In this document: positions 1 through 64,000 of the stretch, piece by piece
Position numbering within the stretch: the first letter of the stretch is position 1
How the letters are laid out: each line of letters starts with the position of its first letter
IMG/VR virus record: IMGVR_UViG_3300033183_000354
Coordinates: 1 to 64,000 of that record
Source: a virus
Reading direction: 5' to 3' (one strand)
Length of the DNA stretch: 64,000 nucleotides
Program-made: the position numbers and the translations under genes
The notes under the pieces: model-generated
The model's database searches: none
Told to the model about the DNA's origin: nothing
The model's input: the letters and a program-made list of their open reading frames with translations, nothing else

Positions 1-1272
1 ACAGCTCCTATTAGTAATTCTAGTGCTACAACATCAATTGCTAATGTATCTACACCTAATTTGTATAGTGCTTCTCAAAATAGAAATTCTCATGCTCTTT
101 ATGGAAATGTAAAGTCTTCGACTGGTCAAACAAAATATGCATCTTCATCGATATATTTTGATGGTACTGGTGACTATATTTTAAATAATACTTCTGTTGA
201 TACTCTTACAACTACTACTCAACCGTTTACAGTAGAAGCATGGGTGTATCCAACAACAAACACTGGTGATCCAAAAATATTATGTTTTAATAGAGCTTCT
301 GATGGTGCTAATACTATGCTTTTTGCTCTTGATGACACGTATATAACTGATACAGAATATACATACTCAACTGCTGCATCATTAAATGAATGGTCGCATG
401 TTGCTCTTACTCATAATAGTGGTAGATGGAATGCATATGTAAATGGAAATAATGTGCAGTCATTTAGTAAAACGCTTCAGGCAGCACCAAGTGCTTGTTA
501 TGTTGGTATTGGCGTAGATTTTGATGCTGCGAATGGTGGAACGCCTGGCAACTATTTCCAAGGATATATGCAAGATGTAAGGATTTCTGATATCATTCGT
601 TATCCATTTATTCCAGCAAAGGAAACATTCAGCGCTGTATCTGGAACAACTCTTCTTACAGCACATGCTTCAAGTGTAACTGACGGATCTTCGAGTGGTC
701 ATACTGTAACAGCCGCTGGCAATGCAGCCGTTTCTACTTTTGCTCCTTCTAGTGGGATGTATTCAGTGTCATTAGATGGTTCAGGAGATTATTTGAGTGT
801 ACCAACTTCTACTGATTTCTCATTTGATGGAGATTTTACAATTGAAGGTTGGTTCTACTTTAATGCATTGACAGGAAATCATATATTATTTGATACATAT
901 AATTCAGGAACATCTGGAACTTATCAGTTATATTATCGTTCTACTGGAACATCATTAGCATGGTATGATACATCAAGTGCTAGTGTGTTATTACAAGATA
1001 GTAGATCTGGGTGGATGGTAACGAATAAATGGTATCATATAGCAGTAGTAAGAGAAAGTGGCGCATTAACTATATTTGTAGATGGATCTCAAGTAGCTGC
1101 TACAACTGGATACACTACTAATCTTTCACATTCAAGACCATTTGTTTTAGGTGCTCAATATTCAACAAGTACTAATTATGTCAACGGTTATATTTCAAAT
1201 GTTCGTGTTACAAAAGGTACCGCACTTTATTCTAAAAACTTTACACCACCAACTGCGGAGTTACAAGGATGA
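1..1272 (+). CDS. LamG-repeat virion surface protein (5' end missing)
   Basis: The reading frame is already open at the first base, so the gene starts upstream of the window; 423 residues are visible. There are two concanavalin A/LamG-like modules. Each has a strand motif like YFDGTGDYI or LDGSGDYLS, then T(V/I)E(A/G)W, then W(S/Y)H(V/I)A, then (V/I)(N/D)G, and closes with a VRVTKGTALY...FTPPTAEL motif. This jelly-roll is common in tail fibres and other adhesins of marine T4-like phages and suggests glycan or host-surface binding. The stop codon overlaps the next start (ATGA). The whole visible part is a divergent copy of the C-terminal third of the next protein, so one arose from the other by duplication. 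Exact virion location is unknown. Confidence 0.75.
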   Translation, partial: TAPISNSSATTSIANVSTPNLYSASQNRNSHALYGNVKSSTGQTKYASSSIYFDGTGDYILNNTSVDTLTTTTQPFTVEAWVYPTTNTGDPKILCFNRASDGANTMLFALDDTYITDTEYTYSTAASLNEWSHVALTHNSGRWNAYVNGNNVQSFSKTLQAAPSACYVGIGVDFDAANGGTPGNYFQGYMQDVRISDIIRYPFIPAKETFSAVSGTTLLTAHASSVTDGSSSGHTVTAAGNAAVSTFAPSSGMYSVSLDGSGDYLSVPTSTDFSFDGDFTIEGWFYFNALTGNHILFDTYNSGTSGTYQLYYRSTGTSLAWYDTSSASVLLQDSRSGWMVTNKWYHIAVVRESGALTIFVDGSQVAATTGYTTNLSHSRPFVLGAQYSTSTNYVNGYISNVRVTKGTALYSKNFTPPTAELQG

Positions 1273-4200
1273 CAAGAAGTAGAACAGTAGCGACAGCAAT
1301 TGGTAGAGTTGCAGCAGCAGATACAATTTCCTCAACTGGAACATTGAGTGTTGCTGGTGTAACAATGATTGATTCAGCTGGTGCATTACCTGATTCAGCA
1401 GATGCCTCTGCTGGTGATATGGTAATGACTTCAGATTCGAATGAATTGTTTATTAGTGATGGATCTGTTTGGTATAGTATTGCTCTGATTAATACCAATC
1501 CATACTTTACTGATTCTGGTACACCAGAAAGTACATATGCACTATCGACTGAAGAAAGTGCTACAACTGTTACACTGATTGCAGTTGATTCAGAAGGTAT
1601 TCCTATTACTTATTCTGCTGTTGCAGATTCTGATTTTAGTGGATTAGCAACTATATCTCAAGACTCAAGTGTGTTCACTATCACACCGTTAAGTGAAGAT
1701 TCTGCTACAACCACTTCCGGTACAATTACATTTAAAGCCAGTGATGGTGTTAATATAGCAACAGCATTATCGACATTTACTCTTACGTTCAAAATTGTGT
1801 ATACAAATTATACAGTATTATTAGCAAAAGCATCCGGAAATTCTGGTACAAATGCAGGTATTAGCGATTCATCAACTAGTAGTCAAACTGTTACCGTTAC
1901 AGGATCTCCTTCATTAACTTCATTTAGTCCATATAGACATGGTGGATATAGTTATTATTTTGATGGATCAGGTGATTATATTATTACAGGATCAGATACA
2001 ACTTTAGCCTTTGGCACTAGTGATTTTACAGTAGAAGCTTGGATTTATATTACGTCACTTTCTGCAATTTCTACAGTAATGACAAGTAGAGCTATTAGCA
2101 GCAGCTCGTATCTTTATTGGTCATTATTAATCCAAACAAATGGAAACTTAAGTTTTCAAACCAGAAATAGTGGAGGTACACAATATATTGCGCAATTTGA
2201 TGCTGGAATTACTACTAATACTTGGTATCATGTAGCAGCTGTTAGAGAAAGTGGCGTATTAACATGTTATGTTAATGGTATTGCTGGAAGCACAACAAGT
2301 GATGATAGTAGTCTTAATATGACAGAATCATATGTAAGTGTTGGAGGATTTATTTATCCAGGTTATACTTATATAATGAATGGTTATATCTCAGATGCTA
2401 GAGTAATAAAAGGAACTGCTTTATATACCGCTGACTTTACACCACCTACTAGTAGATTAACAGCAGTATCTGGCACATCACTACTTACTTGCCATCTCCC
2501 TTATCTTGCAGACGGATCTTCTAATGATCATACTTTGACAGTAAACGGAAATGTAACTGCAAAACCTTTTTCTCCATTTGATTATAAAGACTATACTGCT
2601 TCTTCCGATGGTGGTTCTTTCTATGTTCCAGGTGCAGCAGGAAACTATTTAACTCTTCCGGCTGGTACTGATTTTGCTATGGGTACTGGAGACTTTACTC
2701 ATGAATTTTGGATTTATCCAACTGGTTATTATGTGTATTATTATGGTGATGCTCACGGATTAGTCTGGAGTCAAGATGTAAATGGTACAAACTGGTTTGG
2801 TATAGGACTAGGAAGCCCTACAAGTCGCAACATTTATTTTAATTATGGTACTAGTGGCGGTGGTTCGAATGTTAATAGCAGTGGTGGTTATGGAAGCTGG
2901 ATTCCTAATATGTGGCACCATGTTGCTGTTGTAAGAAATAGTGGTACTTTAACTGTATATCTGAATGGTAAGGGTGGTACTGGTGTATCAGTGACTCAAG
3001 ACTTTAATAATACTACATATGTTCCAACTATTGGTAGATACACTCATACTGATGATAATAGATCAGAAGGTTGGATCTCTGATTATAGAGTAGTAAAAGG
3101 AACTGCAATTTATACTGCAGACTTTACGCCGCCGACTGCTCCACTCTCTACTCCTTCTGGTACTGTGTTACACTTAAAAGGTCAAGAAGGTAAAGTATAT
3201 GATGCATCACAAACTGCTAGTACATTAACATTAAATGGAAATGCAGTATCATCAACTGGACAAACAAAGTATGCTTCATCATCAATATATTTTGATGGCG
3301 CTAGTGATTATATTGAAATTCCTAATGATACGACTAACACACTCACAAATCAAAATTGGACTGTTGAAGCATGGATATATCCTACTAACGATTATTCTAC
3401 ATATAGAACTATTTTTGCTAAAAGAGTTTCAGGTAGTACTACAGCCGAATATGAAGGATACTTAGCTACTAGTACTGGATATGTAAGTTATTATGATGGC
3501 ACAACAGGATATGAAAGCACAACAGTTCTTACATCAAATCAATGGAGTCATGTAGCTTGGGTTCATACTCCAGGTAAAATTAACATATATGTTAATGGTA
3601 CTAATGTCTATTCGGTTAATGTAACCGAAGCTTCTGCTCTTAGCGAACCATTGGTTATAGGAGGAGCGAGAGGTTACAGCGAATGGTTTGGTGGATATAT
3701 TGAAGACTTTCGAGTCACAAAAGGATTAGTTCGATATCCATTTATTCCAACAAAAGAGACACTTACAGCAGTTTCAGGTACATCGCTTCTTACAGCTCAT
3801 GCGGCCACAATAACAGATGGTTCATCTAATTCACATAGTATATCTGCACATGGTAATTCTGCAGTATCAACCTTCGCTCCTAAACAAGGAATGTATTCAA
3901 TTGAATTTGATGGAAATAGTTCTGATTTAGAAATAACTGCAGATAGCACTCTCGCAGCTACTACTAATACATCTTGGACATTCGAAGGATGGTTTTATAG
4001 GACTGGCGCGCTTGGCCCCAATGGCTATACAGTAACAGTTGGTAGTGGTGGATCTGCAACAAGATGGGGATTAAATATCGGAGCAGCTAATGGTGTTATT
4101 ACTACTTTATTTGGCACTGGATCTTGGGCATGGCCCTATATTTACAGTTCTCCTAATAATGTAATTAGTTTAAATAAGTGGTATCATGTAGCGATTGTAA

Positions 4201-4433
4201 GAGATGGTTCTACTTCATTAAAAATGTTTGTAGATGGTGGACTTGTTTATTCGAATACTTCTGCTAATTTTGGTAGCGGTATTAGCGGAACATTTTATCT
4301 TGGATCATATTATAATAACTATAATAATGATGATGCATGGTATCATGGTTATATGAGTAATGTAAGAATGATTCAAGGGACTGCACTTTATACTTCCTCA
4401 TTTACTCCACCAACCGCAGAGTTAAAAGCATAA
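1269..4433 (+). CDS. Large LamG-repeat structural or fibre protein, 1054 aa
   Basis: Likely a virion adhesin or decoration protein. The first ~95 residues hold a DMVMTSDSNELFISDG-type segment typical of phage tail proteins. It is followed by a cadherin/Ig-like segment (about 95-170) with SEGIPITYSA. Four LamG-like modules then run to the C terminus (about 180-395, 400-625, 630-840, 845-1054), each with FDGSGDYI-like, TVEAW, WYHVA and NGYI-S-RV-KGTALYTADFTPPT-like motifs. The last two modules resemble the upstream protein closely, for example a shared STGQTKYASSSIYFDG block. No signal peptide or membrane segment. Lies directly before the neck genes. Binding target unknown; the fold is well supported, the function is inferred. 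Confidence 0.75.
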   Translation: MTRSRTVATAIGRVAAADTISSTGTLSVAGVTMIDSAGALPDSADASAGDMVMTSDSNELFISDGSVWYSIALINTNPYFTDSGTPESTYALSTEESATTVTLIAVDSEGIPITYSAVADSDFSGLATISQDSSVFTITPLSEDSATTTSGTITFKASDGVNIATALSTFTLTFKIVYTNYTVLLAKASGNSGTNAGISDSSTSSQTVTVTGSPSLTSFSPYRHGGYSYYFDGSGDYIITGSDTTLAFGTSDFTVEAWIYITSLSAISTVMTSRAISSSSYLYWSLLIQTNGNLSFQTRNSGGTQYIAQFDAGITTNTWYHVAAVRESGVLTCYVNGIAGSTTSDDSSLNMTESYVSVGGFIYPGYTYIMNGYISDARVIKGTALYTADFTPPTSRLTAVSGTSLLTCHLPYLADGSSNDHTLTVNGNVTAKPFSPFDYKDYTASSDGGSFYVPGAAGNYLTLPAGTDFAMGTGDFTHEFWIYPTGYYVYYYGDAHGLVWSQDVNGTNWFGIGLGSPTSRNIYFNYGTSGGGSNVNSSGGYGSWIPNMWHHVAVVRNSGTLTVYLNGKGGTGVSVTQDFNNTTYVPTIGRYTHTDDNRSEGWISDYRVVKGTAIYTADFTPPTAPLSTPSGTVLHLKGQEGKVYDASQTASTLTLNGNAVSSTGQTKYASSSIYFDGASDYIEIPNDTTNTLTNQNWTVEAWIYPTNDYSTYRTIFAKRVSGSTTAEYEGYLATSTGYVSYYDGTTGYESTTVLTSNQWSHVAWVHTPGKINIYVNGTNVYSVNVTEASALSEPLVIGGARGYSEWFGGYIEDFRVTKGLVRYPFIPTKETLTAVSGTSLLTAHAATITDGSSNSHSISAHGNSAVSTFAPKQGMYSIEFDGNSSDLEITADSTLAATTNTSWTFEGWFYRTGALGPNGYTVTVGSGGSATRWGLNIGAANGVITTLFGTGSWAWPYIYSSPNNVISLNKWYHVAIVRDGSTSLKMFVDGGLVYSNTSANFGSGISGTFYLGSYYNNYNNDDAWYHGYMSNVRMIQGTALYTSSFTPPTAELKA

Positions 4434-4437
4434 ACCA

Positions 4438-4445
4438 TATAAATA
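4438..4445 (+). promoter_or_regulatory. Late promoter box TATAAATA before gp13
   Basis: Exact match to the T4 late promoter box, 30 bases upstream of the gp13 start. The phage encodes its own gp55 late sigma factor. Start site predicted about 6 bases downstream. Confidence 0.75.
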
Positions 4446-4475
4446 GTCATAGATATTTTTAACACGGAGATCTCT

Positions 4476-5231
4476 ATGGCTAATCCTACTTCACGTGCTA
4501 CGCTCATAGATTATTGTAAGAGACGACTCGGTGATCCTGTTATTGAGATTAATGTTGATGAGGATCAGCTTGAAGATCGCGTAGACGAAGCACTTCAATA
4601 TTGGCAAGAATATCATTCTGATGCCACCTTCCGCACATATGTTTCATATCTTGTTACGGCCGATGATATAACCAATGGTTATATTGCAACTTCAAGTGAT
4701 GTGCTTTATATCACTCGTATGTTTGCGATCTCAAGTTCATTTAATTCTTCTTTTAATTTCTTTGATATTAAATATCAGTTAATGCTTAATGACATTGCTG
4801 ATATGCAAAATTTTGCAGGTGATCTAGCATACTATGATCAATTAAATCAGTATTTGACTACGCTTGATATGAAGTTGAATGGATATCCTCAAACAGAATT
4901 CTCTCGAAAACAAAATAGACTATATCTTTTCGGAGACTTTGTCGATGGCGACGTAAAAGCAGGAGAGTATATAGTATATGAAGCTTATAAGGCAGTTGAC
5001 TCATCGTCTCATACATCTGTATGGAATGATATGTGGCTAAAAGAATATACGACTGCTTTGATTAAACAACAATGGGGGCAGAACCTTATCAAGTTCGAAG
5101 GCATGCAACTTCCAGGTGGTGTCGTCCTTAATGGTCGTCAGTTATATGATGACGCTACTAGTGAGATAGCACAACTAAGAGAAACAATCAGAATGGACCA
5201 TGAGGCACCATTTGACTTCTTTGTAGGGTAA
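4476..5231 (+). CDS. gp13: Neck protein gp13
   Basis: Head-completion/neck protein that joins the filled head to the tail. The N terminus MANPTSRATLIDYCKRRLG and the following INVDEDQLEDRVDEALQYWQEYH segment match the gp13 signature of marine T4-like phages. At 251 aa it is shorter than T4 gp13 (about 309 aa), as in cyanophages. A GGAG ribosome site precedes the ATG. It is followed after one base by gp14, and the pair sits before gp15 and terminase as in the T4 virion module. Expected to act with gp14 in late morphogenesis. Confidence 0.9.
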   Translation: MANPTSRATLIDYCKRRLGDPVIEINVDEDQLEDRVDEALQYWQEYHSDATFRTYVSYLVTADDITNGYIATSSDVLYITRMFAISSSFNSSFNFFDIKYQLMLNDIADMQNFAGDLAYYDQLNQYLTTLDMKLNGYPQTEFSRKQNRLYLFGDFVDGDVKAGEYIVYEAYKAVDSSSHTSVWNDMWLKEYTTALIKQQWGQNLIKFEGMQLPGGVVLNGRQLYDDATSEIAQLRETIRMDHEAPFDFFVG

Positions 5232-5232
5232 T

Positions 5233-5826
5233 ATGCGTAATCTATATTTTTCTGATGCTGTACGCTCGGAACAGAATTTATACGAAGATATCATCATAGA
5301 ATCGCTTAAGATCTATGGTCAAGACGTGTACTATCTTCCGCGTGACATCATTAATGAAGATAAGATTTTTGGTCATGACGTTCCTTCTCGATTTAATTCA
5401 TCTCATAAGATTGAGATGTATATTGAAAATGTTGAAGGATTTGATGGAGAGGGAGATCTTTTCACTCGATTTGGTGTAGAGATTAGAGATGAAGCTACCT
5501 TTGTTGTATCGCGCCGCAGATGGGAGCAGACCATCAAAAGATACGATAATGAGATTACCGGTGAAAGACCAAGAGAAGGTGATGTCATCTATCTTCCTCT
5601 GTCAAACTCAATGTTTCAAATCATGCACGTTGAGCATGAACAGCCTTTTTATCAATTAAGTAATTTACCGGTTTATAAGTTAAGAGCTCAACTCTTTGAA
5701 TACAATGATGAGGATTTTGATACAGGCGTTGAAGCAATTGATAATATTGAGAAGGACTATTCTTATCAGTACAAGGTTACAGTTCCTCGAGTTAAGACTG
5801 CAACCGGAACGGCGGTACTTGGATAA
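5233..5826 (+). CDS. gp14: Neck protein gp14
   Basis: Second neck protein, partner of gp13 at the head-tail junction. It aligns with T4 gp14 through the YYLPR(D/E), IFG-D, FTRFGVEIRDE, PREGDVIYLPLSNSMF and PFYQL motifs. It is 197 aa against about 256 in T4, because the T4 C-terminal extension is absent. The ATG lies one base after the gp13 stop, and its own stop overlaps the next start (TAATG), so translation is probably coupled. Confidence 0.9.
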   Translation: MRNLYFSDAVRSEQNLYEDIIIESLKIYGQDVYYLPRDIINEDKIFGHDVPSRFNSSHKIEMYIENVEGFDGEGDLFTRFGVEIRDEATFVVSRRRWEQTIKRYDNEITGERPREGDVIYLPLSNSMFQIMHVEHEQPFYQLSNLPVYKLRAQLFEYNDEDFDTGVEAIDNIEKDYSYQYKVTVPRVKTATGTAVLG

Positions 5827-7019
5827 TGGCACTGTTCAAAAAAGTAACATCGATATCGCTAACGGATTCCGGTCATTTCTATACGACTGCGCCGTCCATT
5901 ACGTTTACGGGTGGATTCGCTAATTCTTCGGATAAGATTAAGTTTGGCAATAACTCTCTCGATCTTGGTACAAATAGCTACACCTATTCTGTAGACTCTG
6001 CAGACACGAGTATGGATGGATTTATTGCTTTCTGGTTATGGGTTGATAGTGATGCATTACCTGATTCCGCAGGATCAAATCTAAAACCATTATGGGAAAT
6101 GGGTGTATATGCTAATGGTGCAAATCGTAGAAGGTTTGGACTCAATAGTGGTGGACAGTTAGTATCAACAACCAAATATGCAAATAAAAGCAATCTTATA
6201 ACTTGGTATAATACTCCTTATGGAACTGATGAAAGGGTTCAAGAAGGTCAGTGGAATCATATTTCCCTCAGTTTCTATGGTGCCGATCAGGGGTGGGCTA
6301 CAAGAAGAGCAGATGTTTATATAAACGGTGTTTTGACATACTATACGAATTCAACAAGTTTTGCTGGATTTTTCCATGACTCTGATATATTATTTGGATC
6401 ACAGTTACAAGGTGATTTCAATGGGACTATCTTCTTTGATTCTCCTACTGGCATGTATATGGATAATCTATATTTGGACAGTGTAGGATATCCGAGTGCT
6501 CACAATTTATATACTCAAGATTCTGATGGTGGTGCATGGAATACTTCAACACTTGCAAAACACGTAACATTTAACAATGATTCAGCAGTGGCGACAGCTA
6601 CTATTGATTCAGATGGTAAAGTTAATTCCACTACTATTACGTCTGGTGGATTCTATGTGTCTGCTCCTACTGTTGTGTTTTCTGCCGCACCAAGTACTTT
6701 AGTATCACAGGGTGATAGTGCTACACAAACACTTTCTTCTGGTGTCAAAGTAACTGGCGAGTTGATTAAATATTCTGACTCAGACGGTATACTATACATT
6801 GCGCACGTTGGCGCCGATGATGGTAAGTATCATTCATTTGTAACAGGTAGAGATATTAGATTCGGTAATACGTCAAATTCGTATATTCGAAATGTTACGG
6901 CTGTGAGTGAAGACAATAAATTGTCAGAGAACGAACAAAACACTGATTTCAGTAGTATTGCTGGTGACTTCTTAGACTTCAGTGAAAACAATCCATTTGG
7001 CGATCCGGAGAATAACTAA
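5826..7019 (+). CDS. LamG-like structural protein between gp14 and gp15
   Basis: 397 aa, no T4 counterpart recognised. The first ~30 residues (SLTDSGHFYTTAPSITFTG) and the segment near 255-285 (TSGGFYVSAPTVVFSA) are the same short beta repeat flanking a central concanavalin A-like domain (about 35-225). That domain carries FGNNSLDLG, FIAFWLWVD, GQWNHISLSFYG and ADVYINGVL motifs. The position inside the neck/tail-completion operon and start/stop overlaps on both sides imply late virion expression. It may be a neck-attached fibre (whisker-like) or decoration protein; the role is inferred. Confidence 0.6.
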   Translation: MALFKKVTSISLTDSGHFYTTAPSITFTGGFANSSDKIKFGNNSLDLGTNSYTYSVDSADTSMDGFIAFWLWVDSDALPDSAGSNLKPLWEMGVYANGANRRRFGLNSGGQLVSTTKYANKSNLITWYNTPYGTDERVQEGQWNHISLSFYGADQGWATRRADVYINGVLTYYTNSTSFAGFFHDSDILFGSQLQGDFNGTIFFDSPTGMYMDNLYLDSVGYPSAHNLYTQDSDGGAWNTSTLAKHVTFNNDSAVATATIDSDGKVNSTTITSGGFYVSAPTVVFSAAPSTLVSQGDSATQTLSSGVKVTGELIKYSDSDGILYIAHVGADDGKYHSFVTGRDIRFGNTSNSYIRNVTAVSEDNKLSENEQNTDFSSIAGDFLDFSENNPFGDPENN

Positions 7020-7873
7020 TGTTTGGTAGTCATTTTTATCATCAAAAGGTTCGTAAGTGCGTTGCCATGTTTGGTATGCTCTTTAATAACCTTTATGTAA
7101 TTCGAAAGAATTCTTCGGGCGCATCGATTAGTCAAGTAAAAGTTCCACTCTCATATGCCCCAAAAGAAAAGTATCTCGAAAGGATTAGAGAAAATCCTGA
7201 CTTAGTAAATGATACAAGAGTAGCAGTTAAACTGCCACGTATGTCATTTGAAATTACTTCACTTGCATATGATGCTCAAAGGCAATTAACAAAGGTTTCT
7301 AATTTTAATACATCTGGAACTGCAAATACTAATAGACAAAAGTTTTATTCTCCGGTACCATATAGTATTAATTTTCAGTTAAACATTTATGCTAAGTCAC
7401 AAGATGATGCCTTACAACTTGTAGAGCAAATTTTACCGACTTTTAATCCACAATATTCGTTAACGATTAAACCATTTTCAGCTGAATATCCAGATTTTAA
7501 GGAAGACATCCCTATCATCATTCAAGGCGTTTCATTCTCTGACGACTTTGAAGGTGCTTTAGATCAAAGAAGAACCATCGTATATACACTTGATTTTGAG
7601 ATGAAGGTTCAATTCTATGGTAATATTACTACGCCTGATATTATTCGGACAGCAATTACAGATGTTTACTTCCAAGATCAAGGCTTAGCAGATTCAGACG
7701 TTAACGTCGAAAGAATTACTGTAACACCTTCACCATTGTCAACAATTGGATTGGCAGATAGTGATTTTGGTTTCAGTACAGATATAAATATATTCAACGA
7801 GGCAGATGTCGACGTCGATCCTTATGTTGTCGCTGGCTATGTTGAGACTGGATATTTTAGAGAGACAGTATAG
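7019..7873 (+). CDS. gp15: Tail sheath stabiliser / completion protein gp15
   Basis: Caps the tail and stabilises the sheath before head joining. It aligns with T4 gp15 from the first residues (MFGSHFYHQKVRKCVAMFG against MFGYFYNSSFRRYATLMG) and through PLSYA-KE, LPR-SFE-TSLAYDA, SPVPY-INFQLNIYAKS-DDALQLVEQILPTFNP and the D-RRTIVYTLDFEMK strand. Length 284 aa against about 272 in T4. The ATG overlaps the previous stop. Neighbours 13, 14, 16 and 17 confirm the assignment. Confidence 0.92.
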   Translation: MFGSHFYHQKVRKCVAMFGMLFNNLYVIRKNSSGASISQVKVPLSYAPKEKYLERIRENPDLVNDTRVAVKLPRMSFEITSLAYDAQRQLTKVSNFNTSGTANTNRQKFYSPVPYSINFQLNIYAKSQDDALQLVEQILPTFNPQYSLTIKPFSAEYPDFKEDIPIIIQGVSFSDDFEGALDQRRTIVYTLDFEMKVQFYGNITTPDIIRTAITDVYFQDQGLADSDVNVERITVTPSPLSTIGLADSDFGFSTDINIFNEADVDVDPYVVAGYVETGYFRETV

Positions 7874-7882
7874 GAATAAGTT

Positions 7883-8773
7883 ATGGCAATTACACTTAGG
7901 CTAACAAAAGGTTCAGCTCTTACATACTCTGAGTTGGACACCAACTTTTCAGATTTAGACACCAGAGTCACTACTAATAAGAATAATATTACTACGCTCA
8001 ATTCTTCGGTAAGTACTCTTAATACTAATGTTTCAAATAATGATAGTGATATTCTTTCATTGCAAACAGAAGTTGATGCTATTGACGTAAGATTGATCTC
8101 AGCTGAGGGTGAATTATCGAATGTAAGTCTAACTTCAACAATAGCTGATTTTGGTAGTCGTAAGCTTTTACATTCTACAACATATGATAGCGCTGAGGAG
8201 TTCCCCGATGCTACGCAATATCCAGGTATGATCCTTAAATTTGGCGGGGATGGCAGCAATAGGCTAAGATTCTCAAATGGTTTAGTTTGGCGAGCAATGC
8301 CGACTACATTAACTACGATTAGACAAGAAGATGGCGACACCATTGATTTTGATAGTCAAGATTTTACGCTTAACTTCCATGGTGGTGACGGTATTAAAGT
8401 CACTAAAGTTAATGGTAATATGTTTAGATGGTCTTCTGATCCTTCTTGGTCATTTGATATTGTGTTGGCTGATGGCGATAGCGGATATGCATTCAGACCG
8501 GATAGTCGCTTCTTCCTTGATAGTGATATTGATCCTACTCTTTATCTTCGTCGTGGTGAAACATACAACTTTAATTTAAGTGCGCCTTCTGAGCCTTTCT
8601 ATATTAAGACCGCGCAATCAACCGGAACCGGTGATCAGTATACAGATGGAGTTACAGGTAATGGTACACAGTTTGGCACTGTAACATTCCAGCCTCCAAT
8701 GAATGCGCCTGAAACTCTTTATTATGCCTCATCAGTATCGGCTACGCATACTGGAACAATTAAGATAGTATAA
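7883..8773 (+). CDS. Fibre-like structural protein with coiled coil and cupredoxin-like C terminus
   Basis: 296 aa, inserted between gp15 and gp16 as in several marine T4-like phages. The N terminus KGSALTYSELDTNFSDLDTRV is the short motif that opens many tail-fibre proteins. Residues ~35-75 form a heptad-rich coiled coil (TLNSSVSTLNTNVSNN). The C-terminal ~80 residues (LYLRRGETYNFNLS ... FYIKTAQSTGTGDQY ... GTVTFQPP ... LYYASS) resemble a cupredoxin-like beta sandwich. The loop that would carry copper-binding Cys and His reads ASSVSATHTG, without Cys, so metal binding is unlikely. Probable trimeric virion appendage; target unknown. Confidence 0.6.
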   Translation: MAITLRLTKGSALTYSELDTNFSDLDTRVTTNKNNITTLNSSVSTLNTNVSNNDSDILSLQTEVDAIDVRLISAEGELSNVSLTSTIADFGSRKLLHSTTYDSAEEFPDATQYPGMILKFGGDGSNRLRFSNGLVWRAMPTTLTTIRQEDGDTIDFDSQDFTLNFHGGDGIKVTKVNGNMFRWSSDPSWSFDIVLADGDSGYAFRPDSRFFLDSDIDPTLYLRRGETYNFNLSAPSEPFYIKTAQSTGTGDQYTDGVTGNGTQFGTVTFQPPMNAPETLYYASSVSATHTGTIKIV

Positions 8774-9120
8774 TGACAGAAAAAGATAATGTAAAAAGTG
8801 ATTACGAATATTCTCGAGATACTTACTATGAAATCCTTGAAAAAGGTAAAGAGTCTCTCGAGCTTATGATTGAAGTTGCTCGTGAATCTGAACATCCACG
8901 AGCATTTGAAGTCCTTTCAAATATGATGAAAAATATGGCCGACGTCAACGATAAGTTGATGGATCTTAATAAAAAGAATAAAGATATTAATAAAGAAGAA
9001 GTAAAACAAGTAGCTGGATCTACTGGTAATACTACTAATAATATATTCTTAGGGTCAACAGCCGACTTGCAGCGACTTTTACAGGATGAAAGCAACATTG
9101 TAGATGTTACACCAGAATGA
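8773..9120 (+). CDS. gp16: Terminase small subunit gp16
   Basis: DNA-recognition subunit of the packaging motor. Helical protein of 115 aa (T4 164 aa) with an RAFEVLSNMMKNMADVNDKLMDLNKK coiled-coil core split over residues ~45-70 and a conserved-looking NNIFLGSTADLQRLLQ segment near 90-105. Identified mainly by place: directly before, and overlapping, gp17. Its start overlaps the preceding stop (TAATGA). Marine T4-like gp16 proteins are similarly short. Confidence 0.8.
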   Translation: MTEKDNVKSDYEYSRDTYYEILEKGKESLELMIEVARESEHPRAFEVLSNMMKNMADVNDKLMDLNKKNKDINKEEVKQVAGSTGNTTNNIFLGSTADLQRLLQDESNIVDVTPE

Positions 9121-10702
9121 GACATATCTTGGAAATCCAAGCGTAAAACGTGATGGTGTTGTACAAGAATGGACAAAAGAATTAGTACAGGAATACTATA
9201 AGTGTAGTAAAGATCCTGTACATTTTGCAGAAAAATATTGTAAAGTAATCTCACTTGATAGAGGATTAGTTCCTTTCATACTATATCCCTATCAAAAGAA
9301 AATGTTTGAGCAGTTTAATGAGCATCGGTTTAACATTGTTCTCGCCTGTCGGCAATCTGGAAAATCAATATCAGCATGCGCGTACCTCCTCTGGTTTGCA
9401 CTCTTCCATTCGGAAAAGACAGTTGCGGTTCTTGCGAACAAAGGGGCAACGGCTAGGGAAATGTTATCTCGCATCACGCTTATGTTGGAGAACATCCCGT
9501 TCTTTCTTCAACCAGGCTGTAAAGCACTTAACAAAGGATCCTTGGAGTTTTCGAACAACTCTCGTATTCTCGCTGCTGCTACATCTGGTTCTTCTATTCG
9601 CGGTCTCTCAGTAAACCTACTTTATCTTGATGAGTTTGCTTTCGTGGAGCGAGCAAATGAATTCTATACCTCAACATATCCAGTCATATCTTCTGGCAAG
9701 GATACAAAAATTATCGTTACCTCAACTGCGAATGGTATCGGCAATACTTTCTATAAGATATGGGAGGGAGCAGTCCAAGGAATTAATGAGTTCTCTCCTT
9801 TCAGAGTCGACTGGTGGGACGTGCCAGGACGAGACGACAATTGGAAAATCCAAACAATAGCCAATACGAGTCAACTTCAGTTTGACCAAGAATTCGGTAA
9901 CACATTTTTCGGAACAGGTGATACTCTTATTAATGCAGAAACGTTAATGGGCCTAAGAGCAGAACCATATAAAAAGGCTTTAGAAGGCGGAGATCTTCTT
10001 ATCTATAAAGAACCAAAAAAAGGTCATGACTATATTATGACAGTCGACGTGTCGAAGGGAAGAGGCCAGGATTATTCTACTTTTAATTTGATCGATATTA
10101 GCGTACGCCCTTTCGAGCAGGTTGCTGTATATCGCAACAACACTATCTCTCCCTTACTCTTCCCGAATATTATTTATAAGTATGCGACCGTTTACAATGA
10201 TGCATATGTCGTTATTGAGTCAAATGATCAAGGTTCTGTTGTTTGTAATGGATTGTATTATGACTTAGAATATGAAAATGTTCACGTTGAATCTGCTATA
10301 AAAGCAAATGCTATTGGTATTGAAATTAATCGTAAGACTAAAAGACTTGGTTGTTCAGCAATTAAGGATATTCTCGAAAACAATAAACTTAAGATCGTCG
10401 ATGAGAATACTATTCTCGAGATCTCTACTTTTGAGGCTAAAGGTCAATCATACGAGGCTTCTGACGGTAATCATGATGACTTGATGATGAACTTAGTTAT
10501 GTTTGGTTATTTCTCTTCATCACAATATTTTGGGGATATGACAGATATTAATCTAAAGGATATGTTATTTAAACAGCGGATGAAAGAGATCGAAGATGAT
10601 ATGGTTCCGTTTGGATTTATTGATGATGGCTCAGATCATATCGATCAATTAGAAAATACAGGTAGTAATGAGTGGGCAATTGAATATGATCCTGATTTCT
10701 AA
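9104..10702 (+). CDS. gp17: Terminase large subunit gp17
   Basis: ATP-driven DNA packaging motor with a headful nuclease. ATPase domain: Walker A-like CRQSGKS at residues ~82-88, Walker B LLYLDEF at ~173-178, and the coupling motif TSTANG at ~206-211. RNase H-like nuclease domain: first acidic residue in MTVDVSKG (D315), a second in VVIESND, and a third in HDDLMMN near 460. Length 532 aa (T4 610). The ATG at 9104 lies inside the end of gp16 (17-base overlap); no other in-frame start is close. Strong assignment. Confidence 0.96.
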   Translation: MLHQNETYLGNPSVKRDGVVQEWTKELVQEYYKCSKDPVHFAEKYCKVISLDRGLVPFILYPYQKKMFEQFNEHRFNIVLACRQSGKSISACAYLLWFALFHSEKTVAVLANKGATAREMLSRITLMLENIPFFLQPGCKALNKGSLEFSNNSRILAAATSGSSIRGLSVNLLYLDEFAFVERANEFYTSTYPVISSGKDTKIIVTSTANGIGNTFYKIWEGAVQGINEFSPFRVDWWDVPGRDDNWKIQTIANTSQLQFDQEFGNTFFGTGDTLINAETLMGLRAEPYKKALEGGDLLIYKEPKKGHDYIMTVDVSKGRGQDYSTFNLIDISVRPFEQVAVYRNNTISPLLFPNIIYKYATVYNDAYVVIESNDQGSVVCNGLYYDLEYENVHVESAIKANAIGIEINRKTKRLGCSAIKDILENNKLKIVDENTILEISTFEAKGQSYEASDGNHDDLMMNLVMFGYFSSSQYFGDMTDINLKDMLFKQRMKEIEDDMVPFGFIDDGSDHIDQLENTGSNEWAIEYDPDF

Positions 10703-10707
10703 ATTAT

Positions 10708-10715
10708 TATAAATA
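10708..10715 (+). promoter_or_regulatory. Late promoter box TATAAATA before gp18
   Basis: Exact T4-type late box just after the gp17 stop and ~63 bases before the sheath gene, giving a long leader that ends in a GAGAAGGAAG ribosome site. Fits high late expression of gp18 and gp19. Confidence 0.75.
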
Positions 10716-10777
10716 ATGGTATATTGAACAGCCGTATTATGTTTAGCTTATAATTAGTAACCGAGAAGGAAGAAAAA

Positions 10778-12526
10778 ATGGCACTTTTTACACCGTCCGA
10801 ATCTCCTGCGGTTGTCGTCAAAGAAATAGATCTGACTGGCGGTGTGCCTAATGTCCAGTCAACTACCGGCGCAATTGTAGGGAATTTTAGATGGGGTCCT
10901 GTAGAGCAAAGAATTGCTGTAGCAAATGAAGCCGAGTTGGTGGATACATTTGCTGCTCCAGATTCTGCGAATACAGTCGATTTCCATTCTGCAGCGTATT
11001 TCTTACGCTATTCGAATTCACTTCAAGTAGTAAGAGAGACAACTTCAGCAGCAAAGAATGCTACTGCAAGTACTGGTCAGACAGCATCTGCTTCACCATC
11101 TGCAACTCAAGTAAAGAACGCAGATAATTTTGATGCTCTACTTAGCTCACTTGACTCCGATAAACATACATTTATTGCTCGTTATCCAGGTGCTCTTGGT
11201 AACAGCTTAAGAGTATCTATTTGTGGTCAGTCCACAAGTGATAGCGACTTTGATAACTGGACATATGCAAGTTCATTTGACTTAGCACCAGGAACAAGTA
11301 CTTTCGCTTCAAATAGATCAGCAACAAATGACGAAGCACACGTCGTAGTCGTCGACCAAGGTGGTTTGTTTACCGGTACTGCAGGCACAGTACTTGAAAC
11401 ATATCCATTTGTATCTGTTGGTTCAAATGCAAAGAACACTGATGGTACAAATAACTACATGATCGACGTCATTAACGACCGCTCTGAGTACGTACATATG
11501 GTTGGGTTTGATTCCAACTGGAATGCTGCTAGCGCTGGTTCTACTATCGATAGCGGTGATACGTTCTCTGTAGGTACAGGCGTACAAAACTACAACTTAG
11601 CTGGTGGCGTTAACTCAGCAGCTCTTGGTACTGCAGAATATTCAAGTGGTTATGACTACTTTGAAGACAAAGATCAAGTTGAACTTGACTTCCTTATTGC
11701 TCCTGGCATGTCGTCAAGAACAGATCAAACTACGATCGTTAACGATTTGGCTGCTACAGCAGCAAATACTCGTAAAGACTGTGTAGTTGTTGCTTCACCT
11801 GCTCGTGCAGATGTCGTCAACCAGACAAATGCAGCAACGATCACGACTAACATCACGACCACTGCTGATACGTTTACTAATTCTTCGTATCTGATCATGG
11901 ATGGTAACTATCTGAAAGTGTATGATAAGTACAACGATCAGTATATTCAAATCCCAGCCGCTTCTTCGACCGCAGGTCTAATGGCAGCAACTGATTTGAA
12001 TCGTGCCCCATGGTTCTCACCAGCAGGTTCGAGAAGAGGTCAGTATCTTGGAATCACAGCGATCCCTTATACACCCACTAAAGCTCAGAGAGATTCTCTC
12101 TACAAAAAAGGTGTAAATCCTGTCGCAAGTATCCCAGGTTCTGGTGTTATCCTCTTCGGTGATAAGACGAAACTCAACAGACCTTCTGCATTCGATCGTA
12201 TCAATGTACGTCGTCTCTTCTTGGTTCTCGAAAGAGCAATTGCAAGAGCAGCAGAATCAGTCCTCTTCGAATTCAATGATGAATTCACAAGAGCTGAGTT
12301 TGTTAACATCATCGAGCCAGTATTGAGAGAAGTAAAAGGTCGTCGTGGTATCACTGACTTCCGTGTTGTAGCTGATGAAACCAACAACACACCTGAAGTT
12401 ATTGATAGAAACGAATTTGTCGCTAGCATCTTCATCAAGCCGGCTCGGTCAATCAACTATGTCACTCTGAACTTTGTGGCGGTTAGAACTGGTGTCGACT
12501 TTGAAGAAGTCGTTGGCACGGTTTAA
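10778..12526 (+). CDS. gp18: Contractile tail sheath protein gp18
   Basis: Forms the contractile sheath around the tube. The N terminus SPAVVVKEIDLTGGVPNVQSTTG... and the C-terminal domain (RLFLVLERAIARAAESVLFEFND, FVASIFIKPARSINYVTLNFVAVRTG) are hallmarks of the T4 sheath family. The central variable domain (about 90-380) is shorter than in T4 (582 against 659 aa). It uses C/G-ending codons more than its neighbours, as expected for a highly expressed virion gene. Followed after 21 bases by the tube gene. Confidence 0.96.
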   Translation: MALFTPSESPAVVVKEIDLTGGVPNVQSTTGAIVGNFRWGPVEQRIAVANEAELVDTFAAPDSANTVDFHSAAYFLRYSNSLQVVRETTSAAKNATASTGQTASASPSATQVKNADNFDALLSSLDSDKHTFIARYPGALGNSLRVSICGQSTSDSDFDNWTYASSFDLAPGTSTFASNRSATNDEAHVVVVDQGGLFTGTAGTVLETYPFVSVGSNAKNTDGTNNYMIDVINDRSEYVHMVGFDSNWNAASAGSTIDSGDTFSVGTGVQNYNLAGGVNSAALGTAEYSSGYDYFEDKDQVELDFLIAPGMSSRTDQTTIVNDLAATAANTRKDCVVVASPARADVVNQTNAATITTNITTTADTFTNSSYLIMDGNYLKVYDKYNDQYIQIPAASSTAGLMAATDLNRAPWFSPAGSRRGQYLGITAIPYTPTKAQRDSLYKKGVNPVASIPGSGVILFGDKTKLNRPSAFDRINVRRLFLVLERAIARAAESVLFEFNDEFTRAEFVNIIEPVLREVKGRRGITDFRVVADETNNTPEVIDRNEFVASIFIKPARSINYVTLNFVAVRTGVDFEEVVGTV

Positions 12527-12547
12527 TAGCGCTAAGGAGATAAGAAA

Positions 12548-13084
12548 ATGGCAGTATTAGGAGTTGATGACTTTAAGTCCAAGCTGAGAGGTGGTGGCGC
12601 TAGACCTAATCTATTCAAAGCGACCATTAACTTTCCAGCATACGCAAATGGCGATGCCGAATTGACGTCGTTTCTCTGTGAAACGGCTCAACTTCCTGGC
12701 TCTACGATGGGAACGATCATCGTTCCTTTCCGTGGTCGTCAGCTGAAGATGGCAGGTGATCGCACATTCGCTGAATGGACAGTCACGATTATCAATGACA
12801 CAGACTTTGCAGTTCGTAACGCGATGGAACGTTGGATGAATGGTATTAATGCTCACTCAGCAAATACCGGTCTAACAGCACCAATCGCTTATGAAGCAGA
12901 TCTGAAAGTAGAACAGCTCGATAGAGACGGTAGTTCATTGAAAGAGTACATCTTTAGAGGTGCATTCCCATCTGATCTATCCCCAATCGATCTGAATTAT
13001 GGAGCCAACGATGAAATCGAAAGGTTCCAGGTCACATTCCAGTATCAGTATTTTGATGCTGAAAACCCGACCACTACTTCTTAA
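12548..13084 (+). CDS. gp19: Tail tube protein gp19
   Basis: Major subunit of the inner tail tube. It aligns with T4 gp19 through ARPNLFKATINF, the AQLPGSTMG and GRQLKMAGDRTFAEWTVTIINDTDFAVRNAMERW motifs, and the final NDEIERFQVTFQYQYF strand. Length 178 aa against 163 in T4. AAGGAGA precedes the ATG. A stem-loop follows the stop, consistent with sheath and tube being a separate late unit. Confidence 0.95.
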   Translation: MAVLGVDDFKSKLRGGGARPNLFKATINFPAYANGDAELTSFLCETAQLPGSTMGTIIVPFRGRQLKMAGDRTFAEWTVTIINDTDFAVRNAMERWMNGINAHSANTGLTAPIAYEADLKVEQLDRDGSSLKEYIFRGAFPSDLSPIDLNYGANDEIERFQVTFQYQYFDAENPTTTS

Positions 13085-13095
13085 ATAAATATAGG

Positions 13096-13119
13096 GAGGA
13101 CCAGATGGTTCTGGTCCTC
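13096..13119 (+). terminator. Stem-loop between gp19 and gp20
   Basis: Perfect 10-bp stem GAGGACCAGA / TCTGGTCCTC with loop TGGT, followed by a modest T-rich stretch. An AATAAATA box (13084-13091, one base off the late consensus) lies 5 bases upstream, so the hairpin could also be the 5' end of a late transcript. Confidence 0.65.
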
Positions 13120-13142
13120 TCATTTTAATAAGGAATTGTTAG

Positions 13143-14702
13143 ATGGCAGAGAACGACAGAAGTCTTAAATTATTTGGTTTTGAAATTAAACGGGCTCAGA
13201 CTGACGACCCGAAGAAAAAGCCATCGATCGTACCTGCGAGAGATGATGACGGCGCGGGATATGTAACCGCGGCTGGTACGCATTACGGTCAATATATTAA
13301 TATCGATGGCGATGACGCTAAAGATAACTATAACTTAATCATGAAGTATCGTGGTGTATCAATGCACCCTGAAGTCGATATGGCTATTGAAGATATCGTC
13401 AATGAGTCAATTGCCGGTAGCGAGCTTGAACAACCAGTTGACATTAATATGGATAATCTTGAAGTTAGCGATAAGATTAAGAAAACAATTAAAGAAGAAT
13501 TTGATAACATCGTTGCAATGTTGAACTTTAATGAATTAGGCCATGATATCTTTAGACGTTGGTATATCGATGGCAGATTATATCATCATCTTGTAGTTAA
13601 TGAATCAAATTTAAAGGCTGGTATCCAAGAGATTCGGCCTATTGATTCTGCAAAAATGAGAAAAGTTAGACAAGTTAAAAAGAAAAAAGATGAAGAGACT
13701 GGTGCTCAGCTGATCAAGAAAGTAGATGAATATTACATTTATCAAGAGAAACCAGGTTCAGCACATAGCGCAGGAGTAAAGTTAAGCCTTGACTCTGTTT
13801 CATATGTAACTTCTGGTCTTTTAAATGAATCTCGGAAAAAGGTTGTATCATACCTTCATAAAGCACTAAAGCCTATTAACCAGTTAAGAATGATGGAAGA
13901 CTCTTTGGTCATCTATCGTTTGGCTCGTGCGCCTGAAAGACGCGTCTTTTATGTTGATGTTGGCAATTTACCTCGCGGTAAAGCTGAGCAATATATGAAA
14001 GATATTATGGCTCGCTATCGTAATAAACTCGTATACGACGCTTCTACTGGTCAAATTAGAGATGATCGTAAGCATATGTCTATGCTCGAAGATTTCTGGC
14101 TTCCAAGACGTGAAGGTGGAAGAAGTACTGAAATTACTACTTTACCTGGTGGTGAAAACTTAGGCCAGATTGATGATATCATTTATTTTCAAAAAAGACT
14201 GTATCGTTCATTAAATGTTCCAATTAATCGTTTAGAACAAGAGGCACAGTTTAGTCTTGGACGCTCTACTGAAGTATCGCGTGATGAACTTAAGTTTCAA
14301 AAGTTTATTGATCGCTTAAGATCTCGTTTCGCACATCTTTTCTATGATATCTTAAGAAAACAGTTAATTTTAAAAGGTGTTATTACAGAAGAAGATTGGA
14401 ATAATATCAAGAATGATATTGTTGTCGATTATATTCGCGATAATCACTTTACAGAGTTACGTGATGCTGAGATGTTAAGAGAAAGACTTCAGACTCTCGA
14501 TCAGATATCAAACTATGTTGGTGAATACTTCTCAAAAGAATGGATTCAAAAGAACGTTCTTCAATTCTCTGATGAAGATATTGAACAGATTAAAAAAGAA
14601 ATTGATGGTGAAGAAGCAGAACAGCCCGAGGAAGAACAGCCTCAAGAACAAGAACCTCAAGGACAAAGATTCGAATTAAAACCAGTTGCTCAAGGAGAAT
14701 AA
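13143..14702 (+). CDS. gp20: Portal protein gp20
   Basis: Dodecameric portal vertex; initiates head assembly and conducts DNA. Diagnostic gp20 segments are visible: YRGVSMHPEVDMAIEDIVNE, FRRWYIDGRLYHH, IRPIDSAKMRKVR, RLARAPERRVFYVDVGNLP, QYMKDIMARYRNKLVYDA, FWLPRREGGRSTEITTLPGG and SLGRSTEVSRDELKF. 519 aa against 524 in T4. The C-terminal ~35 residues are Glu/Gln-rich and low complexity. A GGAATTGTTAG leader precedes the ATG. gp67 follows after 3 bases. Confidence 0.97.
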   Translation: MAENDRSLKLFGFEIKRAQTDDPKKKPSIVPARDDDGAGYVTAAGTHYGQYINIDGDDAKDNYNLIMKYRGVSMHPEVDMAIEDIVNESIAGSELEQPVDINMDNLEVSDKIKKTIKEEFDNIVAMLNFNELGHDIFRRWYIDGRLYHHLVVNESNLKAGIQEIRPIDSAKMRKVRQVKKKKDEETGAQLIKKVDEYYIYQEKPGSAHSAGVKLSLDSVSYVTSGLLNESRKKVVSYLHKALKPINQLRMMEDSLVIYRLARAPERRVFYVDVGNLPRGKAEQYMKDIMARYRNKLVYDASTGQIRDDRKHMSMLEDFWLPRREGGRSTEITTLPGGENLGQIDDIIYFQKRLYRSLNVPINRLEQEAQFSLGRSTEVSRDELKFQKFIDRLRSRFAHLFYDILRKQLILKGVITEEDWNNIKNDIVVDYIRDNHFTELRDAEMLRERLQTLDQISNYVGEYFSKEWIQKNVLQFSDEDIEQIKKEIDGEEAEQPEEEQPQEQEPQGQRFELKPVAQGE

Positions 14703-14705
14703 ATT

Positions 14706-15026
14706 ATGAGTGAAGAAACAATGGAAATGGAAAATGAAGTTGAAGCAAATCCTATTCAGGATATGATTCAACACGCACTTGATCAGAATTTCAATAAAGC
14801 TACTGATACTTTTAATGATATGATGACAGTAAAAATGTCTGATTTGCTCGATCAAGAAAAGATTAGATTGGCTGATGAAATTTATAATGGCGCTGAGCCA
14901 GAAGATGATCAAATGGAAATGGATTTTGATGAAGATGATGAAGATCTTCTCGACGATGAAGATTTAGAAGATCTTGATGACGAGGATGAAGATGAAGATC
15001 TCGATGAAGAAGAAGTAGAAAACTAA
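14706..15026 (+). CDS. gp67: Prohead core protein gp67
   Basis: Small scaffold component of the prohead. The N-terminal half has the DLLDQEKIRLADEIYNGAEPEDD-type segment matching T4 gp67 (IDLIKEEKIAIARNFLIEGEEPEDE). The C-terminal ~40 residues are almost entirely Asp and Glu, as in T4. 106 aa against 80. Position between portal and protease is the T4 order. In T4 it is cut to small peptides by gp21; the same is expected here. Confidence 0.88.
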   Translation: MSEETMEMENEVEANPIQDMIQHALDQNFNKATDTFNDMMTVKMSDLLDQEKIRLADEIYNGAEPEDDQMEMDFDEDDEDLLDDEDLEDLDDEDEDEDLDEEEVEN

Positions 15027-15031
15027 TTTTT

Positions 15032-15039
15032 TATAAATA
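15032..15039 (+). promoter_or_regulatory. Late promoter box TATAAATA before gp21
   Basis: Exact late box 30 bases upstream of the gp21 start and just after the gp67 stop; would drive gp21-gp22-gp23. Confidence 0.75.
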
Positions 15040-15068
15040 ATTAGTACAAACATAAAAAGGTTTAAAAG

Positions 15069-15725
15069 ATGAAGCTTATTGCAGAATATACAGACAGAGA
15101 ATTAGAAGTTCTTGTTGAAGCAAAAGATGGCAAAAAGTCTTATGCCATTGAAGGTATCTTCATGCAAGCTGAATCTAAGAATCGTAACGGTCGGATTTAT
15201 CCGCGGCGCGTAATGGATGGTGCTGTTAACAAGTATAATACTGAACAGGTTATTCCAGGTCGTGCTGTAGGCGAATTGAATCACCCTGAAGGACCGACTG
15301 TTAATTTAGATAAAGTTTCTCACAAGATCGAATCCCTCAATTGGCAGGGTAACGATGTTGTGGGTAAAGCAACCATTTTGGCCACTCCTATGGGAGAAAT
15401 CGTAAAAGGTTTACTCGACGGTGGTGTCAAACTGGGTGTTTCGACTCGTGGTATGGGAAGTTTGGCTCGCGGTGATGGCGCAATGATCGTCAAAGACGAT
15501 TTCATGCTTAACGCAGTAGACATTGTTCAGGATCCCTCCGCACCTAGCGCTTTCGTTAATGGAATAATGGAAGGTGTCGAGTGGGTATGGAACAACGGCA
15601 TTATCGAAGCTCAGACAATTGAAAAAATGGAGACTGAAATTAAGAAAGCTCCACGTGCTGATCTCTATGAGACTCAGGTTCGTGAGTTTAAAAATTTCCT
15701 CTCGTTGCTCAAAAAACAATTGTAA
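15069..15725 (+). CDS. gp21: Prohead core protease gp21
   Basis: Maturation protease that cleaves scaffold, major capsid and internal proteins after (I/L)-x-E sites. 218 aa (T4 212). It belongs to the herpesvirus-assemblin-like prohead protease group. SKNRNGRIYPR near 36-46, GELNHPEGP carrying the likely catalytic His72, and the nucleophile motif GVSTRG with Ser125 are all present, followed by DIVQDPSAPSAFVNG. It lies between core proteins 67 and 22. Its specificity matters for the capsid-targeting N termini of the 56.8-61.6 kb genes. Confidence 0.95.
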   Translation: MKLIAEYTDRELEVLVEAKDGKKSYAIEGIFMQAESKNRNGRIYPRRVMDGAVNKYNTEQVIPGRAVGELNHPEGPTVNLDKVSHKIESLNWQGNDVVGKATILATPMGEIVKGLLDGGVKLGVSTRGMGSLARGDGAMIVKDDFMLNAVDIVQDPSAPSAFVNGIMEGVEWVWNNGIIEAQTIEKMETEIKKAPRADLYETQVREFKNFLSLLKKQL

Positions 15726-15737
15726 AAGGAGTCACTT

Positions 15738-16808
15738 ATGACTGAAGATCAAATGATTGAAGATCAAGAAGTAGAACTCCATGACGAAGTAACAGACGAA
15801 GTTGTGGAAGAAGGAACTCACGATCCTAAAAACGCTGAAGCACAGTCAGTAGCATCTGTTGATAAAGCAGAAAATGCTGGTAAAACTGCTAAGAAGCGTA
15901 AAGGCGATAACACTAAACAAGATCCAATGCCTAAGATGCCTGGCACCAAAGCTGGTATGATTAATGCCGCTTTTAACCATATGTCAGCAATGAGGAAAGA
16001 AGATCTTGCTATTGCTCTGAAGAAGCTGATGTCTGAAGATGTAGAACTCGATGCAGATGAAGCAGATGCTGCACCTGCACTGAACTACGAAGCAGATTTC
16101 TCTGATGACCTGAATGCTCTTATCAATAATGAAGCAACTCTTTCCGAAGAGTTCAAAGATAAAGCATCTATCATCTTTGAAGCTGCTATCAAGTCTAAGC
16201 TTTCTGAAGAGATCGATCGTCTCGAAGAAAAGTACAACGAAGAACTCGAAGCAGAAATCGAATCTACTAAGAGTGATCTCGTAGAGAAAGTTGACAGCTA
16301 CTTGAACTACGTAGTTGAAAACTGGATGGAAGAAAACAAATTAGCCATCCAGACTGGCCTCCGTACGGAAATCGCTGAAGAATTCATGGGTAAGTTGAAA
16401 GACCTATTCACTGAATCTTACATCGAAGTTCCAGAAGGTAAGGTCGACCTGGTTGACGAACTTGCTGAAACCGTTGAAGAGCTCGAAGAAAAGCTCAACG
16501 CACAGACAAGTCAAGCTATTGCAATGGCTGAGGAACTCGAAAGCTACAAGCGTGATGCGATTATCGCTGAAGCAGCTCGTGGTTTGGCAGACACTCAAGT
16601 CGAAAAACTTAAGTCTTTGGTTGAAGACGTCGATTTCGATGATGAAGAAACTTTTGCTGATAAAGTTGCTACCATCAAAGAATCATACTTTAACAAAGCA
16701 AAAGCTGAGTCTGCAGGCTTTGATTCAGAAGAAGACGAAGACGAAACCGTCGAAGTCTCTGGTTCAATGGCTCAGTACCTTAACGCCCTTAAAGCAACAT
16801 CGAAATAA
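15738..16808 (+). CDS. gp22: Prohead scaffold core protein gp22
   Basis: Main scaffold of the prohead, degraded on maturation. 356 aa, strongly acidic and helical, with long coiled-coil stretches (AETVEELEEKLNAQTS, EEIDRLEEKYNEELEAEIES). The KMPGTKAGMINAAFNHMSAM segment near 70-90 recurs in marine T4-like gp22 proteins. Longer than T4 gp22 (269 aa). AAAGGAG precedes the ATG; gp23 follows after 12 bases. Confidence 0.9.
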   Translation: MTEDQMIEDQEVELHDEVTDEVVEEGTHDPKNAEAQSVASVDKAENAGKTAKKRKGDNTKQDPMPKMPGTKAGMINAAFNHMSAMRKEDLAIALKKLMSEDVELDADEADAAPALNYEADFSDDLNALINNEATLSEEFKDKASIIFEAAIKSKLSEEIDRLEEKYNEELEAEIESTKSDLVEKVDSYLNYVVENWMEENKLAIQTGLRTEIAEEFMGKLKDLFTESYIEVPEGKVDLVDELAETVEELEEKLNAQTSQAIAMAEELESYKRDAIIAEAARGLADTQVEKLKSLVEDVDFDDEETFADKVATIKESYFNKAKAESAGFDSEEDEDETVEVSGSMAQYLNALKATSK

Positions 16809-16820
16809 TAGGAGTCCTCG

Positions 16821-18185
16821 ATGCATAACGTTATTTCTTACGACAAGCTCGTAGAAAAATGGGCCCCAGTTCTGAATGAAGAGTCTGCGGGTACCATTAA
16901 AGACGCACACAGAAAAGCTGTAACTGCAGCTGTTCTGGAAAACCAAGAAATTGAAATGAGACAACAAAGCCTCATGGAAGCACCAACCAACGCTGCTGGC
17001 GCTGGCACCGTTGCTTCTGGTGGCGCAGCCGATAACTGGAACCCAATCCTTATCGCACTCGTACGTCGTGCAATGCCTAACCTTATGGCTTATGACATTG
17101 CTGGTGTTCAGCCAATGACCGGTCCTACTGGCCTGATCTTCGCGATGAAGTCACGCTATAAGACAACCAAAGCTGGTGTATCTTCAGGCGATGAAGCACT
17201 GTTCAACGAAGCAGCTGTTGGCTTCTCTGGCGATTCTGCTGCAACTGGTAACGGTTCATATGGTCCTTCAGGTCTCGTAGGTCTGACTGACTCAAACAGC
17301 GATTCTTCGATCGACAACGATCGTCAAAAAGCTGGTGCTCCTTACCTTGGTGACAACTACACCACAGCCGAAGCAGAAGCACTTGGCGAAGCTTCTGGTG
17401 AAGACTTTGCTGAAATGGGCTTCACCATTGACAAAGCAACTGTGACTGCTAAGTCACGTGCTCTGAAAGCAGAATACAGCTTGGAATTGGCACAGGATCT
17501 GAAAGCTATTCATGGTCTGGATGCTGAAACCGAACTGGCAAACATTCTGTCTACAGAAATTCTTGCTGAAATCAACCGTGAAGTTGTTCGTACGATCAAC
17601 TCACAAGCTAAGACTGGTGCACTTCAGTCCAACACTGCAGTAAACGGTATCTTCAACGTTCAGACGGACGCTGATGGTCGTTGGTCAGTTGAAAAGTTCA
17701 AGGGTCTGATCCTTCAGATCGAGCGTGAAGCTAACGTAATTGCTAAGCAAACACGTCGGGGTAAAGGTAACTTCATGGTATGTTCCTCTGACGTTGCTTC
17801 TGCTCTTGCTGCTTCAGGCATGCTGGACTATGCTCCTGCCATGAACACAAACCTCAACGTTGACGACACTGGTAACACCTTCGCCGGTGTACTGAACGGT
17901 CGCATGAGAGTATATGTTGATCCATATGCAACTGGTGACTACATCAACGTAGGTTACAAAGGTACTAACCCATACGACGCTGGCGTGTTCTACTGCCCAT
18001 ACGTTCCATTGACAATGGTACGTGCGGTTGGTGAAGACACCTTCCAGCCACGGATCGGCTTCAAGACTCGTTACGGTATGGCTTCCAACCCATTCGTTGG
18101 TACCAACCCAGCTGACGGGCTTGCAACCGCTCGTAGTAACCAATACTACAGAATCTTCCGCGTGGACAACATCCTCGGCGCGTAA
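16821..18185 (+). CDS. gp23: Major capsid protein gp23
   Basis: HK97-fold major capsid protein. Signature segments: RRAMPNLMAYDIAGVQPMTGPTGLIFAMKSRY, KSRALKAEYSLELAQDLKAIHGLDAE, ANILSTEILAEINREVVRTI and YAPAMNTNLNVDDTGNTFAGVLNGR. 454 aa against 521 in T4. An (I/L)-x-E cleavage site for gp21 is visible at L51-M52-E53/A54, so the first 53 residues are probably removed. C/G-ending codons are strongly preferred compared with neighbours, which fits very high expression. A strong terminator follows the stop. Confidence 0.98.
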   Translation: MHNVISYDKLVEKWAPVLNEESAGTIKDAHRKAVTAAVLENQEIEMRQQSLMEAPTNAAGAGTVASGGAADNWNPILIALVRRAMPNLMAYDIAGVQPMTGPTGLIFAMKSRYKTTKAGVSSGDEALFNEAAVGFSGDSAATGNGSYGPSGLVGLTDSNSDSSIDNDRQKAGAPYLGDNYTTAEAEALGEASGEDFAEMGFTIDKATVTAKSRALKAEYSLELAQDLKAIHGLDAETELANILSTEILAEINREVVRTINSQAKTGALQSNTAVNGIFNVQTDADGRWSVEKFKGLILQIEREANVIAKQTRRGKGNFMVCSSDVASALAASGMLDYAPAMNTNLNVDDTGNTFAGVLNGRMRVYVDPYATGDYINVGYKGTNPYDAGVFYCPYVPLTMVRAVGEDTFQPRIGFKTRYGMASNPFVGTNPADGLATARSNQYYRIFRVDNILGA

Positions 18186-18209
18186 GTCTGATAATAAAAT
18201 CATTAAACT

Positions 18210-18236
18210 GGAGCGGCTTCGGCCGCTCCTTTTTTT
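18210..18236 (+). terminator. Rho-independent terminator after gp23
   Basis: 8-bp stem GGAGCGGC / GCCGCTCC closed by a TTCG tetraloop and followed by seven T residues. Textbook strong terminator, just upstream of the next late box. Confidence 0.95.
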
Positions 18237-18247
18237 ATCTGATCTTG

Positions 18248-18255
18248 TATAAATA
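18248..18255 (+). promoter_or_regulatory. Late promoter box TATAAATA abutting the next start codon
   Basis: Exact late box ending only 5 bases before the ATG at 18261. With T4 spacing the transcript would begin at or within a base of the start codon, that is, leaderless; no Shine-Dalgarno is visible. Confidence 0.75.
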
Positions 18256-18260
18256 GAACT

Positions 18261-18824
18261 ATGGCAGAATTAACACAAAATTTTAATTATCTTCAACCTA
18301 CTTCATTTAAGTTGACAGTAGATAGAAAGAATTATCCTAATTTAGAATTCTTTTGTCAGTCATTCATCCATCCTGGCATGATTATGAATGCTGTCGAAGT
18401 GCCTTATAAAAAATTAACAGGCATTCCTTTTATTGGTGATAAACTTACATTTAATGAATTACAAGCTAATATCCTTCTTGACGAAGACATGAAAGCATAC
18501 GACGAAATGTATTCATGGATGCGTAGGATATTAGATATTCCAAATGCAACTCCTACTCAAAGGACGGCTGATCAACCTCCTTCAGTAGCAGATATGACTT
18601 TGACTATTTTATCAAGTCATAATAACCTAACGAGACAAGTACGATATATCGATTGTATTCCTACAGCTTTGACTGATATTCAATTTGAATCTACAGCTGG
18701 CGGTGAATCGTTTATTGTATTTGGAGCTTCGTTTAGATTTTCTTATTTTGAATTGAGCGGTGCATCATATACAACGAGTGTAGCAGGTGCTCCATCGATT
18801 ACAGTTGAAAGACAGTTAACTTAA
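18261..18824 (+). CDS. Tail tube-fold protein (gp3/gp19/gp54-like)
   Basis: 187 aa. The layout resembles the tube domain of T4 gp19 and gp54: an early strand (TSFKLTVDRKNYPNLEFFC), VEVPYKKLTG, a LTFNELQANILLDEDMKAYDEMYSWM segment like gp54 LVISFRMDSEACNYRAMQDW, and a closing CIPTALTDIQFESTAGG...FGASFRFSYFEL strand like gp54 CIPISVSAPELSYDG. It sits directly after gp23, where cyanophage maps place a gene called 3 (tail completion). A tube-end role (initiator or terminator) is likely; which one is not settled by sequence. Start context suggests leaderless translation. Confidence 0.7.
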   Translation: MAELTQNFNYLQPTSFKLTVDRKNYPNLEFFCQSFIHPGMIMNAVEVPYKKLTGIPFIGDKLTFNELQANILLDEDMKAYDEMYSWMRRILDIPNATPTQRTADQPPSVADMTLTILSSHNNLTRQVRYIDCIPTALTDIQFESTAGGESFIVFGASFRFSYFELSGASYTTSVAGAPSITVERQLT

Positions 18825-18865
18825 TTAATATATAGTTAAGTTGATTATATAATGTAGGTAATAAA

Positions 18866-19309
18866 ATGAATTTGAAGAATATCCATGAGATGTGGTCGAA
18901 AGACTGTATTATTGATAATATGAATTTAGATGAATCTTCTAGAAAATCCCCTATCCTTCATGCTAAATATCTAGAATTACTTTCAACTGCTAAGTTACGG
19001 TTGAAGAGGGCAGAATTTTCTCAGAAAACATTACTAAAACAAAAATGGTTATATTATAATGGAAAGATGGATCAAGGAGTAATGGAAGAATTGGGTTGGG
19101 AACCTGATCCATTTGATGGCTTAAAAATCTTAAAAGGTGAGATGGATTATTATTATGAGTCAGATCCAGAGATTCAAAAGTCAGAAGAAAAAATACAATA
19201 TTATAAAACTATGATCGAGACTCTTACAGAGATCGTTGATAATATTAAGTGGCGACATCAGACTATAGGAAATATGATTAAGTGGAGACAATTCGAGTCA
19301 GGAAACTAA
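18866..19309 (+). CDS. uvsY: UvsY recombination mediator
   Basis: Loads UvsX recombinase onto gp32-coated single-stranded DNA. 147 aa, helical and charged, with IHEMWSKDCIID at the N terminus, a KYLELLSTAKLRLKRAE helix and a C-terminal IKWRHQTIGNMIKWR(Q/K)FESG motif typical of marine UvsY. Similar in length to T4 UvsY (137 aa). The 3' end overlaps uvsW by 28 bases. Confidence 0.88.
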   Translation: MNLKNIHEMWSKDCIIDNMNLDESSRKSPILHAKYLELLSTAKLRLKRAEFSQKTLLKQKWLYYNGKMDQGVMEELGWEPDPFDGLKILKGEMDYYYESDPEIQKSEEKIQYYKTMIETLTEIVDNIKWRHQTIGNMIKWRQFESGN

Positions 19310-20766
19310 ATCACGCGCATCTTCATGTCGACTGTGATTCTAGTATTGCACAAGAGCTAAATGAATACTTTAGCTTCTATGTGCCAGGCTATAAGTTTAT
19401 GCCAGCATATCGTAATAAGGTATGGGATGGAAAGATTCGCCTATTTAATCGTAATACAGGCGAATTACCTGCAGGTTTAATTCATCATTTAGTACAATTT
19501 TCGCGTACTCGTGAATATATAATTGAATCGATCGATTCACCATATGGTTTACCTTACGAGAAGCAAGAAATTAACGTCGATAAACTTTCCTCTTTTATTA
19601 ATTCTCTTTCTCTTCCTTTTGATATTCGTCCATATCAGTTGGATTGCGTTCAAAAAGGATTAGAGAGAAAACGCGGGGTCTTGTTATCACCGACAGGATC
19701 TGGTAAATCACTTATCATATATGTGATACTATCATATTACTTGGGGCTCTTGAGAGGCGAAAGTGATAACCGAGTATTACTTATCGTACCGACAACTTCT
19801 CTTGTAGAACAGATGCATTCCGACTTTATTGAATATGGTATGCCAGAAAACTTGACACATAAGATCTATTCAGGTAAAGATAAAGAATTTAAAACACCGA
19901 TTGTTATCTCTACATGGCAATCAATCTATAAGTTACCTAAACAATGGTTTCAACAATTTGGTATGGTAATTGGCGACGAATGTCATGGCTTTAAATCGAA
20001 GTCATTGATGTCTATTATGAATAAATGCACAGAAGCAGAATATAGATTTGGAACGACAGGAACTCTCGATGGAACACAAACACATGAGTTGGTCTTACAA
20101 GGCCTCTTTGGTAGAACTTATAAAGTTACCACTACCCGAGAACTACAAGATGACGATCACCTTGCAAGCCTCAACATTAAACGAATCGAACTTGAATACG
20201 ACGAAAAACGACGAAAAGAATTTGGACCAAAAACATATCAAGACGAAATAGACTTTATCGTATCGAATGAACAAAGAAATAAATTTATTAGAAACTTAAC
20301 TGTGAGTCTTGAAGGTAATACTCTTGTTCTTTATAACTATGTCGAAAAACATGGCAAACCGTTATTTGAGATGATAGAAGGGTTTGTTGAAGAAGGAAGA
20401 AGAGTGTTTTTTGTTTCAGGTGGCACTGATACAGCCGATCGTGAAGCTATTCGAGGCATCGTTGAAAAACAAAAAAGCGCGATTATTGTGGCAAGCCTTG
20501 GTACATTCTCAACAGGCATTAATATTAAAAATCTTCATAATATCATCTTTGCTTCACCTTCGAAGTCACAGATCAGAGTATTACAATCGATTGGTCGTGG
20601 TTTAAGAAAGTCAGATGATGATCGCGAAACTGTATTGTATGATATTATAGATAATATTAGCTGGAAGAGTAGAAAGAACTTTGCCTTGATTCACAGTGAA
20701 GAAAGGCTTAAGATCTATAAGAATGAGAAATTTGACTTTAAAACCTATAAGGTGCCATTAAAATAA
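19282..20766 (+). CDS. uvsW: UvsW DNA/RNA helicase
   Basis: Superfamily 2 helicase acting in branch migration and in the switch from origin- to recombination-primed replication. Motifs: Walker A TGSGKS near residue 138, DECH box (GDECHGF) near 231, GTTGTL motif III, and SIGRGLRK motif VI near 435. 494 aa (T4 503). The start is a GTG inside uvsY; the ATG 8 bases upstream is in another frame and the next in-frame ATG would remove conserved N-terminal sequence. The next gene starts on its stop codon. Confidence 0.94.
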   Translation: METIRVRKLNHAHLHVDCDSSIAQELNEYFSFYVPGYKFMPAYRNKVWDGKIRLFNRNTGELPAGLIHHLVQFSRTREYIIESIDSPYGLPYEKQEINVDKLSSFINSLSLPFDIRPYQLDCVQKGLERKRGVLLSPTGSGKSLIIYVILSYYLGLLRGESDNRVLLIVPTTSLVEQMHSDFIEYGMPENLTHKIYSGKDKEFKTPIVISTWQSIYKLPKQWFQQFGMVIGDECHGFKSKSLMSIMNKCTEAEYRFGTTGTLDGTQTHELVLQGLFGRTYKVTTTRELQDDDHLASLNIKRIELEYDEKRRKEFGPKTYQDEIDFIVSNEQRNKFIRNLTVSLEGNTLVLYNYVEKHGKPLFEMIEGFVEEGRRVFFVSGGTDTADREAIRGIVEKQKSAIIVASLGTFSTGINIKNLHNIIFASPSKSQIRVLQSIGRGLRKSDDDRETVLYDIIDNISWKSRKNFALIHSEERLKIYKNEKFDFKTYKVPLK

Positions 20767-21242
20767 TGAATAGTGCATTTAAACAATTTAAGCTATCAAA
20801 TGATGATGAGATCATTTGTGAAATCATTGAATGGAATGATCATGAGAATGATGCCATTATTGTACGAGGCGTAATGAAAGTTGTACATGTTGAAGATTTT
20901 GAAAAAGCTATTCGTTTTTATGCGTTTAGGCCATGGATGGTATTCAATGATGATCCGGATGAACTACTTACTATTAATTCGGGCCACATCGTAGCAGAGA
21001 TCACGCCTTCGAAAGAGATTTATGAACATTATATCAGATCTTTAGGTGAATTAAAAGATGCTCTATCAGCTAGAAAAAAACGAAAAACGATGTCACTTGA
21101 TGAAGTTGCTAATAAATTAAGTGAACTCGACGAAGAAGATTTTGACGCGTATATCCAACAACTATCTGCAGAGATGGATGAAGTTGACTCTGATATGCCT
21201 GAAAACGTGATTAAGTTTAAACCAAAGGGCACCTATCACTAG
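20766..21242 (+). CDS. Conserved hypothetical with Sm-like N-terminal domain
   Basis: 158 aa, no T4 name recognised. The first ~85 residues (FKQFKLSNDDEIICEIIEW ... IVRGVMKVVHV ... SGHIVAEITPSKEIYEHYI) have the short barrel pattern (L-x-D-E-I-x-C/G-x-I) of Sm/LSm-like domains. The C-terminal part is acidic and helical (LSELDEEDFDAYIQQLSAEMD). It starts on the uvsW stop codon (TAATG), so it belongs to the recombination operon. RNA binding is a guess from fold resemblance only. Confidence 0.55.
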   Translation: MNSAFKQFKLSNDDEIICEIIEWNDHENDAIIVRGVMKVVHVEDFEKAIRFYAFRPWMVFNDDPDELLTINSGHIVAEITPSKEIYEHYIRSLGELKDALSARKKRKTMSLDEVANKLSELDEEDFDAYIQQLSAEMDEVDSDMPENVIKFKPKGTYH

Positions 21243-21336
21243 ATTATACTGCCCTCTGGAAAAGCCTTAACTTATTATACCAAACCTGACAAGTTTGTAC
21301 ATGCTTATTTTTTTTAATGAAAACAATATTTAACTG

Positions 21337-21365
21337 TGTACAATTCTATCTCGGTGTTATATAAT
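21337..21365 (+). promoter_or_regulatory. Sigma70-type promoter before gp55
   Basis: TGTACA, 17 bp, TATAAT, within the 150-base gap between the Sm-like gene and gp55. The rest of this gap (21243-21336) is AT-rich with no gene; nothing else recognised in it. Confidence 0.8.
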
Positions 21366-21392
21366 CTAACCTATATGATGAAAGGATGACTT

Positions 21393-21989
21393 ATGGCTCG
21401 TCAAAAAAGAAAAAGTATTCATTACGTTAATAATGCTGACTTTTCTCAAGCTGTGGTCGATTATGTCTCGTTATGCAATGAAGCGAAGGCAAATAGTAAA
21501 CCTATTCCTATTGTACCAGATTATGTTGCGCAATGCTTTCTACGTATTGCTGAGGGTTTATCTCACAAATCCAATTTTATTCGTTATACCTATCGCGAAG
21601 AAATGGTAATGGATGCGGTTGAAAATTGTCTAAAAGCTATTCATAATTATGACCTAGAAGCAGCAACACGTACAGGTAAACCTAACGCATTTGCTTATTT
21701 TACACAGATCACATGGTATGCATTTCTTCGACGTATTGCAAAAGAAAAGAAACAACAAGATGTGAAGATAAAATATCTCACTCGTTCAGGTATCGAAAAT
21801 TTTGTCGATAATGAACTTGGTGATGATATGAGTCAGTATGTTGTAGGCGCATTTGTTGATACTCTTCGCGATAGGATTGAAAAAGTAAAATACCAAGATG
21901 AAGAGATTAGAGAGTATATTAAAGAAGAAAAGAAACGTAAAAAGAGGTCTGTTCACGCAGACTCAGATTTAAGTGAGTTTATGGAATGA
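21393..21989 (+). CDS. gp55: Late sigma factor gp55
   Basis: Phage sigma factor that directs host RNA polymerase, with the gp45 clamp as activator, to TATAAATA late promoters. 198 aa (T4 185). Sigma-70 region-2-like segment: FIRYTYREEMVMDAVENCLKAIHNYD, then PNAFAYFTQITWYAFLRRIAKEKKQQ, the typical helix for promoter melting. The basic C terminus (EEKKRKKRS) may hold the clamp-binding end. AAAGGATG precedes the ATG. Many exact TATAAATA boxes in this window are its expected targets. Confidence 0.94.
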   Translation: MARQKRKSIHYVNNADFSQAVVDYVSLCNEAKANSKPIPIVPDYVAQCFLRIAEGLSHKSNFIRYTYREEMVMDAVENCLKAIHNYDLEAATRTGKPNAFAYFTQITWYAFLRRIAKEKKQQDVKIKYLTRSGIENFVDNELGDDMSQYVVGAFVDTLRDRIEKVKYQDEEIREYIKEEKKRKKRSVHADSDLSEFME

Positions 21990-22168
21990 AAAAAACTAAG
22001 ATGTATCAAGTAGAAGTTCAAGAAGATGGTGAAGATCAATTCATTGAATTTCCAGAAGAGATTATTGAAGAACTAGGTTGGAAAGTGGGTGATACTCTAG
22101 AATGGATTATCCACGACGATTATATTATTTTGAGAAAAAAGCCAGATGAAAGTAGCAGTACTGAATGA
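21986..22168 (+). CDS. AbrB/SpoVT-like small protein
   Basis: 60 aa. The QFIEFPEEIIEELGWKVGDTLEWIIHDDYIILRKK stretch (residues ~18-52) follows the swapped-hairpin AbrB pattern: (I/L)P-(E/K)-(I/L)--LGW--GD-L-W--(D/N)--(I/L)-L-K. Family members are DNA-binding transition regulators or antitoxins. Here a small transcription regulator is possible. Located between gp55 and gp47 with overlaps on both sides (ATGA with gp55, 23 bases with gp47). No toxin partner seen. Confidence 0.7.
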   Translation: MKKTKMYQVEVQEDGEDQFIEFPEEIIEELGWKVGDTLEWIIHDDYIILRKKPDESSSTE

Positions 22169-23207
22169 TACTCATTGTGGCATTCGTAACTCGTCAGAGA
22201 TTTTTTTAAGGAATGCCGCAGACTTTTATGATAATGTATTTTTCCCTGAATGTGAGAAACATGGTATTACACAAATCCTCCATCTTGGGGACTATTACGA
22301 TCATCGTAAGTTCGTAAATTTTAAAGCATTAAATCATAATCGTAAACACTTCTTAAATAAACTAAGAAACTATAATATGCATATGGATATTATTCCTGGC
22401 AACCACGATACGTATTATAAAAATACGAATGACCTTAACTCATTGAAAGAATGTCTTGGTCATTATATGAATGAGATCCATATTATTATGGAACCTACTG
22501 TGATGGAGTATGGCTCATTAAAGATGGCTCTTGTACCATGGATTTGTCAAGATAATTACGAAGATACGATGAACTTTATTCGTGATTGTAAAGCAGATTG
22601 GCTTGGTGGTCATCTTGAATTTTCTGGGTTCGATGTCATGAAAGGTATCCAACAGCAACATGGTATGAACCATAAACTCTTTGAAAAGTTTGAGATGGTT
22701 CTTAGTGGTCATTATCATACTGCTTCTCAAAAAGATAATGTATGGTATCTCGGCAGTCAAATGGAGTTCTTTTGGTCAGATGCTGGAGATAAAAAATATT
22801 TTCACATCATTGATACAGAGACTCGCGAGATTGAAAAGATTCATAATCCTTATACTTTATTTGAAAAAATTGTGTACAATGACGAGAAAATAGATTATAA
22901 TAATTATGATGTAAGCAACTTAGATAAAAAGTTTGTCAAAGTCGTGGTCGTGAATAAGAGTGATACATTTATCTTTGATAGGTTTATCGATCGTATTCAA
23001 AACCAAAACATCCATGAGTTAAAAATCGCTGAAAATTTCCAAGAGTTTATTGGCGAGAATGTGTCTGATGAAGGCTTAGATGTCGAAGATACTACTCAAC
23101 TCGTAGATGATTATATTGATGGCGTTGATACCGATTTGGATAAAGGTCGTATCAAGACTAATATGCGCGAATTGATGACAGAAGCACAGGCTTTAGAGAT
23201 AGCATGA
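22146..23207 (+). CDS. gp47: Recombination nuclease subunit gp47 (Mre11-like)
   Basis: Metallophosphoesterase subunit of the gp46/47 end-resection nuclease. All Mre11 metal motifs are present: LNDTHCG near 6-12, LGDYYDHRK, PGNHDTYY, GGHLEFSG and LSGHYHT. 353 aa (T4 339). The stop overlaps the gp46 start (ATGA). Acts with gp46 to prepare 3' single strands for UvsX and in host DNA breakdown. Confidence 0.96.
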   Translation: MKVAVLNDTHCGIRNSSEIFLRNAADFYDNVFFPECEKHGITQILHLGDYYDHRKFVNFKALNHNRKHFLNKLRNYNMHMDIIPGNHDTYYKNTNDLNSLKECLGHYMNEIHIIMEPTVMEYGSLKMALVPWICQDNYEDTMNFIRDCKADWLGGHLEFSGFDVMKGIQQQHGMNHKLFEKFEMVLSGHYHTASQKDNVWYLGSQMEFFWSDAGDKKYFHIIDTETREIEKIHNPYTLFEKIVYNDEKIDYNNYDVSNLDKKFVKVVVVNKSDTFIFDRFIDRIQNQNIHELKIAENFQEFIGENVSDEGLDVEDTTQLVDDYIDGVDTDLDKGRIKTNMRELMTEAQALEIA

Positions 23208-24916
23208 TTTTATTTAAGAAAGTTCGTTGGAAGAATTTCCTCTCAACAGGTAATTCTTTTACAGAGATCGACCTCAACGCTACAAAGTCTACGTTAGTCG
23301 TAGGTCAAAATGGGGCGGGTAAATCTACTATTCTAGATGCCATCTCGTTTGGTTTATTTGGTAAACCTCATCGTAATATCAATAAACCTCAATTGATCAA
23401 CTCGATTAACCAGAAACAATGTATCGTTGAAGTTGAATTTAGTGTGGGAAGTTCTGACTTTAAAATTGTACGTGGCATCAAACCAGGAATCTTTGAGATC
23501 TGGAAGAATGGCACCATGATTAACCAGTCTTCTCACGCTAAAGAATACCAGAAGATCCTCGAGCAAAATATCCTCAAACTAAATCATAAGTCCTTCCATC
23601 AGGTAATTGTTTTGGGCTCCTCCTCTTTTATCCCATTTATGCAATTACCGGCAGGACATAGACGAGAGGTTATCGAGGATCTTCTGGATATTAACGTATT
23701 TTCAAAGATGAATCAACTTCTTCGAGATAAACAAAGTATATTGAAAGATAAACTGAAAGACCTTACATATAATATTGATCTAATTAAAAACAAGATTGAG
23801 GCTCAACAGAAATATATTCGTGATGTAAAGTCACTTACTGACCAAAATATTACTGAAAAGAAAAATAAAATTTCAAAAAATCACGATGAAATCAATAGTC
23901 TTCAATCGTTAAATAATAATTTATCAGAAGAGATTGATGGAGTACAAGAGGAATTACAAAATGAACTTAATCGATTGCATGACAGAAGACAATCGCTCTT
24001 ACAATACTCAGCGCAGTTCAAACAGCAAATGGCAACAGTCGTTAAAGATGCGAAATTTTATGAAGAGCATGAAAGTTGCCCGACCTGTGATCACAGTATT
24101 GATCCGAAAGTCAGAGAAAGAAAGCTTGAGGCCTCAAAGACAAAAGCTAAAGAACTTCAAAGTGCCATGGGTAAGCTCTCTGAGGAGTCGACTACGGTTG
24201 AACAGGCTATTTCGTCTACAAATGACTCACTTTCCGAGATACGAGACAAGCAAAATAGTATACATTCTAACAATCAGCAAATCTCCAGGCTCCAAACAGA
24301 AATTGGAGCTCTCGAAGAAGATATATCTGGGTCGGCTGTGGCAGATCTAAAACAAGCTGAAGCCGACTTAAAAAAGTTTAATGATAATAGAAATACTTTA
24401 CTTGAAGAAAAGTTTAAATTATCTGATGATATTTCTTACAATGCTGTGATGGGTGAAATGCTTCGAGATACTGGTATCAAGACAAAGATCATCAAACAGT
24501 ATTTGCCAGTGATTAATAAACTCGTCAATCAATATCTTCAAGTGCTCGACTTCTTTGTACACTTTAATCTTGATGAGTCGTTTAACGAGACTATTCGTTC
24601 TCGTCACCGCGACGAGTTTACTTATGCTTCCTTTAGTGAAGGTGAGAAGCAACGTATTGATTTAGCTCTCCTCTTTACATGGAGACAAGTAGCTAAGATG
24701 AAAAACTCTGTAGCTACAAACCTTCTTATCCTCGATGAGACTTTTGATTCAAGTCTTGATCACGAAGGCGTAGATAACCTACTTAAGATCTTACACATGC
24801 TTTCAGATGATACAAATATCTTTGTTATCTCTCATAAAGGAGAGATCCTTGATGGTAAATTCAATAGTAAAATTGAGTTTAAGAAAGAAAAGAATTTTAG
24901 TAAAATTGCTGCTTAA
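23204..24916 (+). CDS. gp46: Recombination nuclease subunit gp46 (Rad50-like)
   Basis: SMC/Rad50 ATPase partner of gp47. Walker A GQNGAGKST near residues 35-43; long coiled coil from ~150 to 420 broken by a zinc hook CPTC near 292-295; ABC signature SFSEGEKQR near 476-484; Walker B LLILDETFDSSLD near 508-520. 570 aa (T4 560). The final gene of the 55-47-46 unit, followed by a promoter for gp45. Confidence 0.97.
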   Translation: MILFKKVRWKNFLSTGNSFTEIDLNATKSTLVVGQNGAGKSTILDAISFGLFGKPHRNINKPQLINSINQKQCIVEVEFSVGSSDFKIVRGIKPGIFEIWKNGTMINQSSHAKEYQKILEQNILKLNHKSFHQVIVLGSSSFIPFMQLPAGHRREVIEDLLDINVFSKMNQLLRDKQSILKDKLKDLTYNIDLIKNKIEAQQKYIRDVKSLTDQNITEKKNKISKNHDEINSLQSLNNNLSEEIDGVQEELQNELNRLHDRRQSLLQYSAQFKQQMATVVKDAKFYEEHESCPTCDHSIDPKVRERKLEASKTKAKELQSAMGKLSEESTTVEQAISSTNDSLSEIRDKQNSIHSNNQQISRLQTEIGALEEDISGSAVADLKQAEADLKKFNDNRNTLLEEKFKLSDDISYNAVMGEMLRDTGIKTKIIKQYLPVINKLVNQYLQVLDFFVHFNLDESFNETIRSRHRDEFTYASFSEGEKQRIDLALLFTWRQVAKMKNSVATNLLILDETFDSSLDHEGVDNLLKILHMLSDDTNIFVISHKGEILDGKFNSKIEFKKEKNFSKIAA

Positions 24917-24919
24917 CGG

Positions 24920-24948
24920 TTTACAAATTAACCATAAAGTGGTATAAT
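24920..24948 (+). promoter_or_regulatory. Sigma70-type promoter before gp45
   Basis: TTTACA, exactly 17 bp, TATAAT. One of the family of matching promoters in this phage; the leader before gp45 contains ACATGGAG as ribosome site. Confidence 0.9.
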
Positions 24949-24977
24949 GATCCAATAATGAAACATGGAGTTATATT

Positions 24978-25655
24978 ATGGAATTGAATGACGGTACACT
25001 GCAAGTCCTTAAGAATTTTTCTGGTATCAATCAGAATATCTTAATCAAAGCAGGAAATACAATCAAAACTATCTCAGAAGCTCGTAATGTCCTCGCTACA
25101 GCTGTAGTCGAAGAAGAGTTTCCAAATACATTTGGGATCTATGATCTCAATGAATTTATCGGTGTGCTTGGCCTCGTTGATACTCCTCGTCTTAAATTTG
25201 ATGAGGACTTTGTAACTGTAGGTGACTCTACCGGTAGATCAAAGGTCAAGTATTTCTTCTCTGCTGAAGAAACCTTGACTACGCCACAAAAAGACATCAA
25301 TATGCCTGATGCAGAAGTAACTTTTACGCTAACTAATGATACTTTGAATAAGATTAAACGAGCAGCATCTGCTCTTGGTCATAACGAAGTCTCTATTACT
25401 GGAAAAGATGGCGTATTGAGTCTTTCTGTGGTTGATTCGCAAAATTCAACATCAAATGCATTTTCAATCGATATCGATGGTGAATTTAACTCAGATGCGA
25501 CCTTTAATTTTATTCTTAATATCAGCAATCTTAAAATGTTGCCTGGTGATTATGAAGTCCAGATCTCATCTAAACTAATCACGCAATTCAAAAATAAAGA
25601 AGTGAACGTGACTTATTGGATTGCACTTGAAAAAGCCTCAACTTTTGGAGTATAA
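24978..25655 (+). CDS. gp45: Sliding clamp gp45
   Basis: Trimeric DNA polymerase processivity clamp and late-transcription coactivator. 225 aa (T4 228). Recognised by TLQVLKNFSGINQNILIKAGN at the start, FGIYDLNEFIGVLGL, the DVTV-like sheet segments and a C-terminal PGDYEVQISSKLITQFKN--VNVTYWIALEK motif shared with marine gp45. Neighbours 46 and 44/62 are in the T4 order. Confidence 0.95.
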   Translation: MELNDGTLQVLKNFSGINQNILIKAGNTIKTISEARNVLATAVVEEEFPNTFGIYDLNEFIGVLGLVDTPRLKFDEDFVTVGDSTGRSKVKYFFSAEETLTTPQKDINMPDAEVTFTLTNDTLNKIKRAASALGHNEVSITGKDGVLSLSVVDSQNSTSNAFSIDIDGEFNSDATFNFILNISNLKMLPGDYEVQISSKLITQFKNKEVNVTYWIALEKASTFGV

Positions 25656-25659
25656 TGAC

Positions 25660-25860
25660 ATGTCAGAACAACTTGATCAACTCAAAGATCTTGCAAATAA
25701 ATCTTCACGTAGTACCATTGCCGTCATCGACGCTATGACTCAACGTGGTGGGTTTAAGGGCGAAGAGCTTTCAACTATTGGTGGTCTTCGTGACCAATGT
25801 ATTCAGATCGTACAGATTTGTGAACAGCTACAACAGGAAGAAGCACTTTCAGACGAATAA
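25660..25860 (+). CDS. Small hypothetical between gp45 and gp44
   Basis: 66 aa, helical, acidic; no family recognised. The ATG at 25660 lies 4 bases after the gp45 stop and has GGAG at the end of gp45 as ribosome site; a longer reading from 25621 would lie inside gp45 and is unlikely. IAVIDAMTQRGGFKGEELSTIGGLRDQC is the most ordered part. Probably co-transcribed with the clamp. Confidence 0.6.
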   Translation: MSEQLDQLKDLANKSSRSTIAVIDAMTQRGGFKGEELSTIGGLRDQCIQIVQICEQLQQEEALSDE

Positions 25861-25865
25861 CATTT

Positions 25866-25900
25866 ACAAATTTGACCAGTCAAATGTACAAATTTGACCA
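25866..25900 (+). repeat. 13-bp direct repeat with inverted repeat upstream of gp44
   Basis: ACAAATTTGACCA occurs at 25866-25878 and 25888-25900 (22-bp period). TTTGAC-CA-GTCAAA between them is a perfect inverted repeat. The second copy overlaps the -35 region and spacer of the gp44 promoter, so this looks like an operator or a duplicated promoter. Confidence 0.6.
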
Positions 25901-25913
25901 CTTGTGATATAAT
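25885..25913 (+). promoter_or_regulatory. Sigma70-type promoter before gp44
   Basis: TGTACA, 17 bp, TATAAT; transcript would carry the short leader with TATGGAG before gp44. Confidence 0.8.
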
Positions 25914-25937
25914 ACCTTTTTGTTATGGAGTTTGTAA

Positions 25938-26867
25938 ATGTCTGATTTTCTCTGGGTAGAGAAGTACCGTCCTCGTAAAGTTGCTGATACTATCTTGCCT
26001 GATAGTTTAAAGCAAACATTCCAGAGACTTGTAGATACTGGTGAATTGCCTAATATGCTTTTCACCGGTACTGCCGGTCTCGGTAAGACCACTGTCGCGA
26101 AAGCGCTATGTAATGAACTAGGCCTTGATTATATCTTAATCAATGGCTCTGAAGAAGGCAATATTGATACGTTACGTACAAAGATTAAACAGTTTGCCTC
26201 TTCTGTATCCCTTTCTGGCGGATACAAAGTAGTCATCCTCGATGAGGCTGATTACCTTAATCCTCAATCGACACAACCAGCTCTTCGTGGTTTCATTGAA
26301 GAGTTTGCTAATAATTGTCGATTTATCCTTACGTGTAACTTTAAGAATCGTATCATCGAGCCTCTTCATTCTCGATGTGGTGTATATGAATTTAATACGA
26401 CAAAGAAAGACTTAGCACCACTTGCAGCGCAATTCATGAAGCGTTGTAAATCTATTTTAGAAGAAGAAGGCGTAAGTTATGATGAGATGGCCATCGCTGA
26501 TCTTATCATGAAGTTTGCCCCAGACTGGAGAAGAGTACTTAATGAGCTTCAAAGATATTCTATTTTGGGCCCTATTACTGGGAGCACTTCTGATATGGGT
26601 GGATCCTTTGATCTACTTTTCCAATATCTAAAGCAAAAAGACTTTAAAAAGATGCGTCAGTGGGTATCGAATAATATCGATACAGATGCTTCAGCCATCT
26701 TTCGTGGCATTTACGATCGTATGTACGATAAACTAGATCTGCAATCTATCCCTCAACTTGTACTCATCCTTGCTGATTATCAGTATAAGAATGCTTTTGT
26801 TGCAGATCATGAATTAAATGTGGTCGCATGTATGACAGAGATTATGGCAAATGTCGACTTCGCTTAG
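25938..26867 (+). CDS. gp44: Clamp loader large subunit gp44
   Basis: AAA+ ATPase that with gp62 opens and loads the gp45 clamp. WVEKYRPRKVADTILPD at the N terminus is the clamp-loader opening. Walker A GTAGLGKTT near 43-51, Walker B VILDEADYL near 97-105, and the SRC arginine-finger motif near 143-145 follow. 309 aa (T4 319). Overlaps gp62 by 17 bases. Confidence 0.97.
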   Translation: MSDFLWVEKYRPRKVADTILPDSLKQTFQRLVDTGELPNMLFTGTAGLGKTTVAKALCNELGLDYILINGSEEGNIDTLRTKIKQFASSVSLSGGYKVVILDEADYLNPQSTQPALRGFIEEFANNCRFILTCNFKNRIIEPLHSRCGVYEFNTTKKDLAPLAAQFMKRCKSILEEEGVSYDEMAIADLIMKFAPDWRRVLNELQRYSILGPITGSTSDMGGSFDLLFQYLKQKDFKKMRQWVSNNIDTDASAIFRGIYDRMYDKLDLQSIPQLVLILADYQYKNAFVADHELNVVACMTEIMANVDFA

Positions 26868-27240
26868 TCCTTTTCATTTTCTCACTGATATCAACTATGA
26901 TAAGAAAAATATCATGATTGATGATATTGCTGAGAAACAATATAACGCATTCATGGTCAATCGTGGTCTATCATACTTTAATGATACAGTATTGATGGCT
27001 AACGAGATGAATATCAACCACCACTTGGACAACCGTTTACAATTTGATTTTTTTATAAATATTGTAAGAAAACGAAAACGGTTTTCAAAATGGTTCAAAC
27101 CTGAATCACATAGTGACGTGGAAGTAGTTAAGGAATATTATGGCTATAGTAATGAAAAAGCCCGTCAAGCCTTAACCCTTCTCACAAAAGAACAATTAGA
27201 AGAATTGAAGAAGAAGGTTTATAAAGGTGGAAGAAAATAA
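26851..27240 (+). CDS. gp62: Clamp loader small subunit gp62
   Basis: Non-ATPase subunit of the clamp loader. 129 aa, shorter than T4 gp62 (187) as in cyanophages. SPFHFLTDINYDKKNIM, YNAFMVNRGLSYF-DTVL-ANEMN and the HLDNRLQFDFFINIVRKRKRFSKW motif are typical of the marine family. Position between 44 and regA and overlaps with both make the call firm. Confidence 0.9.
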   Translation: MSTSLSPFHFLTDINYDKKNIMIDDIAEKQYNAFMVNRGLSYFNDTVLMANEMNINHHLDNRLQFDFFINIVRKRKRFSKWFKPESHSDVEVVKEYYGYSNEKARQALTLLTKEQLEELKKKVYKGGRK

Positions 27241-27637
27241 ATTAGTAGAATGGACACCTACCTCTATGTTAGAGGTTACGTTAAACGAACCGGACGATTT
27301 CCTTAAGGTTCGTGAGACGCTTACGCGTATTGGTGTCGCATCCAGAAAAAATAATAAACTTTACCAATCCTGTCATATCCTACATAAACAAGGAAGATAT
27401 TTCATTGTTCATTTTAAGGAATTGTTTTTACTTGACGGTAAGAAGTCGAACCTTGAAGAGAATGACGTTGCAAGACGGAATACTATCGCCACGCTGATGA
27501 GTGATTGGGGTCTTATTAGTATTGATAATAAAAAGATGGCTCAACCGTTAGCGCCTCTTCGTCAGATTAAGATCATCCCATTTAGAGATAAAGACAAATG
27601 GGAATTATGTCCTAAATATAATATCGGAAATAAATAG
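27227..27637 (+). CDS. regA: RegA translational repressor
   Basis: Binds ribosome-binding regions of early mRNAs and represses translation. 136 aa (T4 122). Family segments visible: EVTLNEPDDFLKVRETLTRIGVASRK, LYQSCHILHKQGRYFIVHFKELFLLDG, RRNTIATLMSDWGLI and LRQIKIIPFRDKDKWELCPKYNIG. Overlaps gp62 by 14 bases. Likely targets include its own operon. Confidence 0.95.
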   Translation: MEENKLVEWTPTSMLEVTLNEPDDFLKVRETLTRIGVASRKNNKLYQSCHILHKQGRYFIVHFKELFLLDGKKSNLEENDVARRNTIATLMSDWGLISIDNKKMAQPLAPLRQIKIIPFRDKDKWELCPKYNIGNK

Positions 27638-27645
27638 TTTGCCTA

Positions 27646-27677
27646 TGTACTTTTGAGAAAAAAGTACTATATATAAT
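27646..27677 (+). promoter_or_regulatory. Putative promoter / inverted repeat before hsp20
   Basis: A TGTACT hexamer is followed 16 bp later by TATATA (20 bp to TATAAT), so spacing is less regular than in the other promoters. GTACTTTT (27647-27654) and AAAAGTAC (27660-27667) form a perfect inverted repeat across the spacer, a possible operator. Confidence 0.5.
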
Positions 27678-27680
27678 GTA

Positions 27681-27736
27681 TGGATGCCGAATGGTTCGGG
27701 TCCAAAATAAACCTTGCTTAAATGGAGGTCATAATG
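27681..27736 (+). ncRNA. ROSE-like RNA thermometer in the hsp20 leader
   Basis: The leader can form an upstream hairpin (CCGAA-TGG-TTCGG, 27687-27699). Before the start codon it can form a second hairpin in which ACCTTGCT (27711-27718) faces ATGGAGGT (27722-27729). The conserved UUGCU box (27714-27718) pairs imperfectly with UGGA of the Shine-Dalgarno, giving U-A, U-G, G-G, C-U and U-A oppositions. That mismatch pattern is the known signature of alphaproteobacterial ROSE elements, which open on heating and free the ribosome site of small heat-shock genes. Not folded computationally. Confidence 0.65.
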
Positions 27737-28204
27737 ACTAAAGCAACTTTGTTGCCAAGAAACGCATTCCTTGGTTTCGATCACATCTTCGATCAGTTGG
27801 AAAATATTCACAGCCACGCGAAGGATACCTATCCCCCACATAATGTAGTAAAGCACGATGCGTATCATTACGAGATCGAACTTGCTGTTGCGGGATTTAG
27901 TAAACAACATATTGATATTGAAGTAAAGGATCATGTGTTAACGATCAGAGGTGATCGTCCACAACGTCGTCCTCAAGAGCTTTATGTTCATAAAGGTATT
28001 AGTGCTCGAAATTGGCAAAAGTCATTTAGACTGTCGGAATATACCGAAGTAAACGGTGCGGATCTGGTGGACGGAATCTTGACTGTCAATTTAGAAGTCG
28101 TTCTTCCTGAAGAGAAGCAGCCTCGTAAAATTCTAATTTCAGATAAAAACGAGGTAATCGAAAATGACAGCACTAGCGCTGAACTACTCACAGAATCTGT
28201 TTAA
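27734..28204 (+). CDS. hsp20: Small heat-shock protein Hsp20
   Basis: ATP-independent holdase chaperone, alpha-crystallin domain. 156 aa from the ATG at 27734, which has GGAGG 5 bases upstream; the ATG at 27722 overlaps that site and is rejected. FLGFDHIFDQLENIH at the N terminus, the NVVKHDAYHYEIELAVAGF start of the crystallin domain near 40, LTIRGDRPQR, the domain end ADLVDGILTVNLEVVLPEE and a C-terminal I-x-I-like RKILIS motif are visible. Marine T4-like phages commonly carry it. The leader looks temperature-responsive. Confidence 0.93.
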   Translation: MTKATLLPRNAFLGFDHIFDQLENIHSHAKDTYPPHNVVKHDAYHYEIELAVAGFSKQHIDIEVKDHVLTIRGDRPQRRPQELYVHKGISARNWQKSFRLSEYTEVNGADLVDGILTVNLEVVLPEEKQPRKILISDKNEVIENDSTSAELLTESV

Positions 28205-28403
28205 TGGAATCTGGAGTGTACTAAAGAAAACTCTTCAAGGCATGATGTTTGGTTGGTTAATGGCCAGACAGAATCAGGCAAATTATTATATCGCAAGAGA
28301 ACTTTTGCATGAATATGCCCGTGAAGGACATTCTGTAGAATCTTTACATGCTGAACTTAACGCAGAATCCCTTGAAAGATTAAAGAAGGAATTCTGTAAA
28401 TGA
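28164..28403 (+). CDS. Small hypothetical overlapping hsp20
   Basis: 79 aa. It starts inside the last 41 bases of hsp20, and its stop overlaps the next start (ATGA). A moderately hydrophobic N-terminal segment (NGIWSVLKKTLQGMMFGWLMAR, about 14-35) could be amphipathic; then a helical QANYYIARELLHEYAREGHSVESLHAEL region. No family recognised; the tight overlaps support that it is translated. Confidence 0.55.
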   Translation: MTALALNYSQNLFNGIWSVLKKTLQGMMFGWLMARQNQANYYIARELLHEYAREGHSVESLHAELNAESLERLKKEFCK

Positions 28404-28537
28404 GAAAGTGGCTTAAAGATTTTTGGAATGATATCAATAGAACACCTGTAGAAAGATACTTGGCCGGAGCAAAAGACGTCGTCGAGCTCGAACAAAGGCA
28501 AAAAAATCTTACATTTGGAAGGGTTAAATTATTCTAA
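28400..28537 (+). CDS. DUF3563-like small protein
   Basis: 45 aa. The VERYLAGAKDVVELEQRQKNL segment resembles the short proteobacterial DUF3563 proteins (ERYLAESVDLADLERR pattern). Linked by ATGA to the gene before and by TAATG to the micro-ORF after. Function of the family is not known. Confidence 0.6.
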   Translation: MRKWLKDFWNDINRTPVERYLAGAKDVVELEQRQKNLTFGRVKLF

Positions 28538-28578
28538 TGTGGCCTTATACAGATGAAGAACAGGAATTTCTAAGTTAA
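28537..28578 (+). CDS. Micro-ORF, 13 aa (MWPYTDEEQEFLS)
   Basis: The start shares one base with the preceding stop, suggesting coupled translation. Short Trp-containing peptides of this kind recur in related phages as far as I recall. Too short to assign a function. Confidence 0.4.
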   Translation: MWPYTDEEQEFLS

Positions 28579-28585
28579 TAAATAA

Positions 28586-28614
28586 AAGGGAGCAGGGAAA
28601 CGCCTTGCTCCCTT
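28586..28614 (+). terminator. Stem-loop after the hsp20 group
   Basis: 9-bp stem AAGGGAGCA / TGCTCCCTT with an 11-base loop, no strong T-run. Preceded directly by AATAAATA (28577-28584), a near-match to the late box. Confidence 0.6.
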
Positions 28615-28631
28615 ATTCATAGGAGGATCAA

Positions 28632-28769
28632 ATGGGAAAATGTAATTGCGGACACGACTGTCACTGCGGAGATGAATGTCAAGAATGCGTAAATGATGTA
28701 TGTGTAGATTGCAAATGTCAAGAAAACCAAAATGATGTGCCTGACTCTTTTACACGAGAGAATGTCTGA
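28632..28769 (+). CDS. Cysteine-rich metallothionein-like peptide
   Basis: 45 aa with nine cysteines and two histidines in the first 29 residues (C4, C6, C10, C12, C16, C19, C24, C27, C29; H8, H11), in CxC and CxxxC spacings that suit a metal cluster. Strong AGGAGG ribosome site. It runs by TGATG overlap into the next gene. Metal storage or a zinc-clustered binding peptide is inferred from composition alone. Confidence 0.6.
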   Translation: MGKCNCGHDCHCGDECQECVNDVCVDCKCQENQNDVPDSFTRENV

Positions 28770-28957
28770 TGAATAGACAAGATAGATATATTGAAACAAG
28801 GATTTCCCAGTTAAAGGAAGACATGAGTAAAGCTCATGATGATATGGATAAAGCATGGTATAATAGGCTTATTCAAGAACTTGATTGGGTGAAACAAATG
28901 AGCGGTAAAACTACTCATAATTGCTATATGCAAGGAGAAAAAGAAATATGGATTTAA
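28769..28957 (+). CDS. Small hypothetical before endolysin
   Basis: 62 aa, charged and helical (RYIETRISQLKEDMSKAHDDMDKAWYNRLIQELDWV). Looks like a short coiled coil. Overlaps the lysozyme start by 10 bases. No family recognised. Confidence 0.55.
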   Translation: MNRQDRYIETRISQLKEDMSKAHDDMDKAWYNRLIQELDWVKQMSGKTTHNCYMQGEKEIWI

Positions 28958-29391
28958 ATAAATTACGTGAAGAGATTGCGGCTGATGAAGGAGTTAAGTA
29001 TGAAATCTATCTCGATCATCTTGGCTTGCCTACTTTTGGTATCGGTCATCTCGTTCTTGAATCAGATCCGGAGCACGGAGAACCGGTTGGAACTCCAGTC
29101 TCAGAAGATCGAGTCAATGAATGCTTCGATAAAGACGTTGAAGTCGTGCTTGAAGATTGCAAAAAACTCTACGACGATTTCGAAGAACTGCCTGAGGAAG
29201 CACAGCTTATCATCGCAAATATGATGTTTAATATGGGTCGTCCTCGATTATCTCAATTTAAAGGCATGAAGCGCGGCGTAGATGCTCGTGATTGGAATGC
29301 TGCTGCTGATGAGATGGTGGACTCTCGCTGGTATCGTCAAGTAACTAATAGAGCACAAAGACTAGTAGATAGAATGAGAGCAATCGCATAA
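28948..29391 (+). CDS. e: T4-type lysozyme (endolysin)
   Basis: Muramidase of the T4 lysozyme family, 147 aa (T4 e protein 164). The catalytic triad can be read as E14 (in ADEG), D23 (in IYLDHLG) and T29 (in PTFGIGH). Later ANMMFNMG and the SRWYRQVTNRAQRLVDRMR segment match T4 AINMVFQMG and SRWYNQTPNRAKRV. Start chosen at 28948 with AAGGAG 10 bases upstream; the in-frame start at 28921 would add nine non-family residues. No signal peptide, so a holin is needed; none is obvious nearby. A promoter for gp43 follows. Confidence 0.93.
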   Translation: MDLNKLREEIAADEGVKYEIYLDHLGLPTFGIGHLVLESDPEHGEPVGTPVSEDRVNECFDKDVEVVLEDCKKLYDDFEELPEEAQLIIANMMFNMGRPRLSQFKGMKRGVDARDWNAAADEMVDSRWYRQVTNRAQRLVDRMRAIA

Positions 29392-29396
29392 AACTG

Positions 29397-29425
29397 TTTA
29401 CAAACCTCTTCTTTTTTGTTATAAT
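29397..29425 (+). promoter_or_regulatory. Sigma70-type promoter before gp43
   Basis: TTTACA, 17 bp, TATAAT, then a leader with TTGGAGG as ribosome site. Confidence 0.9.
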
Positions 29426-29448
29426 AATCCTGTGTTTTTGGAGGTTGT

Positions 29449-31935
29449 ATGTCTTTTTATACAAGTTACGATCGTTACGGTAACTACTTACTTTATCGCG
29501 GGTATAACCATCAAGGTGTACCCGTGATAACAAAATATAAACTAGAGCCTCAGCTCTATATTCCTACAGATAAGCGCACTGACTGGACTGCCATCGATGG
29601 TACTCCAGTCGCGCCTATCGAATTTTCTTCTGTCAATGAAATGAAGGCCTTCATCAAAAAGTATGAAGACGTAAGCAATTTTAAGTTTTACGGTCAAGAC
29701 CGTGTCATGTGGCAACGTATTCAGAAGAAATTTCCAAAAGAAATTGAATTCAATCAAAGCCTCATCAATGTAGTAAACCTCGATATCGAGGTCCATTCTG
29801 AAGATGGTTTCCCTGAGCCAGATCAGGCTCTTCATCCAGTCACAGCTATCACTCTCAAGTCGAGTAAAAAGATGTTTTACGAGGTGTGGGGCTGTGGAGA
29901 ATATGACGTATCTCAGTCACCTCATAAGCATCTTCGTATTCGCTATCACAAATGTGAAGATGAATATGATTTGCTCGAGCGATTCCTCAAATATTGGATG
30001 TCCGAATATCCTGAAGTCTTAACTGGTTGGAATATTCGAATGTTCGATATTCCTTATCTTGTTAATCGTATTACTAAGTTATTTGGTGAACACGTATCAA
30101 AGCGTATGTCGCCTTGGAATATGGTAAGAGAAACCACTGTAAGCTTCAAAGGCAAGACGATGTTGACTCAACAGATCTCTGGTATATCACAGCTCGACTA
30201 TATGGATCTCTTTCAAAAGTTTGGCTATTCATATGGCCCACAAGAGTCTTATTCTCTTAACCATATATCACATGTTGTCCTTGGTGAGAAGAAGATGTCA
30301 TACGAAGAGTATGGTTCACTTCGTAATCTTTATAAAGAAAATCATCAACTTTATATTGACTATAACATTAAAGACGTTGAACTCATTGATCGTATGGATG
30401 AGAAGCTTGATCTTCTCGGTTTGGCATTCACACTTGCATATAAAGCAGGTGTCAACTATACGGACATCTTTGGCACTACAGCTATATGGGACTCCATTAT
30501 CTATCGCGAACTGGCTTCTCGTAAGGTTGCTGTACCTGCTTCTCCACTTCGACGCGATCGAGAAACCTTAAAGGTTCATTTCGCAGGTGGTTATGTTAAA
30601 GAACCTCATGTTGGAGCTCATGATTGGGTCGTTTCATTTGACTTAAATTCTCTGTATCCAAACATCATTGCTCAATGGAATATGTCTCCGGAGACTATTA
30701 CAATGAACGGTACTAATATGTCAAAGGCAGCTAATGGTGTTGGCTTTGATAATAGTCGTGAAGGTGTATTTCCTAAACTCGTTAAGAAATACTATGCCGA
30801 ACGTAAAGAAGTCAAGAAAGAAATGATCGAATGGCAAAAGATGCAACAGAAAGGTAGCACTAAAGAGATCGAAAAACAAATTGCCTCTCTTAACAATAAG
30901 CAGATGGCAGTCAAGATCTTGATGAATTCATTGTTTGGTGCTATTGGTAATAAATGGTATCGATACTTTGATCTTCGAGTCGCTGAAGCCATTACTCTTA
31001 CTGGTCAACATGTCATTAAGACTTGTGAAGCTGCTATTAACAAAGAGCTAAATAAGTTACTAGAGACAGATAATAAAGACTATGTTATCGCTATCGATAC
31101 TGATTCGATCTATGTTAACTTTAAGAAGTTTGTTGAAAAGTTTAATCCAAAAGATCCAGTTAAGTTTCTTGACGAGGCATGTATTAATCATTTTAATAAA
31201 ATTTTAGAAGTTGCTCTTGAAAAACTCTTCAAAGAGATGAATTGTTTTGAGAATCGTATGGTCATGGAACGTGAGGTTATCGCAGATCGTGGCATTTGGA
31301 CAGCAAAGAAACGTTATATCCTTAACGTACATAACTCAGAAGGTGTACAGTACGAAGAGCCAAAACTTAAGATTATGGGTATTGAAGCTATTAAGTCTTC
31401 TACGCCTGAGATATGTCGAACTAAGTTCAAAGAGATCTTCAAACTCATCATCTCTTCAAACGAAGCCGAAGTTCAAAAGTTTATCATGAACTTTAGATCG
31501 GAGTTTAAGACACTTGCTCCTGAAGAAGTTGCATTTCCCCGAAGCGTTACCTTATATGGTGAGAAAATAGTTAATAATAAAAAAGTTAAGTTCTCATACA
31601 GTGATAGAAAGACCATCTACAAGAAAGGTTCACCTATCCATGTTCGAGGCTCTTTGCTTTACAACAAATACCTCAAAGAGTTGGGCCTAACAGATAGATA
31701 TGAGTTGATTGGTAATGGTGATAAAATTAAGTTTACTTATCTTAAGTTACCAAATCATATTAAGGAAAACGTGATAGCGTTTCCTATGCATCTCCCAAAA
31801 GAGATAAAACTACAGCAATATATTGACTATGATAAACAATTTGACAAGACTTTCCTCGAGCCACTTCGATTTATCCTCGATGCTGTTGGCTGGAATCATG
31901 AAGAAACAGCAACCCTCGATGAATTTTTTGGATAA
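29449..31935 (+). CDS. gp43: Family B DNA polymerase gp43
   Basis: Replicative polymerase with 3'-5' exonuclease. Exonuclease acids D112 and E114 in NLDIEVHS, further NWNIRMFD-like and NIKDVELIDRM motifs. Polymerase motif A SFDLNSLYP near 397-405, motif B KILMNSLFGAIGNKWYRYFD, and motif C AIDTDSIY near 546-553. A C-terminal TLDEFFG probably binds the gp45 clamp (compare the T4 gp43 C terminus). 828 aa (T4 898). No intein or split. Confidence 0.98.
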   Translation: MSFYTSYDRYGNYLLYRGYNHQGVPVITKYKLEPQLYIPTDKRTDWTAIDGTPVAPIEFSSVNEMKAFIKKYEDVSNFKFYGQDRVMWQRIQKKFPKEIEFNQSLINVVNLDIEVHSEDGFPEPDQALHPVTAITLKSSKKMFYEVWGCGEYDVSQSPHKHLRIRYHKCEDEYDLLERFLKYWMSEYPEVLTGWNIRMFDIPYLVNRITKLFGEHVSKRMSPWNMVRETTVSFKGKTMLTQQISGISQLDYMDLFQKFGYSYGPQESYSLNHISHVVLGEKKMSYEEYGSLRNLYKENHQLYIDYNIKDVELIDRMDEKLDLLGLAFTLAYKAGVNYTDIFGTTAIWDSIIYRELASRKVAVPASPLRRDRETLKVHFAGGYVKEPHVGAHDWVVSFDLNSLYPNIIAQWNMSPETITMNGTNMSKAANGVGFDNSREGVFPKLVKKYYAERKEVKKEMIEWQKMQQKGSTKEIEKQIASLNNKQMAVKILMNSLFGAIGNKWYRYFDLRVAEAITLTGQHVIKTCEAAINKELNKLLETDNKDYVIAIDTDSIYVNFKKFVEKFNPKDPVKFLDEACINHFNKILEVALEKLFKEMNCFENRMVMEREVIADRGIWTAKKRYILNVHNSEGVQYEEPKLKIMGIEAIKSSTPEICRTKFKEIFKLIISSNEAEVQKFIMNFRSEFKTLAPEEVAFPRSVTLYGEKIVNNKKVKFSYSDRKTIYKKGSPIHVRGSLLYNKYLKELGLTDRYELIGNGDKIKFTYLKLPNHIKENVIAFPMHLPKEIKLQQYIDYDKQFDKTFLEPLRFILDAVGWNHEETATLDEFFG

Positions 31936-31941
31936 ACAAGG

Positions 31942-31970
31942 TTTACTTTTGACAGAGAATGGAGTATAAT
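31942..31970 (+). promoter_or_regulatory. Sigma70-type promoter ending at a start codon
   Basis: TTTACT, 17 bp, TATAAT. The ATG at 31977 lies 7 bases after the -10 box, where transcription should start, so the mRNA may be leaderless. Confidence 0.85.
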
Positions 31971-31976
31971 ACTATT

Positions 31977-32399
31977 ATGAGTAAAGATTGGGTACAAGAT
32001 ATTTCCGACATGCACACTAAGTTTGGTGTCCGTGATTGGGTCGCCGGAGAATTGGAAAAAGGTGATTGGTCTAGACTTCAAAAGTTTATCGAATTTCGCC
32101 TCAATTTTCTACAAGAAGAACTAGACGAGACAAGAGCAGCTGCTATTGTCGATAAAAATCCTGAAGAGATCGTTGATGGATTGATTGATTTATGCGTCGT
32201 AGCTATTGGTACAATGGATGCCTTTGGTGTCGACGCCCATAAAGCATGGGACGCAGTACATAATGCTAATATGGCAAAAGAACGCGGTGTAAAAGAATCT
32301 CGACCAAATCCACTTGGTCTACCAGATCTCATCAAACCTGAAGGTTGGCAAGGTCCAAGCCATAAGGATAATCATGGAAATCTCAATCACGCTCTTTAA
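31977..32399 (+). CDS. MazG-like nucleotide pyrophosphohydrolase
   Basis: 140 aa, all-alpha NTP pyrophosphatase pattern: EELDETRAA followed 16 residues later by EEIVDGLIDLCVVAIG, the EExxE...ExxD metal motif. T4 gp56 (dCTPase/dUTPase) belongs to the same fold, and in a phage with gp42 a dCTP-hydrolysing enzyme is needed to exclude unmodified cytosine, so this is a candidate for that role. It could equally be a housecleaning MazG. Start taken at 31977; the ATG at 31959 lies within the promoter. Confidence 0.75.
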   Translation: MSKDWVQDISDMHTKFGVRDWVAGELEKGDWSRLQKFIEFRLNFLQEELDETRAAAIVDKNPEEIVDGLIDLCVVAIGTMDAFGVDAHKAWDAVHNANMAKERGVKESRPNPLGLPDLIKPEGWQGPSHKDNHGNLNHAL

Positions 32400-33300
32400 G
32401 AGTGTATATGATAATAAGACACATCGACGAGTTGATCTCCCTGATTTCGACTCGTTCGAACGTGTCTTATATGATTTATCAAAGAAACCTCGGCAATCGA
32501 AGAAAGATGCCGATTTAATGTCACCAGCCACTTACGAAAAGGGTACTACTCGTGCTAATCGTAACGTGGTCGAGTGGGCAGGATGGTGTGCAGTAGATGT
32601 TGATGACTTTATTGTTGAAGGAGATCTAAAAGATGCTATCATTGAACGAACTGGTAATTGGCGTTTCGTGTGTTATTCTACTGCTAGTTCCAGTATCGAT
32701 CTACCTAAGTTCAGACTTGTATTTCCACTTAAAAGAAAGTTATCGAATGACGAAATATCAAGTTTCAACTTTGCGCTACTTCAGTCCCTCGGCGGTATCG
32801 GCGATGAACAAACAAAAGATCTTGCTCGTATGTATTATATACCTGCTGAGTATGCTGGCGCTTACAACTTTATCTTCTCTCATGATGGTGATCCTATTAA
32901 TCCAGACACTCTGATGTCAAAATACCCTTATATCCAAAAGACGGGTACTAATTTCTTTGATCGCCTTCCTGAAGCTATGCAAAAGCAAATCATTGAACAT
33001 CGTAAATCTAAACTAGAAAATATTGATGTTCATTGGTCATCTTATCGAGATTGTCCTTTCTTTCCTCGACATCTCGAAAATGAGTATAGGTCTATTAGTA
33101 ATACCGGTTGGTATCATAAGATGTATCAGATCATGGTCGCCCTCGCTGGTAATGCTATTAAGAATGAATATCCAATTACCGCTAATGAGATCGCAGTCCT
33201 TTGTCGAGAGCTTGATATGGATACTGGTAATTGGTATGAGAATCGTCCATTAACGAAAGAAGCTGATAGAGCTCTCGAATACGTATATAAAAATATGTAA
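32374..33300 (+). CDS. PrimPol (AEP)-like protein
   Basis: 308 aa from the ATG at 32374 (AAGGAT upstream). It shows the order of archaeo-eukaryotic primase motifs: CAVDVDDF (D75, D77) as motif I, YSTASSSIDLPKFRLVFPL (about 101-119) in the place of motif II, and DLARMYYIPA near 155 as motif III. The motif II histidine (usually S-x-H) is absent, so it may be degenerate or use another residue. The C-terminal half is helical. It directly follows the polymerase and MazG-like genes; no T4 gp61 primase is visible in this window, so it may supply primers. Confidence 0.55.
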   Translation: MEISITLFKSVYDNKTHRRVDLPDFDSFERVLYDLSKKPRQSKKDADLMSPATYEKGTTRANRNVVEWAGWCAVDVDDFIVEGDLKDAIIERTGNWRFVCYSTASSSIDLPKFRLVFPLKRKLSNDEISSFNFALLQSLGGIGDEQTKDLARMYYIPAEYAGAYNFIFSHDGDPINPDTLMSKYPYIQKTGTNFFDRLPEAMQKQIIEHRKSKLENIDVHWSSYRDCPFFPRHLENEYRSISNTGWYHKMYQIMVALAGNAIKNEYPITANEIAVLCRELDMDTGNWYENRPLTKEADRALEYVYKNM

Positions 33301-33349
33301 AAAAATCACATCTGATTGTTTTTATTTGATAAAAAAATGCGTTTTTTTA

Positions 33350-33378
33350 TTTACAAATGAATTTTTATAGTGTATATT
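33350..33378 (+). promoter_or_regulatory. Sigma70-type promoter of the accessory island
   Basis: TTTACA, 17 bp, TATATT. Preceded by an AAAAAAATGCGTTTTTTT block that recurs almost unchanged before 45131. Confidence 0.8.
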
Positions 33379-33407
33379 ATACCTATAATTAAAGAGGAGA
33401 ATACATT

Positions 33408-33692
33408 ATGAATAAACAAATTCCGCCACTTGTTGCTCTTAACTCTCTTGCCAAATCATTTTGGAACGAATATGTTTCTAATATTGGCATTGATGAAGAA
33501 GCTGCTGAGTATGCAGCCATGGATCGTAATGATATTCTCGATGTAAAAGCTCTCCTTATTGCTGGTGATACTAAAGCAATGGCTGCTAAGATTGAAGAAG
33601 TCGATACTTATATTCGCGAAGCTATCATTATCGCAATGATCGATGACATGGGTAAAGATTTCGTCCTTGAAACTACTGGTTATTATGTGTGA
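33408..33692 (+). CDS. Early hypothetical, 94 aa
   Basis: First gene of the nucleotide-modification island, behind a strong promoter and an AAAGAGGAG ribosome site. Helical; LAKSFWNEYVSNIGIDEEAAEYAAMDR and MAAKIEEVDTYIREAIIIAMIDDMG segments. No family recognised. Position and promoter suggest an immediate-early role. Confidence 0.6.
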   Translation: MNKQIPPLVALNSLAKSFWNEYVSNIGIDEEAAEYAAMDRNDILDVKALLIAGDTKAMAAKIEEVDTYIREAIIIAMIDDMGKDFVLETTGYYV

Positions 33693-33699
33693 GGTTGTT

Positions 33700-33903
33700 A
33701 TGAAGACTCTTAAGATTGGTGATACTGTTATTTCTCGTCATGGTCCAGGAAAGATCACAAAGATCGAACTCTGTGAAAAACCTGGGTATAAGTATGGCAT
33801 CGACATCAAAGAGATCTATGTCGATCTTGTTGATCGCTGTGTATTTGATCTTGACAATGGCCATTTTGCATATGGTGATCAGATCGATTTTGTAGGAGTC
33901 TAA
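33700..33903 (+). CDS. KOW/SH3-like small protein
   Basis: 67 aa. LKIGDTVISRHGPGKITKIE near the start is a KOW/SH3-barrel-like strand pattern. The rest is beta-rich with charged loops. ATG at 33700 with GAGG upstream. RNA or protein binding possible; not assigned. Confidence 0.55.
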   Translation: MKTLKIGDTVISRHGPGKITKIELCEKPGYKYGIDIKEIYVDLVDRCVFDLDNGHFAYGDQIDFVGV

Positions 33904-33904
33904 G

Positions 33905-34597
33905 ATGGATTTCCTAATTAAAGTAGGCGAATCATTTAGTTTAGCTGATATCGATTTAGATTGGCTAGAAAAACATACTGCTCTTGAATATGTAAATTTT
34001 TTACCAGATCCATATCGATCTGATACGCGTGTTTATAATGATACCTATAATGGTCTAGCAGCAGAGCACTATATGGTCGAAGAATATGGTTATACTAATG
34101 ATGACCGTAAATACAAAGATCTCTTTGCGCCATGTGGTACTTCTGTTGAAATTAAGTCTGGCTCTAGTGAAGAAACCATCCAAAAACATATAGAAACACT
34201 TACAGAAAGAAAAAGTTGGGGACCAAAATACGATATATCTGATTACGTAATATGCTTTCTTCGTGACAATAAAACTTACACGTGTCATTCGCTTTGGCAA
34301 TGGGATGGCAATAATTACGTAAAAGTAAAAGAAGAGCCAGAAGAAGATCGTACCGAAGTCATTCGTAAGCTTGAACGTATGCCTCTCGAAAAAGCTCGCC
34401 AAGTTGCCCTTCAATTGATGGAAGATTGGAATCCTCAAAAGATAGGTGGTAAAGCATCTAAAAATAGAACGATATATGATATCGAAACAGCGTGTACATC
34501 AGCCGATATTTGTGGTATAATGTACAGATTACAACTCGCTTATGAAGGTTTAGGTACTATTGGATCTTCATGGCAAAACCATTATAGGAATATCTGA
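33905..34597 (+). CDS. PD-(D/E)XK-like nuclease candidate
   Basis: 230 aa. The region 50-84 shows a restriction-like core: E54 in GLAAEHYM, D72 in KYKDLFA, and VEIKSG with E82 and K84, followed by the strand DYVICFLRD. The C-terminal part is helical. It lies in the same operon as gp42, so a plausible role is cutting cytosine-containing host DNA while phage DNA is protected by modification, as T4 does with endonucleases II and IV. No similarity to those proteins was recognised. Stop overlaps the next start (TGATG). Confidence 0.6.
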   Translation: MDFLIKVGESFSLADIDLDWLEKHTALEYVNFLPDPYRSDTRVYNDTYNGLAAEHYMVEEYGYTNDDRKYKDLFAPCGTSVEIKSGSSEETIQKHIETLTERKSWGPKYDISDYVICFLRDNKTYTCHSLWQWDGNNYVKVKEEPEEDRTEVIRKLERMPLEKARQVALQLMEDWNPQKIGGKASKNRTIYDIETACTSADICGIMYRLQLAYEGLGTIGSSWQNHYRNI

Positions 34598-34956
34598 TGA
34601 AAGAGTCAATCAAAGTTTTACAAGAGTGTGCTGAACTGCAGACTAAAAAAGGTAATGACTATCAAAACGAATATTCTCGTATTAAACAAGCAGACTATTA
34701 TCCTAACGGTGTATCTACTCTGCTTGACATTAATCATGCAAAGATGCTTCGTATGCAATCTGTCGTATCTGCTATGATGGCCGATCCTAACTATGAGCCA
34801 AACTTTGAATCAATCGAAGATTCGGCTAAAGACATGATTAACTATTGTTCGTTTATCGTTGCTTATTGTCGTGGTAAGATGGATGGTCAAAATCCAAATC
34901 ACGACTTCCTTAATCGCCCAAAGAAAGTGAAAGATAATGCAGAACACAGTGAATGA
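34597..34956 (+). CDS. Nmad1/DUF1599-like protein
   Basis: 119 aa, all helical. ELQTKKGNDYQNEYSRI, GVSTLLDINHAKMLRMQSV and FESIEDSAKDMINYCSFIVAYCRGK follow the DUF1599 layout (K--DYG ... G---LL--K--R ... ES--D---D-INY). Pfam groups this family as a nucleotide-modification-associated domain, often beside pyrimidine-modifying enzymes. It overlaps the gp42 start by 20 bases, so linkage to hydroxymethylation is direct. Biochemical activity unknown; its helical fold recalls MazG-type phosphohydrolases. Confidence 0.65.
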   Translation: MKESIKVLQECAELQTKKGNDYQNEYSRIKQADYYPNGVSTLLDINHAKMLRMQSVVSAMMADPNYEPNFESIEDSAKDMINYCSFIVAYCRGKMDGQNPNHDFLNRPKKVKDNAEHSE

Positions 34957-35614
34957 TATTCGTCAGCATTTTATCAATGAATTGAAGAACGAAAACTTCA
35001 CTACTGATAAAACTGGCCAAAAAACAATTGAGATTATCGGTGCTTCTTTCGAAGCTAATGAACCAGCTATCTTTGGTACTCCTAATAAAGAATATATCGA
35101 TAAAGAAATTGATTGGTATTGTACAGGTAGTACTAATATCAATGACATCTATGGTGAAGAACGTGAACCACCTGAAGCATGGAAATATGCTGCTAATAAG
35201 TATGGTGAAGTTAATTCTAACTATGGCACATTGATCTTTGACGATATATACTATAGACAGTACGAAAACGTCCTTGACGAATTGGCAGGTTCCAATGATA
35301 CTACACGACGTGCTACAATGGTTTACAACCGACCAAGCATCTGGGCAGAGTTTCAGGCTGATGGTAAAAACGATTTTATTTGTACTAATGCTGTCACTTA
35401 CTATATACGCAATAATGAACTCCAAGCTGTTGTCCAAATGCGATCTAACGATGTCGTGTTCGGATATAAGAATGATTATGCTTGGCAGCGTTATGTAATG
35501 GAACTTATTTGTCAAGATCTAAGTGGTGGTAATACTACTTTGAAACCAGGCAAATTGATTTGGCAAGTTCAAAACTTGCATGTTTATGAAAGGCATTTCC
35601 ACCTTGTCAAATAA
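34937..35614 (+). CDS. gp42: dCMP hydroxymethylase gp42
   Basis: Converts dCMP to 5-hydroxymethyl-dCMP with methylenetetrahydrofolate. 225 aa; co-linear with T4 gp42 (KTIEIIGASF, NSNYG, DFICTNAVTYYIR against DFMCTNTVQYLIR, MRSNDVVFGYKNDYAWQ against MRSNDVVFGFRNDYAWQ, LHVYERHFHLV against LHVYSRHFYLV). Catalytic Cys149 and Asp180 correspond to T4 C148 and D179; Asp instead of the thymidylate-synthase Asn marks cytosine specificity. T4 gp42 is longer at the C terminus. Its presence means this phage probably replaces cytosine by 5-hydroxymethylcytosine, or a derivative, in its DNA. Confidence 0.95.
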   Translation: MQNTVNDIRQHFINELKNENFTTDKTGQKTIEIIGASFEANEPAIFGTPNKEYIDKEIDWYCTGSTNINDIYGEEREPPEAWKYAANKYGEVNSNYGTLIFDDIYYRQYENVLDELAGSNDTTRRATMVYNRPSIWAEFQADGKNDFICTNAVTYYIRNNELQAVVQMRSNDVVFGYKNDYAWQRYVMELICQDLSGGNTTLKPGKLIWQVQNLHVYERHFHLVK

Positions 35615-36041
35615 GTGGGATAAGAGATACCTTGCGCTAGCAGAACAAGTCTCGAAGTGGTCCAAAGATCCATCTCGCCAAATTGGTGCAGTTGCGGTAG
35701 GATCGAAGGGACAGGTTCTCGCGCAAGGCTACAATGGTTTCCCTCGCGGGATTGATGATAATGAAGACCTATATAATGACCGCGAGGTAAAGTATAAGTA
35801 TGTAGTTCATGCAGAGATGAATGTTATTTATAATGCCACGTATAATGGTGTATCACTTGATGGTTCTACTCTGTATGTTTATGGTTTACCAGTCTGTAGC
35901 GATTGTGCCAAGGGCGTTATACAGGTTGGCATCAAAGGGGTTGTCATGCCAGAACAGTTAATCCCTGAACATTGGCAACCATCTTGGCAATTAACGAAAA
36001 AAATGTTTGAAGAAGCAGGAGTTTTATATGACTTTATTTAA
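35580..36041 (+). CDS. cd: dCMP deaminase
   Basis: Zinc enzyme turning dCMP into dUMP for thymidylate synthesis. 153 aa; zinc ligands in VVHAEMN (His/Glu near 76-78) and PVCSDCA (Cys near 106-109). DPSRQIGAVAVG and GYNGFPRGI are typical dCMP-deaminase segments. Overlaps gp42 by 35 bases; a second in-frame ATG at 35586 is also possible. With gp42 it competes for dCMP and with ThyX it feeds dTTP. Confidence 0.92.
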   Translation: MFMKGISTLSNKWDKRYLALAEQVSKWSKDPSRQIGAVAVGSKGQVLAQGYNGFPRGIDDNEDLYNDREVKYKYVVHAEMNVIYNATYNGVSLDGSTLYVYGLPVCSDCAKGVIQVGIKGVVMPEQLIPEHWQPSWQLTKKMFEEAGVLYDFI

Positions 36042-36312
36042 CGGAAATAATGATACGGGTCCAGTATTTGAAAAAGGTTATCCAAAGCATGAAGGTTATG
36101 AAGAATATATGAAACGAAGAATGCGGGAAGAGGATATGAAGATGGAAAAAAATATTCCAGAAAAAGTCGATCGAGTCGTTGAGCGAATCATGTGGAAACT
36201 TGATCTCCTTGAAAAACGTATGAAGTCTGTAGAGACAGACGTCGCTTATATGCAAACATATCAACCAACAAGTCCAGAAGAAAAGAAGATCAAGGATTAT
36301 CTTAACAAATGA
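36028..36312 (+). CDS. Small charged coiled-coil protein
   Basis: 94 aa from the ATG at 36028 (AGGAG upstream). Highly charged helix (EEYMKRRMREEDMKMEKNI; RVVERIMWKLDLLEKRMKSVE), probably a coiled coil. ATGA overlap with the next gene. No family recognised. Confidence 0.55.
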   Translation: MTLFNGNNDTGPVFEKGYPKHEGYEEYMKRRMREEDMKMEKNIPEKVDRVVERIMWKLDLLEKRMKSVETDVAYMQTYQPTSPEEKKIKDYLNK

Positions 36313-36734
36313 AATCTGTACTTGACTTCTTAGAAGGACATCAAATATCCGAGGACATCATCGTCCTCGGACAATGTCCATCGACCAAAACGACACCTTC
36401 TGTCAACGGCACATTTGCTCGCCTAAAACGATGGCTCTTGACAGTAGGTGTTCGTGATTGGGACTTTCATAATGTAATACCTCATAAGATCAATTCTTAT
36501 GATATCAAAGACGTTGACGTAGAGGCTTTACGTAAAGCTGTTGAAGGTAAGTCAATCGTTATCTCACTCGGAGGGTTTGTCGAAAGAGTATGTAAGAAAT
36601 ACTCTATAGATAATTACAAGATCGATCATCCATCTCCGAGAAATCGTAATCTCAATAGTATAGAATACGAAGCAGCAATGCTTCACAGTTTGAAGGAATA
36701 TCTTGATGAACATAGAGCTAACGGAATACTATGA
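36309..36734 (+). CDS. Uracil-DNA-glycosylase superfamily-like protein
   Basis: 141 aa. The UDG-fold motifs appear in order: VLGQCPS (residues 19-25) as motif 1, FHNVIPHK (53-60), a central strand SIVISLGG (82-89), and HPSPRNR with H107 as motif 2, recalling UNG HPSP and MUG NPSG motifs. It is short and lacks the usual family-4 cysteines for an iron-sulfur cluster. In a gp42 phage it may act on modified bases or guide base modification rather than remove uracil. It overlaps the next gene by 29 bases. Confidence 0.6.
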   Translation: MKSVLDFLEGHQISEDIIVLGQCPSTKTTPSVNGTFARLKRWLLTVGVRDWDFHNVIPHKINSYDIKDVDVEALRKAVEGKSIVISLGGFVERVCKKYSIDNYKIDHPSPRNRNLNSIEYEAAMLHSLKEYLDEHRANGIL

Positions 36735-37875
36735 TGACTTTCTTCGCTATTTTCATAAAGCGAAAGAACAACAGGTAAAATGTAACGTCGCAGACGTAGA
36801 ACCATATGGACTAATACCCCATATGGAGTCCGATATGGACGATGACCTTATGCATTATATTGAACTATATGACGTCGTCGAACGTAAATATGCCGGGTTT
36901 TCTCAAATCGTTAATGATTGTTGGTCAGGTTGGACAGAAGGCCATCCATATTGGAAGAAGATGGAGGCCGGTAAAGCAACATCTCAACGTGAGGTCGTTG
37001 CTAAAAACTGGACAGGCAAGCATAAAGAATTTGATCTACCTGAATGGTTGTACCTTTTTATCCTCCATCGTGTGACAGGTTCTGCGATTAATTATGGTAC
37101 TAAACCTTCGGGTTATCATAACACATTACTATTCACCCTTCATAAAGCGCGTACCATCGAAGAGATGATATGGCATATGAAGAGACATAAAGCCCCTTTC
37201 TATACTTCAATTGGCTATCAATTCCCTAAGTTTCCAAAACCTCAAGGAGACTACAAGAAGGGTGGAGACTACTACCTTGGTGAGTATGCGCCACGCCTAG
37301 CACGTGAGATGGCAGAATGGTTGCAAAAGACAAATAATAGAAAGGACCTTCGAGAGATCGGAGAGTTTATGGGTCAGTGGAATGAACGAAATGGTCTTAA
37401 CAGGTATACTTTTCAGTATGCAGCTGTTGTTGCTGATGTTGCTGATTGGTACCCTCAATACGTCAACAAGGAATCACCCTTTTATTACGGAACTAACGCT
37501 GTTGAGTGTATTAGCTACCTTGCTCGTCCTACAGAGCGTATGAAGAAAGAACAGTTTTTAGATCAGGTGATGGCCAAGATCTATGAAGATACGAAGTCAT
37601 ATCCGTATAATGCCGAAGACGTATGTTGTGACTATATCCGTTGGGTTGAAAACTATGTTCGACCAGGTGCACATTACTCTCACGTCGACCTTGATAAAAT
37701 TTGGTCATCAAGTAATATCAAGAACCATCCATTTGGTAGACAAAAGGCAATGTTAGAGATGGGCCTTGTCGAATCTTTTAACGGTCTAAAGCATCATCCT
37801 TCTGATGATATGATCATTAAAGCTGCTGGTATTGATGTTGAGGAATATAAAAGAAGATGTATAACGCTACACTAG
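36706..37875 (+). CDS. Unknown helical enzyme A, paralogue of the next gene
   Basis: 389 aa from the ATG at 36706. Mostly helical with conserved-looking LFILHRVTGSAINY, KPSGYHN, HKAPFYTSIGYQFPKFPKP and a TFQYAAVVADVADWYPQYV / ESPFYYGTNAVECISYL region near 245-285. That region aligns with FRNVMYPYKNLSRHIAMA-RPDLVDPESW-TPGTLSFYGL of the next protein. I suspect the glycosylase-like amino-acid:DNA transferase / aGPT-PPlase group of base-hypermodification enzymes, because paired paralogues next to a PLP enzyme are typical there, but no diagnostic motif could be verified. Function unproven. Confidence 0.45.
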   Translation: MNIELTEYYDDFLRYFHKAKEQQVKCNVADVEPYGLIPHMESDMDDDLMHYIELYDVVERKYAGFSQIVNDCWSGWTEGHPYWKKMEAGKATSQREVVAKNWTGKHKEFDLPEWLYLFILHRVTGSAINYGTKPSGYHNTLLFTLHKARTIEEMIWHMKRHKAPFYTSIGYQFPKFPKPQGDYKKGGDYYLGEYAPRLAREMAEWLQKTNNRKDLREIGEFMGQWNERNGLNRYTFQYAAVVADVADWYPQYVNKESPFYYGTNAVECISYLARPTERMKKEQFLDQVMAKIYEDTKSYPYNAEDVCCDYIRWVENYVRPGAHYSHVDLDKIWSSSNIKNHPFGRQKAMLEMGLVESFNGLKHHPSDDMIIKAAGIDVEEYKRRCITLH

Positions 37876-38846
37876 ATGACTTTATTGATCCAAACCCGCA
37901 TTCAATAGTATACGAAAATACAGTTACTCCTATCCTCAATAAGGGCAAAGTCACTAATCACTTACTTGAACCATGGTCTCTCGAAGAACGTATTCAAAAG
38001 TTCTTTGAGTTTTGTCGTGCCTATGACGTAAGAGAAGAACCGCTCCTTAAATCTAACCCTCAACAGTTTTCTCATCGTCTACATTGGGATGAAATGCCAT
38101 ATGTTGATGAGATGAAAGAAGAGAAAGACATCAAGCGACTTTTACATCATACTATCGTATGGTCATTTAGTAATGAACATTGGCTAACATTCAGGACACT
38201 TCGCGATCATGGCGTTGAAGCCATGAAAAAGAGGTTTGAAACAGAAAGACATGCTCGATCTGACCTCTTTCAAGTATATTATCCAAAGGGGACAGTAGTA
38301 AAAGACTGGTTGTGTAATGTACCTCAACAAATAGCCGAAGACTGCTACACAATGTTACAGTCAAATCGACCGCTTAAGATGATGGAGCTGGCATCAAAGC
38401 TTGAAGCTCATACGAAAAAGAAGTATGGCTTTCGTAACGTGATGTATCCATATAAGAACCTTTCTCGCCATATCGCGATGGCCCGACCTGACCTTGTTGA
38501 TCCAGAATCATGGGTCACCCCAGGTACACTCTCATTTTATGGTCTATGGCAAATATTTGGAGATAAGAATTTATTTGGTAAAACTAAATTCGAATTAGAT
38601 GAAAATACTGGTGACTATACTCCAGTTAATGCTCAAGCTATTGAGCTTGTACGCCAGTTTAGTGTTTTGGCCAAACATCCGGATAATCCAATGAAGAGGC
38701 AGTATAATATTAATATCGAAGATAAAGCTTGTATGTGGTGTAAACACCTCTTCATTAGTCATGGCGTCAAGTCGACCACGAAGAAGATCCCATACGAGTG
38801 GATTTATCCTCGAACATTTTCTCTAAAAAAGAGTTTACAATCCTAG
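37857..38846 (+). CDS. Unknown helical enzyme B, paralogue of the preceding gene
   Basis: 329 aa, overlapping gene A by 19 bases. The region around 190-235 (FRNVMYPYKNLSRHIAMA ... LVDPESWVTPGTLSFYGLWQIF) aligns with gene A, but the rest has diverged. A Cys pair near the end (ACMWCKHLFISHG) could bind metal. DDFIDPNPHSIVYENTVTPI at the N terminus hints at substrate or partner contacts. Translation coupled to gene A suggests a heteromeric complex. Predicted DNA-base modification factor from context only. Confidence 0.45.
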   Translation: MYNATLDDFIDPNPHSIVYENTVTPILNKGKVTNHLLEPWSLEERIQKFFEFCRAYDVREEPLLKSNPQQFSHRLHWDEMPYVDEMKEEKDIKRLLHHTIVWSFSNEHWLTFRTLRDHGVEAMKKRFETERHARSDLFQVYYPKGTVVKDWLCNVPQQIAEDCYTMLQSNRPLKMMELASKLEAHTKKKYGFRNVMYPYKNLSRHIAMARPDLVDPESWVTPGTLSFYGLWQIFGDKNLFGKTKFELDENTGDYTPVNAQAIELVRQFSVLAKHPDNPMKRQYNINIEDKACMWCKHLFISHGVKSTTKKIPYEWIYPRTFSLKKSLQS

Positions 38847-38862
38847 GATAGTTTGGTATAAT
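38834..38862 (+). promoter_or_regulatory. Sigma70-type promoter ending at a start codon
   Basis: TTTACA, 17 bp, TATAAT, located in the end of gene B. The next ATG (38869) is 7 bases past the -10 box: predicted leaderless transcript. Confidence 0.85.
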
Positions 38863-38868
38863 ATACAC

Positions 38869-39810
38869 ATGTCACATGATAAGCATATTATTGATCATAT
38901 TAATAAGGACGTTGAGGTATTACGTTTACAAGGCGTAACGAATCGACATGAAGCAAAGCAATATTATTTAAGTTTAGCAGAAGGCTGGGAAGATCCAAAT
39001 CCTGATCCAGTCGTTAAGGAGTATGAAGGTGTTAGAGTCGTTCGAGATGATCTTATCACTGGTAGCAAAGTACGGGGTGGAGATCTTCTTATATCTCGTA
39101 TTAACCAACTTAATCTTGTTTATGTTCAGCCTCGTACAGGTCTTGCGGGCGTATCGCTCTTGGACGTGGCGAAGCGCCACGGAAAACGCGTTCGTCTTTT
39201 TATGCCAAGTTCAAAGAGAATCTCTCATCACCAGGCTTGCTGTATTGAGCGTGGTGCTGATTATGAGTTCCATCGCGTGGCTGCTATGCCAAATCTTAAT
39301 TCCATAGCAAAGAAATGGGCAGAACAAAACGAAGATTCATACTTCATCCCACTTGGATTAAAACATGAACTCGTAACAGCAGGCATCGTAAAGGCTGCAT
39401 CGAAGATACCAGAGCCACAAGAAGTGTGGACAGTCGTATCAACAGGTGTACTACATCGAGCACTTCAGATCGCATGGCCAAATGCTGAGTTCCATGCCGT
39501 CGCAGTCGCTCGTAATATGAAAGAAGGAGAAGTTGGTCATGGTAATATCATCTCTGCCCCAGAACCATTTACCACTTCTATTAAAAAAGGATTGCCTCCT
39601 TTCCCAACCATCGATACGTACGATGGAAAGGCGTGGAGATATATCCCTAAAAATACAGGCAGAGACATCTTATTTTGGAATGTAGGCACTGAACCAGTGC
39701 TCAATGACGAGTCTATATATGATAGGATAGACTCTTATAGAAGGTGGAAAAAAGATGAAGGTACTACTCACGAGCTTGGGACCAATCTCGAACAAAATAC
39801 ATTCGCATAA
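38869..39810 (+). CDS. Fold-type-II PLP-dependent enzyme
   Basis: 313 aa, resembling the ACC deaminase / cysteine synthase / threonine synthase superfamily. DLITGSKVRGGDLL carries the likely PLP Schiff-base lysine K67 in the xGxKxRxxxL context; YVQPRTGLAGVSLLDVAKRHG plays the substrate-loop role; KRVRLFMPSSKRISHHQACCIERGADYEF is the following Rossmann unit; VVSTGVLHRALQIA may hold the phosphate. PLP enzymes accompany thymine-hypermodification genes in other phages, where they act on amino-acid adducts of hydroxymethylated bases; the same is proposed here on hydroxymethylcytosine. Own promoter, no Shine-Dalgarno. Confidence 0.7.
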   Translation: MSHDKHIIDHINKDVEVLRLQGVTNRHEAKQYYLSLAEGWEDPNPDPVVKEYEGVRVVRDDLITGSKVRGGDLLISRINQLNLVYVQPRTGLAGVSLLDVAKRHGKRVRLFMPSSKRISHHQACCIERGADYEFHRVAAMPNLNSIAKKWAEQNEDSYFIPLGLKHELVTAGIVKAASKIPEPQEVWTVVSTGVLHRALQIAWPNAEFHAVAVARNMKEGEVGHGNIISAPEPFTTSIKKGLPPFPTIDTYDGKAWRYIPKNTGRDILFWNVGTEPVLNDESIYDRIDSYRRWKKDEGTTHELGTNLEQNTFA

Positions 39811-40774
39811 AGCAGCACAAGCAATCATTTATGCTGATCAGCTAAAAGAAGCAGGTCATGATGTGACGATTAACCTTGTTAGCAATAAGGTTTATGACTA
39901 TTCACCTTATGATGAAGTATACGTATATCATGGTTCTGATTGGAGTGGTAACCTTAATCTCTTCGGCGGTATCCAAGCATATCCAAATACAGAGTTTGTA
40001 AAAGCTTTGTCAGAGTATAAAGGTACCGTTAAATCCATCTTAATCGATTTTCCTGACTATGCAAGTATGTTTCAAGATCGCTTGAACAAAGCAAATTTAA
40101 CATGGGATGTCAATTTTGCAGCCTTGTCAGAGATGACTAAGGCAGAAGTCATCGATCCAAATATGATAAAACGATATCGTAATATTGCGTTTGGCGATAG
40201 TCATGCGATTAGCATGTACCGTCCCGGTTGGGAAAACGTATCAGTACCATTCTCTACTCTACATGGATCTATCAATCGAGGGTTTGAGACGTTTATCCCA
40301 GAAGGTGGTCAGTATGATAATATCGAGACTTATTTTGGTAACATTGATATTCGACATCACCTCTGTCGCTTTGATGATCCTATCGCTGAAGCAAAAAAAT
40401 TAGCAAAACGTTATATGGGTGAAGTTTCTCGTATAAGTAATAAGTATGAAGCGCACGTAAAGGTGTGGGAACCACTGCCAATCGAAAACGAATCTCGTAA
40501 AGTGCCAAAGACTGGTTGGTATAAAGGTACACCCTTCTATGGCACTTGGCAACAAAGGACCGACGTGCGTCAAGCTTTTATCGACTCACTTGAATGTGAT
40601 GTATATAGATGGACAGATAACTTGAAAAATCCGATCGGTGAGTTAGACTTTGAATATATGGAAAAACCTCAATCAATTCACTTATCAAGAGCTTCTTATC
40701 CTCATTGGCAAGGCCGACAGTGGACAGAAGAAGTAGTGTCTGAGGCAAATAGTCTAGATGAATTTTTTATGTAG
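39755..40774 (+). CDS. SGNH-hydrolase-like protein
   Basis: 339 aa, overlapping the PLP gene by 56 bases. The N-terminal ~100 residues (MKVLLTSLGPISNKIHSHKAAQAIIYADQL...) form an alpha/beta segment. Then IAFGDSHAISMYRPG is a GDS(H) block I, and YFGNIDIRHHLCRF resembles the G-x-I-D-x-R-x-H strand of SGNH-like hydrolases/transferases. C-terminal GWYKGTPFYGTWQQRTDVRQAFIDSL follows. Last gene of the proposed modification operon; an acyl or ester-transfer step is conceivable. The C terminus NSLDEFFM resembles that of gp43 (LDEFFG) and may be a clamp-binding peptide. Confidence 0.55.
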   Translation: MKVLLTSLGPISNKIHSHKAAQAIIYADQLKEAGHDVTINLVSNKVYDYSPYDEVYVYHGSDWSGNLNLFGGIQAYPNTEFVKALSEYKGTVKSILIDFPDYASMFQDRLNKANLTWDVNFAALSEMTKAEVIDPNMIKRYRNIAFGDSHAISMYRPGWENVSVPFSTLHGSINRGFETFIPEGGQYDNIETYFGNIDIRHHLCRFDDPIAEAKKLAKRYMGEVSRISNKYEAHVKVWEPLPIENESRKVPKTGWYKGTPFYGTWQQRTDVRQAFIDSLECDVYRWTDNLKNPIGELDFEYMEKPQSIHLSRASYPHWQGRQWTEEVVSEANSLDEFFM

Positions 40775-40787
40775 GAGATAATAATAT

Positions 40788-41831
40788 ATGTCTATTATGG
40801 ATAAATTGAAGAAGAATAGTAAGGTTAAAGAGTCTTCTGTTCTTTCTGATTCCAAATTCTTTACCGAAAAGGATATGGTAAAGACCGAAGTGCCAATGAT
40901 TAACGTGGCATTGTCGGGTTCCGTGGATGGCGGACTTGCGCCAGGACTAACAGTACTAGCTGGCCCATCCAAACATTTTAAGACCTCATTCGCTTTGATC
41001 ATGGCATCTGCATATCTCAAAGAGCACGATGATGCTGTGTTACTTTTTTATGATTCAGAATTTGGTTCACCACAATCATATTTTGAAAACTTTGATATCG
41101 ATACGAGTCGAGTCCTTCATACGCCTATTACAAACGTAGAAGAACTTAAGTTTGATATCATCGCTCAACTCGAAGAGTTGGATCGTAATGATAAGGTAGT
41201 AATTGTAATCGATTCTGTTGGCAACTTAGCATCAAAGAAAGAACTCGAAGATGCTATTAATGAAAAGTCAGTTGCTGATATGTCTCGAGCAAAAGCGCTA
41301 AAGGGTTTGTTCCGTATGTGTACACCATACTTGAACATGAAGAATATCCCGTTGATTGCCGTGAACCATACTTATATGGAGATTGGTCTATTTCCAAAAG
41401 CAGTTGTGTCAGGTGGTACTGGCATCTATTATTCAGCAGATAATATTTGGATTCTCGGTCGTCAACAGGATAAACAAGGCACTGAGATCAAAGGTTATCA
41501 TTTCGTGATTAATGTGGAGAAATCGCGTTATGTCAAAGAAAAGTCTAAGATTCCCATCAGTGTTAGTTGGGAAGGTGGAGTACAAAAGTGGTCTGGTCTG
41601 CTTGACGTTGCTCTCGAGGGTCAATATGTCACTAAGCCGTCTAATGGCTGGTATTGCAGGGTTAGCCGGGAAACTGGTGAACTACTTGAACCAAAAGTAC
41701 GAGAAAAACAAACTTTAGAAGCAGAATTTTGGGAACCAATCTTTGCTGAAACGGATTTCAAAGATTATTTGAAGAATCGTTTTTCAATCTTAAACCAAAA
41801 AGGTATTGAAGATGTCGCAGAAGTTAGTTGA
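40788..41831 (+). CDS. uvsX: UvsX RecA-like recombinase
   Basis: Strand-exchange protein for recombination-dependent replication. Walker A AGPSKHFKTS near 58-67 (T4 GPSKSFKS), Walker B VVIVIDSVGNL near 140-150, AVNHTY and VVSGGTG motifs. 347 aa (T4 391). AGGAG precedes the ATG. Followed by a small overlapping gene and then gp41, the usual marine T4-like order. Confidence 0.96.
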   Translation: MSIMDKLKKNSKVKESSVLSDSKFFTEKDMVKTEVPMINVALSGSVDGGLAPGLTVLAGPSKHFKTSFALIMASAYLKEHDDAVLLFYDSEFGSPQSYFENFDIDTSRVLHTPITNVEELKFDIIAQLEELDRNDKVVIVIDSVGNLASKKELEDAINEKSVADMSRAKALKGLFRMCTPYLNMKNIPLIAVNHTYMEIGLFPKAVVSGGTGIYYSADNIWILGRQQDKQGTEIKGYHFVINVEKSRYVKEKSKIPISVSWEGGVQKWSGLLDVALEGQYVTKPSNGWYCRVSRETGELLEPKVREKQTLEAEFWEPIFAETDFKDYLKNRFSILNQKGIEDVAEVS

Positions 41832-42114
41832 ACTGAAAGACTATGAACTCATCCCAGCAGAGGATGATGATCAAGCTTGGGCGGTTCGAGTCGTGACAGG
41901 TGACTATGTTGAAACTGTACTTCGTTTTGGAGCTATTGCTATCAAAGAAGATGGTATAATGACTTTTAACTTTACGGTCGTGTCATCTCCTAACCCAGAC
42001 CTTACAAGCGAAGACGTGGATCTACAAGAATACGCCGGAGATTTGTTGCAAGCCATCATCGTAGATGGCATTGAATCTGGTTCAATAATTACAAAGGAGA
42101 GAGATGATGAGTAG
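41812..42114 (+). CDS. Conserved hypothetical after uvsX
   Basis: 100 aa; ATG at 41812 inside the end of uvsX. Beta-rich N-terminal half (YELIPAEDDDQAWAVRVVTGDYVETVLRFG) and NFTVVSSPNPDLTSEDVDLQEYAGDLLQAII. No family recognised; constant-looking position between uvsX and gp41 suggests a replication/recombination accessory. Confidence 0.6.
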   Translation: MSQKLVELKDYELIPAEDDDQAWAVRVVTGDYVETVLRFGAIAIKEDGIMTFNFTVVSSPNPDLTSEDVDLQEYAGDLLQAIIVDGIESGSIITKERDDE

Positions 42115-42271
42115 TAAAACTTCAGAGATTGATCGTATTGTTATGTTAATGGAAGAGATTGCATATGCTAAATCACAGCTGCAACCTCATGATACTGGTC
42201 ATATCCATACGGCAATTAATTGGATGCAATCTCGAGTTGATAGTATCAAAGAAAAATTAAAAAAAGAATAG
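42104..42271 (+). CDS. Small helical protein before gp41
   Basis: 55 aa (or 54 from the second ATG). AAAGGAGA ribosome site, 11-base overlap with the gene before. The segment HDTGHIHTAINWMQSRVDSIKEKL looks like a conserved helical tail also remembered from cyanophage small proteins. Function unknown. The promoter for gp41 begins at its stop codon. Confidence 0.6.
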   Translation: MMSSKTSEIDRIVMLMEEIAYAKSQLQPHDTGHIHTAINWMQSRVDSIKEKLKKE

Positions 42272-42300
42272 TTTACTTTGTTAGAGAAATATGATATAAT
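42272..42300 (+). promoter_or_regulatory. Sigma70-type promoter before gp41
   Basis: TTTACT, 17 bp, TATAAT; leader carries AAAAAAGGATA before the TTG start. Confidence 0.9.
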
Positions 42301-42329
42301 ACAATTATCTAACAAAAAAGGATACATTC

Positions 42330-43697
42330 TTGCAAGCGAACATTGAACAAACCATCCTTCGTAATCTTCTGACTGATGAAGAGTATATGCGTAAAGTATT
42401 GCCTTTCATTAAGTCAGATTATTTTCAAGGCACATATAAAACCCTCTTTAAAGAAGCGGGCAAATATGTTGGTAAGTATAATAAACTACCAACTACTGAG
42501 TCTCTTGTCATTGAACTACAAGAGACAAGTAATATGTCAGATGAACAGTTTCAAATGTCAATGGATATTATTCCACAACTGTTTACTCGTGAGCCTATTG
42601 ATAATGATTGGCTACTTGATGCCACCGAAAAATGGTGTCAAGATCGCGCATTGTATAATGCTGTAATGGAGTCTATCTCTATTATTGATGGTAAACATGA
42701 ATCTTTGACAAAGAATGCTCTTCCTGATATTTTATCAAAAGCTCTTGGCGTTTCATTTGATAAAAACATTGGTCACGACTATATTGAAAATGTTGAAGAA
42801 CGCTATGAGTTTTATCATACAGAAGAAGATCGAATCCCATTTGATCTAGAATACTTTAATAATATCACGAAAGGTGGAGTACCACGTAAAACATTGAACA
42901 TTGCTCTTGCTGGTACAGGTGTCGGTAAATCTCTGTTTATGTGTCATGTGGCTGCATCTGCCTTAGTCGAAGGACGTAATGTTCTCTACATAACAATGGA
43001 GATGGCAGAAGAACGTATCGCTGAACGTATCGACGCCAATCTTCTAAACGTACCTATCGATCAACTTGAGAATATGTCAAAGGATATGTTTACGACTAAA
43101 GTACATAACCTCGCAAAAAAGACAACAGGTAAACTAATCATTAAAGAATACCCGACTGGCTCAGCGCATGCTGGTCACTTTAGAGCACTGCTCAATGAAT
43201 TAAAATTAAAGAAACAATTCGAACCAGATATTATCTTTATTGATTATCTTAATATCTGTGCTTCTTCTCGTATGAAAGGAATGGGTGGTGCTATTAATTC
43301 TTATAACTATATCAAGGCCATTGCCGAAGAACTTCGAGGCCTTGCTGTGGAATTTGATATACCTGTTTTCTCTGCAACTCAAACTAATCGCAGTGGATAT
43401 TCGAATTCTGATGTTGGTCTTGAAGATACATCTGAAAGCTTTGGCCTTCCGGCTACTGCAGATTTAATGTTTGCTCTTATCTCTACAGAAGAGCTAGAGC
43501 AATCAGGTCAAATGATGGTTAAACAATTAAAGAATAGATATAATGATCCTACGCATAATAAACGTTTTGTGATTGGTGTTGATCGATCGAAGATGAGACT
43601 CTTTGATGCTGACGAAAATGAACAGACTTTAACTGATGATACGCCTGCATTTGATAATGGCAAGATTAATGAAAGATTTAAGGAGTTTAAATTATGA
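42330..43697 (+). CDS. gp41: Replicative helicase gp41
   Basis: DnaB-family hexameric 5'-3' helicase, 455 aa (T4 475). Walker A AGTGVGKS near 194-201, ITMEMAEERIAERI (motif 1a-like), Walker B PDIIFIDYLNIC, and FSATQTNRSGYS with the H3-type Q/N. Start is TTG at 42330, 7 bases after AAGG; the following QANIEQTILRNLL-DEEYMRKVLPFIK matches the family N terminus, and the first in-frame ATG is far inside. Stop overlaps the next start. Confidence 0.95.
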   Translation: MQANIEQTILRNLLTDEEYMRKVLPFIKSDYFQGTYKTLFKEAGKYVGKYNKLPTTESLVIELQETSNMSDEQFQMSMDIIPQLFTREPIDNDWLLDATEKWCQDRALYNAVMESISIIDGKHESLTKNALPDILSKALGVSFDKNIGHDYIENVEERYEFYHTEEDRIPFDLEYFNNITKGGVPRKTLNIALAGTGVGKSLFMCHVAASALVEGRNVLYITMEMAEERIAERIDANLLNVPIDQLENMSKDMFTTKVHNLAKKTTGKLIIKEYPTGSAHAGHFRALLNELKLKKQFEPDIIFIDYLNICASSRMKGMGGAINSYNYIKAIAEELRGLAVEFDIPVFSATQTNRSGYSNSDVGLEDTSESFGLPATADLMFALISTEELEQSGQMMVKQLKNRYNDPTHNKRFVIGVDRSKMRLFDADENEQTLTDDTPAFDNGKINERFKEFKL

Positions 43698-44116
43698 GTG
43701 AATCCGATATTAAATTAGACTATGAGGTAGCTAGAGAAATTACTGTACAATTTATTACAAATATGTTGGATAATGATGCTCTACCTGAAGGACGTGAAAT
43801 TGACTTTATGATGGCATGTCAGGAAGTGCTTCATTTCATTATGCTTCCAGAAGAATGGGAAAAAAGATTTGATAGAAATTTCCTCGAATATTCAACAGGG
43901 CCTCGTAAAGTAGATACAGATGATGCTAGTTTATATCATACATTTTGGGGTGAAGGAGAATATGATGATCGATCGGCTTTTGTAAAGATAAATGATAAAG
44001 GCTTCTTTGTTGAGATGTGGAGTAATACAGAGCTTGTTGAGACTAGACCTCTATATGAATATAGTGAGACTTATGCAGAGAATTGTGCAGAGAATTGGGT
44101 AATCGGAGTAATTTGA
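43694..44116 (+). CDS. Hypothetical after gp41
   Basis: 140 aa, acidic, starting on the gp41 stop (ATGA). Helical first half (YEVAREITVQFITNMLDN) and a beta-rich second half (SAFVKINDKGFFVEMWSNTELVE). No family recognised. Probably co-expressed with helicase. Confidence 0.55.
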   Translation: MSESDIKLDYEVAREITVQFITNMLDNDALPEGREIDFMMACQEVLHFIMLPEEWEKRFDRNFLEYSTGPRKVDTDDASLYHTFWGEGEYDDRSAFVKINDKGFFVEMWSNTELVETRPLYEYSETYAENCAENWVIGVI

Positions 44117-44117
44117 T

Positions 44118-44351
44118 ATGTTGATTGAGATAATTGAATATAACGAAGATAGTGATGGTGGTGCTACAGTAACAATAGATATTGATGAAGAAGGTAAAAC
44201 TTTTCTCATAGAAAAAGGTTTTAACAGTCTTCTCGAAAATGCAATCGAGAAAATGAAATCTGATATGGCACTTGTTGAATTAGTCAAATCTGCTCAAGAA
44301 GATGGTGATTATGAACCTATCGTTGATCAAGAGCAAAAGTTCTCTTTTTAA
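44118..44351 (+). CDS. Small acidic hypothetical
   Basis: 77 aa. IEIIEYNEDSDGGATVTIDIDEEGKTFLIEKGFNSLL suggests an alpha+beta unit like small phage proteins of unknown role. One base after the previous stop, ten before thyX. No function assigned. Confidence 0.5.
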   Translation: MLIEIIEYNEDSDGGATVTIDIDEEGKTFLIEKGFNSLLENAIEKMKSDMALVELVKSAQEDGDYEPIVDQEQKFSF

Positions 44352-44361
44352 GGTATAAATC

Positions 44362-45024
44362 ATGAAAGCAAGATTAATTAGTTATAGTCAACCACCAAAG
44401 GACGGTCTCTATGTCGGTGACAATATCCAAGAACTTATCGCGTATTGCGCCCGTGTATCGAATCCCTCGAACCAAGATAACACGGAAACCTCAGAAAAAC
44501 TACTACGATATCTCATTAGAGAAAAACACTGGTCGCCATTTGAAATGGTTAGCGCTTGCTTAGAGATCGAAACAACTCGAGATATCGCAAGACAATTACT
44601 TCGACATCGTTCATTCTCTTTTCAAGAATTCTCTCAGCGATATGCAGATCCTACTCAAGATCTTCAATTTGAATTCAAAGAAGCTAGACTTCAAGACACG
44701 AAAAATAGACAAAATAGTTTAGATGTTAAAGACGTAGATTTACAGCTTGAATGGCTTAAGCAACAATCAGAAGTAGTAGTAAGAGCAAGAGAAAGTTATG
44801 AATGGGCAATTGAAAATGGTATCGCTAAAGAACAAGCTAGGGCAGTTTTGCCAGAAGGTATTATGCAATCTCGACTCTATGTTAATGGCACCATCAGGTC
44901 CTGGATCCATTATATCGAATTACGTTCAGGCCATGGAACACAAAAAGAACACATTCAGCTAGCCAAAGCTTGTGCTGACGCTATTGAACCTATCTTTCCG
45001 ATGATCAGAGAATTTTGTCATTAA
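44362..45024 (+). CDS. thyX: Flavin-dependent thymidylate synthase ThyX
   Basis: Makes dTMP from dUMP using FAD, NADPH and methylenetetrahydrofolate. 220 aa with the exact ThyX motif RHRxxSxxxxSxR as RHRSFSFQEFSQR near 79-91; HWSPFEMVSACLEIE and a C-terminal YVNGTIRSWIHYIELRSG--TQKEHIQLA segment are also typical. Works downstream of the dCMP deaminase encoded here. Phages of this type often carry thyX instead of thyA. Confidence 0.95.
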   Translation: MKARLISYSQPPKDGLYVGDNIQELIAYCARVSNPSNQDNTETSEKLLRYLIREKHWSPFEMVSACLEIETTRDIARQLLRHRSFSFQEFSQRYADPTQDLQFEFKEARLQDTKNRQNSLDVKDVDLQLEWLKQQSEVVVRARESYEWAIENGIAKEQARAVLPEGIMQSRLYVNGTIRSWIHYIELRSGHGTQKEHIQLAKACADAIEPIFPMIREFCH

Positions 45025-45072
45025 AAAATTACATCTAATTGTTTTTATTAAATAAAAAAATGCGTTTTTTTG

Positions 45073-45101
45073 TGTACATTCTTCTTAAATTGGGGTATTA
45101 T
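45073..45101 (+). promoter_or_regulatory. Sigma70-type promoter (copy of the 33350 cassette)
   Basis: TGTACA, 17 bp, TATTAT. The 45 bases upstream closely match those before the 33350 promoter, including AAAAAAATGCGTTTTTTT. Confidence 0.75.
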
Positions 45102-45130
45102 ATATCTATAATCAAAGAGGAGTTAAGATT

Positions 45131-45283
45131 ATGTTTAAGTTTGTTATTACTGCTAAGATGGAAAATGGCGAAGCATGGGAAACCGTACGTCATACCAAGC
45201 AAGGCCTTGATGAAGTTATCTCAAACATCTTAAAGGATAAAGCTGTAGTTTCATTCTCTGTTGAAGAGAAGAAATATGCTTAA
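45131..45283 (+). CDS. Small early protein, 50 aa
   Basis: MFKFVITAKMENGEAWETV at the start, ending SFSVEEKKYA; alternating beta strand and helix. AAAGAGGAG ribosome site in the duplicated promoter cassette. Its stop overlaps the next gene's start. No family recognised. Confidence 0.6.
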   Translation: MFKFVITAKMENGEAWETVRHTKQGLDEVISNILKDKAVVSFSVEEKKYA

Positions 45284-45779
45284 GCGTATCTTAATGACAG
45301 CATGCACTGTTATGTCAATGAGTGCAGCAGCAGAAGCTGCAGATTTCAATGATGAAATGAAGTGCATGGCTGATAACATGTATTGGGAATCACGTAATCA
45401 ATCTTTTCGTGGTTTAATTGCGGTTGGTAATGTAGTCATGAATCGAGTTGCCGATTCACGTTATCCTAATACTATTTGTGAAGTAGTTAAACAAGGACCT
45501 GAGATTAAGTCTTGGAAGTCTGGTGAATATTTTCCAAAGCGTGACCGGTGTCAGTTCTCTTGGTACTGTGATGGGAAGTCAGATGAGATTCCGGAAGTGG
45601 ATGCTAATCTTTATGAATATGTTCGTGCATTAGCAGTTAAAGTTTCAGATGGTTTCTTTGGTGATATTACCGGTGGTGCTACACATTATCATGCTTATTA
45701 TGTTAGACCAGATTGGGCAGAGACAAAAACACCTACTGCTCGTGTAGATGCTCATATTTTTTACAGGTGGGAAAAATGA
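45276..45779 (+). CDS. Secreted SleB-like cell-wall hydrolase
   Basis: 167 aa from the ATG at 45276. Residues 1-22 form a Sec signal peptide ending AEA. The remainder has the Hydrolase_2 (SleB) pattern: CMADNMYWESRNQSFRGLIAVGNVVMNR with catalytic-type Glu, YPNTICEVV, CQFSWYCDGK, and GATHYHAYYVRPDW. SleB enzymes act on peptidoglycan and several phages use them in lysis. A Sec-exported enzyme alongside the cytosolic T4-type lysozyme gives two lytic routes. Next gene starts on its stop. Confidence 0.85.
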   Translation: MLKRILMTACTVMSMSAAAEAADFNDEMKCMADNMYWESRNQSFRGLIAVGNVVMNRVADSRYPNTICEVVKQGPEIKSWKSGEYFPKRDRCQFSWYCDGKSDEIPEVDANLYEYVRALAVKVSDGFFGDITGGATHYHAYYVRPDWAETKTPTARVDAHIFYRWEK

Positions 45780-46141
45780 TTATAGAATTTGATAAAGATG
45801 ATTACAATGGCATTGACTATAAGTTCAATGAAGATATTCTGATTGAAGAGTTTCAAGAATATATTGACTCAACATATAGTGGTCATTATTCAAAGGATAA
45901 TTTTCAAGCTACTGAATTTATTATCGATGGTGGTCATGGTACGGGTTTCTGTATTGGAAATGTTCTTAAGTACGCGCAGCGTTACGGGAAGAAAGGCTCG
46001 CGCGAAGACGCTCGGAAGGACTTAATGAAGGTTTTGCACTATGCTCTGATTCAGCTTTATGTGCATGACTCTGAGCCTGATGTGGAGGAAGAGATTTTGC
46101 TTTATCGTGGTGAGAAAATCGGTTCAAGCGCAGATTCATAA
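45776..46141 (+). CDS. DUF3310-like protein
   Basis: 121 aa. GFCIGNVLKYAQRYGKKGSREDARKDLMKVLHYALI near 75-110 is the DUF3310/SaV-like pattern (G---KY--RYG-K-----DL-K---Y), found in many phages with uncertain nucleotide-kinase-like annotations. ATGA coupling to the hydrolase. Last + gene before the convergent terminator. Confidence 0.7.
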   Translation: MIIEFDKDDYNGIDYKFNEDILIEEFQEYIDSTYSGHYSKDNFQATEFIIDGGHGTGFCIGNVLKYAQRYGKKGSREDARKDLMKVLHYALIQLYVHDSEPDVEEEILLYRGEKIGSSADS

Positions 46142-46163
46142 AATCTATCTGACGCTTAATGTA

Positions 46164-46213
46164 AACAACTCGGTCTTCCAAAGCTCCTCTTAATTCCGGA
46201 AGACCGAGTTGTT
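46164..46213. terminator. Bidirectional terminator between convergent operons
   Basis: Perfect 16-bp inverted repeat AACAACTCGGTCTTCC / GGAAGACCGAGTTGTT with an 18-base loop, T-rich on the + side (TTTTCTTATT). It separates the + strand early genes from the - strand exported-protein operon. Confidence 0.85.
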
Positions 46214-46252
46214 TTCTTATTGCTTGTATTTGAGGCTTTAATATCTCATACA

Positions 46253-46852
46253 TTAGTTAGCCAGAGGGTTGTCTAAGGCTCTTTGTAGTTTCTTACTAAG
46301 ACGATCTTCTAGATCTTTCAGTTCACGTTCTACCTTTGCTTCGAGGTCATCCATACGACTTGTATTTGATTCTTGAAGTCTATTCGCTTTCTCATCATAA
46401 TCTACTTGCAATCTATCACGCTTATTCTCAAATCTTTCTTCGGCATTCTGCACTATTGAACGTACTTCAGCTTCCACTTTTCTTACTTCATCTTCTACAC
46501 GATCTGCAGTTTTTTCGATCGAAAGAATATCATCTCGTAGATCGCCTTTAATGGCTCTGGTATAGTCGACCGCTTCTTCTAATTTAGTTTCAATTACTTC
46601 CATGCGTTGCTCAAATCCGGCAATCTTTTCTTCATATTCTTGTTGTTGCTCAACAAACTCAATCGCCTGTTCAATCTTCTGATACATAAGGAAACCACCA
46701 TAAAGGGCGCCTACCACTGAACCAAGAACAGCAACAAGCGCCGATACAGTCATAAATGTAACCTTAATACCAAAGATACGGAACTCTTTATTCTTTAAGT
46801 TCTCAATACCCTCTTCCATATTTTCAAGTTCTTGACCTAGATCTTTAGTCAT
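46253..46852 (-). CDS. Membrane-anchored coiled-coil protein
   Basis: 199 aa. One transmembrane helix near 32-58 (VTFMTVSALVAVLGSVVGALYGGFLMY) preceded by a short acidic N terminus, then ~130 residues of charged coiled coil (EEKIAGFEQRMEVIETKLEE ... RELKDLEDRLSKKLQRAL). The topology resembles an i-spanin or a membrane-anchored assembly protein. Last gene of the minus-strand late operon, overlapping the previous gene by 8 bases. A lysis role is possible but not shown. Confidence 0.6.
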   Translation of the reverse strand: MTKDLGQELENMEEGIENLKNKEFRIFGIKVTFMTVSALVAVLGSVVGALYGGFLMYQKIEQAIEFVEQQQEYEEKIAGFEQRMEVIETKLEEAVDYTRAIKGDLRDDILSIEKTADRVEDEVRKVEAEVRSIVQNAEERFENKRDRLQVDYDEKANRLQESNTSRMDDLEAKVERELKDLEDRLSKKLQRALDNPLAN

Positions 46853-47249
46853 TGTTACCTTCCTGTAAATCTTGCAAGCGTTTGAGTTCCTGTTCTAATT
46901 TTAATATCTCTAGTCTTTTCTTTTTCAATTCAAGTTCATACAGAGTATTACAATTAATTCTTTCTGCAGGCCCGTCAAGTGGAATAGTTATTCTTGCGAA
47001 TACACCAACATCTTTTGAACTATTTCCGGAACTACTACTAAAAGGAGCTTCATAATTATCGATAATACCAGTTACTCCGAATTCCAAATTTGTTCCACCG
47101 CCAATTGAATTCTTACAATCTAATTCTCCAGCTCTAAAAGCATCTTGTCCATATGTATTACCAGCATTTGGCAATTGTAAGTTAAGTGAGCTACTTTCTG
47201 CAAGAGCTATTGATGGAATTAGCGATAATATAAAAATAATTTTCTTCAT
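46845..47249 (-). CDS. Exported protein with C-terminal coiled coil
   Basis: 134 aa. Signal peptide MKKIIFILSLIPSIALA. The mature part has a beta-rich domain (NLEFGVTGIIDNY, DVGVFARITIPLDG) with cysteines near 45 and 100 (ELDCKNS, RINCNTLYELELKKKRLEI), and ends in a coiled coil. No lipobox. Periplasmic or outer-membrane location predicted. Overlaps both neighbours, so part of one operon. Confidence 0.65.
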   Translation of the reverse strand: MKKIIFILSLIPSIALAESSSLNLQLPNAGNTYGQDAFRAGELDCKNSIGGGTNLEFGVTGIIDNYEAPFSSSSGNSSKDVGVFARITIPLDGPAERINCNTLYELELKKKRLEILKLEQELKRLQDLQEGNND

Positions 47250-47617
47250 TTAAATCTCGAGCATATCATTGAAGATATTGCTGGTGCATTATTGTTTCTC
47301 AATTTAGAAGTAGAACAAATATATTCAGTTCTTTCTCTATCTTGTTCACGAATATACACATCAAATTTTACTCTTGACAAATATTCAAGCTTGAATAATT
47401 TAAATGATGATACGAATGGAATTGGATTCCATTCTTCATCAAATACAGCAATCTCATAATATTCAACATCTTCTCTTTTATTGAACATCTCCATTTCGGT
47501 TACCAATAAACCGTCATGAATAGATGTTTTCCACTTTGGATATGTCGGTGTCATCTCATGCGCATACGCAAAAAATGGCATTAACATAATGAGAAATGTT
47601 AAAATATAATTTCTCAT
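47246..47617 (-). CDS. Exported protein with pilus-chaperone-like N-terminal domain
   Basis: 123 aa from the ATG at 47617; a longer reading to 47689 would remove the signal peptide from the N terminus and is rejected. Signal peptide MRNYILTFLIMLMPFFAYA. The mature sequence (PTYPKWKTSIHDGLLVTEMEMFNKREDVEYYEIAVFDEEWNPIPF-VSS split over ~24-75) has the Ig-like strand pattern of periplasmic pilus chaperones. Follows the SCPU/fimbrial-like gene by one base. Chaperone role is inferred from pattern and context. Confidence 0.55.
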   Translation of the reverse strand: MRNYILTFLIMLMPFFAYAHEMTPTYPKWKTSIHDGLLVTEMEMFNKREDVEYYEIAVFDEEWNPIPFVSSFKLFKLEYLSRVKFDVYIREQDRERTEYICSTSKLRNNNAPAISSMICSRFK

Positions 47618-47618
47618 A

Positions 47619-48122
47619 TTACTTTGCAATACACACTGCTTCGATATTTGCAGTGTATGTTCCACCAGGGAAAGCCTTATCGCCACCATAAGAGGCAGTC
47701 GAACTAGACTTAAACCAAGTTGATCCAGTCGCAGTCAAATCATATTGTGTTGTCTGACCAAATGTTACTTTATTTGTTTCGTATGAACCCATGTTAGTAG
47801 CATCACTTACAGCACTTACTTCAGTCGATCCAGTCCATGTGACCGTATCACTCAAAGAAGGACTTTGAGCAAATGAAGTTGGTGTAGTGATTTGAGCATA
47901 GTATGCATCAGCAAGTGTTACATCATATCTTACGATAGGCTGCACGCCGCCATCTGCAGCTGCAGTTGTAAGCGTATACGCATTTGGGTTTCCATAGACA
48001 CCAGGAGTGTCAGTAGTGATTACACAGCGGGATTGTACATTACCAGTAATTGGAACCTCTTCGGCATATACTGCTGCTGTCCCTAAACACATTACCCCGA
48101 CAAGAATTGCTTTTCTAAGCAT
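47619..48122 (-). CDS. Exported fimbrial/SCPU-like protein
   Basis: 167 aa with signal peptide MLRKAILVGVMCLGTAAVYA. The mature part begins PITGNVQSRCVITTDTPGVYG and ends GTYTANIEAVCIAK, giving a Cys pair spanning a Ser/Thr-rich beta domain, the layout of pilin-like or spore-coat-U-like domains. Next to a chaperone-like gene, so a small surface fibre or envelope structure is possible. Confidence 0.6.
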   Translation of the reverse strand: MLRKAILVGVMCLGTAAVYAEEVPITGNVQSRCVITTDTPGVYGNPNAYTLTTAAADGGVQPIVRYDVTLADAYYAQITTPTSFAQSPSLSDTVTWTGSTEVSAVSDATNMGSYETNKVTFGQTTQYDLTATGSTWFKSSSTASYGGDKAFPGGTYTANIEAVCIAK

Positions 48123-48131
48123 TTACTTCTC

Positions 48132-49028
48132 CTAATTATTATACTGCATTTCGACCATTTCTTCATGCAGTAATTGTTGCGCAAGGCCGTTCCTTAATCC
48201 TTGCTTGTTTTCATCAATTTTCTTATCAACTAAAACTAAACTGTCTTTATATTCACCACCAGGAATAGAAGTTTTTAGATAGGTGTTATCGATTATAGTC
48301 TGTACAGCTCTATTCATAGCCAGTAACCGTAAATCTTGAGAAATCAATAATGCTGCATTTGTATCTGCTAGAGCTTGCAATCGATATTCTCTCTTACGCT
48401 TTTCTTCTTCCTCTTTTTCTTCTTCATCGATCTCTTCAAGCACTTCTTCGTTTTCTTCGATCGTAACTCTTTCTTCGTTGCTGAGAGTTACATACTCATC
48501 TTGTGTTGCATCATATATCGTACTTACATCAACTTCAGGTATCACTGGAATAGGAGCTTCATATCCAGGACAGTTAGGATCAAATTGCGGATCATAACAA
48601 GGATCAACTTTATAACTATAAATCACTGTCGCATCTTCGACTGTGCCAGTGCCTTCTACTTCAATGGATCCATCACCCCATAATTCTCGAGGCAGTTGAG
48701 GAATAACTGGAACAGCTTTCCTAATTTCAATTCCACCTGGTGCACCAGACCAGTCATCTGTTTCGCGAAAGATATATCCAGTGCCATTTGCATTTTCATT
48801 CTGTACGTGCACCTTCATATCGTCTTCGGTGTTCTTATTTGGTGTATAACTATAGATCACACCATTAATATCTAATCCAGGAGGAGTTGGCAAGACATTG
48901 TCCATACTCCATGTGTGGCCACCAGCCGCAGCATTTGGTGTAGTACCAAAGTATGGCTGAATGCTATCAGAATAAGAGTAAGAGGGTAAGAAGACCACCA
49001 ATACCGTAAGTAGCAGTTTCTTTAACAT
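48132..49028 (-). CDS. Large exported protein of the minus-strand operon
   Basis: 298 aa from the ATG at 49028 (GAGGAGAAAAGAG upstream; a start at 49049 is less likely). Signal peptide MLKKLLLTVLVVFLPSYSYS. Beta-rich first half with PYFGTTPNAAAGGHTWSMDN and a Cys-containing DPCYDPQFDPNCPGYE loop. Then a very acidic Glu/Lys stretch near 195-220 and a helical C terminus (LQALADTNAALLISQDLRLLAMNRAVQTII). No family recognised. Its first 62 coding bases overlap the upstream gene. Confidence 0.65.
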   Translation of the reverse strand: MLKKLLLTVLVVFLPSYSYSDSIQPYFGTTPNAAAGGHTWSMDNVLPTPPGLDINGVIYSYTPNKNTEDDMKVHVQNENANGTGYIFRETDDWSGAPGGIEIRKAVPVIPQLPRELWGDGSIEVEGTGTVEDATVIYSYKVDPCYDPQFDPNCPGYEAPIPVIPEVDVSTIYDATQDEYVTLSNEERVTIEENEEVLEEIDEEEKEEEEKRKREYRLQALADTNAALLISQDLRLLAMNRAVQTIIDNTYLKTSIPGGEYKDSLVLVDKKIDENKQGLRNGLAQQLLHEEMVEMQYNN

Positions 49029-49506
49029 CTCTTTTCTCCTCAGCCCCAACTTTTTCTAATTGAGATTCTTTATGAGATTCCCAACCAATCTTTGCAGCTT
49101 CACCAATCTGGCCTTCATAAGGGCATGGAGTGCCAGCCATCATCATGGCATCAAACACGTTCTTATCTTGACACATAACAGAAACAGCAGCGACTTTCAT
49201 TCCCATATCGTATAGAGTCTTAGCATTCTTAAGTCTTAAGCAATTCTCTTCTGTAAATGTAGTACCAGCAGAGATACCTAAAATCTGAGTTTGTACAGCA
49301 CCAGCGACACCAATAGTACATAAATCACTGTTGCTATTAGCGCCTAGTTGTGGAGAGATAGCTGATGGAGGAGGCGACTTTACAGTAGTTTCCATCGTTC
49401 CATTTGTTGTAACCGTGCTGTTGGTTGTCGATTCAGTTACGATCGGTTCTGCAATCGCCAATGATGAAAACATAATAAAGACAGCAGCTAATGCTAGTCT
49501 TTTCAT
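48967..49506 (-). CDS. Exported, membrane-anchored protein, first gene of the minus-strand operon
   Basis: 179 aa. Signal peptide MKRLALAAVFIMFSSLAIA, a Ser/Thr/Pro-rich linker, then a conserved-looking SDLCTIGVAGAVQTQILGIS ... ENCLRLKNAKTLYDMGMKVAAVSVMCQDKNVFDAMMMAGTPCP domain with four cysteines, and a C-terminal hydrophobic helix (YGIGGLLTLLLLF). I recall similar proteins in other marine T4-like phages, function unknown. AGGAGA ribosome site; late box 22 bases upstream. The region coding for the tail helix overlaps the next gene's signal peptide. Confidence 0.7.
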   Translation of the reverse strand: MKRLALAAVFIMFSSLAIAEPIVTESTTNSTVTTNGTMETTVKSPPPSAISPQLGANSNSDLCTIGVAGAVQTQILGISAGTTFTEENCLRLKNAKTLYDMGMKVAAVSVMCQDKNVFDAMMMAGTPCPYEGQIGEAAKIGWESHKESQLEKVGAEEKRDVKETATYGIGGLLTLLLLF

Positions 49507-49527
49507 AAAGTATTTCTCCTACATTAA

Positions 49528-49535
49528 TATTTATA
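49528..49535 (-). promoter_or_regulatory. Late promoter box for the minus-strand operon
   Basis: TATAAATA read on the minus strand, 22 bases before the ATG at 49506. A second minus-strand copy lies at 49607-49614. Confidence 0.8.
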
Positions 49536-49536
49536 T

Positions 49537-49556
49537 AGTGTCAATTTTTTGACACT
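49537..49556. terminator. 8-bp hairpin upstream of the minus-strand late box
   Basis: AGTGTCAA-TTTT-TTGACACT, perfect stem. May block readthrough between the minus-strand operon and tmRNA promoters, or be a regulator site; no long T-run. Confidence 0.45.
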
Positions 49557-49606
49557 AACAATAATTTGTTATGTTCAATTGTCATAATATTGACCAATTA
49601 TATCAG

Positions 49607-49614
49607 TATTTATA
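49607..49614 (-). promoter_or_regulatory. Second minus-strand late box
   Basis: Exact TATAAATA on the minus strand, ~100 bases upstream of the first exported-protein gene, back to back with the tmRNA promoters. Confidence 0.6.
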
Positions 49615-49616
49615 TG

Positions 49617-49645
49617 TTTACAAACACAGAAAACTGTAGTATAAT
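49617..49645 (+). promoter_or_regulatory. Sigma70-type promoter of the tmRNA
   Basis: TTTACA, 17 bp, TATAAT. Its last base is also the first base of a late box. Confidence 0.9.
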
Positions 49646-49652
49646 ATAAATA
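49645..49652 (+). promoter_or_regulatory. Late promoter box of the tmRNA
   Basis: Exact TATAAATA overlapping the -10 box by one base. Suggests tmRNA is made both early (host sigma70) and late (gp55). Confidence 0.65.
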
Positions 49653-49658
49653 CAATTG

Positions 49659-49719
49659 TAGTGATGAAGCAGACCGAAAGATAGACTGGACACGGGGGCA
49701 GTACCCGTCAGCTCCACCA
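49659..49719 (+). ncRNA. ssrA: tmRNA, acceptor piece (permuted gene, 5' part)
   Basis: Carries the 3' end of a two-piece tmRNA. T-arm stem ACGGG / CCCGT (49692-49696, 49704-49708) with loop GGCAGTA, acceptor strand CAGCTCC (49709-49715), discriminator A and encoded CCA at 49717-49719. The acceptor strand pairs with GGGGCTG at 49873-49879, seven pairs with a G-U at position 3, the identity element for alanyl-tRNA synthetase. The 5' boundary is approximate. Order acceptor piece then coding piece is that of the permuted genes of alphaproteobacteria. The T-loop lacks the usual TTC. Confidence 0.9.
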
Positions 49720-49738
49720 TAAACACACGGTGAATGAC

Positions 49739-49885
49739 ATGCGTATCAAATTAAATTCAGGCGATGAGTATGATGCACTCACAAAAGCCAAGAAATATTT
49801 TAAGTGGCGCGCAGGTCAACGCAAAAAGATCAAGCGAGGCTACAATAAAAGACTTCGCCGTGTGCTTATGATGGGGCTGAACTAG
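49739..49885 (+). CDS. Basic 48-aa protein inside the tmRNA intervening segment
   Basis: Begins MRIKLNSGDEYDALTKAKKYF and continues with a Lys/Arg-rich helix (RAGQRKKIKRGYNKRLRR), ending LMMGLN. It fills the 153-base spacer between the two tmRNA pieces and its last 13 bases are the 5' end of the coding piece, so RNase P processing of the tmRNA would cut the message. A weak GGTGA lies 5 bases before the ATG. Small basic proteins of this kind are frequent in phages; nucleic-acid binding is likely from charge. Translation is unproven. Confidence 0.55.
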   Translation: MRIKLNSGDEYDALTKAKKYFKWRAGQRKKIKRGYNKRLRRVLMMGLN

Positions 49886-50045
49886 GATCGACAGGTATTG
49901 AATAGGGAAGTGGAGCTATCCCGCGCAAGCTGGGTTAACGCAAGAACTAAGTAACTGCAAACGATAACTTTGCACCTGTAGATTACGCTATCGCAGCATA
50001 ATCTAGCGGGCCAGTCCGGAGCCTAGGAACAGAATCCGGACACTT
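49873..50045 (+). ncRNA. ssrA: tmRNA, coding piece with proteolysis tag
   Basis: Starts GGGGCTGAACTAGGATCGAC, the canonical tmRNA 5' end. The resume codon GCA is at 49957 after AAGTAACT, and the tag frame 49957-50001 reads ANDNFAPVDYAIAA then TAA, closely like alphaproteobacterial tags. The stop codon lies in helix 5, TAGATTA / TAATCTA (49979-49985, 49999-50005). A further stem GTCCGGA / TCCGGAC (50014-50020, 50035-50041) follows. The 3' boundary is approximate. With the acceptor piece it should rescue stalled ribosomes and mark proteins for ClpXP. Confidence 0.92.
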
Positions 50046-50061
50046 AACTTGGAGATATATA

Positions 50062-50250
50062 ATGATAGCAGCAGTTTTATTTGCAATGTTGTTTGTTGCA
50101 GACAATAGAGAGTTTTTTGACACAGTTGAAGAGCAACAAAAACAAGGATATAAGTGGACGAAAGTTGGAAAGAGCCAACCGTCCGGAACACCAGCACTTG
50201 TAATGAAGAATACCAATGAAGAGTACATCTACTACAGATTGGAAAAGTAA
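50062..50250 (+). CDS. Small protein with hydrophobic N terminus
   Basis: 62 aa immediately after the tmRNA, with TTGGAG before the ATG. Residues 1-13 (MIAAVLFAMLFVA) are hydrophobic, a short anchor or signal; then EEQQKQGYKWTKVGKSQPSGTP and ALVMKNTNEEYIYYRLEK. No family recognised. It could be co-transcribed with the tmRNA. Next gene starts on its stop codon. Confidence 0.55.
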   Translation: MIAAVLFAMLFVADNREFFDTVEEQQKQGYKWTKVGKSQPSGTPALVMKNTNEEYIYYRLEK

Positions 50251-50600
50251 TGAAAACGCTTTTATCAGCCCTCGTGCTGCTGGCCTTAGTTTCTACCACA
50301 GAAGCTAAGTGGTTTCAGAAACCCGTACAGTGTTCGACAGGAGAAGATGTCTATAGTACATTGATCGAACCATACGATTTACAGCCGATGTTTGCGGCTG
50401 TGGCAAGTATCGTTACACCGGATGCATCATCTCCGGCAGTATTAATCTTTTATATGAATATAGATACGGGAAGATTTCTTATTGTTGAAACTGACGATAT
50501 AAGTACATGTATTATTGGAATTGGTGATGGTGTTGATTTTAATATTACGCCAGAAGAGATGAGAAAATTTTTATTAAATGAAAACGACTCTCAGTTTTAG
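50250..50600 (+). CDS. Exported hypothetical, 116 aa
   Basis: Signal peptide MKTLLSALVLLALVSTTEA followed by a small alpha/beta domain with cysteines at about 28 and 88 (VQCSTGED; ISTCIIG). Periplasmic location predicted. Overlaps the oxygenase gene by 23 bases. Function unknown. Confidence 0.6.
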   Translation: MKTLLSALVLLALVSTTEAKWFQKPVQCSTGEDVYSTLIEPYDLQPMFAAVASIVTPDASSPAVLIFYMNIDTGRFLIVETDDISTCIIGIGDGVDFNITPEEMRKFLLNENDSQF

Positions 50601-51096
50601 TGATAAGAAAAAGATAGTACAAAATAGAAAGTTATTGCCTTATAAATTCATTGGGAAAGTGTCTCAACAGTTTATTGAAGATTGTATTTCAGATTTAAAT
50701 CATTTAGAAGACACTACATTAAAATCAAAAAATAATAATATTGATTTCGGCGATTATTCTTTCTTAGACCATTATCATCAAAAGCATCTGAATAATATAG
50801 AATTGCCTAATATATTCAAATTATTTGGTGAAGTCTATGATTTAAGATATGGGATCCTAGACAAAGATCAATCAATTCCTCCTCATGTTGATAAGCCTGA
50901 TGGCCATCGATTCATGTGTATCATCAAAGGTAAGCATGAATATGTTACTCAAGTAGAAGAAATAAATAAAGTTGAAATGAATGAAGGTGAACTTTGGTTT
51001 ATTAATGCTAGTTTTAAGCATAAAGTAATAAACACTGGTCATCAAGATAGAATTGCTTTGTTAGGAAAATTTAATGACATCTCTCAATTATTATGA
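50578..51096 (+). CDS. 2OG/Fe(II) oxygenase, aspartyl/asparaginyl-hydroxylase-like (1)
   Basis: 172 aa cupin-type dioxygenase. Iron ligands H103 and D105 in IPPHVDKPDG and H148 in ASFKHKVIN; R158 in HQDRIALLG should bind 2-oxoglutarate. The family hydroxylates Asp/Asn or Pro residues in proteins and related small molecules. It overlaps the radical SAM gene, so the two likely act in one pathway. Substrate unknown. Confidence 0.75.
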   Translation: MKTTLSFSDKKKIVQNRKLLPYKFIGKVSQQFIEDCISDLNHLEDTTLKSKNNNIDFGDYSFLDHYHQKHLNNIELPNIFKLFGEVYDLRYGILDKDQSIPPHVDKPDGHRFMCIIKGKHEYVTQVEEINKVEMNEGELWFINASFKHKVINTGHQDRIALLGKFNDISQLL

Positions 51097-51985
51097 ATTA
51101 AATCCTCGTGATAATCATTTTACTGATGTTGTAGTTGATGTTACGCATCGATGTAATATGGCATGCAAAAACTGCTATATTCCAAATAGATCTATACCAG
51201 ATATGGACGCTGATCAAATGATCGAGGCGTTATCTCAGTTTCCTAAGAAAGTGACTGTAAGGATCATTGGTGCAGAACCAACGATGAGACAGGATTTGCC
51301 AGATCTTATTTCTCGTATACGTAAAACTGGTCATCGTATTACTTTATTGACGAATGGTCTTCGTCTCGCACGAGAAAATTATGTAAAGACATTGAAAGAT
51401 TCTGGTCTACGTAATCTATATCTATCGATGAATGGGGTGGATAATGACGATTGGTACGAAAAGATCGATGAGATGAGATGTGCTGATAAAAAAATTAAAG
51501 CCATGTTATATGCACACCAATATAAACTCCTTCGTGATATCGGTTGTATTATCGTTGATCATGTAAATCTTGATGCGCCTTCTCGTATGATCTCTCTCCT
51601 AAATAAACATGACATCGCTAACGTTACAATTCGTTTTAAAACAATTGGTCAAATTGGCAGATTTATGGGAGAAGAACATCAGATGAAAATGGACGATTTA
51701 ATTCGAGTAATGTCAGATCAATTAAATGTGTCATATGATTATATCAAGAGCTGGCAAGATCAATGGATATATCCAGAAAATAGACAGGAAAAAGATAGTT
51801 TCCTATTCCCTCTTAATCCTAAAAGTACACGTGTTTATAATGGCATATGGATTAAACTTGTTAATTGGAATAGCTATGACAAATCAACGGTGTTAAGTGA
51901 TAGTACTCGAAGAGGAAGACTGACAGAAAACTTTAAAGTAGCTCCGTTTTTTGAACACGTAACTTTAAATGAAAATGGTTATTAA
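51074..51985 (+). CDS. Radical SAM enzyme
   Basis: 303 aa. CxxxCxxC cluster motif C27-C31-C34 in VTHRCNMACKNCYIP, the GAEPT variant of the GGEP motif near 74-78, and TLLTNGLRL. The MoaA/peptide-maturase-like first half is intact; no C-terminal SPASM cysteines are seen. Translationally coupled to a 2OG oxygenase before and two bases ahead of a GNAT-like gene after. It could modify a peptide, a surface sugar or a nucleobase; in some phages radical SAM proteins belong to base-hypermodification sets. Confidence 0.85.
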   Translation: MTSLNYYELNPRDNHFTDVVVDVTHRCNMACKNCYIPNRSIPDMDADQMIEALSQFPKKVTVRIIGAEPTMRQDLPDLISRIRKTGHRITLLTNGLRLARENYVKTLKDSGLRNLYLSMNGVDNDDWYEKIDEMRCADKKIKAMLYAHQYKLLRDIGCIIVDHVNLDAPSRMISLLNKHDIANVTIRFKTIGQIGRFMGEEHQMKMDDLIRVMSDQLNVSYDYIKSWQDQWIYPENRQEKDSFLFPLNPKSTRVYNGIWIKLVNWNSYDKSTVLSDSTRRGRLTENFKVAPFFEHVTLNENGY

Positions 51986-51987
51986 TT

Positions 51988-52542
51988 ATGTATAAAGTAG
52001 TAAATACGAAGGATAATCCTGAATATTTGCCAATTTTACAAGGATTTTGTAAGACTATTACGGGCCATAGATCTGAAAACTATATCAATCTTAATGTCGA
52101 TAATGCTCTCATTTGGTATATTTTGTATGTTGGACCGTGGATAGTTGGCTTTTCTGGAATACAAGTTCCTCGACATTTAAACGAACACCGCCTTGCTAGA
52201 ATAATGTATAGGACTTATTTAGCTCCAGAAGTAAGAGGCGAAGGTCTTATACCTTCTCGTTTAAATTGGATTTATTCTGGAGAACAACAAATAAAATATT
52301 GTTTAGATAATGGTTACACTCCATTTATCTCACGTGAAGATACTGGAAACCTTAATGCAAGTCGAAATATTCTTAAAGTATTAGATGAAAAGTACGGAAA
52401 AGGCACATGGAATTTAATTGATAAAAAGATATGGACGTGCAATAGTGATCCTTCAGATAATCCGAAGTGTTGGCAAAGATTAATAGTAAAAGGAGATGCG
52501 AAAGTTTTTGATCAGATTAAACGCGAGTATATCCAGGAATAG
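51988..52542 (+). CDS. GNAT-like acyltransferase
   Basis: 184 aa. The layout fits GNAT: YINLNVDNALIWYILYVGPWIVGFSGIQVP as strands 2-4, then YRTYLAPEVRGEGLIPSRLNWIY with an R-G-E-G variant of the acetyl-CoA loop, and CLDNGYTPFISREDTGNLNASRNILKVL. Sits directly after the radical SAM gene. Substrate unknown. Confidence 0.65.
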   Translation: MYKVVNTKDNPEYLPILQGFCKTITGHRSENYINLNVDNALIWYILYVGPWIVGFSGIQVPRHLNEHRLARIMYRTYLAPEVRGEGLIPSRLNWIYSGEQQIKYCLDNGYTPFISREDTGNLNASRNILKVLDEKYGKGTWNLIDKKIWTCNSDPSDNPKCWQRLIVKGDAKVFDQIKREYIQE

Positions 52543-52774
52543 GATAGCCTATTGTTGAGCTATGATCTGTCATTTCAATGAACGTGTCCATGTTATCAAC
52601 TTCAATCGTGATAGTCATGATATTATCGACCCAATCAGATCGATCCCAGCGAATTAATCTTCCTTCATTCATAAGACTATTTTTATATTCCTGAAACTGA
52701 ATAAAAAAATCAGTCTCTTCATAAGGTTGTGCACCTTCTTCTCTTTTTAATTTTAATTCAATTATCTCTGACAT
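52517..52774 (-). CDS. Minus-strand hypothetical, 85 aa
   Basis: Starts MSEIIELKLKREEGAQPYEE; alpha/beta, with WDRSDWVDNIMTITIEVDNMDTFIEM. Own late box 24 bases upstream. The 3' end overlaps the 3' end of the GNAT-like gene by 26 bases (convergent). No family recognised; late expression suggests a virion or assembly role. Confidence 0.55.
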   Translation of the reverse strand: MSEIIELKLKREEGAQPYEETDFFIQFQEYKNSLMNEGRLIRWDRSDWVDNIMTITIEVDNMDTFIEMTDHSSTIGYPIPGYTRV

Positions 52775-52797
52775 ATGACACCTTTATCTTATTAGAT

Positions 52798-52805
52798 TAT
52801 TTATA
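52798..52805 (-). promoter_or_regulatory. Minus-strand late box before 52774
   Basis: Exact TATAAATA on the minus strand, 24 bases upstream of the ATG, in the 40-base gap between divergent genes. Confidence 0.7.
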
Positions 52806-52814
52806 TATATTCTC

Positions 52815-53435
52815 ATGCAACATCTTTATAATTCACTTATTCGATACGGATTATATTATAAGCTTAGACTGAAATTAGACGTCTATGATTTCCTAGAACA
52901 ACTAGATTTATTTGAAGATTTATGGGTACAATATAATCCACGAAAGAATATTCGTAGAAAGGGCTTAAGTCTTACGAGTTTAGATGGCGGAATGTCTGGA
53001 TATCCTGATCTTGACTCAATAAGAGAATATAATCAAACCCATAATATCAAGCTTGATGAAAACAGTTTTAAAACAAAAACTATGGCGTGGTCTCTCGTAG
53101 ATTCTGCACTTGATAGTTTTGGAGATGATGTAAGTAGGACACATGTGATTAAACATGAAGTAGGAGGTTGTTTTCCTCCTCATCGTGATTCATACACGCG
53201 TGAGCTATCATCTTTTCGATTGTTCATACCAATTAAAAATTGCAATCCTCCAAATAATTATTTCATACTCGATGAGAGGATTTTACACTTTGATCATGGT
53301 CATGTATATTTTATAGACACGTGTAAAGAACACACAGTATTCACTACTGGGAGCTCTACTATATTTGTGGTATCAAATATACAATTATCAGAGAAGAGTG
53401 TCGATAATGTACTAGGTAATATGGAAATAACTTAG
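52815..53435 (+). CDS. 2OG/Fe(II) oxygenase, aspartyl/asparaginyl-hydroxylase-like (2)
   Basis: 206 aa. YNPRKNIRRKGLSLTSLDGG and GYPDLDSIREYN are characteristic of the Asp/Asn hydroxylase-like phage and bacterial group. Iron ligands H123 and D125 in FPPHRDSY and H173 in CKEHTVF; the arginine in SSFRLFIPI may bind the co-substrate. It differs strongly from the copy at 50578. No clear ribosome site. 3' end overlaps the convergent minus-strand gene by 4 bases. Confidence 0.78.
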   Translation: MQHLYNSLIRYGLYYKLRLKLDVYDFLEQLDLFEDLWVQYNPRKNIRRKGLSLTSLDGGMSGYPDLDSIREYNQTHNIKLDENSFKTKTMAWSLVDSALDSFGDDVSRTHVIKHEVGGCFPPHRDSYTRELSSFRLFIPIKNCNPPNNYFILDERILHFDHGHVYFIDTCKEHTVFTTGSSTIFVVSNIQLSEKSVDNVLGNMEIT

Positions 53436-53614
53436 GTAACCCTAAACCATTCCTTTACTTCTTTTTCGTCTTTGGTCATATATTTGCTAACGCAAGCCAT
53501 CATAATTTTTCCATCTTCATGCTTTACGACAACCCAATCACTTGAGCCGGAAGGTGCTTTCACTATATCCCCTCTTGTCAGAATTATATTACCAACTTTT
53601 CCGAGTAGATTCAT
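53432..53614 (-). CDS. Minus-strand SH3-like hypothetical, 60 aa
   Basis: MNLLGKVGNIILTRGDIVKAPSG then SDWVVVKHEDGKIMMACVSKYMTK; small beta barrel likely. AAGGAGATTC before the ATG and a late box 35 bases upstream. No family assigned. Confidence 0.55.
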   Translation of the reverse strand: MNLLGKVGNIILTRGDIVKAPSGSSDWVVVKHEDGKIMMACVSKYMTKDEKEVKEWFRVT

Positions 53615-53648
53615 TATGAATCTCCTTATTTGAAGTTTGTGTATCTAA

Positions 53649-53656
53649 TATTTATA
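53649..53656 (-). promoter_or_regulatory. Minus-strand late box before 53614
   Basis: Exact TATAAATA on the minus strand, back to back with the + strand promoter at 53692. Confidence 0.7.
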
Positions 53657-53691
53657 AACGAAAAAAAATCACTTTAAGAGCGTTTTTTCTG

Positions 53692-53720
53692 TTTACTTTT
53701 CAAAAGAAATGGCGTATAAT
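53692..53720 (+). promoter_or_regulatory. Sigma70-type promoter before 53754
   Basis: TTTACT, 17 bp, TATAAT, with the GCGTTTTTTCTG block upstream and AAAAAAGAGGAAC ribosome site downstream as in the cassettes at 33350 and 45073. Confidence 0.88.
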
Positions 53721-53753
53721 ATATCTATCAAATGAAAAAAGAGGAACTATATC

Positions 53754-54029
53754 ATGTTGAATACAAATGAAATGAACGAAATCAAGATGCTTTTCCTGAA
53801 AGCTAGTGCTGAAGACATGAATGAAATTGCATCGCTGTTCAATGCTGTACGCCGAGTCAAAGCTTCACAGGCCGCCGACAAATTCAAAGTTGGTCAGAAA
53901 GTCGAATGGGTTGGCAAGCGTGGGCCAATGTCAGGAATCATCGAAAAAGTCAATCGTAAGAATATTGTGGTTGACGCTGGTTCAAACGGTAAATGGAATG
54001 TTACCGCAACTCTTCTCAAAGCTGCTTAA
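53754..54029 (+). CDS. KOW-like small early protein
   Basis: 91 aa. Helical N terminus (EIKMLFLKASAEDMNEIASLFNAVRRVK) and an SH3/KOW-like C-terminal half: FKVGQKVEWVGKRGPMSGIIEKVNRKNIVVDAG...WNVTATLLK. The pattern V-G-x-V-x-W-x-G-x(6)-G-x-(I/V)-x-K-(V/I)-N-R-K is common in small phage proteins; RNA or ribosome binding is conceivable. First gene of an early unit. Confidence 0.65.
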   Translation: MLNTNEMNEIKMLFLKASAEDMNEIASLFNAVRRVKASQAADKFKVGQKVEWVGKRGPMSGIIEKVNRKNIVVDAGSNGKWNVTATLLKAA

Positions 54030-54038
54030 GGAGATTAT

Positions 54039-54143
54039 ATGATGGATTATATCAATGAAGTAATTGCCGATTTTATGGAAATTGGTTATACTGAAAAAGA
54101 AGCAACCGCTCTAGCATGGGCAAAATTCGTGGAGGCAATATAA
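54039..54143 (+). CDS. Small helical ORF, 34 aa
   Basis: MMDYINEVIADFMEIGYTEKEA then TALAWAKFVEAI; one helix-turn-helix-sized unit. AAGGAG upstream, stop overlaps the next ATG. Likely translated; function unknown. Confidence 0.5.
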   Translation: MMDYINEVIADFMEIGYTEKEATALAWAKFVEAI

Positions 54144-55099
54144 TGGCACACATGGTTGAAACAATGGCTTATGCAGGTGAAGTTCCTTGGCATGGCCTGG
54201 GTGTTCCGGTTTCAAATGATCTGACACCCGTACAGATGATGGAAAAAGCTGGACTGGATTGGAAAGTCCATGAAGTTGAATCCTTCATCGAGTTTAATGG
54301 TAAGCGTATGCCTACCGGTCAAAAGTCTCTTATCCGCGAAACTGACGGTAAGATCTTGACAAATGTCGGTGCAGACTGGAATCCAGTGCAGAATGAGACT
54401 GCATTTGAATTCTTCTCTGAGTTTGTACTTTCTGGTAATATGGAGATGCATACTGCTGGTTCACTTAAAGGTGGTCAGATGGTATGGGCTCTGGCAAAAG
54501 TCAGTGAGTCATTTGATCTCTTTGGTGGTGATGAGGTTGAGTCATACTTGCTCTTCTCTAATCCTCATCAGTACGGTAAAGCTATCGATGTTCGCTTTAC
54601 TCCAATCCGTGTAGTATGCAACAACACTCTGACTCTGTCACTTGATCAGAATGCTCAGCGTTCAGTCAAGGTTGGTCACCGTACTGAGTTTGATGCTGAC
54701 ATGGTTAAAGAGTCTCTCGGTATTGCACACGAAAAGCTTGCTACTTACAAAGAGATGGCAGAGTTTCTTGGCAAGAAGCGTTACAGCGCTGATGCTCTGA
54801 TCGAGTATTACAACACTGTCTTCCCGCGCACTGCAGACAAGCGTGTACAAGGTAAGGCACTGTCAATCGATACTCTCTCACGTAATGCTAAGATGGCACA
54901 CGATGTTCTGGAAACTCAGCCTGGTGCAGAATATGCCGAAGGCTCATGGTGGCAGGCATTTAATTCTGTCACATATATTACTGACCACGTACAGGGTCGT
55001 AATGCAGATAACCGGTTGTACTCATCATGGTTTGGCAGCAATCAGGTTCGCAAGCGTGATGCACTTAAAACAGCAATTGAATTCGCAGAAGCAGCTTAA
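54143..55099 (+). CDS. DUF932 / phage-plasmid-like protein (TIGR03299 type)
   Basis: 318 aa from the ATG at 54143 with GTGGAGG before it; a longer reading to 54116 would remove that site. MAHMVETMAYAGEVPWHGLGVPV is the hallmark opening of the family, followed by MVWALAKVSESFDLFGGDEVESYLLFSNPHQ, FTPIRVVCNNTLTLSL and SWWQAFNSVTYITDHVQGR. Found in phages and plasmids; function unknown, often in early or replication regions. C/G-ending codons are more frequent than in neighbours. Confidence 0.85.
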   Translation: MAHMVETMAYAGEVPWHGLGVPVSNDLTPVQMMEKAGLDWKVHEVESFIEFNGKRMPTGQKSLIRETDGKILTNVGADWNPVQNETAFEFFSEFVLSGNMEMHTAGSLKGGQMVWALAKVSESFDLFGGDEVESYLLFSNPHQYGKAIDVRFTPIRVVCNNTLTLSLDQNAQRSVKVGHRTEFDADMVKESLGIAHEKLATYKEMAEFLGKKRYSADALIEYYNTVFPRTADKRVQGKALSIDTLSRNAKMAHDVLETQPGAEYAEGSWWQAFNSVTYITDHVQGRNADNRLYSSWFGSNQVRKRDALKTAIEFAEAA

Positions 55100-55110
55100 A
55101 GGAGATTATT

Positions 55111-55368
55111 ATGCGAGAAATTGATCGACTGAAAAAAATTGTTGAAGGCCTTCAAGTCAAAATTGAAAAGCTTTCAACACAAGAACCTCTAGTGACATAT
55201 AATCCCGATACGAAAACATTGTCATTTGTTGGCCTTGATGTTGTCAAAAGAAATAAGAAGTCTCTTATTCTTCGTGATAGTGTGGATCGTGAATATATGT
55301 TCCGTTGTACAGAACACATTGACGGAATCACTAAAGGTAAACGAGTATCAATTGTTGAGGCAGTATAA
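55111..55368 (+). CDS. Hypothetical with N-terminal coiled coil, 85 aa
   Basis: IDRLKKIVEGLQVKIEKLS coiled coil, then a beta-rich domain (LVTYNPDTKTLSFVGLDVVK; LRDSVDREYMFRC). AAAGGAG ribosome site; TAATG overlap with the next gene. No family recognised. Confidence 0.55.
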   Translation: MREIDRLKKIVEGLQVKIEKLSTQEPLVTYNPDTKTLSFVGLDVVKRNKKSLILRDSVDREYMFRCTEHIDGITKGKRVSIVEAV

Positions 55369-55556
55369 TGGAAGGACCATTTAAGCAAGCTCTTGATAAT
55401 CTACCGAGCCAAGGAGTGTTCCAACACTCTTTGGTAACCTATCGATATAAGAGTGGACAACTTATTAAGGAAACTCATAGTCGTACATATACTCATAATG
55501 GCGACTATAATGACTCATTTACAAGCGAACCAATCGGAAAAGGAAGTTCAGTATGA
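55368..55556 (+). CDS. Small hypothetical, 62 aa
   Basis: Polar beta-type sequence (GVFQHSLVTYRYKSGQLIKE ... TYTHNGDYNDSFTSEPI). Coupled to both neighbours by overlapping start/stop codons. Nothing more can be said. Confidence 0.5.
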   Translation: MEGPFKQALDNLPSQGVFQHSLVTYRYKSGQLIKETHSRTYTHNGDYNDSFTSEPIGKGSSV

Positions 55557-55720
55557 AGAAGCATGATTTCAATATGATCTCTGCATGGGCAAAAGAACAC
55601 GACATTGAAGGATTCGAACACTATGATCCTAAAGTTCGTGAACAACGACGAATCGCAGGCTTAAAACGCATGCGAGATCGTGAACGTAAAGAACAAGAGC
55701 GTAAGCAACAGAAATATTAA
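55553..55720 (+). CDS. Small basic protein, 55 aa
   Basis: FNMISAWAKEHDIEGFEHYDPKVREQ followed by an Arg/Lys/Glu-rich helix (RMRDRERKEQERKQQK split over the last third). ATGA-type overlap with the gene before. Charge suggests nucleic-acid contact. End of the early unit. Confidence 0.5.
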   Translation: MKKHDFNMISAWAKEHDIEGFEHYDPKVREQRRIAGLKRMRDRERKEQERKQQKY

Positions 55721-55756
55721 AGTTTTGTTACGTTTTGAGTTTATGTGATAAATAAA

Positions 55757-55784
55757 AATGAGCTGATGTTGAGACCAGCTCATT
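55757..55784 (+). terminator. Stem-loop before pstS
   Basis: 9-bp stem AATGAGCTG / CAGCTCATT with a 10-base loop and a short T stretch. GATAAATA (55747-55754, one base off the late box) lies 2 bases upstream. Confidence 0.6.
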
Positions 55785-55811
55785 TTCACGTTCATAGGAG
55801 AAATTTCAAAC

Positions 55812-56750
55812 ATGAAAAAAATCGTATTCGCTCTGGCTCTCATTGCTACGGCCTCAACTGCGTACGCAAGAGATCAAATTTCTATCGTAGGTTCGTCCAC
55901 GGTATTTCCATTTGCTACGACTGTAGCCGAAAAATTCGGACAAATTTCTAACTTTAGAACTCCCGTCATTGAATCCACTGGTTCCGGTGGAGGAATGAAG
56001 ATGTTTTGTAAAGGTGTAGGTACAGACACACCTGACATTACAAACGCATCTCGTGCAATTAAAAAGTCAGAAGAAGAACTGTGTGCTAAGAATGGTGTAA
56101 CACCAATCGAAAGAATGATTGGTTATGATGGCATCACAATCTCTACTTCTCTCAAAGGTAATCCATTTCCAATTACAAAGGAAGAAATCTATAAAGCAGT
56201 TGCTGCCGAAGTTTGGAATGGCACCGACTTTGTAGCAAATCCGTATAAGACTTGGAAAGACATCAATCCTGAACTTCCGGCACTATCGATCGATATCATG
56301 GTACCACCTACAACCTCAGGTACTCGTGATGCATTCGTAGAGCTGATCCTCCACGATGTATGTCGTAAAGAATACAAGCTCGATAAGAAGACCGCAAAGG
56401 CAAGATGCACTGCACTCAGAACCGATGGTCGTCATGTAGTACAAATGGGCGAAAACGATAATCTACTCATTGAAAAGCTGGTAGCCGATGCTGATCGTAT
56501 GGCAGTGTTTGGTTTCTCATTCTTGGATATGAACCGCGATAAAGTAGTTGCTCATCCAGTGAATGGTGTATCACCAGAATTTGATACAATTGCTGATGGT
56601 TCTTATAAAGTATCACGTCCACTGTTCTACTACATTAAGAAAGAACATCTTGGAGTGATTCCTGGCATCGAAGAATTTGACGCATTATTTAAGAAACTAT
56701 CAGACGCTGATGGTCCTCTCGCTGAACAAGGATTGATTCCTCTTCAGTAA
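55812..56750 (+). CDS. pstS: PstS-like periplasmic phosphate-binding protein
   Basis: 312 aa. Signal peptide MKKIVFALALIATASTAYA. The mature start QISIVGSSTVFPFATTVAEKFG, ESTGSGGGMKMFCKG, NASRAIKKSE and TSGTRDAFVELIL are the phosphate-binding motifs of PstS (S/T-S, SGGG, D/R-SGTR). Marine phages carry pstS as an auxiliary metabolic gene to raise phosphate uptake during infection. Single gene between a stem-loop and a strong terminator. No pho box recognised; the near-late box would make it a late gene. Confidence 0.92.
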   Translation: MKKIVFALALIATASTAYARDQISIVGSSTVFPFATTVAEKFGQISNFRTPVIESTGSGGGMKMFCKGVGTDTPDITNASRAIKKSEEELCAKNGVTPIERMIGYDGITISTSLKGNPFPITKEEIYKAVAAEVWNGTDFVANPYKTWKDINPELPALSIDIMVPPTTSGTRDAFVELILHDVCRKEYKLDKKTAKARCTALRTDGRHVVQMGENDNLLIEKLVADADRMAVFGFSFLDMNRDKVVAHPVNGVSPEFDTIADGSYKVSRPLFYYIKKEHLGVIPGIEEFDALFKKLSDADGPLAEQGLIPLQ

Positions 56751-56770
56751 AAAATACAACTAATTGAAAA

Positions 56771-56796
56771 GGGCCGGAATAATTCCGGCCCTTTTT
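56771..56796 (+). terminator. Rho-independent terminator after pstS
   Basis: GGGCCGGAA / TTCCGGCCC stem, 3-base loop, five T residues. Extends by flanking A/T pairs. Confidence 0.92.
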
Positions 56797-56809
56797 ATGT
56801 ACTTTTCGT

Positions 56810-56817
56810 TATAAATA
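56810..56817 (+). promoter_or_regulatory. Late promoter box of the internal-protein block
   Basis: Exact TATAAATA 37 bases before the ATG at 56854. The leader contains a 12-bp tandem duplication, ATAATCTATAAG at 56822-56833 and 56834-56845. Confidence 0.78.
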
Positions 56818-56853
56818 GATCATAATCTATAAGATAATCTATAAGAGGGAAAA

Positions 56854-58260
56854 ATGATGCGATTTACTAGATATTTGACTGAATCACAGATTGCCGTAGA
56901 CGCTGCTACTCAGCTAGCAAAGGCTCTACCATCTTTTGAAGTGATTGATACTAAATACGTCAAAGAAACTGGTAAACGTATTACTATTACTCAAACAATG
57001 CCAGATGCAAAAAGACGTCCCTTTGTACAAGCTGCAAATTCTTGGCTACAGAAAAATAAAGAAGGATTTCAATATATTGAAATCACATCAAATCGTGCAA
57101 CAAAAGATATACACTTCAAATCACCAGCTTCAGATAAAGGAATTTATATTAAAACAAAGCCAGATGGTAAAAGAGGAAGTACAGATCCAAATGAATTGAT
57201 GACAGCCACACTCGCATGCGTCCCTCGTCTTAAAGCACCAAAAGATCTTGACGCTCTTGATGCTATGGTCGATTCAACGAAAGCTTTAGTACCATCAAAA
57301 ATATACGATTATGCACAGAATGAATTAGATGCATTTGACGGAGACTACACAAACTTTTGTCAAGCCATTTCAGCTGCTATTGCTATTCAAAAATTTATTG
57401 GTGGTACCGCTGATAAGGCATACATCACAGGTCGGGTTTGGCACCGCGATATTCAAAAATTTAAGATGAACGCTTATGGAATGAAAGACTTTAACTCTTC
57501 TGATATTGTATTGAAGCGAGGTAAAAAGTTTTATGGTATATCACTGAAGAAAAAAGATAGACCAACTACAGCAGATCCAACAATTCTAAATAAATCAGTT
57601 AGATCAGTATTTGATGATCCAACCTTGATTGCAAGTTATAATGATTCTATCCGTAACTTCATGATTAATCGTGTTATAGCGGTGGCAGAACGAGCAAAGA
57701 TGTTGGATACAGGATCAAAAAGAAAAGCTGAAATTGATCGCACAGGTAAAGTATGGAAAAACTTGATATCTCGTTTGCCTAACGATTATTTTAATCGTCA
57801 ACTTAAAGGAAGAAATAGCGTATTCAAAGATATAGCAGATTTGTTTAATAAAAAAGCCGATTCAATCGCAAATACCTTAATACAGCTTGTATTGAAGATG
57901 GATTTACAACAATTAAAACAATTTGATTTTGACTTTGCACTTGTAACTGGTATCGGTAATTATGGTCCACGTGTTGGACCAGTTGTGAGTAAAGCTGATC
58001 TCATTAGTATTGACACTATTGTTGAAAGAATGGCAGTGCTCGCAAAAAATAATTCACCTACGATCGAACTAGATCGTAATACTATACAGCCTGGCGAAAG
58101 AGGCGCAACTGCAGCGGTGTTAAAACTAAACTTAATGATGGGTACAATGAAGATTCTTGATATTACAATTAGATACAAAGGTTCAGCCAGTTGGACATCA
58201 CAGCCGTCAATTTTGGCTACCATGACAAAAGAATTTAAAGATTATCTGAAAGGCGAATAA
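56854..58260 (+). CDS. Capsid-targeted protein, nuclease-like core (hypothetical)
   Basis: 468 aa (467 from the second ATG). N terminus MMRFTRYLTES fits a T4-type capsid-targeting sequence with an L-T-E/S cleavage site for gp21. The middle has VWHRDIQKFKMNAYG, then FNSSDIVLKRGKKFYGISLKKKD near 218-240, a D-x(n)-SLKK arrangement that could be a divergent PD-(D/E)XK site. C-terminal QFDFDFALVTGIGNYGPRVGP. Late promoter upstream. Predicted to be packaged in the head and ejected with DNA; enzymatic role unproven. Confidence 0.6.
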   Translation: MMRFTRYLTESQIAVDAATQLAKALPSFEVIDTKYVKETGKRITITQTMPDAKRRPFVQAANSWLQKNKEGFQYIEITSNRATKDIHFKSPASDKGIYIKTKPDGKRGSTDPNELMTATLACVPRLKAPKDLDALDAMVDSTKALVPSKIYDYAQNELDAFDGDYTNFCQAISAAIAIQKFIGGTADKAYITGRVWHRDIQKFKMNAYGMKDFNSSDIVLKRGKKFYGISLKKKDRPTTADPTILNKSVRSVFDDPTLIASYNDSIRNFMINRVIAVAERAKMLDTGSKRKAEIDRTGKVWKNLISRLPNDYFNRQLKGRNSVFKDIADLFNKKADSIANTLIQLVLKMDLQQLKQFDFDFALVTGIGNYGPRVGPVVSKADLISIDTIVERMAVLAKNNSPTIELDRNTIQPGERGATAAVLKLNLMMGTMKILDITIRYKGSASWTSQPSILATMTKEFKDYLKGE

Positions 58261-58295
58261 TGAGATTTCAAGAGTTTATAACTAAACAAAAATAA
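58260..58295 (+). CDS. Micro-ORF encoding only a capsid-targeting-like peptide
   Basis: 11 aa, MRFQEFITKQK, starting on the preceding stop codon (TAATG). It resembles the T4 internal-protein leader MKTYQEFIAE but stops at once. Probably the remnant of a lost internal-protein gene or a chance product. Confidence 0.35.
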   Translation: MRFQEFITKQK

Positions 58296-58377
58296 TTATG
58301 TATATATGTTACTGAAGAAACTCAACTCGCTGGCTATCACCGAGGCCGCACAGTTAAGAAAGGAGGTAAAGCCGATT

Positions 58378-59607
58378 ATGAATACATTTCAGCAGTTCGT
58401 AACAGAACAAAAGAATACTCATATGACGCATATTGAGGACAAGGTTCTCTATGGTGGTGTGAAGGGAACTCGTGAAGCTATTCTTGCTTTGCGTTCATTG
58501 AGAGATGCTCTTGGAGGCGTACATGATGGTAATGTTAGTGTTAAGTGGGACGGGGCTCCTGCTATCTTCGCTGGTACTGATCCTCGTGACGGTAAATTCT
58601 TTGTCGCAAAGAAAGGTATTTTTAACAAATCGCCAAAAGTCTACAAGACGCCGGCAGACGTTGATGCTGATACTTCTGGTGATCTTGCTGATAAACTTAA
58701 GTTGGCTCTTAAGCATTTACCAGAACTTGGGATAAAAGGAGTTATTCAAGGTGATTTTCTGTTCAGTACTGGAGATGTTGAAACCTCTAAAATCAAAGGT
58801 AAATCTTATGTTACCTTCCACCCCAATACAATTGTTTATGCAGTTCCAGCAGGAAGTGACGCAGCGAAAGAAATTAAATCAGCGAAATTGGGGATTGTCT
58901 GGCATACGACATACAAAGGACCAACATTCGAAACGATGAAGGCTTCTTATGGTGTTGATGTGACTAAACTAAGAAAATCAAAGAATGTTTGGTCACAAGA
59001 TGCGATGCTTCGTGATATGACAAAATATACGATGTCAAAAGAAGATACTGAAGAAGTAAATGAATATTTGTCTCGTGCAGGATTTATCTTTAATAAAATT
59101 GCAGCTTCTACATTAAAGCAACTCGAAGAAAATCCAGCTTTAGCAGGGATGATCGAAACGCATGGTAATACATACGTAAGAGCAGGAACAGTACCTCCTG
59201 ATCCAAAGAAAAGAGTTGAAGCTTTGATTAAATTTATCCAACAGAAATATCAAAAAGAGATGGATAAAAGAAGCACTGAACAAGGTAAAGCTGTACAACA
59301 AAAAAAATTAAATGAGATTTTAACGTTTTTTTCACAAAAAAACAAACAAAGTCTTATCCAGATGTTCGAATTGCAAAGAATCATCGTTTTAGCAAAACTA
59401 AAACTTATAAATATACTTAACAAGCTTAATGGTACTTCTACCTTTCTTAAAACGAAAAGAGGGTATAGAGTTACCGGTCAAGAAGGTTATGTTGCGATTG
59501 ATAAGCTTGGTGGTGACGCGGTTAAGATTGTTGACCGAATGGAATTCTCATTTGCCAACTTTAGCCCAAGTGTATTAAAAGGATGGGATAAACCAGGGAG
59601 AAACTAA
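58378..59607 (+). CDS. Capsid-targeted ligase-like nucleotidyltransferase (DUF6267-like)
   Basis: 409 aa from the ATG at 58378 with AGGAGG upstream; a longer reading from 58306 is rejected. MNTFQQFVTEQK looks like a capsid-targeting leader. VSVKWDGAPAIFAG near 55-68 resembles ligase motif I (K-x-D-G), GVIQGDFLFSTG motif III/IIIa, and GIVWHTTYKG a later motif of RNA/DNA ligases and capping enzymes. The full motif set of an active ligase is not certain. It would be a DNA- or RNA-end-joining protein delivered with the genome. Overlaps the next gene (TAATG). Confidence 0.65.
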   Translation: MNTFQQFVTEQKNTHMTHIEDKVLYGGVKGTREAILALRSLRDALGGVHDGNVSVKWDGAPAIFAGTDPRDGKFFVAKKGIFNKSPKVYKTPADVDADTSGDLADKLKLALKHLPELGIKGVIQGDFLFSTGDVETSKIKGKSYVTFHPNTIVYAVPAGSDAAKEIKSAKLGIVWHTTYKGPTFETMKASYGVDVTKLRKSKNVWSQDAMLRDMTKYTMSKEDTEEVNEYLSRAGFIFNKIAASTLKQLEENPALAGMIETHGNTYVRAGTVPPDPKKRVEALIKFIQQKYQKEMDKRSTEQGKAVQQKKLNEILTFFSQKNKQSLIQMFELQRIIVLAKLKLINILNKLNGTSTFLKTKRGYRVTGQEGYVAIDKLGGDAVKIVDRMEFSFANFSPSVLKGWDKPGRN

Positions 59608-60110
59608 TGGCGGATATCGTTCGCTTCAAAGACGTATTCAATAACCCAGACGCTCTCACATTTAAAGATATGTATACAGTAGAGTATCGTCCAGGCGAGG
59701 ACGAGCTTGTAAATTATCGTGCGATGAGACGTAAGAGAACAATTGGTGTTGGTGAAGGTGGTCCAATCGGCGAGTCGACTGATGTAGAAGAAGCACTTAA
59801 TCTGACTCAGAGAATGAAGCGCTCTCGCATGATGAAGAAGATGAAGTCGCGGATTAAAATTGGCCGTGAACGTGCAAAGCGTAAAATGGCCGATAAGAAA
59901 AAATTAGAAAAACGAGCAAATCGTAAAGCCCGTGATGCTATTGTAAGAAAACTTACAAAAGATATTCCTAAGTCTGAACTTACTTATGCAAGAAGGCAGG
60001 AGATTGAGAAGAGGCTCGATAAACCTGCAATAAAAGCTAGAATTAAGCGACTTGCTCGTAAGATGTTTCCTAAAATTCGCAAAGCAGAAGTTGAACGGAA
60101 AAAAGGTTAA
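59607..60110 (+). CDS. Very basic conserved protein of the late block
   Basis: 167 aa, pI clearly high. A Lys/Arg-rich helix fills residues ~65-165 (LTQRMKRSRMMKKMKSRIKIG; RERAKRKMADKKKLEKRANRK; LARKMFPKIRKAEVERKKG). The N-terminal 60 residues (IVRFKDVFNNPDALTFKDMYTVEYRPGE) look globular. Recurs in marine T4-like genomes as I recall. DNA-condensing internal or structural protein is likely. Coupled to both neighbours by TAATG. Confidence 0.65.
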   Translation: MADIVRFKDVFNNPDALTFKDMYTVEYRPGEDELVNYRAMRRKRTIGVGEGGPIGESTDVEEALNLTQRMKRSRMMKKMKSRIKIGRERAKRKMADKKKLEKRANRKARDAIVRKLTKDIPKSELTYARRQEIEKRLDKPAIKARIKRLARKMFPKIRKAEVERKKG

Positions 60111-61345
60111 TGATTAATTCATTTCGTAATTATCTGGTCGAAGAAGAGAAAACCTTATACTTTGTATGGGGTCGTATGAATCCGCCGACTGCGGGTCATG
60201 AGAAGCTTCTTGACTTTTTGAAATCTAAAGCTGGTAATAATCCCTTTAGGATTTATTTGACTCAATCAGAAGATAATACTAAAAATCCTATTCCATTTGT
60301 ACAGAAAGTAAAGTTTGCTCGTAAAGGATTTCCTCATTATGCTCGTCAGATCATGATGGATAAAAAACTGAAGACGATCTTTGACGCAATGACATCTTTT
60401 TATAATGAAGGGTTTAAGCGTATTGTTATTGTTGCTGGCGCTGATCGTGTAACAGAATATGATATTACTCTGAACAAATATAATGGGAAAAAGGGTCGTC
60501 ACGGATTCTATAACTTTGAACGTATTACAGTAATGAATGCTGGTAAAAGAGATCCAGAATCAAAAGGCGTTGAAGGCGTATCTGGTACAAAACTAAGAGG
60601 TTATGCTGAATCTGGTGACTTTACTAAGTTTGCTCAATATATGCCAAAGAGACTTTCAAATGCAGATGCCAAAGCAGTATATAATGCTGTTCGTAAAGGT
60701 ATTGGCATGAGAGAACAAAGAGAATTTAAGAATCATGTACAATTAGAACCAGTGTCTGACCTTCGCGAAAGCTATGTACAAGGTAGCCTCTTTAATCCAG
60801 GCGATACAGTAGCTGTAAAAGAAACTGGTCAACTTGGAAAAGTTAAACATCTTGGTTCGAACTATGTTATTATTGAAAGTAATGGCACAGAATATCGTAA
60901 ATGGATCGATTCGATAGAAAAGCTTGATGAGAATATGGAAGTTGAAGTGGCTTCTTTCTCAGTTCAAAAAGAATCTTTGAATGAAGCGACATCTTCTCGT
61001 CAAGATCCAGATATTAAAGATAGAAAAGGTACTCAGCCAAAAGCATATCATGCTGGTTTAAAAAAATCTACTAAGGTTGCAAGAGACGCGCACTTTAAGA
61101 AGCATGGAAAAATGGCTGACGACAACCCTGCTGCATATAAGAAAGCACCTGGTGATGCGACTGCTAAGACTAGATTGTCTAGACATACATTGAAATTTAG
61201 ACAGATGTTTGGTGAACAAGATGCAGCTGATATGGCAAAGAAAAGAATCGAAAGAGAAAAAGAAATTGATAAAAGAAAGCATGATCGTATGATGGATCGT
61301 GCCCGTCTTAGAGATACTCTTAAAAAGAATAGGGAAACGAAATGA
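60110..61345 (+). CDS. Capsid-targeted NMNAT-like nucleotidyltransferase
   Basis: 411 aa. MINSFRNYLVEE is a capsid-targeting-like leader (L-V-E/E). The catalytic domain has FVWGRMNPPTAGHEKLLDFL near 18-37, with the (H/T)xGH motif as T-A-G-H, and GVSGTKLRGYAESGD near 155-170, the ISSTxxR-like motif of NMN or cytidylyl adenylyltransferases. A KOW-like segment FNPGDTVAVKETGQLGKVKHLG follows at ~225. The basic tail has HFKKHGKMADDNPAAYKKAPGD, shared with other marine phage head-block proteins. Possible NAD synthesis or repair in the infected cell. Confidence 0.7.
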   Translation: MINSFRNYLVEEEKTLYFVWGRMNPPTAGHEKLLDFLKSKAGNNPFRIYLTQSEDNTKNPIPFVQKVKFARKGFPHYARQIMMDKKLKTIFDAMTSFYNEGFKRIVIVAGADRVTEYDITLNKYNGKKGRHGFYNFERITVMNAGKRDPESKGVEGVSGTKLRGYAESGDFTKFAQYMPKRLSNADAKAVYNAVRKGIGMREQREFKNHVQLEPVSDLRESYVQGSLFNPGDTVAVKETGQLGKVKHLGSNYVIIESNGTEYRKWIDSIEKLDENMEVEVASFSVQKESLNEATSSRQDPDIKDRKGTQPKAYHAGLKKSTKVARDAHFKKHGKMADDNPAAYKKAPGDATAKTRLSRHTLKFRQMFGEQDAADMAKKRIEREKEIDKRKHDRMMDRARLRDTLKKNRETK

Positions 61346-61578
61346 TTGGTTTTAAATCCTACATTGCTGAAGATGCGACAGCAGCATTAAAAAAGAAAGC
61401 AGAAAAGACTGGCTTTTCACTTGCGACTTTACGTAAAGTATATAATCGTGGTGTTGCTGCTTGGAAAACAGGTCATCGGCCTGGAACTACTCCTCAACAA
61501 TGGGGTTTAGCAAGAGTTAATTCATTTGTAACAAAGGGAAAGGGCACCTATGGCGGTGCAGATAAGGATCTAACATGA
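61342..61578 (+). CDS. Capsid-targeted small protein (DUF5824-like)
   Basis: 78 aa. MIGFKSYIAED has the I-A-E/D cleavage site of T4 internal proteins. TLRKVYNRGVAAWKTGHRPG and TTPQQWGLARVNSFVTKGKG match the widely conserved DUF5824 phage family. ATGA overlap with the gene before and the gene after. Function unknown; packaging in the head inferred. Confidence 0.72.
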   Translation: MIGFKSYIAEDATAALKKKAEKTGFSLATLRKVYNRGVAAWKTGHRPGTTPQQWGLARVNSFVTKGKGTYGGADKDLT

Positions 61579-61964
61579 AAAATTTTAAACAACTCCGCGA
61601 AAGTAAAATTGCACTTGAAGATATGGAAATTTTGGATAACATTTTATCAGAAATGCCTATTGACGATCTAGATGAATTATCTGAAGGTCCATTTAGTCGT
61701 ATCGGCAAATTCATGATGAAAAGAAAGTTAGCAAAACAAGTAAAAAAATCTAATAAAGATATAGCAAAACATACGGATGCTCAAAATAAAGATAAAAAAT
61801 ATGCGTTCAAACAAGTAGCAGGGCCAGGCGATTATCCGCATCATGTGGCGAACCATCCGAAGGTAAGGCAAGCACATGACAGATATCAACCTGCTATAGA
61901 CAAAGCTAAAAAAATGGCTGATCGTTCTCAAAAAGCATTAAACCGCTTAAATAAGAGTAAATAA
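61575..61964 (+). CDS. Capsid-targeted small basic protein
   Basis: 129 aa. MKNFKQLRES has an L-R-E/S site. A second acidic stretch (LDNILSEMPIDDLDELSEGPF) precedes a basic helical tail (FMMKRKLAKQVKKSNKDIAKH ... KAKKMADRSQKALNRLNKSK). No family recognised. Resembles T4 internal proteins in size and charge. Confidence 0.6.
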   Translation: MKNFKQLRESKIALEDMEILDNILSEMPIDDLDELSEGPFSRIGKFMMKRKLAKQVKKSNKDIAKHTDAQNKDKKYAFKQVAGPGDYPHHVANHPKVRQAHDRYQPAIDKAKKMADRSQKALNRLNKSK

Positions 61965-61979
61965 TTAGAGGAAAATAAA

Positions 61980-63533
61980 ATGCCACTTAAAGTATCAGAT
62001 GGAATTGGTGCGTGGATCAAAGACTTCAAAAAGTCTGATGCTCCGCAGTTCAAAGGCAAATCAGAAAAAGAACGACGCGATCAAGCAATTGCAGCATATT
62101 TGTCTGCAAAACGAGGCGGGAAACCTCAAGAAGAGAACGTAAGTTCAGCTGATAGAAAGCCTCAGATGTATACTAAACCTGACGGCAAACGTGGCGTACG
62201 TATGGTAAAAGTTGATCGTGAAGTAATTAAAACCGATGAAACTACTAAGAAAGAAGATTCAGATGCAGTGAAAGCATTCCTTGCAAAAGGCGGTAAGATT
62301 ACTAAACTTCCTCCTGGAAAAGCTCAAGGCTATCACGGTAAAGATGATCCCGGTAAAGACCAAGTTGGCATGTTAGATCGAGGTGATACTAAACAATTTG
62401 GCACTCGTAAAAAAGTCAAGTCGATGGGTGAAGGAAAACAAACTCATGTATTTGACAATGAGAAAGATGCTCGTGCTAAGGCTAAAGAAATCGGCGGTAA
62501 GTATGTAAAAGGTACTGGTAAGAGTGCTGGTAAACATGCTGCTATTAAAGAAGCTGCACCTAAGCCATTGAATCGTTCTGATCATACTCACACTGTTCAC
62601 ATTGATGGTGAAGGTAAATATAGAGTCAAAGCTAAGTCGATGGATCATGCTAAGAAAGTTGCATTCAAACAAGCTGGTATCTCTAAGTTACATGGACACC
62701 CTACAATGGAACCAAAGACTCGTATCTATGGTGAAGCAAAGAGAGTCGTTCATTCTGATCGTCCTGATTCTCTTAAATCACTTCGTGTTATGCATCCTAA
62801 ACCTGCTAGTGATAAAATGCCATTTGATGGACCATATAGAAAAGCGGGAGAAGTAAGAAAAGACAAGTATGGTAATGTAATTAAAAATCTTCCTCGTCAT
62901 CTTGCTCGTAATGCTGCCCGTAGAGCTGCGGGCATGGATGAATCTGTAAACGAAGAAACAAACTTTCAAGTCAATATCGAAGGTCTTCCAATGATGTTCA
63001 TGTCAGGTATGGGTCAAGGCGAAATCATGCAAAAACTTCGTAAGATTGTCAAGCAACCTTCGATGATTCAGTCTGTCAAGCGTGTTACTGATGCCGATGT
63101 AAAGAAAACATTTCGACTCAAAGCACAAGGTCGTGATGAAGAAGAACAAGTTGATGAAGCACTTAAGCATACTCATGCTGTAATAGACGGCAATGGTAAA
63201 GTTGCTGGTATGTCATCAGATGAAAAAGGTGCAAAGGATATTGCTCGTAGACATAATGGTAGAGTCGTAAAGTTGAAAAAACCTATATCTTCAAGAAAGG
63301 GTGATATGATGATCAATCGTCCTTTCTCCGAAGCAAAACTTGATGAGCTTTCACCAGCAACAATGGCTCGTTATCACTCTGCTGCTGACAAGAGCAAGTC
63401 AAGAGCTTGGGCTAAGTTTGATCTCGGTAAGACGACTGCTGCAGACGCTCTCAAAAATCAAGAAAAGCGTACTGCTGGCCAAAAATTAGCAAGAAAGAAA
63501 ATCAATCAAAAAGCATTTAGGACAAGCAAATGA
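61980..63533 (+). CDS. Large basic protein of the late block
   Basis: 517 aa. The N terminus SDGIGAWIKDFKKSDAPQFKG and KSEKERRDQAIAAYLSAKRGG recur in marine T4-like phages. The rest is a string of basic, low-complexity modules: two HTHxxxIDGxGK-type units (HTHTVHIDGEGKYRVKAKS near 201; HTHAVIDGNGKVAGMSSDEKG near 400), an RHLARNAARRAAGM helix and a C-terminal LSPATMARYHSAADKSKSRA segment. Scattered L-x-E/I-x-E sites suggest processing by gp21. Likely a DNA-bound internal head protein. Confidence 0.65.
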   Translation: MPLKVSDGIGAWIKDFKKSDAPQFKGKSEKERRDQAIAAYLSAKRGGKPQEENVSSADRKPQMYTKPDGKRGVRMVKVDREVIKTDETTKKEDSDAVKAFLAKGGKITKLPPGKAQGYHGKDDPGKDQVGMLDRGDTKQFGTRKKVKSMGEGKQTHVFDNEKDARAKAKEIGGKYVKGTGKSAGKHAAIKEAAPKPLNRSDHTHTVHIDGEGKYRVKAKSMDHAKKVAFKQAGISKLHGHPTMEPKTRIYGEAKRVVHSDRPDSLKSLRVMHPKPASDKMPFDGPYRKAGEVRKDKYGNVIKNLPRHLARNAARRAAGMDESVNEETNFQVNIEGLPMMFMSGMGQGEIMQKLRKIVKQPSMIQSVKRVTDADVKKTFRLKAQGRDEEEQVDEALKHTHAVIDGNGKVAGMSSDEKGAKDIARRHNGRVVKLKKPISSRKGDMMINRPFSEAKLDELSPATMARYHSAADKSKSRAWAKFDLGKTTAADALKNQEKRTAGQKLARKKINQKAFRTSK

Positions 63534-64000
63534 GTTTAAGATCAGCTATCGAAGAAGTTCGTAAAAAGCAATATGATTGGGGAACACCAGAGTCGACTGC
63601 TCATGCTAAACGTATGACTCCAGGCGAAACCAATGAAGGTACATGGGCCACCCCTCGAACTCCTAAAGAAAAGGCCGCGCTCAAAAAACTTATGAGCAAT
63701 CCTATTAAATTGGGCAAAGAAGGCGATGAAGCAGCAGGTAAGATTTATTCACTGATTGGTGATGATGAATTATATGATGATCTTTATGCTGCTGGTAAAA
63801 AGAATCCAAATGGTGATGCTCGTCCAATAATTAAAAAACATATGAAGAGACTTCGTATCGCTGAAGCTAAAGATGAAGATCCTGGCGAATATGATCAAGA
63901 AGGTGATATGGCAAAGTCTCAATTGAGAAGCATTATTGCTAATGCTAAAGAACTTCATGATATGCTTGATGATAATGAGAATATGCCTGAATGGGTACAA
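63530..64000 (+). CDS. Conserved late protein (3' end missing)
   Basis: 157 codons visible, frame open at the window edge. It starts on the previous stop (ATGA). MSLRSAIEEVRKKQYDW, NEGTWATPRTPKEKAALKKLM, then EDPGEYDQEGDMAKSQLRSI, ending HDMLDDNENMPEWVQ. The last part is a conserved feature of marine T4-like proteins that continues with a helical domain. Structural or internal head protein suspected; no enzyme motif. Confidence 0.7.
   Translation, partial: MSLRSAIEEVRKKQYDWGTPESTAHAKRMTPGETNEGTWATPRTPKEKAALKKLMSNPIKLGKEGDEAAGKIYSLIGDDELYDDLYAAGKKNPNGDARPIIKKHMKRLRIAEAKDEDPGEYDQEGDMAKSQLRSIIANAKELHDMLDDNENMPEWVQ

Follow-up and report, generated by a model that had tools for sequence, protein, structure and literature searches.

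A marine-type T4-like phage carries a circularly permuted, two-piece tmRNA gene whose intervening sequence holds a small open reading frame (ORF). We think it highly probable that this is a working permuted ssrA gene and that a small phage protein gene has colonised its intervening sequence. Here we document the anatomy of the tmRNA, the nested ORF with its homology and purifying selection, its recurrent position, and the finding that this slot also houses unrelated ORFs in other phages. Our main reading is that phages repeatedly use the spacer as a cargo slot, in which small genes are transcribed together with ssrA, and we regard this slot as mainly a matter of compact genome packing rather than a dedicated switch.

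The window is a stretch of 64,000 nucleotides (nt) from a 152,719-base IMG/VR virus record (IMGVR_UViG_3300033183_000354), and all features of the locus lie on its plus strand. Positions 49613–50044 are a complete circularly permuted (two-piece) tmRNA of the alphaproteobacterial type. The Rfam model tmRNA_permuted (RF04321) matches 49658–50001 over its full length (model positions 1–213; 103.9 bits, gathering threshold 47, E = 3.5e-19), with no second match in the virus record, and alpha_tmRNA (RF01849) matches 49613–50044, also in full (positions 1–355; 96.9 bits, gathering threshold 50, E = 3.5e-25). As delimited by the RF04321 alignment and a pairing check, the acceptor piece (49658–49719) comprises the T-arm (49692–49708), the 3′ acceptor strand (49709–49715), the discriminator A and CCA (49717–49719); end positions come from models, and 49658 is the limit of the model rather than a mapped 5′ end. 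In both models, 153 nt of intervening sequence (49720–49872), expected to be removed from the mature tmRNA, separate this piece from the coding piece (49873–50045, 3′ end approximate, from the RF01849 and RF04321 alignments). The acceptor strands GGGGCUG (49873–49879) and CAGCUCC (49709–49715) form seven of seven pairs in permuted order, with G-U as pair 3. The tag frame (49957–50001, from a pairing and translation check) reads ANDNFAPVDYAIAA, with a hydrophobic C terminus ending in IAA, and its stop at 49999 is enclosed by a perfect 7-bp helix between UAGAUUA (49979–49985) and UAAUCUA (49999–50005). The initial annotation had called a complete permuted ssrA with this acceptor stem, this CCA end, a coding piece starting at 49873 and a tag stop inside a perfect helix 5, and each of these features is borne out, as is its expectation of an alpha_tmRNA match. 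ARAGORN, which it had also proposed to run, makes no tmRNA call at the locus; because the program likewise misses 79 of the 192 phage permuted tmRNAs that we located by structure, we ascribe the blank result to a weakness of the program.

The phage is T4-like, as the initial annotation had supposed: PHROG matches include tail sheath, portal, major head protein, a T4-type DNA polymerase and an SbcC-like gp46. By major capsid protein, its neighbours lie in the Kyanoviridae, with phage C48C1 closest (64.6% identity), followed by Melnitz and Mosig (about 60%). The record encodes no SmpB, so rescue would have to rely on the SmpB of the host. Thus, of the proposal that the phage has its own ribosome rescue, the phage-encoded ssrA RNA stands and self-sufficiency does not. 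The missing SmpB would also fit a tmRNA that is a non-functional relic of host origin, retained only as a landing site. We consider this extremely unlikely, because the acceptor stem (seven pairs, the third a G-U), the CCA, the open tag ending in IAA, helix 5 and the full-length model matches are all intact, and because acceptor pairs 5–7 vary in concert among phages, at loci that were partly chosen by pairing. The tag of the window is absent from the 106 bacterial permuted tmRNAs sampled among the matches listed, and the SAR11 tags sampled differ from it and are mostly shorter. Downstream of the tmRNA, 51074–51985 encodes a radical-SAM domain protein (PHROG 1802 and 13987). To its left, three genes on the minus strand (47619–49506) have orthologues, 56–83% identical, to the right of the tmRNA on the plus strand of another contig (L030, 4515–6138); by sequence comparison, this arrangement suggests a local rearrangement around the tmRNA.

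The two-piece tmRNA itself is of an already known type, and the initial annotation's impression that no permuted tmRNA had been described in a T4-like phage does not hold. A two-piece tmRNA has been published for Melnitz, a T4-like member of the Kyanoviridae that infects OM43 bacteria (MZ577097; PMC9004378, 2022), and the related T4-like Pelagibacter phages Mosig and HTVC008M match RF04321 above the cut-off. According to the same paper, two-piece forms make up 53 of 133 phage tmRNA structures, and 50 of them come from phages of marine or aquatic origin (PMC9004378). Melnitz resembles the window in its alpha-type permuted tmRNA, its similar tag (ANDNYVPVDYALAA) and the TTGACA and TATAAATA elements upstream, but its spacer measures 142 nt and contains an unrelated ORF (MFKWLSKTRL...) that is unannotated in its record. 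Mosig and HTVC008M, in contrast, have short spacers (46 and 49 nt) and no such ORF. The abstract of PMC9004378 places Melnitz ssrA under glutamine riboswitch control, whereas Rfam covariance models found no glutamine riboswitch in the window. In another contig (L140), a glutamine riboswitch aptamer (RF01739; 2150–2198, 53.6 bits) lies directly upstream of a permuted tmRNA (2321–2757) that has a spacer ORF, the riboswitch arrangement being that described for Melnitz.

The ORF in the intervening sequence, overlooked by the initial annotation, encodes a basic protein of 48 amino acids (P0001; 49739–49885). A Shine–Dalgarno (SD)-like GGTGA (49729–49733) precedes its ATG by 5 nt, an arrangement also found in relatives. 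The last 13 nt of the ORF overlap the mature coding piece, so that the expected cut site, 49872/49873, separates the first 2 nt of codon 45 from all that follows, the TAG stop (49883–49885) included. Between the window and its relatives in four loci (L002–L005), synonymous sites differ by 37–40% and nonsynonymous sites by 5–7%, giving dN/dS values of 0.10–0.13. Together with 14 relatives in the same place and many standalone relatives, these values make P0001 look like a real gene under purifying selection. A never-translated passenger, a decaying insertion at a locus where only the RNA matters, is very unlikely; some phages do have long spacers without an ORF, so spacer length alone is tolerated, but low dN/dS across about 37% synonymous divergence, the conserved SD and start, and the large excess of ORFs with SD and ATG over shuffled spacers (below) all speak against it.

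Upstream of the acceptor piece, the best of four sigma-70-like promoter hits in the region (TTTACA-17-TATAAT, 49617–49645) agrees with the consensus at 11 of 12 positions, and Melnitz and several relatives have TTGACA...TATAAAT at the corresponding position. Its −10 end is overlapped by TATAAATA (49645–49652), a putative T4-type late-promoter motif that also lies upstream of the acceptor piece in Melnitz and four further loci (L011, L021, L041 and L049). We infer from this layout how the locus would be transcribed, processed, aminoacylated and translated, and what regulatory effect the cut might have. Placed immediately in front of the acceptor piece, the single promoter would yield a precursor containing the acceptor piece, the ORF and the coding piece, so that the ORF and the tmRNA would be made as one RNA. 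As with the two-piece tmRNAs of bacteria, tRNA-processing enzymes of the host would cleave behind the CCA (49719) and at 49872/49873, and the two pieces would then pair through the acceptor stem, be charged with alanine and act with host SmpB. Ribosomes would translate the ORF from the same transcript before this processing or in competition with it. Because the last codons and the stop of P0001 lie in the coding piece, cleavage would truncate the message within codon 45 and leave it without a stop. A ribosome at the stop-less end of an mRNA is the classical tmRNA substrate.

This geometry would also suit a feedback coupled to processing, in which the RNase P cut strips the stop from the ORF, ribosomes stall and the phage tmRNA tags the product for destruction. 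By analogy with arfA, the small protein would then build up only where capacity for tmRNA processing or trans-translation runs short. In Escherichia coli, RNase III cleavage removes the stop of the arfA message, which then becomes a tmRNA substrate. The comparison is one of works-like analogy: in both cases a stop would be lost by RNA cleavage, and the geometry fits, but arfA has no shown sequence relation to P0001, is not nested in ssrA and is cut by RNase III. Besides the position of the cut within codon 45, such feedback could draw on a predicted fold of the precursor (z = −3.53), in which an 11-bp helix between 49724–49734 and 49854–49864 (CACACGGUGAA / UUCGCCGUGUG) prolongs the acceptor stem and covers the SD, whose mean probability of being unpaired is 0.01 at this locus (L082). 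Nested relatives of P0001, moreover, all read past the cut, and do so in two different frames. Even so, we judge this feedback unlikely: standalone P0001 homologues end in ordinary stops, other nested families often stop before the cut, SD burial is not general, and the conserved sequence of the coding piece supplies fixed stops, so that overlap of an ORF with it can be incidental.

Relatives of P0001 are encoded by at least 117 stretches in IMG/VR. In 14 loci (L002–L005, L011, L015, L021, L022, L030, L034, L035, L038, L041 and L049, with L030/L034 and L035/L038 being near-identical contigs) the relative is nested as in the window: the match starts 17–29 nt past CCACCA and the frame enters the coding piece, and all 14, when tested, scored above the gathering threshold for permuted tmRNA. 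No tmRNA was found near standalone homologues in the six loci tested. In a 140.9-kb phage (G002; L076), a P0001 homologue lies about 12 kb from a tmRNA with an 86-nt spacer, in which no P0001-type gene was seen; the P0001 gene is thus found both nested and standalone. A tree of the family needs two changes to account for the nested genes, but they may have a single origin. The core GDEYDALTK...W..GQ.KKIKR.YNKR.R recurs in the standalone homologues, and D9, E10, D12, L14, W23, G26, I31, K32, Y35 and R40 are invariant in the family alignment (A2). P0001, whose family has no accepted name, matches phrog_16066 (E = 1.6e-07); it has no Pfam match, and tblastn returned no relatives in cultured phages. 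Its predicted structure, a confident model (pLDDT 86), has three helices and no fold match in the PDB. The sole PDB profile match, to BM2, is weak and doubtful (E = 0.02, a basic helix) and was rejected. A further motif, GDL..HR.HT.KYEDLC, is nested in three other spacers (L202, L337 and L408) and also forms the C terminus of a standalone relative of P0001 (L072 and L073).

The position of P0001 is one instance of a wider pattern. A scan for the T-arm and acceptor pattern matched at least 120 viral and at least 118 bacterial contigs, to which a second pattern added more. Among the matches listed for the same pattern, the median spacer is 79 nt in phages versus 28.5 nt in bacteria (p = 5e-13). 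Alphaproteobacterial two-piece tmRNAs (RF01849 and RF04321) share the two-piece anatomy, the start of the tag and the acceptor features with the window, but their spacers are short, reaching at most 139 nt in the 106 bacterial examples sampled among the matches listed, and are not gene-filled. Three Saccharibacteria MAG contigs (L252, L253 and L267) match the pattern with no coding piece found downstream, possibly by chance or misbinning.

Among the matches listed, 57 non-redundant phage permuted-tmRNA spacers are at least 95 nt long. An ORF that starts in the first 50 nt and covers at least 70% of the spacer fills 38 of the 57, compared with 9.8 ± 2.7 (maximum 17) in 300 dinucleotide shuffles in which the helix ends were held fixed. 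With an SD and an ATG also present, the count is 16 of 57, compared with 0.4 (maximum 3) in the shuffles; some of the filled spacers that lack an SD may be due to chance. Read manually, the nested ORFs of the matches listed fall into some 25 unrelated families, several of which automatic clustering merges through a common tail, YDGGELGST, that is read from the tmRNA itself. For six other nested families, computable pairs give dN/dS values of 0.07–0.43, and all 19 further ORF-bearing loci checked exceed the gathering threshold for tmRNA. The helix that bounds the slot and extends the acceptor stem averages 11.3 bp, compared with 4.3 bp after shuffling. Two general regulatory features were considered and rejected. 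Selection for a non-stop geometry across families is not borne out, since of the 19 SD-bearing cases among the matches listed, 12 have their stop before the cut and 7 after it; nor is a general hiding of SDs in the folded tmRNA, since nested SDs show no lower accessibility than the remaining SDs of their contigs (p = 0.27) and burial is limited to single cases such as the window. Because stops often precede the cut elsewhere and SD burial is not general, the cargo slot is our main reading and feedback an extra.

Cargo in the removed part of a tmRNA gene has precedents. Homing endonuclease genes occur in group I introns of tmRNA genes. The tmRNA intervening sequence can also harbour a gene for tRNA-Ala, or else a repetitive element (PMC11915505). 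Those cargoes are an RNA gene, a repeat and intron endonucleases, whereas the phage spacers described here hold small protein genes of many families. The open-access literature searched contained no report of ORFs in tmRNA spacers.

Conserved protein genes thus occupy, in phage after phage, a spacer of two-piece tmRNAs that has so far been treated as waste. A gene-filled slot helps to explain why phage spacers are long and adds many unannotated small proteins to the phage repertoire. That the discarded spacer of permuted ssrA is a regulated gene slot, in which tmRNA maturation eliminates the message nested there or cuts off its stop, seems improbable to us; if true, small-protein output would be tied to the processing and use of tmRNA, providing a built-in sensor of the state of ribosome rescue during infection. 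The locus offers a natural system in which one transcript must be either message or structured RNA.

Follow-up and report, generated by a model that had tools for sequence, protein, structure and literature searches.

The intervening segment of a permuted two-piece phage tmRNA is very probably a cargo slot for small genes

tmRNA is the RNA that releases stuck ribosomes, and its permuted two-piece form (Rfam families RF04321 and RF01849) is known from Alphaproteobacteria, from other lineages and from marine phages. In the part of the tmRNA database paper available to us, a tRNA gene is reported in one intervening segment (IVS) and a repeat in another, with no protein gene (PMC11915505). A full-text literature search, with the older two-piece tmRNA papers outside its scope, returned no description that we recognised of protein genes in tmRNA IVSs. 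Here we describe a phage tmRNA whose IVS contains a small protein gene. Comparison of sequences indicates that the segment which would be excised from the two-piece precursor is very probably a cargo slot for small genes, and that the gene found here is one such cargo. Small protein genes in this position seem to be present in many marine phages.

The stretch of DNA analyzed (the window, 64,000 nucleotides) is taken from a virus record of 152,719 bases. When ten large proteins of the window were compared with PHROGs, the matches included a terminase large subunit, a tail sheath, a portal, a major head protein and a DnaB-like helicase, and the phage is therefore a tailed one with a contractile tail. 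Rfam matched RF04321 (tmRNA_permuted) at 49658-50001 on the plus strand with 103.9 bits against a gathering score of 47, and RF01849 (alpha_tmRNA) with 96.9 bits against a cut-off of 50. The two pieces have a 7-bp acceptor stem (CAGCTCC/GGGGCTG) and a tag frame with a stop codon. Because GGGGCTG at 49873-49879 pairs with CAGCTCC at 49709-49715, the coding piece begins at G49873, and since the acceptor piece ends with its CCA at 49719, the IVS comprises the 153 nt between them. Processing of this precursor into two pieces is predicted from these features. ARAGORN reported no tmRNA gene in the window, although the Rfam match is clear, and further phage tmRNAs with a long IVS may therefore lack annotation. 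The features of the locus are as follows.

49658..49719, plus strand: acceptor piece of the permuted tmRNA (RF04321 alignment)
49692-49708, 49709-49715, 49716 and 49717-49719, plus strand: T arm, 3' acceptor strand, A49716 and CCA of the acceptor piece (RF04321 alignment)
49720..49872, plus strand: IVS, 153 nt, the probable cargo slot (sequence and Rfam)
49720..49734, plus strand: predicted clamp helix, 5' strand (+1..+15), paired with the 3' strand at 14 of 15 positions (predicted folding, pairing)
49729..49733, plus strand: Shine-Dalgarno-like GGTGA, separated from the ATG by 5 nt and lying within the clamp (sequence; predicted pairing)
49739..49885, plus strand: 48-codon ORF of the phrog_16066 family, encoding a Lys/Arg-rich protein for which three helices are predicted (sequence, PHROGs, AlphaFold)
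49854..49868, plus strand: predicted 3' strand of the clamp (-19..-5), which also codes for codons near the end of the ORF (predicted folding)
49872..49873, plus strand: expected RNase P cut, T49872/G49873 (from the tRNA-like fold and acceptor pairing)
49873..50044 (end approximate), plus strand: tmRNA coding piece (RF01849)
49957..50001, plus strand: tag reading frame ANDNFAPVDYAIAA, stop TAA (translated by eye; the RF04321 match ends at 50001)

Downstream of the tmRNA, at 50578-51096, the window encodes a protein with an above-cut-off match to the Pfam aspartyl/asparaginyl beta-hydroxylase family, and the next ORF (51074-51985) contains a cysteine motif which we take to be reminiscent of radical SAM enzymes.

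An earlier, sequence-only reading of this DNA had noticed that a 48-codon ORF fills the spacer between the tmRNA pieces and runs 13 bases into the coding piece, and both statements were confirmed by the coordinates, the RF04321 score and the acceptor pairing. The ORF extends from the ATG at 49739 to the TAG at 49883-49885, which forms nt 11-13 of the coding piece; an alternative GTG start at 49730 would give 51 codons. Residues 8-43 of the 48-residue product matched the phrog_16066 profile significantly (E 1.6e-7), a family which has no assigned function, and a Pfam search of the protein returned no families. The AlphaFold model (mean pLDDT 86) contains three helices, the last of which is long and basic. 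A fold search gave no PDB match; in BFVD its one match was weak (E 0.35), to a protein of 53 aa from Mycobacterium phage Adawi. By tblastn, weak matches were obtained in 10 phage records (best E 0.1). The likeliest guess, based on the Lys/Arg-rich long helix of the model, is that the protein may have a nucleic-acid-binding accessory role. We also considered a homing endonuclease as the identity of the ORF and rejected it, as neither PHROGs nor Pfam gave an endonuclease family match. A group I intron carrying a homing endonuclease was likewise discarded, the window containing only the two tmRNA matches at the Rfam gathering score.

A scan of viral contigs identified 72 viral loci which encode relatives of the window ORF. 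In an alignment of 27 family members the core KKIKR-x-YNKR was almost fixed, and 17 of the 27 matched the phrog_16066 profile. For the window gene and its four nearest embedded relatives, pN/pS was 0.22 in frame versus 1.07 and 1.87 in the shifted frames, with 6, 4 and 14 variable columns at the three codon positions. The second embedded group gave a pN/pS of 0.54 from few changes, with 4, 7 and 9 variable columns (L016 excluded), which taken alone is weak support. Comparison of these relatives shows that the window ORF belongs to a family of phage proteins that is conserved and subject to purifying selection. The sequence-only reading had named a lack of homologues, together with frame-disrupting changes, as grounds for giving up the gene, and on examination of both the gene stands.

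At 14 of the 72 loci (L001-L005, L007, L012-L017, L019 and L020) the gene lies inside a permuted tmRNA, as judged by a motif search over all 72 loci and by Rfam over 40 of them. Near the gene at the other 58 loci the motif search found no acceptor-type CCA, and the 26 of these which were scanned with Rfam gave no tmRNA match. A permuted tmRNA was present in six of the 19 whole records searched, and two records of 133 and 139 kb, which may be fragments, carry the gene with no RF04321 match. As most relatives have no tmRNA around them, and some of these are in long records with no match, the proposal that the protein binds the RNA from which it comes is unsupported and is unlikely to describe the general function of the family. 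In a tree of 43 distinct family members, built from 48 columns only and rooted at the midpoint, the 12 embedded members fell on one side of a branch (96/92), and the simplest reading is that the family may have entered the slot once and was then transferred as slot cargo. Among 289 alphaproteobacterial genomes the family was represented by a weak partial match with an internal stop in a single genome.

The position of the stop codon within mature tmRNA, which the sequence-only reading had also pointed out, proved to be the rule in the embedded family of the window and not in the slot generally. In the window and in 13 embedded relatives with a visible stop, the ORF ends inside the coding piece (L013 runs off its contig). 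Among the matches listed, just 45 of 162 slot-filling ORFs stop in the tmRNA, most cargo ORFs stopping inside the IVS. From the position of the stop in the window family, loss of the stop codon after processing is predicted, and by analogy with ArfA the gene could be a backup rescue system: the RNase P cut would remove the stop, free protein would be made only when tmRNA fails, and with working tmRNA the ribosomes on the excised piece would be rescued and the protein tagged. The shared stop position speaks for such a backup, which we nevertheless regard as very unlikely in view of the small proportion of cargo ORFs that stop in the tmRNA and of the ordinary stops found in relatives outside tmRNA. 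In addition, the TAG is part of conserved tmRNA sequence and is not conserved across the protein family: in L003 it is CAG and reading continues, and the second embedded group passes this stretch of tmRNA in another frame. A Pfam search gave no match for the window protein and nine weak families over the 27 members, none of which was ArfA. The same search, over the same proteins, gave no family match by which ArfA or other known rescue factors could be accepted as the identity of the gene.

To place the window among other phages, pattern scans of viral contigs for permuted tmRNA were combined with the window itself. After merging of identical IVSs and removal of 19 pattern matches lacking a parsable acceptor stem (1 of them bacterial), at least 303 different viral IVSs of 5-499 nt were obtained. 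Within IVSs of 80 nt or more, ORFs of at least 25 aa formed at least 70 clusters, of which at least 26 had two or more members. Among the matches listed, 162 of 206 long viral IVSs were filled by an ORF and 44 had no filling ORF. An open frame by itself is unremarkable, about 15% being filled after shuffling (9.4 of 62 clusters of viral IVSs, among the matches listed). For these 62 non-redundant clusters of viral IVSs of at least 110 nt, each entering as the filled fraction of its members, the ORF-filled total was 40.1 versus 9.4 expected (sd 2.5) among the matches listed. With ATG starts only, the same clusters gave 37.0 versus 4.7, and on the antisense strand 11.3 versus 11.5. Pairwise in-frame pN/pS was below 1 in 23 of 26 cargo families among the matches listed; the exceptions were F24, with a value above 1, and two families for which it was undefined. 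The shuffle and frame controls weigh more than these ratios, because clustering of families by protein similarity favours low pN/pS. The controls show that ORFs of many other families, unrelated by sequence, are common in the long IVSs of viral permuted tmRNAs. A chance ORF was ruled out for the window gene because of its homologues at 72 loci and frame-specific purifying selection, together with the shuffle control.

Several cargo families also have relatives outside tmRNA. The counts of these are lower bounds, since anything up to 520 nt upstream of a coding piece was treated as inside; this test missed the tmRNA of L012. A PHROGs search with 10 cargo ORFs of other families gave no match at E 0.01. 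By tblastn in phage records F10, F5, F1, F8 and F4 had no matches, and F2 matched the four records of the isolate Melnitz only. A scan for another permuted tmRNA type with a long IVS found nothing, although the pattern used may be wrong. Two of the viral IVSs, both of 177 nt (L168 and L313), contain two overlapping ORFs with Shine-Dalgarno-like sites, a short acidic one (23-25 aa) followed by a hydrophobic one of family F1. The longest IVS among the viral matches listed (L115, 499 nt) has two ORFs in series (34 and 120 aa), the second of which has relatives outside tmRNA in many other loci.

Melnitz (MZ577097, L512) has a permuted tmRNA with an IVS ORF which by eye resembles family F9. In all four Melnitz records this ORF lies under the annotation SsrA with no CDS, and the F2 relative, which has a gene annotation, lies immediately upstream of the tmRNA; in other phages F2 is IVS cargo. 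In the part of their paper available to us, the Melnitz authors describe the two-piece tmRNA and a riboswitch and do not mention the IVS ORF (PMC9004378). In L512 the annotated tmRNA feature (2693-3145) covers the CDS-less IVS ORF (2805-2927), the Rfam match starts at 2722, and a glutamine riboswitch match (3107-3155) lies directly behind the tmRNA.

The content of the slot differs between phages. The IVSs of L007 and L016 are identical at 163 of 164 bases and their flanks do not match, the last 70 nt of the acceptor side being 68% alike and the coding piece 53%. Conversely, L014, with a filled slot, and L515, with a 25-nt IVS, represent one locus with similar neighbours and with tmRNA halves 92% and 90% identical; the L515 record has a free copy of the window gene family elsewhere (L025). 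Flanks are shared pairwise by L014/L454, L454/L515 and L014/L515, and the contents of the three slots are the window family in L014, F17 in L454 and nothing in L515. Among the matches listed, 42 of the 89 pairs of IVSs at least 85% identical had neither flank similar and 34 had both, and 74 same-locus pairs had different IVS content. One locus can thus carry varied cargo or none, and one cargo is found at unrelated loci, as at an exchange hot spot. Of the 21 pairs listed, 9 had acceptor stems that differed, with both strands changed and pairing kept; pairing was therefore preserved around the same cargo. Comparison of these loci shows that slot content is gained, lost and exchanged between phages, with a foldable tmRNA kept on both sides. 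The view that this is a hitch-hiking gene, one of two possibilities offered by the sequence-only reading, is strongly supported by the free-standing members of the family, by the filled and empty slots at one locus and by movement of the IVS between unrelated phages.

The swap examples are metagenome contigs and their breakpoints coincide with conserved tmRNA arms, and these might be assembly chimeras joined at the arms, in which case the exchange would be unreal and the ORFs could still be real. We consider this highly improbable, since the acceptor stems flanking a shared IVS have changed in concert on their two strands, L016 and L017, which are contigs from different samples, have the same arrangement, and the four Melnitz isolate records also have an IVS ORF.

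Host IVSs were compared in the same way. Bacterial IVSs of at least 80 nt were filled somewhat more often than expected (12 of 22 versus 7.8 in shuffles), and part of this excess is due to the viral-looking contigs L494 and L509. Both come from MAGs and have ORFs resembling viral cargo, and the MAG which holds L494 (genome G021, Rhodobacteraceae) has at least 8 permuted tmRNA matches; the two contigs are therefore probably viral. Permuted tmRNA was present in 178 of 190 alphaproteobacterial genomes, and at least 3 of the alphaproteobacterial matches listed span more than 300 nt; two of the three were parsable, with no ORF filling the IVS from its start. Of four host stretches examined for long IVSs, two had IVSs of 165 and 232 nt with no ORF filling from the start, one had an IVS of 44 nt and one was unparsed. 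When bacterial and archaeal genomes were scanned for IVSs in the range of about 105-165 nt, 37 stretches were retrieved, of which 36 were parsable.

Predicted folding of the window precursor joins the ends of the IVS in a helix that continues the acceptor stem (z -2.99), which we refer to as the clamp. Across 77 reduced long viral IVSs, among the matches listed, 723 of 847 cells were paired between positions +1..+11 after the CCA and positions -5..-15 ahead of the coding piece, versus 512 with shuffled partners (sd 11, maximum 551 of 2000). Several of the pairs occur as CG, GC, TA and AT. The alignment of IVS ends thus shows a covarying helix extending the acceptor stem, and cargo of very different length therefore sits in the loop of one hairpin. 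Bacterial IVSs have the clamp in the same register and weaker, and the clamp is therefore probably older than the cargo. Given this clear RNA constraint on the IVS ends, the IVS could be an RNA spacer only, with its frames untranslated and their conservation due to RNA function. This is scarcely credible, the least probable of the readings considered, in view of the frame-specific selection, of an ORF excess that is large and on the sense strand only, and of relatives outside tmRNA which keep the same protein. Conservation by RNA function alone was rejected on the frame-specific selection and the same protein in the non-tmRNA relatives.

In the window the clamp is predicted to bury the ribosome-binding site, GGTGA being inside it. 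Among the matches listed, 32 of 35 reduced filled IVSs with a Shine-Dalgarno site of at least 4 nt have the site starting within +1..+12, and the predicted probability that it pairs with the 3' end region averages 0.61 over the 35. When only the first 60 nt of the IVS have been made, the sites (among the matches listed) are unpaired with a predicted mean probability of 0.48, and early access to them would therefore be only partial. The sequence-only reading had proposed that maturation of the tmRNA and translation of the ORF are mutually exclusive on one transcript. This is plausible on the predicted fold, for a reason new to that proposal, namely that the clamp would hold both the Shine-Dalgarno-like site and the last codons of the ORF. 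The switch which it also proposed has, in the same way, a predicted structural basis. As a whole, the interpretation given by that reading is partly supported.

Such a switch might act in cis, the ORF being kept for the control that its translation or its product exerts on maturation of its own tmRNA, either through ribosomes opening the clamp and acceptor stem or through the basic protein binding its own precursor. The Shine-Dalgarno sites in the clamp (that of the window and the 32 of 35 among the matches listed) and the overlap of the clamp with the last ORF codons favour this. Pairing of a leader with the 3' RCCA is also described, in the part of the source available to us, as inhibiting RNase P binding and formation of the catalytic complex (PMC9433436), so that a ribosome could matter either way: it could hinder maturation, or open a paired RCCA and help RNase P. 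We nevertheless think a cis switch unlikely. Cargo can be replaced by unrelated families or by nothing at one locus, and most relatives of the gene have no tmRNA nearby; therefore no particular protein is needed. In addition, the clamp also occurs, weaker, in bacterial IVSs, and the start of the IVS at the clamp may be enough to explain why the Shine-Dalgarno site falls within it.

For the cargo slot, the simplest account is a tolerant loop, in which the clamp would join the tmRNA halves whatever lies between them and small genes would be harmless there. Cargo probably moves by ordinary phage recombination, for which the conserved arms of the tmRNA and the ends of the clamp would provide short stretches of homology; the short shared arms are observed and the recombination process is inferred. 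Translation of the cargo is suggested by the Shine-Dalgarno sites, the starts and the selection. We suggest tentatively that the gene would be translated on the nascent precursor, once its start site has been made and while the 3' strand of the clamp, which would follow more than 100 nt later, cannot yet pair. Folding would then hide the Shine-Dalgarno site, RNase P and 3' processing would remove the IVS, and the tmRNA would mature, one transcript giving a short burst of small protein and then tmRNA. It is possible, if doubtful, that the tmRNA precursor of many marine phages is in this way a timed device with two products from one transcript. The clamp hairpin would permit translation of the cargo only during RNA synthesis, and its closing would shut the ribosome-binding site, gate RNase P and convert the molecule to tmRNA. 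Where the stop of the cargo is in the coding piece, tmRNA of the kind just made would rescue a ribosome still on the excised segment, and phages would use the slot generally to express small proteins that can be swapped.

If the segment is a cargo slot, a gene for a non-coding RNA would serve at the same time as a place where protein genes are expressed and exchanged, and this would offer an explanation for the long IVSs of many viral permuted tmRNAs and the short ones of most host tmRNAs. Recognition of the slot exposes small phage genes hidden within tmRNA features, such as that of the Melnitz isolates, and would provide a clean system for studying the competition of translation, RNA folding and RNase P on a single molecule.

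The window tmRNA resembles the known permuted two-piece tmRNAs in the order of its pieces, its tRNA-like pairing and its tag frame, and differs in that its IVS encodes a protein and is exchanged. The tmRNA group I introns that carry homing endonuclease genes, described in the part of the source available to us, also have a protein gene in a part removed from the precursor (PMC11915505); in the window, however, it is the permutation spacer that would be removed, and the tmRNA would be left as two pieces. Escherichia coli arfA, according to the portion of the source available to us, is a message from which RNA processing can remove the stop codon, and it is tied to trans-translation (PMC10107115). 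The window gene, in contrast, has no sequence-family match to it, and most slot cargo ORFs among the matches listed stop inside the IVS. Melnitz ssrA is likewise a permuted tmRNA with an IVS ORF, and differs in carrying another cargo, F9-like by eye and lacking a gene annotation. Like phage exchange hot spots, the slot has variable content between conserved flanks and this content moves between phages; unlike them, it is flanked by the two halves of a single RNA gene, and its cargo lies within the precursor.
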